From the NCBI GenBank assembly GCA_030753015.1, contig JASMDC010000044.1, forward strand, positions 1 through 29,941: 29,941 bases of DNA, in the 5' to 3' direction. This DNA is from Candidatus Undinarchaeales archaeon. GTDB taxonomy: Archaea; SpSt-1190; JASMDC01. A model generated the notes under the pieces. That model made no database searches. It was given only the letters and a program-made list of their open reading frames with translations, and was not told where the DNA came from. Positions 1-29,941 of this stretch are shown piece by piece. Both the position numbers and the translations under genes were made by a program. Every line of letters starts with the position of its first letter. Within the stretch, counting starts at the first letter, position 1.

Positions 1-59
1 TTACTGAAATATTAATCAGAATTTAATACTATTTTAGTACTAAGTTTGGGGTCGCCTGT

Positions 60-188
60 TTATTGTATGCATGTTCGCCCACCTTCGGCGGTATGCGATC
101 CATCACTTGGGTGAAAACACATGGGGTTTCTCGCTCGAACACGTTCGAAATATTCTATGAACCTGTCCGAGAAGTCTTTCGGCTCCAT
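60..188 (-). CDS. Possible 42-aa small protein
   Basis: A short open frame runs from an ATG at 188 to a TAA at 62-60. It is preceded at close range by a purine-rich GGGAGGGG that could be a ribosome binding site. The predicted peptide starts MEPKDFSDRFIEYFERVR, which would form a charged amphipathic helix, and continues with a Cys- and Gly-containing tail. I recognise no family. The flanks at 1-55 are AT-rich and contain no other gene that I can see. It could equally be a chance frame; only the ribosome site and the helix-like beginning favour coding. Confidence 0.3.
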   Translation of the reverse strand: MEPKDFSDRFIEYFERVRARNPMCFHPSDGSHTAEGGRTCIQ

Positions 189-231
189 CCCCTCCCTCTT
201 AGAAGGGAACTTCCCGCCAAAACAAAAAAGA

Positions 232-241
232 GTTAAAAGAG
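232..241 (+). promoter_or_regulatory. TATA-like box of the coiled-coil gene
   Basis: The sequence AGTTAAAAGA is centred about 25 bases before the ATG at 260, the spacing expected for an archaeal TATA box and a leaderless transcript. Confidence 0.4.
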
Positions 242-259
242 TGTGCCATCTGTCGTTCC

Positions 260-550
260 ATGGACGATGACCTTGAGGAGCGTGTGTACGCCCTCGAGCG
301 CGAGGTCAGGCTTCTCACCGAGCAGACCGAGACCATGCGCCGGGTCATCGGTCGCCTCGTCCCCATCCTCTCGGACAGCGTACGACAGCTTGCTGACATC
401 CAGCATGAGCTCAAACGCATCAAGGTCGTCCATGTGGGATCCGGTGATGAGACGCTCGAGGAGCGTGAGGCACGTTTGGCCGACGAGCGGGATACTGCGG
501 AGGAGGGGGACCACGACGTCCGCCACCCTCACCACATCAAGATGGGCTGA
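260..550 (+). CDS. Small coiled-coil protein, unknown function
   Basis: A 96-residue, strongly charged protein. Residues 1-60 (beginning MDDDLEERVYALEREVRLL) show a heptad-like spacing of Leu, Val and Ile and should form a coiled coil; the tail after about residue 60 is acidic and then His-rich (HDVRHPHHIKMG). It has no Cys, no signal peptide and no membrane segment, so it is probably a cytoplasmic oligomerising protein. The ATG at 260 was chosen because a TATA-like AGTTAAAAGA lies about 25 bases upstream. Overlapping frames on both strands lack this codon bias. It stands alone, about 115 bases before the regulator gene downstream. I do not recognise a family. Confidence 0.6.
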   Translation: MDDDLEERVYALEREVRLLTEQTETMRRVIGRLVPILSDSVRQLADIQHELKRIKVVHVGSGDETLEEREARLADERDTAEEGDHDVRHPHHIKMG

Positions 551-618
551 GCCCGAGAAGGCTCATTCAATAGATCCGGGGGATTATTGCCGTCTTCTGG
601 TAGGATTTGGTATGTTTT

Positions 619-650
619 TGTAATGTTTATATCATTATTTAAACATTACA
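619..650. promoter_or_regulatory. Palindromic operator overlapping TATA box of the RHH gene
   Basis: An exact 11-base inverted repeat, TGTAATGTTTA at 619-629 and TAAACATTACA at 640-650, is separated by 10 bases. The TATA-like TTTATAT (627-633) lies at the inner edge of the left arm, and the ATG of the ribbon-helix-helix protein is 17 bases after the right arm. The layout fits an autorepressor site. Confidence 0.6.
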
Positions 651-666
651 TTCCAATTATATTCAC

Positions 667-981
667 ATGACAGCTGACGTCCTAATCCAGTTCAAGCTCT
701 CGCCGGGGCTCGTGTCCATGATCGACGAGGTGCTCGCCTCCGGATTCTATGCCAACCGCACCGAGTTCCTCAGGGACGCTGTGCGCACGCGATTGGAGGC
801 GCTCCAGGACCACGGCCTCGCAAGGAAGTTACGAGCACGCGGGAGGCCGAGCACGACCATCGCGGTGGAGGACGTGTACACGGACCACGAGGACCTCTCC
901 CACCACGTCCACAAATGGAACGAGCACCGCAGCGTCATGGGCAGCAGTCCGTCGACGGGGCGAGGAGAGGACACGTTCTAA
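667..981 (+). CDS. Ribbon-helix-helix (CopG/Arc-type) transcriptional regulator
   Basis: A 104-residue protein. Residues 4-48 have the strand-helix-helix pattern of archaeal CopG-like regulators: a strand (DVLIQFKLSPG), helix 1 (LVSMIDEVLASG), a turn with Tyr-Ala-Asn-Arg-Thr, and helix 2 (EFLRDAVRTRLEAL). Such proteins bind palindromes as dimers through the N-terminal ribbon. The basic stretch at 52-62 and the His-rich tail are unassigned. No toxin gene follows, so it is probably not half of a ParDE or VapBC pair. The start is supported by the TATA-like box about 35 bases upstream. The 11-base inverted repeat over its promoter suggests autoregulation. Its stop overlaps the convergent polyferredoxin gene by four bases. 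Confidence 0.8.
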   Translation: MTADVLIQFKLSPGLVSMIDEVLASGFYANRTEFLRDAVRTRLEALQDHGLARKLRARGRPSTTIAVEDVYTDHEDLSHHVHKWNEHRSVMGSSPSTGRGEDTF

Positions 982-2150
982 TCGGATGACGGAGAGGATC
1001 CCTCGTCCGGTCGTAGCCCCTGGCGCGTCGACCATGTGGGCCAAAGCCGGCCCCACGGGCCCTCGACGTGGACGGTAGCTTCCGTATGGGGACAGTACAG
1101 CTCGCACTCCATGCAGAGCACGCATTCATTACTCACCTCGAGGTCGTCCCCCACACGGGATACGGCACCCCAATCGCACACTGCACGGCAGATAGTGCAC
1201 CGGTCGACCCTATCGCAGCGGATGAACAGCCGGTAGAGGCCGAAGCGGCTCATGAGGGCGGTGAGCGCGCCCATGGGGCAGATGGTCGTGCAGAACCCTC
1301 GCCGTAATGCCAGCGCCAGGAGCACCACGACGACCGCGGCAGCCAGCGCCAGCCGAGGATCCGGAGTGAGGTAGAAGTAAGAGATGGGACAGAACGAACA
1401 GATCGCCATGTAGCCGAACACGACAATAGCCCACAGAGCGACGGCCAGGACCTCGTACCTGACGGTCAGGGGACGGGGCACTCCGCCCTTGGGCTGGTCG
1501 ACCGCAGCGTCCACCACGTCGACCAGCGTACCCAGGGGACATACCCATCCACAGAACGCTCGCGAGACCAACAGCGAGAAGCCGACAGTGAGCGCAACAA
1601 GGGCCGTCCATGCGCCCGTGAGATAGAACAACTGCATCGAGCCGAAGGGACAGTCAAGAGCATTCCACGCACCAGGGAGCCAAGCCGGAGCGGGTGCGCC
1701 TGTGTACGCCCACATGCCAGCAGGTCCTGCTGCGAGCCAGAGGAACAGGAGGAGGAAGGCTCCCTGCGACGCTCGTCGCCAGGTGAACCGTCGCGTCTTC
1801 AGTGGGACGACCAGTGCATCAAGAGGACATGTTGCAGTGCATTCCCTGCACGTCTCGCACGCTCCAGTATCCACCTTGACCACCCCGTCCACGGTGAGCG
1901 CGTCCTCGGGACAGGAAAGGAAGCAGGCCCGGCACGCCTTCGTGCACCGTTCCTCGTCCACTGTCAATTTACCTTCGTCAATGGCGATAGCGCCCTCGGG
2001 GCAGGCCTCGATGCAGTTCCAGCACTTGCTGCAGCGCTCGAGGTCCACCGCGATGCGCCAGTCACGTACGGACAGTGCTTCTTGTTCGCAGCGCTTGATG
2101 CAGTCACCGCACCCGTCGCACACGTCCCTGAGAATCACCGGGACGACCAT
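978..2150 (-). CDS. NapH/MauN-like membrane polyferredoxin
   Basis: A protein of about 390 residues combining soluble ferredoxin domains with a membrane core, as in the NapH/MauN/NosR-like family that passes electrons across or at the membrane. The N-terminus has four Cys clusters: C11/14/17/21, C40/43/46/50, C69/73/76/80 (with CxxxC instead of CxxC) and C98/101/104/108. About five membrane segments follow. Two of them carry the family's CGWVCPLG and CTTICPMG motifs, and two more CxxCxxCxxxC clusters lie near residues 315-355. The ATG at 2150 is preferred over the GTG at 2153 because the TATA-like GATATAAG lies about 26 bases upstream, inside the end of the next gene. Together with the exported ferredoxin encoded at 4089 it probably forms an electron path; donor and acceptor are unknown. 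Confidence 0.85.
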   Translation of the reverse strand: MVVPVILRDVCDGCGDCIKRCEQEALSVRDWRIAVDLERCSKCWNCIEACPEGAIAIDEGKLTVDEERCTKACRACFLSCPEDALTVDGVVKVDTGACETCRECTATCPLDALVVPLKTRRFTWRRASQGAFLLLFLWLAAGPAGMWAYTGAPAPAWLPGAWNALDCPFGSMQLFYLTGAWTALVALTVGFSLLVSRAFCGWVCPLGTLVDVVDAAVDQPKGGVPRPLTVRYEVLAVALWAIVVFGYMAICSFCPISYFYLTPDPRLALAAAVVVVLLALALRRGFCTTICPMGALTALMSRFGLYRLFIRCDRVDRCTICRAVCDWGAVSRVGDDLEVSNECVLCMECELYCPHTEATVHVEGPWGRLWPTWSTRQGLRPDEGSSPSSD

Positions 2151-2171
2151 CACCGCCGCCTTTGCCGGGAA

Positions 2172-2181
2172 TGCTTATATC
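2172..2181 (-). promoter_or_regulatory. TATA-like box of the polyferredoxin gene
   Basis: On the minus strand GATATAAGC lies about 26 bases before the ATG at 2150. It overlaps the region just past the stop of the upstream membrane-protein gene, so the two genes may be transcribed separately despite their 32-base gap. Confidence 0.45.
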
Positions 2182-2182
2182 A

Positions 2183-4057
2183 CTATGGGCGGCCCGGACA
2201 CGGCCCGCTTTGAGAGAGCCGGAGCAGTGCCCAGCCTGGGCCCATGGCGACCCTCTCGCCGCTGAGCAAAGGCCCGAGCGGTCCAACTTCGCCTGTGTCC
2301 ACGAGGTATACCGGTCGGGCCGAGCATACGAGAGAGGTGGCAGGGGAGAGATCTATCTCGTACCGGAGGTCCGAGGCGAGTATATGTTTCCGGTAGGAGA
2401 TGGCAGTACGCCCATCCCGCGCCATCACCACTTGGATGGCACGGGGGACTATGATGACCGCGTCCCTCTCGGTCCCGCGGATCGCCTGGGAGAGGGGGAG
2501 CTCTCCAGGACGTACGTCACCGAGTATGTGCTCAGACCCTGATTCGGAGATCACGAGCCCCATTAATTTGCCAGGCGTTCCGATCGCGTGTGAAGCCACT
2601 TCTTCTATATCGGCCGGGAGCAAGGGCGGACTGGAGAGGAGAGGGACCATCGCGCTCATCCCTCGCTCACGCTCTTCCACTAAGAACTTCAACCACGGTT
2701 CGTTAGATATTTCCAGGTACCGTGAATCCATCGGTGGTCTCCACAACAACGCGAGATTTGCGAACAGCATGAGCGCGCTGGCCACCATCACGACAACGAG
2801 GAACGCGAAGTACCGTTCGCCGCGCCGGGCACAGTTGATCCCATGGGCAGCGAGCAGAAGAACCGCGGGCATCAGCGGTTGCACATACCGGTTCTTGTTA
2901 ACACTCCAGTTCTCGTTGGCGGCCAGGAGGAGGAATGTCGGGAGGATCCAGAGAACGAGCAGGACGGCCTGTTCACGGTCCCGGCGACACAGGTCAGCGA
3001 GCCCGATCAGGGCAAGGGCGGACAGTACGGTACCCAGGGAACGGAGGATGAGCAAGGGGATGAACAGCGCCACGGGTGATGGGAATCCCGGTGTCCGGAC
3101 GATACGGTCGTGGAAAGGCCAGTTCAGCAATCCCATGAACATGAAGTCGCGTCCCAGGAATCGGTGGGTGAACATGTACTTGTCCCTGCCAAAGGTGAAC
3201 CGCATCGGATCGCACAGCTCCAGCTCCTTGTAGGCGGCAGGCTCGCAGAACAGGATGCAACCCTGGATGGGGTGGATGAACACGCTCCCGCATGCCTGCT
3301 GGTATACCAGCATCCACGGGAGGGCGGTCATGAGCCCACCGATGGAGAACAGCGCCAGCCGACGCCACCGATGAGGGCCTCGGCCGTACCGCCAGACGCA
3401 GGCGGGGAGCAGCAGCACCAATGGGTTGGACATCCCTGCTACGGCCCCCAGGGCGAGGCCTGCCGCAAGGGGTTCCCCCGAAGCTCGCCTGCGGTGGAGC
3501 ACGGCGAGGAGCACCGTCGCCCCGGCAAGTGTCACGACGTTGAGCACCTGGTCGGCGAAGAGGAGCACGCCTATCGGGTCCATGAACTCCTGCGGCGGTT
3601 GCACCGCCGAGTACAGGACCACGGCGTTCAGGCTCCCGAGCGCACCGAGCACAAGAGCGGACGGCGTCCCAGCACCCGCTCCCTCGGCAGCCACGAGGAG
3701 CGCCAGGAACACAACGCCGGAAGCGAGGGCGGCGACGAGGTAAATACCGTGCGTTGCCGTGAGCGAACCCGCAGCAGCGATCACGGTGGACGCTCCGATC
3801 TCGCGCGAGTGATGGTCATTCCCAAGGTCCATGCGTCGCTCGGGTGACGGTGGATCCTGATCGTTCGGGTCCAGGTCGATCAGCCGGCCGAGCATGCCTG
3901 CGGCGGCCTCTAGCGGTTCTGGCAATCGCTGAACGTACGAGAGCTTCACGTCCAGGGCCGCGACGTACATGGCGCCAATGACCACGAGCAGCGCCACCGC
4001 CGCCAGAGTGCGGGATGTTCCTTCCACGTCCTTGATGGATGCCTCCCATGACAACAC
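2183..4057 (-). CDS. Polytopic membrane protein, possible GT-C type glycosyltransferase
   Basis: A 624-residue protein with one N-terminal membrane helix (about residues 16-36), a long polar loop with Asp/His-rich sequence (about 37-90), then some nine further hydrophobic segments up to about residue 430, and a soluble C-terminal domain of about 190 residues. The architecture and the N-K-N-R-Y-V-Q-P-L-M-P stretch near residue 395 resemble lipid-linked-sugar-dependent GT-C glycosyltransferases (PMT/ArnT/AglB-like), but I see no decisive catalytic motif. A GTG start at 4057 is taken because AATTATAG at 4080-4087 (minus strand) is the right distance upstream; a GTG at 4027 is an alternative. It is divergent from the exported ferredoxin operon, with only 31 bases between starts. 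Confidence 0.65.
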   Translation of the reverse strand: MLSWEASIKDVEGTSRTLAAVALLVVIGAMYVAALDVKLSYVQRLPEPLEAAAGMLGRLIDLDPNDQDPPSPERRMDLGNDHHSREIGASTVIAAAGSLTATHGIYLVAALASGVVFLALLVAAEGAGAGTPSALVLGALGSLNAVVLYSAVQPPQEFMDPIGVLLFADQVLNVVTLAGATVLLAVLHRRRASGEPLAAGLALGAVAGMSNPLVLLLPACVWRYGRGPHRWRRLALFSIGGLMTALPWMLVYQQACGSVFIHPIQGCILFCEPAAYKELELCDPMRFTFGRDKYMFTHRFLGRDFMFMGLLNWPFHDRIVRTPGFPSPVALFIPLLILRSLGTVLSALALIGLADLCRRDREQAVLLVLWILPTFLLLAANENWSVNKNRYVQPLMPAVLLLAAHGINCARRGERYFAFLVVVMVASALMLFANLALLWRPPMDSRYLEISNEPWLKFLVEERERGMSAMVPLLSSPPLLPADIEEVASHAIGTPGKLMGLVISESGSEHILGDVRPGELPLSQAIRGTERDAVIIVPRAIQVVMARDGRTAISYRKHILASDLRYEIDLSPATSLVCSARPVYLVDTGEVGPLGPLLSGERVAMGPGWALLRLSQSGPCPGRP

Positions 4058-4088
4058 TTATATTTCTTCCAAGACCACTCTATAATTG
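4057..4088. promoter_or_regulatory. Interlocked divergent promoters
   Basis: The plus-strand TATA-like CTTATATTT (4057-4065) is about 27 bases before the plus ATG at 4089. The minus-strand ATTATA (4086-4081) is about 26 bases before the minus GTG at 4057. Each box therefore abuts or overlaps the other gene's start codon, and both transcripts would be leaderless. Confidence 0.5.
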
Positions 4089-4700
4089 ATGGAACGGCCC
4101 TCCAGGCGGGCGGTCCTCGCTGCGCTCCCACGCGCCGCTCTCGCCGCTTTCATTTTATCGGTAGGGTTAGCTCGAGCGGCCCGCGTACGCCGTTCCCTCG
4201 GGCTCGCACTACCAGAGCGCATCATCCGCCCACCCGGCGCGCTCCCCGATAAGCAGTTCAAGGCAGCGTGCGTGCGGTGCACGAGATGCGTGGACGTCTG
4301 CCCCACAAAGGCTATCGAGAAGGTGGGCATGGAGGGCTGGCCCGAGGAGTATGGCACGCCCCGGCTCGTCACCAAGTGCCTCTTCTGGGACGGGTGCACG
4401 CAATGCGTGGACGCCTGCCCCACGGACGCCCTCAGCCCCTTCGATCCGGACAAGGTGCGCCTGGCAATGGCGGAAGTCATCGAGTCGACCTGCATCGTCC
4501 ATCTGCAGGAGAAACAGTGCTTTGTATGCCAGGAGTTCTGTCCCTTCGATGCCGTGAAGACCGTGATCGCACCGGACAATGAACCTCCCTACGACAAGGT
4601 GCCCCAGATCTCGGCCACCGAGTGCACAGGGTGCTTCTTCTGCCATGAGGTGTGCCCGACGGATCCCAAGTCCATCAAGATGAGCCCGGTGATGCCATGA
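4089..4700 (+). CDS. Tat-exported multi-cluster 4Fe-4S ferredoxin (NapG/MauM-like)
   Basis: A 203-residue protein. A twin-arginine signal (SRRAVLAAL, then a hydrophobic stretch to about residue 30) predicts export of the folded protein. It is followed by four Cys clusters: CVRCTRCVDVCP (about 60-71), a CxxxxCxxCxxxCP cluster (about 95-108), a CxxCxxxCP cluster around residues 140-147, and CTGCFFCHEVCP (about 178-189). NapG/MauM proteins of this type work with NapH-like membrane proteins, and one is encoded on the other strand at 978-2150. The ATG at 4089 is preferred over the TTG at 4086 on promoter spacing. Its TGA overlaps the next gene's ATG (ATGA at 4697-4700), so the two are translationally coupled. 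Confidence 0.85.
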   Translation: MERPSRRAVLAALPRAALAAFILSVGLARAARVRRSLGLALPERIIRPPGALPDKQFKAACVRCTRCVDVCPTKAIEKVGMEGWPEEYGTPRLVTKCLFWDGCTQCVDACPTDALSPFDPDKVRLAMAEVIESTCIVHLQEKQCFVCQEFCPFDAVKTVIAPDNEPPYDKVPQISATECTGCFFCHEVCPTDPKSIKMSPVMP

Positions 4701-5647
4701 CCCGGGACGACGAGAACGATCGCCCCGAGAAGGCTGCGGAGGCCCTCGAGTCGCTCAGTGCACGAAAACTCTCCCGTCGCGCCATGGTGCGAGCGTTCCT
4801 CCTGGGTGGACTGGGTGCCCTGGGGGTTTGGCACATGAGCCGGCCGGGCGAACTGCCACTGGACGTCGTGCGACGCGCGACACGGGACATGCCGTCCTGC
4901 AAGGTAACGGCCGAAGGGGTTCGGGAGTGGACCTCGCAGGAAGAGCTTATCGCTGGGCTCAGGAAGGGGCTCGACGGGATAGGTGGTATCCGTTCTATCG
5001 TCCCCAACGGCTCGACGGTCTTCATCAAGCCCAACCTCGTCCGCCACGACAACCAGTTCGATCCTCGGGTGGTCCCGGCCCTGGTCCAGCTCATCGAGGA
5101 GGCGGGGGCCGAGCGCGTGTTCGTGGGGGACAACGCACCGGCGCCTACGCGCTACACGGCGGACAGTATCGGCCTTCTGCGCCATCTACGCCAGACCGAC
5201 GCCGAGTTCGTAGAGGTGGAGCGCGGTACGTTCTCCATGGTGGATATCCCACATGGTGTGGCCGTCAAGGAAGCCCCCATGCCCAACCAGATGCTCGATG
5301 CGGACGTGCTTGTGAACGTGGCGTTCTTCAAGAAGCACCCTCACTACAAGGTGAATTATAGCCTCGCCCTCAAGAACCTCATGGGACTGGTCAGGTTCCA
5401 GGACATCGTCCACCTCGTCCATCCCGTGCTCGAGGACGGTATCTCTGACCTCGTATCGACGTTGACGCCCCAGCTGAATATCGTCGATATGCTCGGGACG
5501 CCCGCAAAAACAGTCGTCATGGGCACCCACCCCGCCGTGGTCGACCGAGTGGCCATGGACCTCTATGGGGAGAAGGACATACCCATCTATCTCCAGCGCG
5601 CGTTCGCGCGTTTCTCCGAGGTGCTCGCAGAATGCGACGGATCGTGA
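4697..5647 (+). CDS. Tat-exported DUF362 family protein
   Basis: A 316-residue protein starting at the ATG that overlaps the ferredoxin stop; a longer frame upstream lies inside the ferredoxin gene. It has a cytoplasmic charged leader, then a twin-arginine signal (SRRAMVRAFLLGGLGALG, about 29-46), then a full DUF362 domain: FIKPNLV (about 113-119), VFVGDNAP, LVNVAFFKKHPHYKVN, SLALKNLMGLV and a late HPAVVDRVAMDLYG. The biochemical role of DUF362 is not established; the family is often fused to or encoded beside ferredoxins. Here the domain has almost no Cys of its own, so any Fe-S clusters would be supplied by the coupled ferredoxin. It overlaps the lipoprotein gene by 16 bases. Confidence 0.8.
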   Translation: MTRDDENDRPEKAAEALESLSARKLSRRAMVRAFLLGGLGALGVWHMSRPGELPLDVVRRATRDMPSCKVTAEGVREWTSQEELIAGLRKGLDGIGGIRSIVPNGSTVFIKPNLVRHDNQFDPRVVPALVQLIEEAGAERVFVGDNAPAPTRYTADSIGLLRHLRQTDAEFVEVERGTFSMVDIPHGVAVKEAPMPNQMLDADVLVNVAFFKKHPHYKVNYSLALKNLMGLVRFQDIVHLVHPVLEDGISDLVSTLTPQLNIVDMLGTPAKTVVMGTHPAVVDRVAMDLYGEKDIPIYLQRAFARFSEVLAECDGS

Positions 5648-7431
5648 ACGGACAGCCCGCCACTTTCCTGTTGCTCGCCATCCTCCTCGCGGGCTGTTCC
5701 TCTACACCTCAGCCCTCCGGAGCCGATCCCACGGCCACCGCCACAATCGTTCCCTCACCGACGTCACTCCCCTCCCCCCGAGCATGGAAATGCGAGGGGC
5801 TCAGCTCTGGCGTGGACCGCTCCATATGCCTCCTCGCCATGGCCAGGTCACGTGCCCACACGGGTGGCACGTGGGCCGTTAGCCTGTGCGAGGCGCTAAC
5901 CATCGAACCCTTCCGCAAGGAGTGCGTCGATCAGGTGCTCCCCGCCACCCCGCCCTGGAGCGCTCCCGTTCTCCAGCGGCTGTGCGCGCTCGACGAGTCC
6001 CGAGAGGGATGTACTGCGCTGGCAGAGGCCAGGGCGACCGGGGACCCGTCCCGATGCCCGTCCCTGGACACGCATATCGGCAGGGGTTGTGTGATGACCG
6101 TGGCAAGGGAACTGGCGATGGCGGGCGACCAGCGAGCGGGCGCAGCGTGCACCGTGTTCGAGGATCCCTTCTTCGTCGCCCGTTGCGCACGAGCCGCGGC
6201 TCGTGCCGCTGTACCGGACCACCCTGAACTGGCCCGGCAGGTCTGTGCCCCGGTCCTCGATGCAATCTTTCACTTCCACTGCATTCAAGGGGCCGCGCTG
6301 CTCGCAGGCTCGACCGACGCGGTACAAGCACTGTGCGACGACGTCAATTTCACAGTCTCGCACACCAGATGTCTCATAGACGCTCTCGCTCGCACGCGGC
6401 TGGCAATCCACACGAACGTGAGCATCCCCGTGTGCCGCTTGTCACCGGAGTGGGAGTCGAAGTGCACCGCTGACGTCGCCACCCGGGTAGCCGTCGAGGA
6501 CCACGACCCGGTCGCTGACCTGTGCGCCGGGCTGGAGGATGGCGCGGACTGCGCAGTGGCCGTCGTACGGGTCATCGGCCGCACCGACCTCGAGGCCGCC
6601 ACGGCCCTGTGCGACCGCTTCGCCACGGGGACCTTCGTCCATGACAACTGTATCGCTGCTGCTGTCTCATCGTCCCCCTGCACCGATCCCGCGTTATGCG
6701 CGGACGCGTGCGCTGGTGCATCCACGCCAGTCGAGCGTGACGGCTGCCTGCTCTCCATCATGGTCCGGGTCGAGCCGAACGCATGGCAGGACGTCTGCAA
6801 AAGGGCCGAATCGGAGGTGACACGGCAGGTGTGCACGGCGGCATCCGGAGTGGTGGCGGGCGATGATGGCGCGACCACCTGCGGCGGCCTCCCGGACCGA
6901 AGGGACCGGGAGGCGTGCTTCGGGATCATCGTACCGAACATCGCTCCCGACGGCCTCGCACTTCTGGCGGACGCTTGTGCTGCATTGGACCCTCCCTCCC
7001 CCGCGTGCCTAACGGCCATTGCCACCGAGAGAGCGCGCCGCCGCTTGCCCGAACCCGCCGCCCCCTGCCTCTCGCTCCAGGAGACCGCTGCCCGGGACTC
7101 CTGCCTCCTCGAATCGTTCGCCGAGACCATCGGTCACGATGTCACTGCAGCGCGTGCGATGTGCGATCTGTGCGGTGACGGACCGGAGCACGACATGTGC
7201 ATGGCCGCGGCCGTAGCTGCCGACCTAGCTCCCGAGGCCCTGCCCGTGGCCCTGGACGTCTGCGATGGCCTCGAGCTCTCGGAAGAAACGGACAGCTGCA
7301 GGTTCGGGGTGGCGCGCGCTCTTGCTGCCAACGATCCCGTGATGGCGGCCGAGGTGTGCGAGCACGTCATCAGTGTGTTCTGGCGGGACAAGTGCTCCAC
7401 GGTCGCCGCGGACCATCGAGAGAGTGACTGA
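5632..7431 (+). CDS. Cys-rich repeat lipoprotein, unknown family
   Basis: A 599-residue protein with a signal peptide ending in a lipobox (LLAGC, Cys at about residue 22), then a Ser/Thr/Pro-rich linker to about residue 50. The rest, some 540 residues, is made of helical-looking units, each with a Cys pair. I count 40 cysteines including the lipobox, arranged as 18 C-x(8-12)-C pairs, mostly with 11 residues between them, separated by Ala-rich stretches. Examples are CTVFEDPFFVARC, CKRAESEVTRQVC and CEHVISVFWRDKC. Most likely it is an alpha-solenoid on the outer face of the membrane with one disulphide per unit. It lacks CxxC ferredoxin and CxxCH haem motifs. It is the last gene of the exported-ferredoxin/DUF362 operon, so a link to extracytoplasmic redox chemistry is plausible. 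Confidence 0.8.
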   Translation: MRRIVNGQPATFLLLAILLAGCSSTPQPSGADPTATATIVPSPTSLPSPRAWKCEGLSSGVDRSICLLAMARSRAHTGGTWAVSLCEALTIEPFRKECVDQVLPATPPWSAPVLQRLCALDESREGCTALAEARATGDPSRCPSLDTHIGRGCVMTVARELAMAGDQRAGAACTVFEDPFFVARCARAAARAAVPDHPELARQVCAPVLDAIFHFHCIQGAALLAGSTDAVQALCDDVNFTVSHTRCLIDALARTRLAIHTNVSIPVCRLSPEWESKCTADVATRVAVEDHDPVADLCAGLEDGADCAVAVVRVIGRTDLEAATALCDRFATGTFVHDNCIAAAVSSSPCTDPALCADACAGASTPVERDGCLLSIMVRVEPNAWQDVCKRAESEVTRQVCTAASGVVAGDDGATTCGGLPDRRDREACFGIIVPNIAPDGLALLADACAALDPPSPACLTAIATERARRRLPEPAAPCLSLQETAARDSCLLESFAETIGHDVTAARAMCDLCGDGPEHDMCMAAAVAADLAPEALPVALDVCDGLELSEETDSCRFGVARALAANDPVMAAEVCEHVISVFWRDKCSTVAADHRESD

Positions 7432-7444
7432 GAATAAGAGTGGA

Positions 7445-7519
7445 TGGGGCCGCCCGGATTTGAACCGGGGTCGCGGGCTCCCAAAGCCCGAAGGATGGAC
7501 CAAACTACCCAACGGCCCC
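7445..7519 (-). tRNA. tRNA-Pro (anticodon UGG)
   Basis: It folds as a complete cloverleaf on the minus strand: acceptor GGGGCCG paired with CGGCCCC and discriminator A; anticodon stem CGGGC/GCCCG around the loop TTTGGGA (anticodon TGG); T stem CCCGG/CCGGG around TTCAAAT. No CCA is encoded (the next bases are TCC) and there is no intron. It lies six bases after the tRNA-Gln gene and probably shares its transcript. Confidence 0.93.
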
Positions 7520-7525
7520 AAAGAT

Positions 7526-7632
7526 TGGTAGCCCCGCCCGGAATCCCGCGCCCCGTCAAATCTGGCGGGACGGTTCGAACCAGGGTCAGCGGCTCCAAAG
7601 GCCGCCATGATTGGCCGCTACACCACGGGGCT
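7526..7632 (-). tRNA. tRNA-Gln (anticodon UUG) with a 31-nt insertion in the T loop
   Basis: On the minus strand the acceptor AGCCCCG (7632-7626) pairs with CGGGGCT (7536-7530), followed by discriminator A and an encoded CCA (7528-7526). The anticodon stem GCGGC/GCCGC encloses CTTTGGA (anticodon TTG). The T stem CCTGG/CCGGG is split: after GGTTCGAA come 31 extra bases before T and CCGGG. Removing them gives a normal 73-base tRNA (plus CCA) with T loop TTCGAAT. Inside the insertion GTCCCGC pairs with GCGGGAT. This suggests an archaeal intron at about position 59/60; the exact boundaries are ambiguous by one or two bases. Confidence 0.85.
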
Positions 7633-7652
7633 GGCGGAGGAGAGTAGGGTTG

Positions 7653-7663
7653 CTTATTTAAAG
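7653..7663. promoter_or_regulatory. Shared TATA-like box between tRNA-Gln and nfeD
   Basis: CTTATTTAAAG is about 26 bases before the tRNA-Gln 5' end on the minus strand and about 30 bases before the nfeD ATG (7688) on the plus strand. No second AT-rich box is visible in the 55-base interval, so one near-symmetric element probably serves both directions. Confidence 0.55.
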
Positions 7664-7687
7664 CTTGTTCCATTCATCCATCCGACC

Positions 7688-8353
7688 ATGGGAAGGATGC
7701 ATTTTGTACTTCTTTTGTGTATTCTGTTCGCCCCCGCCATTGCTGTGGACTGTTCTGTGCTCACCGGCCAGGACGCTTGCCGTGATGCGCGGTGCGTGTG
7801 GGTGAACAATACCTGCGCTACGTGCAACGACCTGACCGAGAGCGGGTGCACTCTCGCCAGTGACGCCTGCACGTGGGACAAGGGCGCATGCACGCCCCAA
7901 CCCCCCTTGGACGCCACCCTTACATGGGTGATCCTTGGAGCAGTGTTCCTGGTACTGGAGATCTTCACACCGGGGATCTTCTTCATCCTGTTCGGGGTGT
8001 CGTCGTTCATCGTGGCGGCAGCCGTGGGTATCGGCTTGATCAGCGGCACTGCCCTTGGCGTACAGACACTTGTATTCCTACTGACCTCTATCGTGCTCCT
8101 CGCTTTCGTGCGACCCATGTTCAACGTCGTCACTGTTGACACTGGCGAGCGCTTTGGTGTAGAGGCCTTCGTGGGGAAGGTGGGCACCGTCACCGAGGAT
8201 ATCGAGCCCGAGGGTGACAAGGGAAAGGTAAAGGTAACAGGAGAGGAGTGGCGGGCCGATGCCGACATGCCCCTGGAGAAGGGGACCAAGGTCGAAGTCA
8301 TCGAGCTGAAGTCCAACACCCTCATCGTGAAGGTATATGAAAAGGAGGAATGA
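7688..8353 (+). CDS. Short NfeD-like membrane protein with Cys-rich ectodomain
   Basis: A 221-residue protein. A signal peptide (residues 1 to about 20, ending FAPAIAVDC) is followed by a 55-residue ectodomain with eight Cys, including two copies of C-x-W-x(4)-C (CVWVNNTC and CTWDKGAC). Then come three or four membrane segments (about 78-145, containing LEIFTPGIFFILFG) and a C-terminal NfeD OB-fold domain with G-K-V-G and G-x-W motifs (GEEWRADAD). It lacks the ClpP-like serine protease domain of long NfeD proteins. The ATG at 7688 is placed by the TATA box; a longer frame upstream runs into the tRNA. It is coupled to the stomatin gene that follows, the usual NfeD/stomatin membrane-organising pair. 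Confidence 0.85.
   Translation: MGRMHFVLLLCILFAPAIAVDCSVLTGQDACRDARCVWVNNTCATCNDLTESGCTLASDACTWDKGACTPQPPLDATLTWVILGAVFLVLEIFTPGIFFILFGVSSFIVAAAVGIGLISGTALGVQTLVFLLTSIVLLAFVRPMFNVVTVDTGERFGVEAFVGKVGTVTEDIEPEGDKGKVKVTGEEWRADADMPLEKGTKVEVIELKSNTLIVKVYEKEE
8342..8348 (+). promoter_or_regulatory. Shine-Dalgarno site of the stomatin gene
   Basis: AAGGAGG lies eight bases before the ATG at 8357, inside the last codons of nfeD, and indicates translation from a shared mRNA. Confidence 0.7.
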
Positions 8354-8356
8354 GAT

Positions 8357-9265
8357 ATGGTTGATCTATTGACCGCAATAGTGCTCTTAGTGATTATCGT
8401 TGCCATCATAGGCACGAAGGCCTTGAAGATCGTGAAACCCTACGAGAAGGCGCTCATCGAGCGGATGGGCCGGTACCAGTATACGGCCGGGTCCGGTCTG
8501 ACGACAATCATCCCCTTCGTAGACACGATCAAGAAGGTGGACATGCGTGAGACGGTCGTCGACGTTCCACCTCAGGACGTTATCACCAAGGACAACGTGG
8601 TGGTCACGGTCGATGCGGTAGTGTACTACCAGGTCACCGAACCCAAGGCAGTGGTGTACAACGTCGGGCAGTTCAACCTCGCCTGTACCAAGCTGGCACA
8701 GACCAACCTGAGGAACATCATCGGCGACCTCGAACTGGACCAGACGCTGACCAGTCGCGAGCGTATCAACACGAGCCTTCGCGCAATCCTGGACGAGGCC
8801 ACTGACAAGTGGGGCGTCAAGGTCAACCGCGTGGAGATCCAGAAGATCGACCCGCCCGCCGACGTCACCGAGGCCATGCACAAGCAGATGAAGGCCGAGC
8901 GAGAGAAGCGCGCTGCCATCCTCGAGGCCGACGGCCAGAAGCAGTCCCGCATCCTCGAGGCAGAGGGTCAGAAGGAAGCGCAGATCCGCCGGGCAGAAGG
9001 TGAGGCCGAGGCCATCAAGCAGGTGGCGCTCGCTGAGCGCGACAAGTTCATCTACGAGGCACAGGGTAAGGCACAGGCACTGGCAACGGTGTTCGCCGCT
9101 ATCAAGCAGGCGCAGGTGGACAAGGACATCCTCTCTATCCAGTACCTCGATACCCTGCGCACGGCCCTGGCAACGAACTCCAAGTTCGTCATCATGCCCC
9201 TGGAGTTCTCAGAGCTCCTCAAGGGCCTGAAGGGCATGGGCGGTACCGGCGAGCTGCTCAAGTAG
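8357..9265 (+). CDS. Stomatin/prohibitin (SPFH) family protein
   Basis: A 302-residue protein with one N-terminal membrane helix (about residues 3-20), the SPFH domain (about 24-190, with VKPYEKALIERMGRY, the PPQDVITKDNVVVTVDAVVYY stretch of stomatins near 72-92, and SLRAILDEATDKWGVKVNRVEI near 140-160) and an Ala/Glu-rich coiled coil (about 170-240) that mediates oligomerisation. Stomatins organise membrane microdomains and are partners of NfeD proteins. The gene follows nfeD after three bases with a good ribosome binding site. Length and order are typical, with no anomalies. A GC-rich hairpin follows the stop. Confidence 0.93.
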   Translation: MVDLLTAIVLLVIIVAIIGTKALKIVKPYEKALIERMGRYQYTAGSGLTTIIPFVDTIKKVDMRETVVDVPPQDVITKDNVVVTVDAVVYYQVTEPKAVVYNVGQFNLACTKLAQTNLRNIIGDLELDQTLTSRERINTSLRAILDEATDKWGVKVNRVEIQKIDPPADVTEAMHKQMKAEREKRAAILEADGQKQSRILEAEGQKEAQIRRAEGEAEAIKQVALAERDKFIYEAQGKAQALATVFAAIKQAQVDKDILSIQYLDTLRTALATNSKFVIMPLEFSELLKGLKGMGGTGELLK

Positions 9266-9277
9266 AAATACGAGCAC

Positions 9278-9305
9278 GCCCCCTCCTCTTCTCGGGGGAG
9301 GGGGC
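9278..9305. terminator. GC-rich hairpin between convergent genes
   Basis: GCCCCCTCC at 9278-9286 pairs with GGAGGGGGC at 9297-9305 around a 10-base loop. It lies 12 bases after the stomatin stop and before the end of a convergent pseudogene. No long T run follows, so a termination role is only probable. Confidence 0.4.
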
Positions 9306-9347
9306 CAGTACTCATTCTCACTCCAGGATTCTTGATATGCTGGCTTT

Positions 9348-10102
9348 TCAGAGGAGTCCCTTGTCGTGGCTCTCATAATAGTCGACGAGCCCCGTGATGA
9401 GAGGGGACGTACGGATCGAGTGACCACGCTTCATTGCACACTTGAGGTCGCGGGCCATTACTGAGAGTTCGTTGTCCAGTACCGCCCGACCACCGAGGTC
9501 CTCCTCGAGGCGATGGTGGTGCTTGGCGGCCCCCCTCACGACCACATGCAGTCGACGTAGCTCCTCCACGTAGTTGCGATAGGGTACGAGGGCGGGAGTG
9601 TCGGCAAGACGAAGCCCCTCAGCGAGCGCATCGATGCCATCCGCGGCCGCGGGAAGGACCGACCTGTCCCCGTCCTTGATTGTCGTCACGAACGCGGAGA
9701 GGACCGTGTTCAAGATGGCCAGGAACTCTTCCTTGGTCTCCGGGATGCCCCGGTAGTAGAGGTGGGCTTGGAATATCCCGAAGCCCATGAAGAAAGGTGC
9801 GACCATACATACACCATCGAAGAGCTCTCCCCAGTCGATCCCTACCTCGCTCATCTCATCGAATTGTGCGAACAAGATGACCGGGCCGGTCAGTAGGATT
9901 AGCGCGGCCGCCGCGCCGACGGTCCCCCCATCGGCGAACACGTAGAAGTGCTCATGTAGAACTGCTGACTCAGACGGAGGTTAGATCTAATATCACTCCA
10001 TCGACCTTTCTCCTCGAGATCCATCAATCCCTCGGAGATGGTGATCGTGGCTCCACGAACGAGGGCGAACCTATGCTTCCCGATATACCCTTTATTCTTC
10101 AC
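9348..10102 (-). pseudogene. Degenerate third copy of the tandem membrane-protein family
   Basis: The N-terminal part (GTG at 10102, VKNKGYIGKHRFALV...) aligns with the start of the gene at 10140-11501 (MREHGRIGKDAFDLL). After about 45 codons it jumps to the region equivalent to RKQFYVLADGG, so some 230 codons are missing. At the join the frame is broken: TTCTAC occurs twice, 14 bases apart (9956-9961 and 9942-9947 on the minus strand). Removing 14 bases restores Q-Q-F-Y-V-F-A-D-G-G and leads in frame into the remaining 197 residues. These carry two membrane helices and the family's C-terminal domain (GLRLAD, MARDLKCAM, IRTSPLITGLV). A GTG at 9941 could in principle start that fragment, but I see no ribosome site. 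Confidence 0.7.
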
Positions 10103-10139
10103 GGCCCCTCCCCCACACACTCGTCCAGTTCGACGTTCG

Positions 10140-11501
10140 TTAGTCCTCTTTCTCGATATGTGCCAGCATCGCCCTCAACTTGGGCGACACCCTGACGCTC
10201 TGCCCGCTCTCGAGGACGGTCTTCAGGTCCTTGGCCATGACGATCAGCTCGCGCTTCAGCTGGCGAGGATCCTCGAACTTTGGCTCCAGCTTGTAGTAGT
10301 GCTCGGCTGTGCGCTGAACGATGTCCTCCAGAAGGCAGAGGTTGTCCATGTACCCGTGATAGGCCATGAGCTCAGGATCCATGGCGATGCGCAGCCCGTC
10401 GGTGAGGTCGTCCAGGTCCGCACCGGCCTGCTCCAGTGCTGCACGGTCGTCTTCCTTTATCGCCTTGGCCATGTTTACGATGATCGTGTCCCGGAGGTGG
10501 GCGAACTGCATCAGGTTGGTGGGGGCCATTATGTAGTCCAGCTGTGCGTAGTAGGCCCCCAGTGCTATGAGCATGGGAGCTATCATGGACACGCGGTCCT
10601 GGACTGCCCCCCATTTCGAGGTCGACTCGGCGGTGAGGGGGATGAGCACTGCAGTCAGTAGGACGACCACCACGGCACCGAGCGCGCCACCATCAGCGAG
10701 CACGTAGAACTGCTTCCGGGCGTATTTGTACAGGAGCCATGATGCCAGAATACAGACCGCGATGATCGTGAGGCCGTTGTCGTGCACGGTGACGGGGATG
10801 AGGAGCCCGATCAGAGCGAGGATGTTCCATATGCCCCGATAGACTATGAAGAGGATGAACGAGAGTGTGAGCATCTCGGCGGGAGGGTCGTACACGGAGG
10901 GGACCGAGGCCTGGAGGACCCATCCCATGGCCAGGAACGCGACTACGTAGTACGCGCTCACGAGCCAGCCCAGCCAGCCCCCTGGCGCTCCCGTGCCCGT
11001 GCGCACCTCGATTGCGACGGCAAGGACGAGCAGGCTGAGCACAACGGCAGCTCCGCGGGTATCGAGCAGCGGTGTTTCCCGGGGCGTCACCTCGATCGGG
11101 TAGGTGACCACCTCCTCGGCCCGCTGATCGGCCGTGACATAATTGGGTCCGTCCTCGAACAGCTGCACACCTCGGTAGTAAAGGGATTTCTTTCCCTGGA
11201 AGGCGATGCGCAGCACGTGCTGACCCTCCCCACTCCCCTCGTGGCACGTGGCGGGCTCCTCCCTCCAGCCCCGGAAGTACCGTACCTCCTCCTCTGACCA
11301 GAGGAGCTTGTCCGGGAGCTTGTCGGAGGGGAACCAGAGCGTGATATCGCCGTAACGCTCCTCCACGTACGCCGTCCTCCCCCGGTAGCTTATGATGTTC
11401 CAGATCCAGCCGGACATATCGTCCTTGGGATTGTTGGTTACACTGACCTTTCCCGAAAGGAGGTCGAACGCGTCCTTCCCGATCCGTCCGTGTTCACGCA
11501 T
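10140..11501 (-). CDS. Six-helix membrane protein, unknown paralogous family (copy 2)
   Basis: A 453-residue protein. Residues 1-145 form a soluble domain rich in beta-type sequence, including a Tyr-Tyr/Phe stretch (LYYRGVQLFEDGPNY) shared with its neighbour. Six membrane segments follow (about 155-345). Between helices 4 and 5 lies the shared motif RKQFYVLADGGALGA. The C-terminal 110 residues are cytoplasmic-looking and helical, with the most conserved stretch of the family: DGLRIAMDPEL, YMDNLCLLEDIV, MAKDLKTVLESG and SVRVSPKLRAML. I do not know this family. The gene follows its paralogue after 15 bases with a GAGGAG ribosome site, and precedes the degenerate copy. Confidence 0.8.
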   Translation of the reverse strand: MREHGRIGKDAFDLLSGKVSVTNNPKDDMSGWIWNIISYRGRTAYVEERYGDITLWFPSDKLPDKLLWSEEEVRYFRGWREEPATCHEGSGEGQHVLRIAFQGKKSLYYRGVQLFEDGPNYVTADQRAEEVVTYPIEVTPRETPLLDTRGAAVVLSLLVLAVAIEVRTGTGAPGGWLGWLVSAYYVVAFLAMGWVLQASVPSVYDPPAEMLTLSFILFIVYRGIWNILALIGLLIPVTVHDNGLTIIAVCILASWLLYKYARKQFYVLADGGALGAVVVVLLTAVLIPLTAESTSKWGAVQDRVSMIAPMLIALGAYYAQLDYIMAPTNLMQFAHLRDTIIVNMAKAIKEDDRAALEQAGADLDDLTDGLRIAMDPELMAYHGYMDNLCLLEDIVQRTAEHYYKLEPKFEDPRQLKRELIVMAKDLKTVLESGQSVRVSPKLRAMLAHIEKED

Positions 11502-11516
11502 GGTGCTTTCTCCTCG

Positions 11517-12929
11517 TCAGTCCGCTTCAGTGTCCGCGTGCTCCACAAGGCCCCGCAGGATCGGGGACACCCGGATGCACATGCCCTGCTCCATGGCGTA
11601 GCGCAGGTCGTGGGTCATGATCTGGATCTCGCGAGCGAGGTCGGCGGGATCGTCGAAGTCCCGCTCGAGCCGGTCGTACTGCTCGGCCGCGCCCTTCACG
11701 ACGTTCTCGAGCAGGCGGAGGTTGTCCATGTAATTACGGAACGCGGCCAGGTTGGGGTCCTTTGCGATGCGCAGGCCGTCGGCCAGGTCGTTGAGCTCCT
11801 CGCCCGCCTCCCGCAGCGCCTCCCGGTCGCCGCTGCTGACCGTCCGGTCCATGAGCGTCGCGATCTCGTCGCGGAGCCGGAAGAACTGTTTTTCCGTGTC
11901 GGGCGCCTTGCGGTAGTCCTTCCACTTGTAATAAGCGCCGACGACGATGATGAAGGGCGCGAGCATGGATATGGTGTTCAGCGCCTCGTGCCACCACTCG
12001 AGGTCCTCCTCGATGGCGACGTTCCAGATGAAGGCGAGTATCAGGACGAGCAGCGCTCCTGCGGAACCGCCGTCGGTGAGCATGTAGAAGCGCTTGCGGA
12101 TAATGCGGAACATGAGGAACGAGAGCACAATCGATGCTGCGATGAGCGAGAACCCGAAGTGCTCGATGGGCAATAGGAACTCCTTACTGAGCGCAGAGAA
12201 TATGTTCTCCACGCCCTTGAAACCTATATAGAGCACGAACGAGCAGGCGAGGATCTCGGCGGGGATGTCGTAGTCGGTGGGGGTGCCTGCGATGAGCACG
12301 TAACCCATGGACACGAAGCACATCATGTACCACAAGGCCACCAGCACTTGTGTCCATCCGGGAAGCGCTCCCGCTCCTGCCTGGAGCTCGAGCCAGAGGG
12401 CGACAAGGGCGATCCCCAGTATCATGAGCGCGCCCCATGTCCCCACGAGCACCGCCTTCCGGGCCAGCACCTCGATAGTGTAGTGGTCCAGGTCCTCGGC
12501 GCGGGCATGGGCGGTGGCGTAGTTCTCCCCGTGCTCGAACAGCTGCACTCCTGTGAAGTAGAGGGGCTTGCGGTCGGGGAACACGATGCGGAGAACGTCC
12601 TCGCCGTCCCCCTCCCCCTCCGAGCAAGCGGCGGTGCCATCCTCCTCCCCGCCGGTCCTCATCTTCCGTGGATCCCAGAGGCCCTCCAGACGGCCGGAGA
12701 GGTCACGCACTGCCTCCTCGCGCCATGCGACGTGGGCAGGCAATCGTTCGACCGGGGTCCAGACGGTCAGCTCGCCTTTGTACTCCTCGACGAACACCGT
12801 CTTCCGGTCCCACTCGATAGCGGTCCAGCCCCAGCTCTCTTGGTCCTCTCCTTCCCCCTCGGTCAGGGTGATGGAACCGTCGGGGACGATTGTGTACCGT
12901 TTCCGATTGATCTGACCCTGTTCATTCAC
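11517..12929 (-). CDS. Six-helix membrane protein, unknown paralogous family (copy 1)
   Basis: A 470-residue protein with the same layout as its neighbour: an N-terminal soluble domain with a longer acidic insertion (around residues 95-115, Gly/Glu-rich), LYFTGVQLFEHGENYATA, six membrane helices, RKRFYMLTDGGSAGA, and a C-terminal domain with DGLRIAKDPNL, NYMDNLRLLENVV and IRVSPILRGLVEH. A longer open frame exists upstream, but the start is set at GTG 12929. There VNEQGQINRKRY aligns with the N-terminus of the neighbour, and the codon overlaps the upstream stop as GTGA. This gives a compact operon with the nucleoside phosphorylase gene. Function unknown; the conserved C-terminal domain is the best handle for a remote-homology search. 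Confidence 0.8.
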   Translation of the reverse strand: MNEQGQINRKRYTIVPDGSITLTEGEGEDQESWGWTAIEWDRKTVFVEEYKGELTVWTPVERLPAHVAWREEAVRDLSGRLEGLWDPRKMRTGGEEDGTAACSEGEGDGEDVLRIVFPDRKPLYFTGVQLFEHGENYATAHARAEDLDHYTIEVLARKAVLVGTWGALMILGIALVALWLELQAGAGALPGWTQVLVALWYMMCFVSMGYVLIAGTPTDYDIPAEILACSFVLYIGFKGVENIFSALSKEFLLPIEHFGFSLIAASIVLSFLMFRIIRKRFYMLTDGGSAGALLVLILAFIWNVAIEEDLEWWHEALNTISMLAPFIIVVGAYYKWKDYRKAPDTEKQFFRLRDEIATLMDRTVSSGDREALREAGEELNDLADGLRIAKDPNLAAFRNYMDNLRLLENVVKGAAEQYDRLERDFDDPADLAREIQIMTHDLRYAMEQGMCIRVSPILRGLVEHADTEAD

Positions 12930-13762
12930 GTCCGAAGCCCCGGGTACCAGTACCTCTTCCCGCTCTTCTCCTTCTCGTCGTCCATCTCCTTGAGGATGCG
13001 CACGGCCTCCACGGCCACCTTCGCGCACTCCTTTTCGCCCGTGACCTTCAGTTCGTCGCGAGGACGGTTGGCGAACACGGTGCACACGCAGCCTGCACGC
13101 AGCCCGAAGAGGCTTGTGAGGGTGTAGAGCGCGGCGGCCTCCATCTCGAAGTTGAGCACGCGGGCCTTCTGGAGATCAACGACCAGGTTGTCCATCCAGC
13201 TCTGCCAGAACCCGTTGTACCCGGGCCTTCCCTGGCCGCAGTAGAAGGTGTTCGTGGACGCCGTGATCCCCACATGGTAGGGGATGTTCAGGCATTCTGC
13301 GGCCTGGATGAGGGCCAGTGTCACCTCGTACGACCCGACGGCGGGGTACTCTGGCCGCACGTAGTCCTTGCTCGTCCCCTCGAGACGGACCGCAGCCGAA
13401 GTGATGATCATGTCACCGATGTCGATGTCCTCCTGGATGGTCGCCGTGGAGCCCACGCGGATGAACGTGTCCACACCGACAGCTGCCAGTTCCTCGATGG
13501 CCACGCCCAGGGGGCTGGGGCCCAGACCCGACGATACGGTAGAGACGGGGATGCCCTTGAACTTGCCGGTGAAGGTGCGGTACTCGCGGTGGTAGGCCAC
13601 TTCACGCGCCTCGTCGAAGAGCTCGGCGATGACCGGTACCCGCCCGGGGTCCCCGGGAAAGAGTACGTACCGCGCGACGTCGCCCGGTTTGCACTGGATA
13701 TGATACTGGATGCCCTCCTCGGTCTGCGGCCGGGTGGCCTCCTTCATCTTGAGCGTGCCCAT
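12926..13762 (-). CDS. udp: Uridine phosphorylase-like nucleoside phosphorylase
   Basis: A 278-residue member of the PNP/UDP hexameric family, which splits nucleosides with phosphate in the cytoplasm. Visible motifs are FPGDPGRV near residue 36 (phosphate binding), SSGLGPSPLGVAIEEL, RVGSTATIQEDIDIGDMII, ITASTNTFYCGQG and FEMEAAALYTL (the ribose-binding Glu-Met-Glu). The pattern fits uridine phosphorylase better than purine phosphorylases, but specificity is inferred. The start is the ATG at 13762, about 26 bases downstream of the TATA-like TTTATAAAA; a longer frame to 13834 runs through this promoter. It leads the operon containing the tandem membrane paralogues. Confidence 0.88.
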   Translation of the reverse strand: MGTLKMKEATRPQTEEGIQYHIQCKPGDVARYVLFPGDPGRVPVIAELFDEAREVAYHREYRTFTGKFKGIPVSTVSSGLGPSPLGVAIEELAAVGVDTFIRVGSTATIQEDIDIGDMIITSAAVRLEGTSKDYVRPEYPAVGSYEVTLALIQAAECLNIPYHVGITASTNTFYCGQGRPGYNGFWQSWMDNLVVDLQKARVLNFEMEAAALYTLTSLFGLRAGCVCTVFANRPRDELKVTGEKECAKVAVEAVRILKEMDDEKEKSGKRYWYPGLRT

Positions 13763-13783
13763 ACGGCTGACAGGGCGTCCAAG

Positions 13784-13793
13784 TTTTATAAAG
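13784..13793. promoter_or_regulatory. Shared TATA-like box between udp-like gene and smc
   Basis: TTTTATAAAG is about 26 bases before the minus-strand ATG at 13762 and about 40 bases before the smc ATG at 13828. No other clear box is seen in the 65-base interval, so it may serve both genes, smc then having a 5' leader of about 13 bases. Confidence 0.45.
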
Positions 13794-13827
13794 GATGGCG
13801 GCACCACTACCCTTTTAGGCCCCCTCC

Positions 13828-16800
13828 ATGCCACGTATCACGAACATCACTATGAAGGGCTTCAAATCCTTCGCGCGGAAGACGTCCGTGCAGTTCCCGG
13901 TGGACTTCAGTGTGGTCGTGGGGCGCAACGGTTCGGGGAAGTCGAACATCGTCGACGCCCTCTGCTTCGTTCTCGGGACCGCCCGCTCAAAGGTGATGCG
14001 GGTGAAGAACTCCGCCGAGCTCATCTTCAACGGGGGCAAGGACGGCAGGGCATCCGACAACGCGGAGGTGACGGTCACCTTCGACAACCAGGACGCCGGA
14101 TTCCGGATCGACAGCGATGCCGTGAAGGTCAGCCGGCTCGTGAAATCCAACGGCCAGGGTGTCTACCGGCTCAACGACAAGCGCGTCACCCGGCAGGAGA
14201 TCCTGGAGGCTCTCTCGCACGCCCGGATCAATCCCGATTCCTACAACATCGTGCTCCAGAACGACGTGACCCGGGTCATCGATATGAGCGCCCGGGAACG
14301 GCGCGGGTTCATCGACGACATCGCTGGCATCGCCTCCTACGAGGAGCGAAAGGTGAAGGCGTTGCGCGAACTGGATAGCGTCGAGCGCCGGATGGAGGAG
14401 ATCCAGATCAGGCTCACAGAGATGCGTCGCATCCTCGACGAGATGCGCGAGGAGCGGGACAAGGCCGTGAAGCTCCGCCAGCTCAAGGAGGAGAAAGGGC
14501 TGGTGGAGGCGACGCTGTGTCGCTCGCGTGTGAAGCTCGACGAAGAACGCATCACCCGCCAGCAGAAGCACATCGCCGAGCTCGAGGAGAAGCGGTCCAA
14601 GATCCTCTCCCTGCGCCAGGAGGAGGAGGGTACACTGTCCACGAAGCAGGCCAAGCTCTCCCAGGTCGAGAAGCGGCTCCATGATGAGGGCTACGGCGAC
14701 CAGGTCCGGCTGACCGAGAGGCGCGCCACCATCGACGGCGAGATCACACTCCTTAAAGAACGGCGCAAGGGCAAGGAGGAGGAGCTGTCGGCCAAGCAGC
14801 AGCGCCTCAAGGACCTCGTCCACGAGCTGGCCGAGAACACCAAGGGTCTCGGGCAGGCGAAGAAGGCGCTCATCGAGCTGGGGCTGCGGGAGAAGTCGCT
14901 TGCCGACGAGATCGAGCAGGTGGGAGGCCGCATCCGCAAGCACCGCAAGGACCATGACTCGGAGTGGGCCTCGCTTGAACAGGAGCGTGAAGTGCTCGAG
15001 CGCGAGGAGCGGGAGCTTTCCGCGCGCGAGACGACGCTCAGAGAAGAGCTTGCCAAGATCCGGGCGACCCTCGAGGGCAGCACCGGCAAGCGTGTGCGCC
15101 TCGACGACCTGCGCAAGAACAAGACAGGTCTCGAGAAGGAGGAGGTCGAGCTCACGACCGGTATCTCCACGAAGGGCGAGGAGGCAGCACGCCTCACCAG
15201 GGCACTGAGCGACACGAAGCACGCTCTTGAGAAGAAGGAGCAGCAGTACTCCCGCGTGCGAGACAAGCTCGAGCGGCAGGCACGTGTCAGCCCACCCGTA
15301 GAAGCGGTGCTCCGGGTCGGTATCTCCGGTGTCGTGGGCAGGGTCTACGACCTCATCGAGTTCTCCCCTGAGCACGCTGCTGCCATCATGGCCGCTGCCG
15401 GGGCGCGGATCAACGCCGTTGTCGTGGAACGCGACACGGTCGCCGTGGAATGTGTCCAGTTCCTCAAGAAGAAGCGCATCGGCAAGGCACGGTTCCTCCC
15501 AATGGACAAGCTCCGGTCGCCCCCCCATTCCAGAGAGGCGGAGGGTGTCGGGCGTGAAGCGATGGGGCTCCTGCGCGACCATGTCCGCTGCGAGCCACAC
15601 CTAGAGCCCATGCTCCGCTACGTGCTAGGGAACACGGTGCTCGTCGAGACCATCGAGGAGGCCCGCCGCCTCGGCTTCGGCCGGGCACGGATGGTGTCCC
15701 TTGACGGCGACGTGGCAGAGTCCTCCGGTGCGGTGATGGGGGGCCACAACAAGACGGAACGTATCACCGAGGACATCGGTGCGCTCCGCAGCGACATCGG
15801 GCGCATGAGCGGGAACGTCGCCAAGATGGAGCAGCACCGGGACGTGCTGGAGGAGGAGCTCATCCAGATGCGCCAACGGCGCGCCGAGGTGAAGATCAGC
15901 CTCGAGACCATCAGGGCAGACCTGAGCGACATGGAGGGAGTGGACGCCGCCACCCTCGAGAAGCGCGAGAGCGAGCTCGACAAGGAGCTCAGCTCCGTGA
16001 CAAAGGGCGTTGAGGTCCACCGCGAGAAGCTCGCCAATATTCAGAAGAAGGTCAGTGCCCGTAATACGGAGGTGGAGAACGAGGCGCTCGACAAGGAAGA
16101 GGCGCGTCTGACCGAGCTCCGGGATCAACTGCGACAAGTGGGCCAGGAGCGCGCCGTCAAGGAGCGGCAGAAGCGGCACGAGTTCGAGGCCAACATCCAG
16201 ATGTACAAGACGACCCTGCGCGAGGAGCAGAAGGCCACCGTCACGCTCAAGAGCGAGCTCGCTGCAGTTGACAAGGACCTTGCTGGCAAGGAAGGTGAGC
16301 TTGCGAAGGTCGCAGCTGAACTTACCGAGATGGACGAGAAGCTCCAGACCTTCATCGCCGAGCAAGAGGCTGTCCGGGGCGACATCCGTTCGTCCGAGAA
16401 GCGCATCGCAACGCTCGATCGTGAGTCGGACGGCCTGTCCATCACCCTGGAGAACGACAGCGAGAAGCTCGGGGAGATGGAGGGCGAACTCGGGGAGCTG
16501 AGGCGAGAGCTGGGGCAGTTCTCATTGTTCCTCTCCGACGACGAGGACCAGACGGTCACTCGTCTGGACGCCAGGTTCAAGTCCGTGGAGCGACGCATCG
16601 AGCGCCTGGGCGGTGTCTCCGAGTACATGCTAGAGCGGTACGAGGAGCGCGAGAAGGAGTACAACGGGAGCATCGAGCGCAAGACCCTCCTAGAGAAGGA
16701 GAAGGAGGTCATCCTCACCACCATGGCTGAGCTGGAGGCGAAGAAGAAGGAGGTGTTCATGGAGGCCTACGTCAAGGTCAAGGACCACTACTCTGCCGTT

Positions 16801-17211
16801 ATCGGCTCCATCGAGGGCTGGTCCGGCGACCTCTCCCTGGAGAACGAGGAGGAGCCATTAGAGGGCGGCCTCGTGCTCCATGCTCATCCCAAAGGCAAGC
16901 GCCTCATCCGCCTGGAGAGCATGTCCGGCGGCGAGAAGGTGCTCACGGCACTCTCCCTCCTCCTGGCGCTGCAGAAGTTCGACGGCGCTCCTTTCCTAGT
17001 GCTTGACGAGGTGGACGCCGCTCTGGACAAGGTCAACCTCGACCGATTCACCGAGCTGCTGCGGGAGACCGCCTCGAAATCACAGCTCATCGTCATATCT
17101 CACCACAACGAGTCGCTCATGCGCACGGCCGACCAACTCATCGGCGTCTCTGCCCGGCAGGGTCAGTCCATGCTCGTGGGGGTGAACCTCAATTCCTACT
17201 CAGTCGAGTGA
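13828..17211 (+). CDS. smc: Chromosome segregation ATPase SMC
   Basis: A 1127-residue SMC protein, slightly short for the family (about 1150-1200). The N-terminal head has Walker A GRNGSGKS at 32-39 after the typical MKGFKSFARKTSV. A coiled coil runs from about 165 to 490; the hinge is about 495-650 (GISGVVGRVYDLIEF, LDGDVAESSGAVMGG); the return coil reaches about 985. The C-terminal head has signature SGGEKVLTALSLLLALQ near 1031, Walker B FLVLDEVDAALDKVN near 1054 and the D-loop. It acts as a homodimer in chromosome compaction and segregation, usually with kleisin ScpA and ScpB. No gene with a recognisable ScpA motif follows. The stop at 17209-17211 lies inside the open frame of the next gene. 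Confidence 0.97.
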   Translation: MPRITNITMKGFKSFARKTSVQFPVDFSVVVGRNGSGKSNIVDALCFVLGTARSKVMRVKNSAELIFNGGKDGRASDNAEVTVTFDNQDAGFRIDSDAVKVSRLVKSNGQGVYRLNDKRVTRQEILEALSHARINPDSYNIVLQNDVTRVIDMSARERRGFIDDIAGIASYEERKVKALRELDSVERRMEEIQIRLTEMRRILDEMREERDKAVKLRQLKEEKGLVEATLCRSRVKLDEERITRQQKHIAELEEKRSKILSLRQEEEGTLSTKQAKLSQVEKRLHDEGYGDQVRLTERRATIDGEITLLKERRKGKEEELSAKQQRLKDLVHELAENTKGLGQAKKALIELGLREKSLADEIEQVGGRIRKHRKDHDSEWASLEQEREVLEREERELSARETTLREELAKIRATLEGSTGKRVRLDDLRKNKTGLEKEEVELTTGISTKGEEAARLTRALSDTKHALEKKEQQYSRVRDKLERQARVSPPVEAVLRVGISGVVGRVYDLIEFSPEHAAAIMAAAGARINAVVVERDTVAVECVQFLKKKRIGKARFLPMDKLRSPPHSREAEGVGREAMGLLRDHVRCEPHLEPMLRYVLGNTVLVETIEEARRLGFGRARMVSLDGDVAESSGAVMGGHNKTERITEDIGALRSDIGRMSGNVAKMEQHRDVLEEELIQMRQRRAEVKISLETIRADLSDMEGVDAATLEKRESELDKELSSVTKGVEVHREKLANIQKKVSARNTEVENEALDKEEARLTELRDQLRQVGQERAVKERQKRHEFEANIQMYKTTLREEQKATVTLKSELAAVDKDLAGKEGELAKVAAELTEMDEKLQTFIAEQEAVRGDIRSSEKRIATLDRESDGLSITLENDSEKLGEMEGELGELRRELGQFSLFLSDDEDQTVTRLDARFKSVERRIERLGGVSEYMLERYEEREKEYNGSIERKTLLEKEKEVILTTMAELEAKKKEVFMEAYVKVKDHYSAVIGSIEGWSGDLSLENEEEPLEGGLVLHAHPKGKRLIRLESMSGGEKVLTALSLLLALQKFDGAPFLVLDEVDAALDKVNLDRFTELLRETASKSQLIVISHHNESLMRTADQLIGVSARQGQSMLVGVNLNSYSVE

Positions 17212-17269
17212 CGACGTTGCCTGGCTGGAGGAGCGGGACCTGGGCTCCGACCTCACGCGGGCGGAGATC

Positions 17270-18067
17270 ATGGAGCTGTTCGGATTCGATCCGTCCAAGC
17301 GCTACGTGGTGCGCCTGGCCGACCGGTGGTCCGACATCGCCTTCCTGCACGAGCAGGGAGTGGTGCAGCTGCGGGAGAAGGGCGAGCCCCAGGGGACATA
17401 CTATCTCTCCCCCGAGGACCTGCGGGTGCGCAACGAGCCCAAGCTCTATGGCGCGGTGTTCTCGTCCCTCTCGGACCAGTACCGAACCATCGCCAGCGCG
17501 TTCTCCATCGCCCAGCGGATCGCTGAGAGCCTGGGGCATGCCATCTCTCTCAAGGACTTCCTCAACCTTGTCACCCTCCTTGAAAAGGAGGTGACACTCA
17601 AGCAGGCGGCCGTGCACGTCCCCGGCCACGGGACGGTCACTGAGACCGAGCGGCGGACCATGTTCGCCGAGCTCAAGCGCCTGCGCTACCAGATCCTCGA
17701 GCGGATCTACGAGGTGCGGCACGCGAGGGAGGACTTCGACCACGCCATGGAGCGACTTGGTGAGGGCGACGACATCCACTTCGCTGCAGAGCTGCAGCGC
17801 ACGAACCTCATGCGCATGGAGCGTGCCGAGCGCGAGCTCGAGCAGTCCATCAAGGAGTACAACACGATGGACGAGACCCTCTTCACCCAGGAGGGGGCGT
17901 TCATCATGGACCCTGCCGGTGAGGACATCGTGGTCGAGGTGTACCGCATGCCCGAGAAGGTGCCGGAACAGAAGGACATGCCCCCGCCCAAGCCTGTGCA
18001 GAACACGCCTGTCCCGACCATGGAGCGCCACCGGCCCCTGTCGCTCGAAGCGCAGCCGCCGACATAG
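17270..18067 (+). CDS. SMC-linked protein of unknown family
   Basis: A 265-residue protein from ATG 17270. The frame is open back to 17186 and reads like protein there (S-D-D-V-A-W-L-E-E-R-D-L-G), but contains no ATG, GTG or TTG before 17270. Residues 1-55 look like a small alpha/beta domain (FGFDPSKRYVVRLADRW, GTYYLSPEDLRVRN). Residues 60-200 are helical with a coiled-coil-like Arg/Glu-rich part (ERAERELEQSIKEYNTMDETL). The tail is Pro-rich. The position after smc would suit ScpA, but I see no kleisin signature. The last 17 codons before the stop (V-P-T-M-E-R-H-R-P-L-S-L-E-A-Q-P-P) are duplicated at 19183-19233. A GTG at 17208 overlaps the smc stop but lies in another frame. Confidence 0.7.
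   Translation: MELFGFDPSKRYVVRLADRWSDIAFLHEQGVVQLREKGEPQGTYYLSPEDLRVRNEPKLYGAVFSSLSDQYRTIASAFSIAQRIAESLGHAISLKDFLNLVTLLEKEVTLKQAAVHVPGHGTVTETERRTMFAELKRLRYQILERIYEVRHAREDFDHAMERLGEGDDIHFAAELQRTNLMRMERAERELEQSIKEYNTMDETLFTQEGAFIMDPAGEDIVVEVYRMPEKVPEQKDMPPPKPVQNTPVPTMERHRPLSLEAQPPT
18011..18061 (+). repeat. 51-bp direct repeat, left copy
   Basis: This is the 3' end of the SMC-linked gene. It matches 19183-19233 at 48 of 51 positions. The three differences (CAC/CAT, CTG/CTT, CTC/CTG) are all third-position and silent in the gene's frame. Confidence 0.9.
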
Positions 18068-18105
18068 ACGGTCACCCTTGGCCTAAGCGTGGGTGCGGTT
18101 CCGGG

Positions 18106-18164
18106 TTTGTAATTTTATAAACAGAAAGATATAAATTACGCCCATCTGTATATATAATTACAAA
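18106..18164. promoter_or_regulatory. Inverted-repeat operator and TATA region of the HEPN/MNT pair
   Basis: TTTGTAATTTTATA at 18106-18119 and TATATAATTACAAA at 18151-18164 form an inverted repeat with 13 of 14 pairs and a 31-base spacer. A third, partial copy (ATAAATTAC, 18131-18139) lies between them. The right arm contains the TATA-like box about 20 bases before the ATG at 18174. This suits autoregulation of a toxin-antitoxin unit. Confidence 0.55.
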
Positions 18165-18173
18165 GCGATTGTC

Positions 18174-18524
18174 ATGAAAAGCGAGGATCATCTGCGGAAG
18201 GCCCGGAGGCTAGAAGCGTCAGCAGGGAAGCTCATCTCCTCGAGTGGTGATGACAGCGAACTCGCATGCGAGGGATTCTACGGTGCTGCGCAGCATTTCT
18301 TATCGCATGGTCTCGAACGGCGCCTCGGGCGTCACATCGACACTCATGAGGGCATGAGCAGGCTCTTGAGAAGGAACGACTTCAACGAGATCGCTGTGGC
18401 GTTCGATAGGCTCGACATCATCCGTCACGGCCAGTGGTACGGCAGAAAAGGGAACGGTGATGTTGCCAAGGGAGCTTCCGCCCTCGTATCCCGCATCAGG
18501 AGGTGGGCGGTTGAGGAAGGATGA
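18174..18524 (+). CDS. HEPN domain protein, probable toxin of a HEPN/MNT pair
   Basis: A 116-residue all-helical protein. Helix 1 (KSEDHLRKARRLEASAGKLIS), a second helix (ACEGFYGAAQHFLSHGLERRL) and THEGMSRLL follow the layout of the HEPN/UPF0332 group. R79-x(5)-H85 (in FDRLDIIRHGQWYG) matches the Rx(4-6)H motif that forms the RNase site in active HEPN toxins. In characterised HEPN/MNT systems the HEPN protein cleaves RNA and the nucleotidyltransferase inactivates it by adding AMP to a Tyr near that motif; Tyr89 in W-Y-G could be such a site. It overlaps the MNT gene by 14 bases. The AT-rich flanks and weaker codon bias suggest horizontal acquisition. Confidence 0.8.
   Translation: MKSEDHLRKARRLEASAGKLISSSGDDSELACEGFYGAAQHFLSHGLERRLGRHIDTHEGMSRLLRRNDFNEIAVAFDRLDIIRHGQWYGRKGNGDVAKGASALVSRIRRWAVEEG
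18498..18505 (+). promoter_or_regulatory. Shine-Dalgarno site setting the MNT start
   Basis: AGGAGGTG lies five bases before the TTG at 18511, in frame with the nucleotidyltransferase domain, and inside the end of the HEPN gene. It decides for this start over distant in-frame ATG codons around 18457. Confidence 0.65.
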
Positions 18525-19110
18525 CAGGAAGGCCATCGACGAGTTCGTCGAGCGGGCCCGGACTCTGTCTGGCCTTGAGGCCATCATGCTCTTCGGTTCC
18601 CTCGCTAGGGGTGAAGAGGACAAGCGTTCAGATATAGATCTACTCGTTATCGTGAAGGTGGGTGCTCAGGAGGCCCTTGTTGAGCCCCTTATGGATATCG
18701 CTTCGAGCGTTGATACGCACCGTCCAGTGCGTCCTGTGATCACCGATCTCAGCGATTATGATCCGGACTTTCTTCAAAACGCGTTACGGGAGGGGATAGT
18801 GCTCTTCGGTAAGGTTGTGATCTCCCCGGACACCTTGGCTCTCATGCCGTACACTATCATCTCGTACTCACTGAAGGGTATGACAGCACGCGGGAAGGTG
18901 GCCATCCACCGGGCCGTCCATGGCTACCGTGTGGAGACCAGGAAAGGGGGACGGACGTACGTCAGCGAACGTTCCGGTCTCGTGGATAAAGATGCGGTCC
19001 ACAAGCTCGGGCGCGGCGTCATCGCCCTCCCTGTGGAGGAAGCACGGGGATTCACCCGGGTGCTCGAAGAACTGGGGGCATCGTACTCGATGAGAAAGGT
19101 GTGGTTGTAG
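18511..19110 (+). CDS. MNT-type minimal nucleotidyltransferase, probable antitoxin
   Basis: A 199-residue protein from TTG 18511. The N-terminal domain carries the polymerase-beta-like signature: G29-S30 in LFGSLARG and the metal-binding pair D41/D43 in SDIDLLVI. It also has a C-terminal extension of about 90 residues (TIISYSLKGMTARGKVAIHRAVHGY..., RGVIALPVEEA) seen in a group of archaeal nucleotidyltransferases. In HEPN/MNT modules this enzyme AMPylates and silences the HEPN toxin. An upstream ATG at 18457 would extend the protein deep into the HEPN gene and lacks a ribosome site. An inverted repeat (TACAGATT at 19118-19125, AATCTGTA at 19141-19148) follows the stop and could mark termination or the edge of the cassette. 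Confidence 0.82.
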   Translation: MRKDDRKAIDEFVERARTLSGLEAIMLFGSLARGEEDKRSDIDLLVIVKVGAQEALVEPLMDIASSVDTHRPVRPVITDLSDYDPDFLQNALREGIVLFGKVVISPDTLALMPYTIISYSLKGMTARGKVAIHRAVHGYRVETRKGGRTYVSERSGLVDKDAVHKLGRGVIALPVEEARGFTRVLEELGASYSMRKVWL

Positions 19111-19182
19111 CTTTCATTACAGATTCGTTAATCCCTTAATAATCTGTATTTCTAACTACATACTCCCACCATGATCTCAAGA

Positions 19183-19233
19183 GTCCCGACCATGGAGCGC
19201 CATCGGCCCCTTTCGCTGGAAGCGCAGCCGCCG
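19183..19233 (+). repeat. 51-bp direct repeat, right copy
   Basis: This is the second copy of the 3' end of the SMC-linked gene, preceded and followed by unrelated sequence. After the matched codons it reads GCG TGT ATA AGT rather than ACA TAG, so the gene's stop codon is not part of it. Confidence 0.9.
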
Positions 19234-19291
19234 GCGTGTATAAGTGTTTTAAATCCGAGGGCCCAATACTACGACAGTGGTAGGGCAAGTT

Positions 19292-19510
19292 ATGCGCATG
19301 GGCAGGTCCTTACCTCTCCTGGCTCTCGTGCTGGCCCTCATCCTTTCCAGTACCACGGCCGTCGAGAGCTGCTCCGAGGGCGGTTACTGCCCCGAACGCA
19401 CGCTGACCTTCACAAAGCACGTCATCGCGGACAAGCTCGATCAACCGAACTCGGTGGCCTCGGCGGACCTGGACGGCGACGGCGTCCTGGACGGCGGCCA
19501 GCGCCAATAG
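19292..19510 (+). pseudogene. Truncated secreted FG-GAP repeat protein
   Basis: The frame opens with MRMGRSLPLLALVLALILSS, a good signal peptide, followed by a short Cys-containing stretch and the start of an FG-GAP/VCBS calcium-binding repeat (SVASADLDGDGVLD). The repeat breaks off exactly after its D-x-D-x-D-G-x-x-D loop, and the frame stops after six unrelated residues. Family members are normally several hundred residues long, so this is a 5' remnant. A TATA-like TTTTAAA lies at 19247-19253. The sequence after about 19490 belongs to the 3' part of the acetyltransferase on the other strand. Confidence 0.7.
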
Positions 19511-19879
19511 GTCCAGTCCTTGTGCACGGGCTGCGGCCAACACTTCACCGAACAGGACGCGCCCGACACCATTTCCCCGGAACGACGGGTCCACCGCCAG
19601 GTCGTGGACGTACACGCACTCGGGATCGGGCACGGGCATGTCCTGCAGAAAGTTGATGGGCGCCACCCAACCGGACCGCGCCGGATGGAACACGATGTAG
19701 CCTGCGACGACACCGCCCACATCTAGCACGTGGCATCCATCCTGATGCATGACAATCTTGTGGAGGAAGGCCTCGGCGCTCTCCAGGTAGCACGACGCGT
19801 AGCATTGGAACTGGATGGCCAATATCCTGGGTATGTCGGAGTGGGTCATGGGGCGCACGGTGCCGTTCTGCAGGTCCAC
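19310..19879 (-). pseudogene. GNAT acetyltransferase with truncated C-terminus
   Basis: From a GTG at 19879 the frame encodes a GNAT N-acetyltransferase: an N-terminal VRPMTHSDIPRILAIQ, then VAGYIVFHP, then DLAVDPSFRGNGVGRVLFGEVLAAARAQGLD, which includes the acetyl-CoA-binding R-G-N-G-V-G. After LLALAAVQ the normal ending of the fold (a Phe-Tyr-x-x-x-G-F-type segment) is absent. Instead the frame reads the complement of the neighbouring signal-peptide gene until a stop at 19310, giving an Arg/Gly-rich tail with no family resemblance. The start is set by the shared TATA-like box at 19902-19910; a TTG at 19900 is less likely. It could still make a stable protein, but probably not a normal enzyme. 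Confidence 0.65.
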
Positions 19880-19901
19880 GTACCAATACTCGACCGCCAA
19901 C

Positions 19902-19910
19902 CATAAAAGG
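19902..19910. promoter_or_regulatory. Shared TATA-like box, acetyltransferase and U32 gene
   Basis: CATAAAAGG is about 26 bases before the plus-strand GTG at 19932 and about 26 bases before the minus-strand GTG at 19879, so both divergent transcripts could be leaderless from one box. Confidence 0.5.
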
Positions 19911-19931
19911 CTAGCGGGCCCTCCGCTGACC

Positions 19932-22055
19932 GTGGCGAGCGTCGAGCTCCTGGCACCGGCCTCCGACCTGGATACGGTCGGTCTTGCTGTGGACGCCGGA
20001 GCGGACGCGGTCTACGTGGGTGCCCGACGGTTCAACGCTCGCCAACGCGCATCGCGGCTGGACATGCCCGGCCTTCGCCAGGCCATCGCCCTCTGCCACG
20101 ACGCGAACGTGCGTGTCCACATCCCAGTTAACACCTTAATCCGGGACACTGAGCTCGTAAAGGCCGTGGAGCTCTGCGGGGAGCTGTACACTGCCGGGGC
20201 CGACGCCCTCATCCTCCAGGACCTGGGGCTTGCGTCCTTGGCGAAGGAGACCGTCTCGGACGACTGTGAGCTGCATGCCTCCACCCAGTGCAACGTCCAG
20301 TCAACGACCACTGCTCTTGAGCTGGCCGGTCGCGGTTTCGCCCGCGCCATCCTTGCCCGGGAGCTGTCATTGGACGAGGTACGGACAATCGTTCGTGATG
20401 CAGCGCCCATGGGAATCGAACTGTTCGCCCATGGTGCTCTGTGCTTCTGCTATTCGGGGCTGTGCCAGATGTCCGGGTTCATCGGGAAGCGCTCGGGCAA
20501 CCGCGGGCTGTGCGCCCAGCCGTGCCGGTTCGACTACCGGATCGTAGGAGCGGAACGGTCACGGGGGCCCATGCCACTGTCCATGCGCGAACTGAGGACC
20601 ACTGGACAACTGGGGGATATCCTCGCCGCCGGGCCCCGTGCCCTGAAGATCGAGGGACGGAGCAGGAGCGGGGCTTATGTCCACACGGCGACACGTGTGT
20701 ACCGTCGTCTCATCGACCAGTATAGTGAAACAGGGTTGGCCCGTCCGACGGAGGACGAGCTACGGGAGCTTGAGGTCGTGTTCACCCGAGGATTCACCAA
20801 GGGCCGTCTCCTCGGCGACGGGAACCGCAAAGTGCTGGCTCCAGACCGCGGTATCAGCTGCGGGCTCCCGGTGGGTCATGTCGTGTCAGTGGACGAGCGG
20901 GCGGGGACGGCCACGGTCCGATTCGCACGCGAAGCACAGGCAGGCGATACGCTCGCTGTGCACGAGCCCAGGGGTCGCCTCCTGGTGCACCACATCGTAG
21001 GTCGGAAGGCGCGGGCGGGGGACGCGCAGCGCATTCCCCTCAGGGGCCGTCCGTCCGGTCTTGTGGGGAAGGAGGTGTTCGTGTCATCAACCCAGGGCAT
21101 CGACCAGGCCCTTGAGGACGCTCGGAAGCGTGCAAGGACGAACCTCCCTCGTGAGCCGTCCCTGGAGCGGGAGGGGCGACCGTTACCGCGTATCAAGCTC
21201 CCTGCAAAGAAACACGGCGCAGCCAAGGATGGACCACCTCTTCTCCGTGCCCATCTCCCATGGGGAGCGTCACCTGACGACCATCTGGCAGCGGGTGCCG
21301 ACCAGGTCATACTCCAGGTACCACCGCGGGCCGACGATACGCTTGATGCCTGGCTCTCGGACCGTGTCGTGCTGTGGTTCCCACCCTACATGGGCGATGC
21401 CCATCGCCTTCTGGTAGAGGGCGCCGTCGACGTATATCGCAAGGTCGTGGGCGGTTTCATGGCGGGTGACCTGGGCACACTTGCTCTGCTCTCCAAGCTC
21501 CTTGCGGACGAGCCCGAGAAGGTGCTCGGTGACCACTGGCTCAACGTCTTCAACGCCCACTCCCTCGCGAGCGTGGCCCGCTTCACTCCCAAGATCTGTC
21601 TCTCCCAGGAACTCACCTTGCACCAGGCAGGCTTCATCTCTTCCCGCAGGCCCCCAGCGGTCACTGAGCTCGAGATCGTTGCAGGCGGAAACCAGCAGGT
21701 GATGGCCACGGCCAACTGTGTGCTGGACGGGATCGTGGGGGACTGTATACATGACCAGGGGCATTGCCATCTGACCTTCGAGCTGGAGGACCGCACCGGC
21801 CACAGGTTCCCTGCGCACACGGACCCCTTCTGCCGCACGCATATCTTCAACGCCAATCCCCTGGTCGCCCATGACCGCATCGACGCCTTCCGTGACGCTG
21901 GCGTCGACGTCCTCCGGCTCGACCTGCGCGGGATGTGCCGAAAGGACGGTATCGATATCCTCACAGCATACCGTCAGGTGCTGGACGGCGATCAGGTCCC
22001 TCCACCTCGGCCCAATACCTTCACTCGAGGTCACCTGTTCAAGCCGGTGCATTAG
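19932..22055 (+). CDS. Peptidase U32 family protein
   Basis: A 707-residue protein. The N-terminal half is a U32 domain: ELLAPASDLDTVGLAVDAGADAVYVGA at the start, VHIPVNTL, ADALILQDLG, and the family signature E-L-F-A-H-G-A-L-C-F-C-Y-S-G-L-C near residue 163, followed by GLCAQPCR. These Cys may bind an Fe-S cluster or metal. Characterised members act as collagenase-like peptidases or, more often, in RNA hydroxylation (RlhA, TrhP-type). The C-terminal half includes an accessory domain and a second Cys/His-containing region (DPFCRTHIFN, LDLRGMCRKDG). A GTG start at 19932 is chosen because the TATA-like CATAAAAGG is 26 bases upstream; a longer frame crosses the neighbouring gene. Confidence 0.85.
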   Translation: MASVELLAPASDLDTVGLAVDAGADAVYVGARRFNARQRASRLDMPGLRQAIALCHDANVRVHIPVNTLIRDTELVKAVELCGELYTAGADALILQDLGLASLAKETVSDDCELHASTQCNVQSTTTALELAGRGFARAILARELSLDEVRTIVRDAAPMGIELFAHGALCFCYSGLCQMSGFIGKRSGNRGLCAQPCRFDYRIVGAERSRGPMPLSMRELRTTGQLGDILAAGPRALKIEGRSRSGAYVHTATRVYRRLIDQYSETGLARPTEDELRELEVVFTRGFTKGRLLGDGNRKVLAPDRGISCGLPVGHVVSVDERAGTATVRFAREAQAGDTLAVHEPRGRLLVHHIVGRKARAGDAQRIPLRGRPSGLVGKEVFVSSTQGIDQALEDARKRARTNLPREPSLEREGRPLPRIKLPAKKHGAAKDGPPLLRAHLPWGASPDDHLAAGADQVILQVPPRADDTLDAWLSDRVVLWFPPYMGDAHRLLVEGAVDVYRKVVGGFMAGDLGTLALLSKLLADEPEKVLGDHWLNVFNAHSLASVARFTPKICLSQELTLHQAGFISSRRPPAVTELEIVAGGNQQVMATANCVLDGIVGDCIHDQGHCHLTFELEDRTGHRFPAHTDPFCRTHIFNANPLVAHDRIDAFRDAGVDVLRLDLRGMCRKDGIDILTAYRQVLDGDQVPPPRPNTFTRGHLFKPVH

Positions 22056-22070
22056 GACCGGCAGGCCGAG

Positions 22071-22079
22071 CCTTTAAAT
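22071..22079 (+). promoter_or_regulatory. TATA-like box of the gene at 22103
   Basis: CTTTAAATA lies about 28 bases before the ATG at 22103, in the short gap after the U32 gene stop. Confidence 0.45.
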
Positions 22080-22102
22080 AGGGTGATAGGGATAAGGTGT
22101 CC

Positions 22103-22411
22103 ATGGAGCATCCCGCCGTCTTCCACAAGCACTACGGCTCAGGCTACGGTCTGAACTGGGAAGATCTCGAGGAGGTGGTGCTCGACGCCCGTACAATGCA
22201 ACTGAAGCGTCTGCGGTTCACCAACGGTGTGGAGTGGGGCGGTGGCGCCTTCCGTGAGGGGGATACTTACGAGATGGGGAAGGCTCTGGGTGAGCTCACG
22301 CACTCGGCGGCCGATATGATGGTGCTCGCACGCATCCTTTCCCAGCGTATCGAGGCAATCGAGGACTTCCTTGCCCTCTGGGGGATAGACGGCGAACCAA
22401 AAGAGATTTAA
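22103..22411 (+). CDS. Small conserved-looking protein, unknown function
   Basis: A 102-residue soluble protein without Cys or membrane segments. Residues 1-60 contain several aromatic residues and a short beta-like stretch (MQLKRLRFTNGVEWGGGAFREGD); residues 60-100 form a helix with LGELTHSAADMMVLARILSQRIEAIEDFLALW. Codon use matches the neighbours, so it is probably expressed. I do not recognise a family. The ATG at 22103 is favoured over the GTG at 22097 by the TATA-box spacing. It is separated by 56 bases from the next small gene, which has its own AT-rich promoter-like sequence. Confidence 0.65.
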   Translation: MEHPAVFHKHYGSGYGLNWEDLEEVVLDARTMQLKRLRFTNGVEWGGGAFREGDTYEMGKALGELTHSAADMMVLARILSQRIEAIEDFLALWGIDGEPKEI

Positions 22412-22467
22412 GGCGCGAGTACCTTGAAATTATGGTAAAAAAAGCTACCCGATAGGGGAGTGGGACC

Positions 22468-22626
22468 ATGGACGATGAACCAGTCGATTCAGGGTTGAGT
22501 AGCGAAGACGACGAGGCGAACATTACCACGTTCCAGCTCGAGGACATGGTCTGGGATATGGAAAAGGAGCGGCAGGAAAAGGCCAAGGAGGCCGCACCCG
22601 CCGAAGAAGAGGACGAATTCTTTTAA
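22468..22626 (+). CDS. 52-aa acidic small protein
   Basis: The ATG at 22468 opens a 52-codon frame ending TAA at 22624-22626. The peptide is strongly acidic: MDDEPVDSGLSSEDDEANIT, then a helix-forming FQLEDMVWDMEKERQEKAKE, then an Ala/Glu tail ending D-E-F-F. An A-rich tract (GGTAAAAAAAGC, 22433-22444) lies at TATA-box distance, and GGGGAG (22455-22460) could be a ribosome site. The compact acid-helix-acid layout is typical of small partner proteins rather than enzymes. Family unknown. Confidence 0.6.
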   Translation: MDDEPVDSGLSSEDDEANITTFQLEDMVWDMEKERQEKAKEAAPAEEEDEFF

Positions 22627-22671
22627 GGATCAAGTAAACTCCTGCGAGATCCATAGGAAGGGAAGGCGACG

Positions 22672-22689
22672 CATAGAGTTGATTCTATG
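22672..22689. terminator. Small hairpin between convergent genes
   Basis: CATAGA (22672-22677) pairs with TCTATG (22684-22689) around a six-base loop. It lies just before the end of the minus-strand membrane-protein gene and 45 bases after the acidic gene. It may aid termination. Confidence 0.25.
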
Positions 22690-22691
22690 TT

Positions 22692-23699
22692 TCAGCGGGC
22701 GATTAGGGCGTCGAGCTTCATGAGGAGCACCTCTACATCGTTCTCTTCCAGTTGAGGCTCCTTGCAGGTACCGAGTATCTCCTTGACGAACACCGTCACA
22801 TCCACGGCCTCGCCCTGGAGCGCACGGTGGTAGGCCGTGTTCATCTCCCTCTCGATGATGACAGCTGAATCGTGATGTGAAGCGACGAGGGAGAAGAGCA
22901 GCGTCTTGCGCGCTTCGACGTAGAAGGTCCGAACGCGCTCGGCCTTCCCGCCCACGAAGTATCCGTCATGGCGGGCCAGGATCGAGATGTCCCGTCCTTC
23001 TATATGGCCGAACTCGCCGAACAGGACCCAGATAAGCAGGAGGAAGAGCTTGCGCAGCACGCCCTCGCCCTCCATCCACGTCTCTGTGGTCTCGCATACC
23101 AACACTTCTTCCCTGTACCGGCGCATGATGGCCGCGGTCTCGCTCGTGGCAGCTGGTAGGTCGTCCACATCGCCGGGGATCTCCTCATACCCGAAGGCGA
23201 CCTCCTTCCCCTCGAACTCGCGCATGGAGTGCATGATGGCCGCCAGCACCAGGAAAAGCTTGGCGATGAACCAGATGAGCACCGCCCCCATCCCTCGCAG
23301 GAGGTAGAGGGGGAGGCGGACGAGCACGAAGATCACTCCCGCGTCCTGTGCGGTGAGCACCACGCACCGGAGCGCTCCCGCGGTGTTGTGAGGGACGAAC
23401 AGCTTCTTCTCCCCTGCATAGGCCACCGCTGACTTCACTGTCCCCAGCAGGAGGGGGATGACCACGAGGATGACCTGCTTGACCACGATATCGGCGGCGA
23501 TGATGGGGCGAAGGATTCGGGCACCAGGGACCATGATGATGAGCCCCCTCATCACGGCCTCGGCGGACACCCAGTAAGTGACGATGAACAGGAGGATCCA
23601 CAGTACCGCCAGCGTGAAGTTGAGCCTGCTCACCGGCGACGAGCGGATCTCGCGCTCCAGCGCCTGGGCGTAGAGCCGGACGAGTGTGTGGAGCTCCAT
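22692..23699 (-). CDS. Membrane protein of unknown family
   Basis: A 335-residue protein. Hydrophobic segments lie near residues 28-48, 52-70, 75-95, 115-135 and 138-155. They are followed by an acidic soluble stretch (YEEIPGDVDDLPAA), one further hydrophobic segment near 215-230 (KLFLLLIWVLFGEFG), and a soluble C-terminal domain with GRDISILARHDGYFVGGKAERVRTFYVEA. No catalytic motif is apparent. It starts seven bases after the stop of pyrG on the same strand and is probably co-transcribed with it. I do not recognise the family; the last 110 residues look like the functional soluble part. Confidence 0.7.
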   Translation of the reverse strand: MELHTLVRLYAQALEREIRSSPVSRLNFTLAVLWILLFIVTYWVSAEAVMRGLIIMVPGARILRPIIAADIVVKQVILVVIPLLLGTVKSAVAYAGEKKLFVPHNTAGALRCVVLTAQDAGVIFVLVRLPLYLLRGMGAVLIWFIAKLFLVLAAIMHSMREFEGKEVAFGYEEIPGDVDDLPAATSETAAIMRRYREEVLVCETTETWMEGEGVLRKLFLLLIWVLFGEFGHIEGRDISILARHDGYFVGGKAERVRTFYVEARKTLLFSLVASHHDSAVIIEREMNTAYHRALQGEAVDVTVFVKEILGTCKEPQLEENDVEVLLMKLDALIAR

Positions 23700-23706
23700 G
23701 TACCCT

Positions 23707-25350
23707 TTATTCCGTGGCCTTCTTTCCTTTTAAGCGTGTGCGGGCTCGTTCGGCCGCAGCCTTCAGGAAACCGAGGAAGAGGGGCGCGGGACGCTCGAGC
23801 CTGGACTTGAATTCGGGGTGCGCCTGGGTCGCCACGAAGAAGGGATGGCCGGGCAGTTCTAAAAACTCCATGAGATTGCCGTCCGGCGAACGTCCGGAGA
23901 ACACCAGGCCTGCTTTCTCTAGCTGCTCCACGTACGCATGGTTCACCTCGTACCGGTGCCTGTGGCGCTCGTCAACGATCTCGGCACCGCCGTAGAGGGC
24001 CCGCACCTGGGTGCCGGGCGCCAACGTCGCCGGGTAGGTCCCCAGCCGCATGGTTCCTCCCATATCTTGGATCTCGCGCTGGTCCGGGAGCAGGTCGATG
24101 ACCGGGTGCGGTGTCTCTGCATCGTTCTCCGTAGAATTGGCACGCTCCAGACCACACACCGCGCGTGCGTACTCGGCAACCGCCAGCTGGAATCCGAAGC
24201 ACAGGCCGAGAAAGGGGATACCGTTCTCCCGGGCGTGGCCGATGGCCGCGATCTTTCCCTCGGTCCCCCGGGATCCGAAACCGCCCGGGACGATGATCCC
24301 GTCCGTACCTTCCAGAGCCACACTGTCCGCCATATCGGTGGTCTCCATCCATGCGAGGTCCAGGTCGACGCCCAGGTGAGCGGCGGCATGGATCATCGAC
24401 TCGTGGATGGAGAGATAGGAATCGCGCAAGCTTGTGTACTTCCCTGTCACAGCGACCTTCACCGTGAGCTTCCCCGGTGCCTTGATCGTCTTCACGTACT
24501 TCTTCCAGGGACCGTACAGGGGATTGGGTGAGAACGCCCCGAGCCGGTTGCACAGGGAGTTGGGGAGCCCCTCCTCCTCGAACACGAACGGGAGCTCGTA
24601 GATGGTGCCCACGTCCGGGTCCGAGATCACCGCATCCTCGGGGACGTTGCAAAAGAGGGCCACCTTCTTCTTGACCGATGAGTCCAGGGGCCTGCGCGAG
24701 CGACAGATGATGGCATCGGGCTGGATACCTGCCCCCATGAGCGTGTGGACGCTGTGCTGGACAGGCTTCGTCTTCTGCTCGCCTACGACCGACAGCTCCG
24801 GTGCCAGAGCCAGGAGCACGAATGCCACGTTCTCCCGTCCTTTCTCGCGCTGGAGCTGGCGCACGGCCTCTAGGAACGGCATGCTCTCGATGTCGCCCAC
24901 TGTGCCGCCCACCTCGATCAGGGTGATGTCGGCATCGTCACGTTCCGCGGTCTTGGAGATGCGCTCTTTGATCATGTCCGTGATATGAGGGATTATCTGG
25001 ACGGTCTTGCCCAAGTAGTCACCACGACGCTCCTTGGCGATGACCTCTCGATAGACCTTCCCGGTGGTAATGTTGTGGTCGCGGGTGAGGGTTATGTCCA
25101 GGAAACGCTCGTAGTTGCCCAGGTCCTGGTCGACCTCGCTCCCGTCGTCGAGCACGAACACCTCGCCGTGCTCGTAGGGCGAAAAGAGCCCCGCATCTAT
25201 GTTGATGTACGGATCGATCTTCAGTGCAGTGACACTGTACTGACGTGCTGCAAAGGTCCGGGCCAGCGATGAGGTGACCCCTCCCTTACCAAGACCGCTC
25301 ATCACCCCACCAAGAACGACGATGAACTTACGAACACGCTGAGGTGGCAT
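23707..25350 (-). CDS. pyrG: CTP synthase
   Basis: A 547-residue CTP synthase, which makes CTP from UTP using glutamine-derived ammonia and ATP. The N-terminal synthetase domain begins FIVVLGGVMSGLGKG (P-loop around residues 14-23) and contains YINIDAGLFSPYEHGEVFVLDDG and LIEVGGTVGDIESMPF. The C-terminal glutamine amidotransferase has IIVPGGFGSRG, the nucleophile Cys384 in GLCFGFQ, and the catalytic His-Glu in HPEF. Length is normal. The ATG at 25350 is chosen over the GTG at 25359 because the TATA-like AAATTTAAG is about 26 bases upstream. It heads a two-gene operon with the membrane protein. Confidence 0.97.
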   Translation of the reverse strand: MPPQRVRKFIVVLGGVMSGLGKGGVTSSLARTFAARQYSVTALKIDPYINIDAGLFSPYEHGEVFVLDDGSEVDQDLGNYERFLDITLTRDHNITTGKVYREVIAKERRGDYLGKTVQIIPHITDMIKERISKTAERDDADITLIEVGGTVGDIESMPFLEAVRQLQREKGRENVAFVLLALAPELSVVGEQKTKPVQHSVHTLMGAGIQPDAIICRSRRPLDSSVKKKVALFCNVPEDAVISDPDVGTIYELPFVFEEEGLPNSLCNRLGAFSPNPLYGPWKKYVKTIKAPGKLTVKVAVTGKYTSLRDSYLSIHESMIHAAAHLGVDLDLAWMETTDMADSVALEGTDGIIVPGGFGSRGTEGKIAAIGHARENGIPFLGLCFGFQLAVAEYARAVCGLERANSTENDAETPHPVIDLLPDQREIQDMGGTMRLGTYPATLAPGTQVRALYGGAEIVDERHRHRYEVNHAYVEQLEKAGLVFSGRSPDGNLMEFLELPGHPFFVATQAHPEFKSRLERPAPLFLGFLKAAAERARTRLKGKKATE

Positions 25351-25370
25351 ATACGACACGATGGTGACAG

Positions 25371-25380
25371 GCTTAAATTT
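25371..25380 (-). promoter_or_regulatory. TATA-like box of pyrG
   Basis: AAATTTAAGC on the minus strand lies about 26 bases before the pyrG ATG at 25350. Confidence 0.5.
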
Positions 25381-25462
25381 GTTGGCTTCACGTGCGAAAA
25401 CATCGTAAGATGCTGCATCAGGTGACGTAACCTAATAGTGATGAATTAATGATTTTAAGGAA

Positions 25463-25472
25463 TGTTTAAAAA
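25463..25472 (+). promoter_or_regulatory. TATA-like box of the metallophosphoesterase gene
   Basis: TGTTTAAAAA sits about 45 bases before the GTG at 25513. The upstream ATG at 25462 overlaps this box and is therefore unlikely to be used. Confidence 0.4.
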
Positions 25473-25512
25473 GGCCTTGTATCGCTTACTTCGGCTGAAA
25501 GGGGTACAGGGC

Positions 25513-26178
25513 GTGAAAATTTTCGCCTTAGCAGACATACACGGGGAGCTTGACAGGCTTGACCTGGTGTGCGAGCGAGCCAAGCGTGAGAAGCCCGACA
25601 TGATACTCGTGGCGGGTGATCTGACGCGGTTCGGTCCACGTGAGGACGCTGAGACAGTCATAAATCGTCTCTCGGCCACGAACGCCAAGGTCCTGGCCAT
25701 CCCAGGTAACGGGGATACGGAGGATGTCACAGGTTTCCTTGACGAGGCAGGTATCAACCTCGACAAGCAGAGCCACCGCCACGGCGACGTGGGACTTGTG
25801 GGTATGGGGATGCCCACGTCCATGGTGCTGGGGGGCATGCTGCTCACGCAGTACGCTACCCTGGACGACGCCATGGAGGAAGTGAAGGACTGCGATACGA
25901 CCATTTTTGTATCGCATATGCCACCCGCGGGAACTAAGACGGACATGATCTTTACGGAGGAGCACGTTGGCTCCAACTTCGTGAAGTCGTTCGCCGAGGA
26001 GAAGCAGCCCGAACTGCTCATCTGCGGGCACATCCACGAGAGCCGTGCCATCGACCATATCGGGAACACCCTCGTGGTGAACCCGGGAGCCGTGGCCGAA
26101 GGGTACATCGCCGAGATCGACCTGGATGGCGAGGACGGTATAGACGTCAGACTCCATCGTTTGGACGAAAAGGGATAA
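25513..26178 (+). CDS. Metallophosphoesterase (calcineurin-like)
   Basis: A 221-residue phosphoesterase with all family motifs: ADIHGELDRLD (D-x-H) at about 7-17, LVAGDLTRFG (G-D) near 35, PGNGDTED (G-N-G-D) near 60, SHMPPAG near 135 and CGHIHESR (G-H-x-H) near 173. These bind two metal ions and hydrolyse phosphoester bonds; the substrate cannot be read from the sequence. A longer frame starts at ATG 25462, but that codon lies in the TATA-like box and adds a basic stretch not usual in the family. The GTG at 25513, followed by KIFALADIH, matches the normal N-terminus. Monocistronic by appearance. Confidence 0.88.
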   Translation: MKIFALADIHGELDRLDLVCERAKREKPDMILVAGDLTRFGPREDAETVINRLSATNAKVLAIPGNGDTEDVTGFLDEAGINLDKQSHRHGDVGLVGMGMPTSMVLGGMLLTQYATLDDAMEEVKDCDTTIFVSHMPPAGTKTDMIFTEEHVGSNFVKSFAEEKQPELLICGHIHESRAIDHIGNTLVVNPGAVAEGYIAEIDLDGEDGIDVRLHRLDEKG

Positions 26179-26295
26179 GGGAATCCGGGGTACGGCCCAT
26201 CGAGGGCGCCAGACCGTAAGCTGGAAAGCTGGCGCTCCTCCAGGGACATTCACTCGCCCTCTTCGGGAGCAGACATCTCCTGCTCTCTGGAGCGA

Positions 26296-26463
26296 TTGTG
26301 CACGCTTGGCGGGCCCCCACGTGAGGAGGACTTCCTGTCATCCATAGCGCTTGACAACGTACTACAATCCCAGGAACATGGAGAGACTGCTACGAAGTTC
26401 CAGTTGGGGGCGGTCAGTGCCTCCCTCAGCGTGAGCGGGAGGCTTGACGCAGTGCGGACCTAG
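26296..26463 (+). CDS. Doubtful small frame after the phosphoesterase
   Basis: The interval 26179-26459 holds no clear gene. In the same frame as the phosphoesterase, the sequence stays open from its TAA to a TAG at 26461-26463 (94 codons), without any ATG. The second part, from a TTG at 26296, reads protein-like (EEDFLSSIALDNVLQSQ, FQLGAVSASLSVSGRLDAV), with a faint resemblance to the N-terminal part of KEOPS subunit Pcc1. The first part looks non-coding and contains a small hairpin (GAGCAG/CTGCTC, 26262-26283). It may be a gene fragment or chance. Confidence 0.15.
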   Translation: MCTLGGPPREEDFLSSIALDNVLQSQEHGETATKFQLGAVSASLSVSGRLDAVRT

Positions 26464-26744
26464 GCTATGTATCTAAACTCTTCGTCGTCACTGACCTTCT
26501 TGCTCTTACCCTTCCTGGGAGCCTTCTTCAGAAGGCCGTCCAGTGCCTTGGAGAGCTTCTCTGTGTCCTCGCGTTCCAGCAGTGCCCGGATCACACACAC
26601 CCGCTTTCCCGGGGCATCCTGGAAGAAACAGAGGTGGATGCCACCCTGGCCGTCCTGAGAAAGGCACCAGCTGTCCACCCGCACCTCTGGTGCAGCGAGC
26701 TGGACCTTCTTGTCGCCGAGAGGACATCCACCCATTTCATTCAC
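26460..26744 (-). CDS. Small protein at the end of the por operon, unknown function
   Basis: A 94-residue protein with four Cys-containing beta-like stretches (GGCPLGDKKVQLAAPEVRV, SWCLSQDG, GIHLCFFQD, RVCVIRALL). It continues with a short helix (EDTEKLSKALDGLLKKAP) and a Lys-rich then acidic tail. It starts 13 bases after the stop of porB on the same strand, so it is probably part of the por transcript. No CxxC pairs are seen, so an Fe-S cluster is unlikely. I do not recognise the family. ATG 26744 is used; an in-frame ATG at 26735 is a possible alternative. Confidence 0.6.
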   Translation of the reverse strand: MNEMGGCPLGDKKVQLAAPEVRVDSWCLSQDGQGGIHLCFFQDAPGKRVCVIRALLEREDTEKLSKALDGLLKKAPRKGKSKKVSDDEEFRYIA

Positions 26745-26757
26745 CGTCCGTCCACAC

Positions 26758-27651
26758 TTAGAGCCCGGACTCTGCCAGCTTCACGAGCCGATCGTACCGC
26801 TTCTTCACCTGCTCCTCGATGAAGGTGATGTCCTTCTCATCGAGGTGCTTGAACCGGCCCTGCAGCTTCAGGTACTCGCGGATGTCCGCAGTGACCTTCT
26901 TCGGTCGCTGGATGACGTGCTTTCCGTCCTCGATCTCGAAGAGAGGGAACACGCCGGAGTTCACCGCCAGCTTGGCGATCTCTACGGTCTTGGCACCGTC
27001 GCTCCTCCAGCCCGTTGGGCAGGGGGCAAGGATGTGCACGAAGGTCGCGCCCTTGATCTCTATGCCCTTCTGGATCTTCTTGAAGAGGTCCCTGGGGTGG
27101 CTGATGGACGCAGTGGCCACGTACGGCGTTCCGTGGGCCGCGATGATGTGGGTCAGGTCCTTCTTCCACTCGGTCTTCCCCTTGGACTCCTTGCCCGCGG
27201 GGTGGGTTGAGGTGGAGGCACCGAAAGGCGTAGCGCTGGAGCGCTGGATGCCCGTGTTCATATATGCCTCGTTATCGTAGCACACGTACAGGACGTCGTG
27301 ATTGCGCTCGAACATACCGGAGATCGGACCGATCCCGATGTCGAAGGTCGAGCCGTCACCAGCGAAGGCGACGACGTTGATGTCCTTCTTGCGACCCTGG
27401 GCCTTGAGCGCGGCCTCAACGCCCGACGCGATGGCCGCGCTGTTCTCGAAGGCGCCGTGGATCCACGGGAGCCTCCAGGCGGTCTGAGGATATGGGGTCG
27501 AGACGACCTCCATACAACCGGTCGACTCAACGAGTACGGTGTTAGGTCCTGCGGCCTTGGTGATGAGCCTCATGGCAGTAGCGGCGCCGCAACCGGCGCA
27601 CGCCCGGTGACCAGGGGCGAAGTATTCCTCTTCAGGCATTCCGAATATCAT
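26758..27651 (-). CDS. porB: Pyruvate:ferredoxin oxidoreductase beta subunit
   Basis: A 297-residue TPP-binding subunit. The N-terminus has HRACAGCGAATAMRL, with the Cys pair that, with two later Cys, holds the proximal 4Fe-4S cluster. The TPP/Mg motif is G-D-G-S at AFAGDGSTFDIGIG with the Asn of YDNEAYMNTG. HILAPCPTGW supplies a further Cys. It decarboxylates pyruvate to acetyl-CoA together with porA, passing electrons through porD to ferredoxin. A strong ribosome site (GGAGGTG, 27663-27657) precedes the ATG. Substrate preference for pyruvate over other 2-oxoacids is inferred from the four-gene layout and overall similarity. Confidence 0.93.
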   Translation of the reverse strand: MIFGMPEEEYFAPGHRACAGCGAATAMRLITKAAGPNTVLVESTGCMEVVSTPYPQTAWRLPWIHGAFENSAAIASGVEAALKAQGRKKDINVVAFAGDGSTFDIGIGPISGMFERNHDVLYVCYDNEAYMNTGIQRSSATPFGASTSTHPAGKESKGKTEWKKDLTHIIAAHGTPYVATASISHPRDLFKKIQKGIEIKGATFVHILAPCPTGWRSDGAKTVEIAKLAVNSGVFPLFEIEDGKHVIQRPKKVTADIREYLKLQGRFKHLDEKDITFIEEQVKKRYDRLVKLAESGL

Positions 27652-27663
27652 CTATCACACCTC

Positions 27664-28815
27664 CTAGTACATCCACTCGATCTTCTTGCCCTTGCCGCTC
27701 TTGAGCATCTCGTATATGCTCTCGACATGCTCGTAGCGGATGTCGCGGCCACCAAGGCCGACGATGAAGTTCCGCAGATCGGGCTTGTGGTCTGAATCGT
27801 AATGGGCCGAGCGAACCTCGGTGAAGAGCACGCCCTCGAACCCGACGGAGATGGCCTTGTCCAGCACGGCCAGGCCCTTGAGGTCCTTCGTTGCCTCGAG
27901 CAACTGCTCCTTGGGGAAGGGCCGGTAAACGATCATCTTGATCAAACCGACCTTCTCACCCTTTTCACGGAGCTTGTCCACGATTACCTTGAGGGTTCCG
28001 CATTCGGAGCCGATGCCCAGGAAGGCGAACTCGGCGTCGTCCATGCGGTAGAGCTCGAGGAAGTCGTAGGCCCTGCCGAATTTGTCGGCAAAGTCCTTGA
28101 AGGCCTGGGTGATGACCGGGAAGGAGTTCATCATGGCCTCGTTCTGCTCGTTCCGCAACTCCATATAGTGGGTGGGGAATGCGATCGGTCCCTGGGTCAC
28201 TGGCCTGGCCGGGTCCACGTAGGCGTGGAGCGGCTTGTAGGGTGGGAGGTACGCGTCCACGGTCTTCTGGTCGGGGACGTCCACTGGCTCGAACACGTGC
28301 GACAGGGTGAATCCGTCCAAGCACACGAGCGCAGGAGTGAGGACCTTGTGGTCCTCGGCCACCTTGTACGCGAGCAGGGTCAGGTCCAGGCACTCCTGGG
28401 CTGTCTCGCAGTGGAACTGGAGCCATCCGATGTCACGGGCGCTCATAGAATCCTGGTGGTCGTTCCAGATGCTGATGGGCGCCGACAGTGCCCGGTTGGC
28501 CACGTTCATCACGCAGGGGAGGCGCATGCCTGATGCCACGAAGAGCATCTCGTTCATGAGGGCGAGCCCCTGGGAGGCGGTGGATGAGTAGGTGCGCGAG
28601 CCGGCAGCGGCCGCTCCGACCAGCGCCGAGATGGCACCGAACTCAGATTCCACGCGGATGTACTCGGTCTTCAGATCCCCGTCAGCCACCATCTCGGAAA
28701 TGCGTTCCACGATGTGGGTCTGGGGAGTGATGGGGTAAGCAGCCACCACATCAGGCTTGATTAGCTTCACAGCTTCTGATGCAGCGTGGGAAGCCTCCAT
28801 TACCGATCTTACCAT
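27664..28815 (-). CDS. porA: Pyruvate:ferredoxin oxidoreductase alpha subunit
   Basis: A 383-residue subunit carrying the pyrimidine-binding part of the TPP site: VVAAYPITPQTHIVE, RVESEFGAISALVGAAAAGSRTYSSTASQGLALMNEML, and NVANRALSAPISIWNDHQDSMSARDIGWLQFHCE near residues 105-138. The second half has VDKLREKGEKVGLIKMIVYRPFP, a transketolase C-domain-like segment. It begins directly after the porD stop (TAG then ATG) and ends 12 bases before porB, a fully packed operon. No anomalies. Confidence 0.95.
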   Translation of the reverse strand: MVRSVMEASHAASEAVKLIKPDVVAAYPITPQTHIVERISEMVADGDLKTEYIRVESEFGAISALVGAAAAGSRTYSSTASQGLALMNEMLFVASGMRLPCVMNVANRALSAPISIWNDHQDSMSARDIGWLQFHCETAQECLDLTLLAYKVAEDHKVLTPALVCLDGFTLSHVFEPVDVPDQKTVDAYLPPYKPLHAYVDPARPVTQGPIAFPTHYMELRNEQNEAMMNSFPVITQAFKDFADKFGRAYDFLELYRMDDAEFAFLGIGSECGTLKVIVDKLREKGEKVGLIKMIVYRPFPKEQLLEATKDLKGLAVLDKAISVGFEGVLFTEVRSAHYDSDHKPDLRNFIVGLGGRDIRYEHVESIYEMLKSGKGKKIEWMY

Positions 28816-29079
28816 CTACTTCTCCTCCATGATCATCTTGATGCAGGTCACCGGACACTCGTTGGCGCAGATGCCGCACCCCTTGCAGTAGTCGAGGTCA
28901 ATGGTCGCCTTTTTGTCCTTGATGTCGACCGATCCCTCGGGGCAGTACACCCAGCAGTTACCGCATCCGGTGCACTTCTCGATATCGATGATGGGGCGGA
29001 TGGCCCGCCAGGCACCGGTCTTGTACTTGATGGTGGAACCGGGCTCCGTGATAGTTGCAGCAAGTGTCAGCTCGACCAT
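28816..29079 (-). CDS. porD: Pyruvate:ferredoxin oxidoreductase delta subunit (2x 4Fe-4S)
   Basis: An 87-residue ferredoxin-like subunit. Two clusters are visible: CTGCGNCWVYCPEGSV and CKGCGICANECPVTCI, each CxxCxxCxxxCP. They carry electrons from the catalytic subunits to free ferredoxin. A longer frame extends upstream but lies inside porG; the ATG at 29079 follows the porG stop by one base and is preceded by an AGGAGAGG ribosome site. Normal size for the family. Confidence 0.95.
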   Translation of the reverse strand: MVELTLAATITEPGSTIKYKTGAWRAIRPIIDIEKCTGCGNCWVYCPEGSVDIKDKKATIDLDYCKGCGICANECPVTCIKMIMEEK

Positions 29080-29080
29080 A

Positions 29081-29626
29081 TCACATCCTCTCCTTTGCCT
29101 CGTCGAACACGCGCTCGACGAGCTGCTTGTTCTTCTCGCCGATCTTACCTCCGAAGAACTCGGGGATGGCCTCGACGAGAGCGCCCTTGCTGACCTCTCC
29201 GGTGAATGCGGCGAAGGCACCGAGCATGGCGGTGTTGACGATGTCCCGACCAAGGACGTCGAAGGCGGCCTTTGTCGCGTTCACCGTGCGCACCTTGAAA
29301 TCATCGAGCCCGAAGTCACTGGGATCGCGCTCGGTGTTGATGATGATCATACCACCCTTCTTGAGCCCGGCAGTGGCGTCGATGACCTCCAAGAGAGTGG
29401 GATCAAGGACGACGACAATGTCAGGATCATAGACCTGGGTTCGTGTGCGGATGAACTCATCCTTGTCGATTCGCACGAAAGCCTGGACGGGTGCGCCACG
29501 CCTTTCTACACCGAACATCGGGAAGGACTGGGTGAAGCCCCCGTCCGAGAATCCGGCGACAGCGAGAATCTGAGCGGCCGTGACCGCGCCCTGGCCTCCG
29601 CGACCGTGGAAGCGAATTTCCTGCAT
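29081..29626 (-). CDS. porG: Pyruvate:ferredoxin oxidoreductase gamma subunit
   Basis: A 181-residue subunit, the first gene of the operon. It shows the family start EIRFHGRGGQGAVTAAQILA, the SFPMFGVERRGAPVQAFVRI segment and a late TAMLGAFAAFTGEV. It forms the core of the heterotetramer with the alpha, beta and delta subunits. Upstream, the TATA-like AGATTTATAT (29667-29658, minus strand) puts the transcript start about 10 bases before the ATG, leaving a short leader with AGGTG as a weak ribosome site. Confidence 0.95.
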   Translation of the reverse strand: MQEIRFHGRGGQGAVTAAQILAVAGFSDGGFTQSFPMFGVERRGAPVQAFVRIDKDEFIRTRTQVYDPDIVVVLDPTLLEVIDATAGLKKGGMIIINTERDPSDFGLDDFKVRTVNATKAAFDVLGRDIVNTAMLGAFAAFTGEVSKGALVEAIPEFFGGKIGEKNKQLVERVFDEAKERM

Positions 29627-29657
29627 ATAAGCACCTGTTACGGCGTCAAGGGGATTG

Positions 29658-29667
29658 GATATATAAA
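29658..29667 (-). promoter_or_regulatory. TATA-like box of the por operon
   Basis: On the minus strand GATTTATAT lies about 35 bases before the porG ATG at 29626. Confidence 0.5.
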
Positions 29668-29776
29668 TCTGCCGGAGTCGCCCGACACAGTTTTATTTTA
29701 TAGATGTGTCTAGTAATAATTACAGGAGCCCCTTCAAGGTCCGCTCAGAACTCACCATCCTCCTTCCAAGGAAGCT

Positions 29777-29803
29777 CCCCAATTCATTGGGGGGAGGAAT
29801 TGG
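29777..29803. other. Hairpin-forming intergenic sequence
   Basis: In the gene-free interval 29668-29907, CCCCAA (29777-29782) pairs with TTGGGG (29787-29792). Alternatively CCAATTC (29779-29785) pairs with GAATTGG (29797-29803). The two folds exclude each other. A TATA-like TTTTATTTTATAG (about 29690-29702) precedes. A small RNA is possible, but I recognise no family. Confidence 0.25.
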
Positions 29804-29874
29804 AGAGTAGTACGTCGTGATACGTTCGCTGTGAACCCTCCATGAACTGAGTACCGGCACGCCGCCCCCCAAAG

Positions 29875-29884
29875 CGATAAAAGA
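29875..29884 (+). promoter_or_regulatory. TATA-like box of the gene at the right edge
   Basis: CGATAAAAGA lies about 28 bases before the ATG at 29908. Confidence 0.4.
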
Positions 29885-29907
29885 CCAGAAAAGCATAACA
29901 TACGATC

Positions 29908-29941
29908 ATGGAGCAAACGCTCGTCGTCAAGCTCGACACCA
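29908..29941 (+). CDS. 5' end of a gene cut by the window edge
   Basis: The ATG at 29908 opens MEQTLVVKLDT, still open at the last base. The TATA-like box at leaderless spacing and the regular codons support a real start. The alternating Leu-Val-Val-Lys-Leu suggests an initial beta strand, as in ribbon-helix-helix or ferredoxin-like folds, but 11 residues do not allow an assignment. Confidence 0.45.
   Translation, partial: MEQTLVVKLDT

Follow-up and report, generated by a model that had tools for sequence, protein, structure and literature searches.

Gene organization of the locus

The window, a stretch of 29,941 nucleotides, corresponds to contig 56 in the metagenome bin of an archaeon (3.85 Mb), which had no other family members among the genomes sampled. 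Three genes follow one another on its plus strand: a gene for a NapG/MauM-like Tat ferredoxin (4089..4700), a gene for an exported (Tat-type) DUF362 protein (4697..5647), and a gene for a lipoprotein with 40 cysteines and helical hairpin repeats (5632..7431). The stop codon of the ferredoxin gene and the ATG at 4697, the most likely start of the DUF362 gene, form a 4-base ATGA overlap, and the open reading frames (ORFs) of the DUF362 protein and the lipoprotein overlap by 16 bases. The frames of all three genes were intact, and their third-position GC was 0.77–0.79, compared to 0.79–0.86 in the two controls, the SMC and CTP-synthase (pyrG) genes of the window, confirming that these are real coding genes. 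The initial annotation had described the three genes as overlapping, with which the coordinates agree.

A divergent promoter region (4058..4088), located by sequence inspection, separates these genes from two genes on the minus strand. The first of the two encodes a multi-transmembrane (TM) protein of 624 aa (2183..4057), flanked by the divergent promoter on one side and the napH-like gene on the other; it looked glycosyltransferase-like by eye, and no family exceeded the cut-off in a family model search. The second encodes a NapH-like membrane polyferredoxin (978..2153), which starts either at 2150 (ATG), 32 bases behind the 624-aa protein gene, or at 2153 (GTG). The NapH-like gene had been placed just across the divergent promoter; it is indeed on the opposite strand, but as the second gene rather than the first, and it belongs to a transcription unit separate from the ferredoxin-DUF362-lipoprotein genes. 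A TTATAT sequence stands 31 bases ahead of ATG 4089 and a TTATAG sequence 28 bases ahead of GTG 4057, the start of the 624-aa protein; both may be archaeal TATA boxes serving leaderless starts. No reductase gene was recognized among the listed ORFs of the window. TatC is encoded in the genome.

The ferredoxin and the NapH-like protein

The ferredoxin, starting at ATG 4089, carries the twin-arginine motif RPSRRAVLA followed by a hydrophobic stretch and is predicted to be exported via Tat. It has 16 Cys in four clusters, corresponding to four 4Fe-4S motifs, so that the earlier description of a ferredoxin with a folded-export signal and about four Fe-S clusters held. In a full-length alignment, all 16 Cys were in register with those of Escherichia coli NapG and archaeal NapG, and the RPPGA motif of NapG was kept. 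NapG/MauM family models covered nearly the whole protein (E 1e-22). As its TIGR00397 score of 80.8 bits was below the curated cut-off of 178.85 bits, and archaeal NapG proteins linked to Mo reductases scored likewise low (77–90 bits), we filed it as NapG-like. NapG is further recognized by a position beside napH and a terminal reductase; here the napH-like gene lies two genes off on the other strand, and no reductase was recognized.

The NapH-like protein scored 65 bits with TIGR02163, below the curated cut-off of 213 bits, and was filed as NapH-like. Its core is that of NapH, with two CX3CP motifs, a membrane part predicted to have four TM helices, and a pair of 4Fe-4S motifs at the C-terminus. 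Additional to this core, the N-terminus has four 4Fe-4S motifs in a domain resembling the MvhB/VhuB polyferredoxins, and the protein contains 31 Cys in total.

Judging from these sequence features, the ferredoxin and the NapH-like protein are a NapGH-like electron module of a known kind, here without NapA. The initial annotation was aware of no published system made up of these parts, a statement that does not stand for the module itself: NapGH-like modules feed NapA and other exported reductases (PMC4585668), including the PCE reductive dehalogenase of Sulfurospirillum multivorans, which is served by a NapGH-like quinol dehydrogenase (PMC4585668), and NapH-NapG fusion polyferredoxins are described as dual Sec-Tat inserted proteins (PMC5449189). 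Quinol oxidation by NapGH itself is disputed, and a maturation role has been argued (PMC6195509). The locus shares with NapGH a four-cluster Tat ferredoxin with RPPGA and a membrane partner with four TM helices, CX3CP motifs, and two clusters. It differs in the missing NapA, in the four additional clusters that the NapH-like protein has at its N-terminus, in the placement on opposite strands, and in having DUF362 and the lipoprotein in the reductase's place. The S. multivorans system likewise ties a NapGH-like module to another exported enzyme, except that a corrinoid Fe-S dehalogenase serves there as the terminal enzyme, where the locus has DUF362.

The exported DUF362 protein

We know of no function for DUF362, which is a widespread domain. 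The copy in the window has the sequence LSRRAMVRAFLLGG and matched PF04015 with 92.7 bits against a cut-off of 24, the match spanning positions 1–165 of 200. Considering its Tat-type signal and the TatC gene of the genome, the protein is probably exported, as had been annotated. It has no Fe-S cluster of its own. The GxGPxxG segment of DUF362 was absent in the alignment, the C-terminus was shortened, and the protein formed an isolated long branch with an indel at a conserved motif; with these changes, activity may have been lost. His214, Lys226, and His239 are the family invariants, and their spacings are 12/13 in the window copy compared to 10/15.

A dicluster ferredoxin was fused to DUF362 in 22 of the 50 loci fetched and in 6 of the 9 DUF362 copies of the source genome, indicating that an Fe-S partner is common for DUF362. 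These fusions resemble the locus in the domain and in the Fe-S partner; they are one chain without an evident export signal, whereas the DUF362 of the locus is exported and has a separate four-cluster partner. In bacteria, exported DUF362 proteins belonging to a different clade had squalene-cyclase-like neighbours and no adjoining Fe-S genes.

A structure model of the window DUF362 was built from a 24-sequence alignment (pTM 0.77). LarA-type lactate/malate racemases topped both structure searches with Z-scores of 16–18.6 over about 207 residues; the best LarA match had a Z-score of 18.6 over 207 residues with an rmsd of 3.0, while the best other fold reached only 5.9. The core is thus predicted to have the LarA N-domain fold. 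DUF362 and DUF2088/LarA are in one Pfam clan, and their kinship was already known (PMC11770544). Upon aligning DUF362 with LarA by hhalign, we obtained probabilities of 91–93% (E 5e-8 to 8.5e-7), and the three DUF362 invariants (His, Lys, and His, present in 31/31 proteins compared) fell on LarA His174, Lys184, and His200. In LarA, these are the catalytic residue, the tether of the cofactor (the nickel-pincer nucleotide, NPN), and the Ni ligand, respectively. No statement placing DUF362 invariants on these three residues was found in the literature searched. As LarA Arg75 and His108 had no conserved DUF362 counterpart in the alignment, and the LarA C-terminal domain is absent, the protein ending after the N-domain, DUF362 is not a LarA. 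What the window DUF362 has in common with the LarA superfamily is the predicted core fold and the positions of His174, Lys184, and His200; what sets it apart is its export, its pairing with Fe-S proteins, and the lack of the C-terminal domain. When the whole DUF362 alignment was run as a profile against solved structures, its ferredoxin tails dominated the result.

The cysteine-rich lipoprotein

The lipobox of the lipoprotein, LLAGC, is at residue 22, and the Cys of the protein number exactly 40, as given in the initial annotation, with 39 of them behind the lipobox Cys. Cys makes up 6.8% of the mature protein. The gaps between Cys alternate between 9–13 and 15–21 residues, giving 31 alternating gap pairs, compared to a maximum of 12 in 20,000 shuffles. 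In a single-sequence model, which was weak (pLDDT 60), the protein formed a run of helical hairpins that matched only generic helical repeats, and 35 of the 39 Cys were at predicted helices. There was one CXXC motif. Family searches yielded no family and no strong relative. The same genome encodes weak paralogues on contigs 44 and 78, away from redox genes; two of these adjoin a GyrA-like gene. Many of the proteins exported in the source genome are Cys-rich. The simplest reading of the model and the spacing is a disulphide-stapled helical solenoid scaffold, in which the Cys would act as structural staples.

Distribution and a counterpart in Parabacteroides

NapG-like proteins (E 1e-18) were found in 7 of 394 archaeal genomes, the source genome included. 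Five of the six other genomes, all from one genus, encode NapG and NapH alongside a NapA-type reductase, and the sixth has a larger Mo enzyme. In none of these six NapG-carrying archaea out of the 394 genomes searched did DUF362 adjoin the NapG-like gene. Conversely, a NapG-like neighbour was found at 0 of 50 DUF362 loci from named genomes, which came from a three-sequence alignment search of the genome collection; the DUF362 protein alone as the query found no relative there. The same cluster was present in no other archaeon sampled, and nothing was found in the viral contigs searched.

In the plasmid collection, the gut bacterium Parabacteroides distasonis has a Tat DUF362 gene (MKRRDFLKTS) and, 6 bp further on, a gene in which NapH and NapG are fused; the fusion protein has five TM segments, with a second Tat motif, SRRTF, inside the chain ahead of the fifth. 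A study of NapH-NapG fusions makes no mention of DUF362 (PMC5449189). Two further P. distasonis NapHG fusions flank Tat-exported aldo/keto reductases, indicating that DUF362 stands in the position that an exported oxidoreductase takes. The P. distasonis pair is like the locus in its domains and in the adjoining Tat DUF362, and unlike it in that NapH-NapG is one chain and that the lipoprotein and the N-terminal four-cluster domain are absent. The Lys-to-His spacing of 13 is common to the window and Parabacteroides DUF362 proteins. A grouping of the two in the tree was unsupported (66/67), both being long branches. At five other plasmid-collection sites with DUF362- or NapHG-type matches, no second DUF362-NapGH pair was observed, leaving P. 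distasonis as the only clear counterpart. The initial annotation had looked to co-occurrence in other genomes: this was lacking in the other archaea and the 50 DUF362 loci, and was seen as the Tat DUF362-NapHG pair of P. distasonis. The parts are known ones; as a combination they are novel for archaea, with one occurrence observed in Bacteroidota.

A proposed electron relay and its alternatives

We propose that the NapGH-type module of the locus works specifically for an exported DUF362 oxidoreductase of LarA fold and that the lipoprotein is a scaffold, and put the probability of this reading at about 0.5. Electrons would enter the NapH-like protein on the cytoplasmic side from a ferredoxin or polyferredoxin, or otherwise from the quinone pool; since the NapH-like protein has additional clusters at its N-terminus, we favour a ferredoxin-level donor. 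They would then cross the membrane to the exported NapG-like ferredoxin and pass on to DUF362, or flow in the reverse direction. DUF362, with its LarA-type active-site fold, would be the oxidoreductase proper, and the membrane-tethered, stapled lipoprotein might hold the soluble parts at the membrane; the partners would presumably bind one another. An electron relay from the cytoplasm through the membrane to the outside had been suggested before, and this part gains from the full-length NapG kinship, the 16 Cys, and the Tat DUF362 with NapHG in Parabacteroides. The ATGA coupling, TatC, the NapG/NapH kinship, the Parabacteroides pair, the aldo/keto reductases beside other Parabacteroides fusions, the frequent Fe-S fusions of DUF362, and the LarA fold count for a DUF362-NapGH relay. 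The single counterpart, the lack of DUF362-NapG neighbours in the other NapG-carrying archaea and at the 50 DUF362 loci, the separate napH-like unit, the Fe-S scores below cut-offs, the long-branch DUF362, and the bacterial exported DUF362 of another clade without Fe-S neighbours count against it. Both at the locus and in its Parabacteroides counterpart, an exported DUF362 takes the position usually held by the oxidoreductase of a NapGH module, which provides a lead on DUF362 function.

Alternatively, the NapGH-like pair could be an ordinary quinol dehydrogenase for a Mo reductase encoded elsewhere, with DUF362 and the lipoprotein as accessory or maturation factors. This would suit the known service of NapGH to NapA and other exported reductases (PMC4585668) and the maturation role argued for NapGH (PMC6195509), and contig 62 of the genome encodes two molybdopterin enzymes of Tat type, one of them next to a gene for a MenA-like prenyltransferase. 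However, these Mo enzymes are on another contig and the window has no recognized reductase gene, the ATGA overlap couples translation of DUF362 to that of the ferredoxin, and the Parabacteroides pair stands without a reductase, so we regard this explanation as possible but unlikely. It is quite unlikely that the grouping arose by chance or is specific to the lineage, with no joint function and with the window DUF362 as a decaying copy beside a NapGH-like module: the genes overlap, with intact frames and a coding signature, the His/Lys/His residues are conserved, and the Parabacteroides pair exists, even though the cluster was in no other archaeon sampled and DUF362 shows a long branch and C-terminal shortening.

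The initial annotation had also allowed electrons to pass to disulphides, which would make the locus an extracellular thiol/disulphide system with the disulphides of the 40-Cys lipoprotein as substrate or redox buffer. The operon position of the lipoprotein gene and the high Cys content would fit such a role. Nevertheless, the 31 gap pairs are those of helix-to-helix staples in a helical solenoid, nearly all Cys sit at predicted helices with a single CXXC, the weak paralogues lie away from redox genes, and Cys-rich exported proteins are common in the genome, which makes a thiol/disulphide role very improbable.

A possible nickel-pincer cofactor

For the DUF362 oxidoreductase proposed above, the kinship with LarA raises the question of the NPN cofactor. 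The source genome encodes a LarA homologue and LarC, the two halves of which are on contigs 95 and 36; a LarE-like PP-loop gene, identified by eye, adjoins the second half. LarC was present in 27 of 48 DUF362 genomes and absent from 21, compared to 5 of the 20 genomes in which a first look had given no DUF362 candidate (one-sided p 0.017, with genome size as a confounder). Among exported DUF362 forms, LarC was present in 6 of 7, an excess that was not significant (p 0.10). Most Omnitrophota with DUF362 are among the genomes lacking LarC; NPN as the cofactor of all DUF362 is thereby weakened and cannot be claimed for the whole family.

About 15% of the genomes analysed in a 2024 study, many of them cyanobacterial, make the nickel-pincer cofactor without having LarA, and the proteins that use it are unidentified (PMC11796402). 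Among our control genomes, Synechococcus elongatus and Haloferax volcanii had DUF362 and LarC and no LarA match. It is a long shot that DUF362 is this missing non-LarA NPN user, which would hold the cofactor on the invariant Lys/His, perform net hydride chemistry on hydroxy/keto compounds, and swap electrons with 4Fe-4S clusters, the present locus and that of Parabacteroides then being exported, NapGH-wired versions. The tie between DUF362 and LarA, together with the cofactor makers that lack LarA, makes DUF362 function testable in laboratory strains. Tat export moves folded proteins with their cofactors already in place, and export by this route is consistent with, and no proof of, a cofactor-bearing DUF362.

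Exported DUF362 proteins and their upstream neighbour gene

Exported (Tat) DUF362 proteins encoded in genomes of Melainabacteria, Chloroflexota, Planctomycetota, Nitrospirota and Nitrospinota formed one clade with a support of 99/99. At six loci of this clade (L048, L050, L052, L055, L058 and L066), a gene encoding a protein of 290–360 aa was located directly upstream of the DUF362 ORF. The two genes are a conserved pair, for which we found no published description. A squalene-hopene cyclase domain was matched in the upstream gene at four of the six loci, with one of these matches under the curated cut-off and another only just above it, while the upstream gene at the other two loci had no Pfam match.

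Other genes in the source genome and related modules

A further DUF362 copy was observed on contig 77 of the source genome (L021:6504–9110), where an 869-aa protein carries the DUF362 domain centrally, with predicted membrane segments on either side. LarC is split in this genome into two genes on separate contigs, 95 (L125) and 36 (L126), and the second of these is adjoined by a LarE-like PP-loop gene.

NapG and NapH were also encoded in archaeal operons together with a NapA-type or larger Mo reductase (L032–L037), the hosts being one archaeal genus and one further genome. In Parabacteroides distasonis (L134:4998–10995), two Tat-exported 4Fe-4S aldo/keto reductases were located between two NapH-NapG fusions.

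Within the window, an NfeD-like protein (7607–8353) has a Cys-rich stretch ahead of its membrane helices, and several more exported proteins very rich in Cys (35–64 Cys) are encoded in the source genome. Three adjacent membrane proteins at 9348–13085 (−) resemble one another and share the C-terminal motifs DGLRIA and DNL; they apparently constitute a tandem family.

Follow-up and report, generated by a model that had tools for sequence, protein, structure and literature searches.

A HEPN/MNT gene pair and its promoter probably form a minimal mobile unit that was inserted at the 3′ end of an SMC-linked gene and left this gene end in two copies. The pair lies in a 29,941-nucleotide stretch of DNA from a Candidatus Undinarchaeales archaeon (hereafter, the window), in which a repeat search revealed a 51-nt direct repeat at positions 18011–18061 and 19183–19233, with 48 of 51 identical bases (94%) and a spacing of 1172. 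Codon comparison of the left, gene-attached copy and the right, displaced copy (both on the + strand, the latter in frame) showed that all three mismatches fall on third codon positions and are silent; if changes were random, three of three would be silent with a probability of about 0.02. The ungapped score of the repeat is 42, compared to a mean of 10 and a 99th percentile of 20 at 1500 geometry-matched random places, which include some draws on cassettes. A preliminary description of this DNA had reported the duplication, its silent-only changes and a right copy without the gene’s stop, all of which were borne out; it had also assigned the repeat to the last 17 codons, and the location at the gene end stands, but the repeat stops one codon before the gene’s end, which reads ...EAQPP-T-stop. 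Accordingly, the gene goes on with ACA TAG after the left copy, and the right copy continues in frame to ...QPPACISVLN without a stop. The 117 contigs of the assembly (3.85 Mb) together hold just these two copies of the 51-bp unit and no third, so that a dispersed repeat was rejected, and the cassette DNA is present in a single copy. Searches of genome collections with the SMC-linked protein yielded no relative, and the search with the SMC protein returned at best proteins of only ~30–35% identity, that is, no close relative of the locus.

Upstream of the repeat, the + strand encodes an intact smc (13828–17211; TIGR02169 SMC_prok_A, 725.9 bits), followed by the SMC-linked open reading frame (17270–18067, +), whose translated 3′ end is the duplicated target; it matched no Pfam or NCBIfam family and is ScpA-like by position only. 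The cassette opens with an AT-rich palindromic region (18106–18164, +; GC 0.28–0.38), an inverted repeat with 20-nt arms at 18106–18125 and 18145–18164 that presumably acts as promoter/operator. It is followed by the gene for a HEPN-fold protein of 116 aa, the putative toxin (18174–18524, +), the gene for the MNT nucleotidyltransferase, the putative antitoxin (18511–19110, +; TTG at 18511 is the likely start in a reading frame open from 18457), and an AT-rich spacer of 72 nt from the MNT stop to the right copy (19111–19182, +; GC 0.33). Open reading frames and GC content thus agree with the preliminary description that only the pair, its promoter and AT-rich flanks lie between the copies; no integrase is encoded there, and there is no room for a transposase. 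Third-position GC is 0.67–0.68 in the cassette genes, lower than the 0.75–0.90 of their neighbors. Two features adjoining the right copy had been overlooked: a TATA-like sequence resembling an archaeal promoter directly after it (TATAAGTGTTTTAAAT; 19239–19254, +) and a 5′ fragment of ~69 codons, including a signal peptide, of a secreted FG-GAP gene (19294–19498, +; PF13517, 3e-4 over its last part). The segment 19183–19498 would then be a relic of the target gene’s former downstream neighborhood. Within 19294–19900, the FG-GAP fragment stands tail-to-tail with a GNAT gene (19500–19900, − strand; PF00583, 8.5e-13) whose 3′ end is truncated against it, the match to PF00583 ending at position 98 of 116 without the C-terminus; this indicates a deletion junction, the second rearrangement of the region, near 19498.

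The HEPN-fold protein has no Pfam match. Its structure model (pLDDT 89.5) gave the HEPN proteins 2hsb and 1wol as best PDB matches (TM 0.69, with weak E-values), and in other archaea a HEPN gene often lies immediately before full-length MNT relatives. The MNT protein matches PF18765 (2.2e-11) and PF01909 (4e-9) and carries the GSX10DXD motif as defined in PMC7641770, with G47, S48, D59 and D61 invariant in 24 relatives. An MNT with this motif and an adjacently encoded HEPN partner are as in type VII-like systems, but the RX4HXY motif of class I HepT toxins is absent from the HEPN family, most of 12 relatives having R-X2-[H/Q/R]-X-Y-G instead (RHGQWYG in the window). As RX4HXY is absent, the window HEPN is class II-like at most (PMC7641770). 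Its toxicity, and a neutralization by adenylylation in which the nucleotidyltransferase would add nucleotides to the HEPN protein, are putative.

The border signature recurs at other archaeal loci. MNT relatives were found in 169 of the 394 genomes searched across the domain, and none of the plasmids and phages searched gave an MNT match. We tested the 41 MNT loci with enough flank, using a border-repeat score of 19 as cut-off: 13, the window included, reached a score of at least 19 at both cassette edges and 28 had no border repeat. The positives come from ten genomes (the window, L096, L129 to L137, L147 and L246), and L138 was recognized by eye as a fourteenth border-repeat locus. Their repeats are 19–192 bp long, and ungapped right copies begin 1–101 nt past the MNT stop. 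Among 1500 geometry-matched random places, 16 reached score 19, falling to about five (0.3%) once draws on cassettes or integron-like contigs, identified by locus or position, had been set aside by hand; the first random control, too, had partly sampled such cassettes or contigs. The remaining matches of about five are mainly repeats inside proteins. Against a background of 0.4%, 13 of 41 corresponds to a binomial probability of ~1e-21, a calculation that treats loci as independent although a few cassettes are mutually related. Weak repeats at L143, L249 and L247 were scored as negative; the repeats at L229 look like a dispersed palindrome and were rejected as gene ends. In single-contig genomes, where MNT pairs are mostly of the short-MNT type, no border repeat was seen except at L273 (positions 2561–3796; genome G548), where a HEPN/MNT pair is accompanied by a diverged 96-bp repeat that begins at the MNT stop and represents the 3′ end of a small membrane-protein gene; this repeat is ambiguous, since a paralogue lies nearby and the gene family is locally repeated. 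A search for further cassettes in the phylum of G571 gave none new.

Where border repeats could be assigned, they mostly represent the 3′ or 5′ end of a neighboring gene. Gene 3′ ends are duplicated in the window and at L096, L131, L132, L134 and L136. L096 (positions 4628–5784; G000:C61) is a second HEPN/MNT cassette in the window’s own assembly, the kind of further case at another gene end that the preliminary description had proposed to look for; its repeat is a 19-bp exact gene 3′ end that reads WQLLAG-stop on both sides, with TGA versus TAG. The ends read EFAKYL-stop versus EFARYP-stop at L132 and KLGEK-stop versus KLGEKK-stop at L136, and the L131 repeat includes both the last codons and 3′ untranslated sequence. 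Gene 5′ ends or junctions are duplicated at L129, L138 and L130: the 192-bp repeat of L129 spans the junction of two genes, and at L138 the two copies of the leuS edge differ in their start codon, GTG versus ATG. At L135, next to a contig end, part of the coding sequence of a flippase-like gene is repeated. L133, L137, L147 and L246 were left outside the gene-end assignment, and the AT-rich repeat of L246 may represent an operator instead of a gene end.

Complementarily, one locus offers an empty site. The L134 cassette (G655) is flanked by a triosephosphate-isomerase-like gene and a winged-helix gene in convergent orientation; these two genes are ~30 bp apart without any cassette in G688 and G736, and ~300 bp apart in G746, G747 and G749. 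The displaced end, which adjoins the isomerase gene, has the sequence KLIEALKALARRGES-stop and the attached end KPIEALKALARRESP-stop. The cassettes of L132, L134 and L136 share 68–78% DNA identity over 930–980 bp, starting ~60 nt ahead of HEPN and ending at about the MNT stop, and stand beside unrelated genes; no terminal sequence shared among cassettes was seen. That related cassettes are bracketed alike at unrelated genes suggests that these units move without an integrase and leave the target gene intact.

How the border copies diverged bears on an alternative in which an activity supplied in trans makes a plain insertion, duplicating 20–200 bp of the target, with the copies then diverging in place. 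The variable repeat lengths suit it, as do the exact short repeats at L096, L130, L137 and L147, which may reflect recent events or primary insertions, and there is a precedent in restriction-modification systems, some of which insert with long, variable target duplications on the order of 100 bp (PMC3874152, PMC3031569). We nevertheless consider this account unlikely. In total, 29 of the differences between coding border copies are silent and 12 are replacements (pS 0.29, pN 0.037; p 2.7e-10 against a neutral mix), the row for leuS at L138 being out of frame and contributing zero differences; the resulting pN/pS of 0.13 compares with a value near 0.5 that we estimate for a decaying target duplicate. 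Moreover, displaced copies keep their frame, often with their own, different stops (L132, L134, L136). Judged from their sequences, the border copies look like alleles of two lineages rather than a decayed target duplication. Given the silent bias and the retained frames and stops, incoming DNA would have supplied one end, with the resident end being kept as the other.

Integrase-type elements that enter at gene 3′ ends restore the gene end and leave the displaced end on the far side. The cassettes could therefore be remnants or satellites of a site-specific integrative element, served by an integrase in trans and with the repeats as attL and attR; a synonymous copy indeed restores the gene end here and the displaced end lies on the far side. 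This is very improbable, as the target sequence differs at every locus, several targets are gene 5′ ends, border repeats are unrelated between loci with no common core or terminal sequence, and related cassettes without an integrase occupy unrelated genes. Assembly could also have joined contigs from a cassette-bearing strain to those of a cassette-free one. All clear border-repeat positives are draft assemblies, and a second strain would be expected to diverge silently, but the differing bases lie 20–35 bp from the junction in the window and the joined sequences have no overlap, which would make a k-mer misjoin or bubble collapse unlikely, and junctions within ~100 nt of the MNT stop recur at 13 loci in ten genomes, far above the random rate. 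We thus rate such an artefact as extremely unlikely. That the gene end was duplicated by coincidence, unrelated to the cassette, is scarcely conceivable: the stopless right copy and the other rearrangement junction near 19498 could be taken that way, but 12 other scored cassette loci, one of them in the same assembly, have borders of this kind too. The signature at these loci and at the one recognized by eye, mostly at unrelated gene ends, the empty site in relatives of L134 and the excess of silent differences support the small, integrase-less unit of the preliminary description, placed at a gene 3′ end that a diverged, mostly synonymous copy restores; a site-specific integrase mechanism found no support, since targets differ and cassettes have no common terminal sequence.

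Few mobile gene pairs of archaea are as abundant as HEPN/MNT pairs, whose mode of movement, to our knowledge, has had no explanation so far. In the insertion model that we favor, entry would occur by recombination with DNA from a related lineage, the gene end serving as homology. The incoming DNA would supply one version of the SMC-linked gene end, the attached left copy and the displaced right copy being two lineage versions of the same end, and the resident end would be pushed 1.17 kb downstream, beside the relic of its former neighbor. Either a single crossover would integrate an excised circle carrying a gene end, or homology would serve at one end while the other end is joined illegitimately; the circle route may fit somewhat better because the border repeats are short and tight. 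Once in place, addiction would guard the insertion from loss via recombination between the repeats. As a broader and rather doubtful possibility, HEPN/MNT pairs might be self-sufficient selfish units that travel as small circles or fragments with one host gene end, are integrated by host recombination at the matching end without breaking the gene, are kept by addiction and spread between related archaea.

Several known systems share part of this behavior. The restriction-modification case is attributed to Nobusato et al. (2000) and Furuta et al. (2010), and reported from Helicobacter pylori strains, in the passages of PMC3031569, PMC3874152 and PMC1643837 that mention it. As there, a small, putatively addictive module without a transposase is flanked by a long, variable direct border duplication, here seen as 19–192-bp brackets at 13 loci and an uninterrupted target in the relatives of L134; unlike there, the module is a HEPN/MNT pair, the hosts are archaea, the targets are gene ends and the copies have diverged silently. 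It is these features, a toxin–antitoxin pair in archaea, at gene ends and with silently diverged copies, that are new relative to the precedent. Horizontal mobility of HEPN/MNT modules has been described, and recent insertions were seen when relatives in Thermus and Deinococcus were compared (PMC2701414); this 2009 survey does not contain the phrase ‘direct repeat’ and describes no border duplication. The two-gene HEPN plus MNT architecture agrees with these modules and with class I HepT/MntA (PMC7641770), but the window MNT has an extra C-terminal domain and the window HEPN lacks RX4HXY. Bacteria are known to undergo homology-facilitated illegitimate recombination, a process also invoked for type VI effector–immunity modules (PMC5361080), where, similarly, one end is anchored by homology, the other is joined without homology and the old end is displaced downstream. 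In that case, however, effector 3′ ends are replaced within one cluster, whereas here unrelated genes are targeted with short duplications at both ends. From integrase-type elements, with which they share the diverged synonymous copy that restores the gene end, the present units differ in having neither their own integrase gene nor an attachment sequence common to the family, in their size of about 1 kb and in also occupying gene 5′ ends.

Duplicated, silently diverged gene ends thus provide a way to map, date and test HEPN/MNT movement, and extend the restriction-modification phenomenon to toxin–antitoxin pairs. A unit of ~1 kb without a transposase is able to settle even at the edge of leuS and leave leuS unbroken.

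The window’s assembly (G000) is larger, at 3.85 Mb, than those of nine same-class relatives (0.6–1.1 Mb), and its estimated contamination is 5.0%. On two of its short contigs (L099 and L100; G000:C82 and C87), several imperfect attC-like repeats, spaced every 1–1.8 kb, surround HEPN/MNT-type genes; these are possibly integron-like cassette arrays, archaeal or contaminant. Finally, a scan of ~0.88 Mb (partly masked) revealed few other gene-end brackets. In one of these, at L184 (positions 1196–2891; G705:C6), a 60-bp duplicate (58/60) that resembles the 3′ part of a tRNA, although ARAGORN calls no tRNA at it, encloses a single gene for an ATPase-like protein of 467 aa, a similar bracket around a different cargo.
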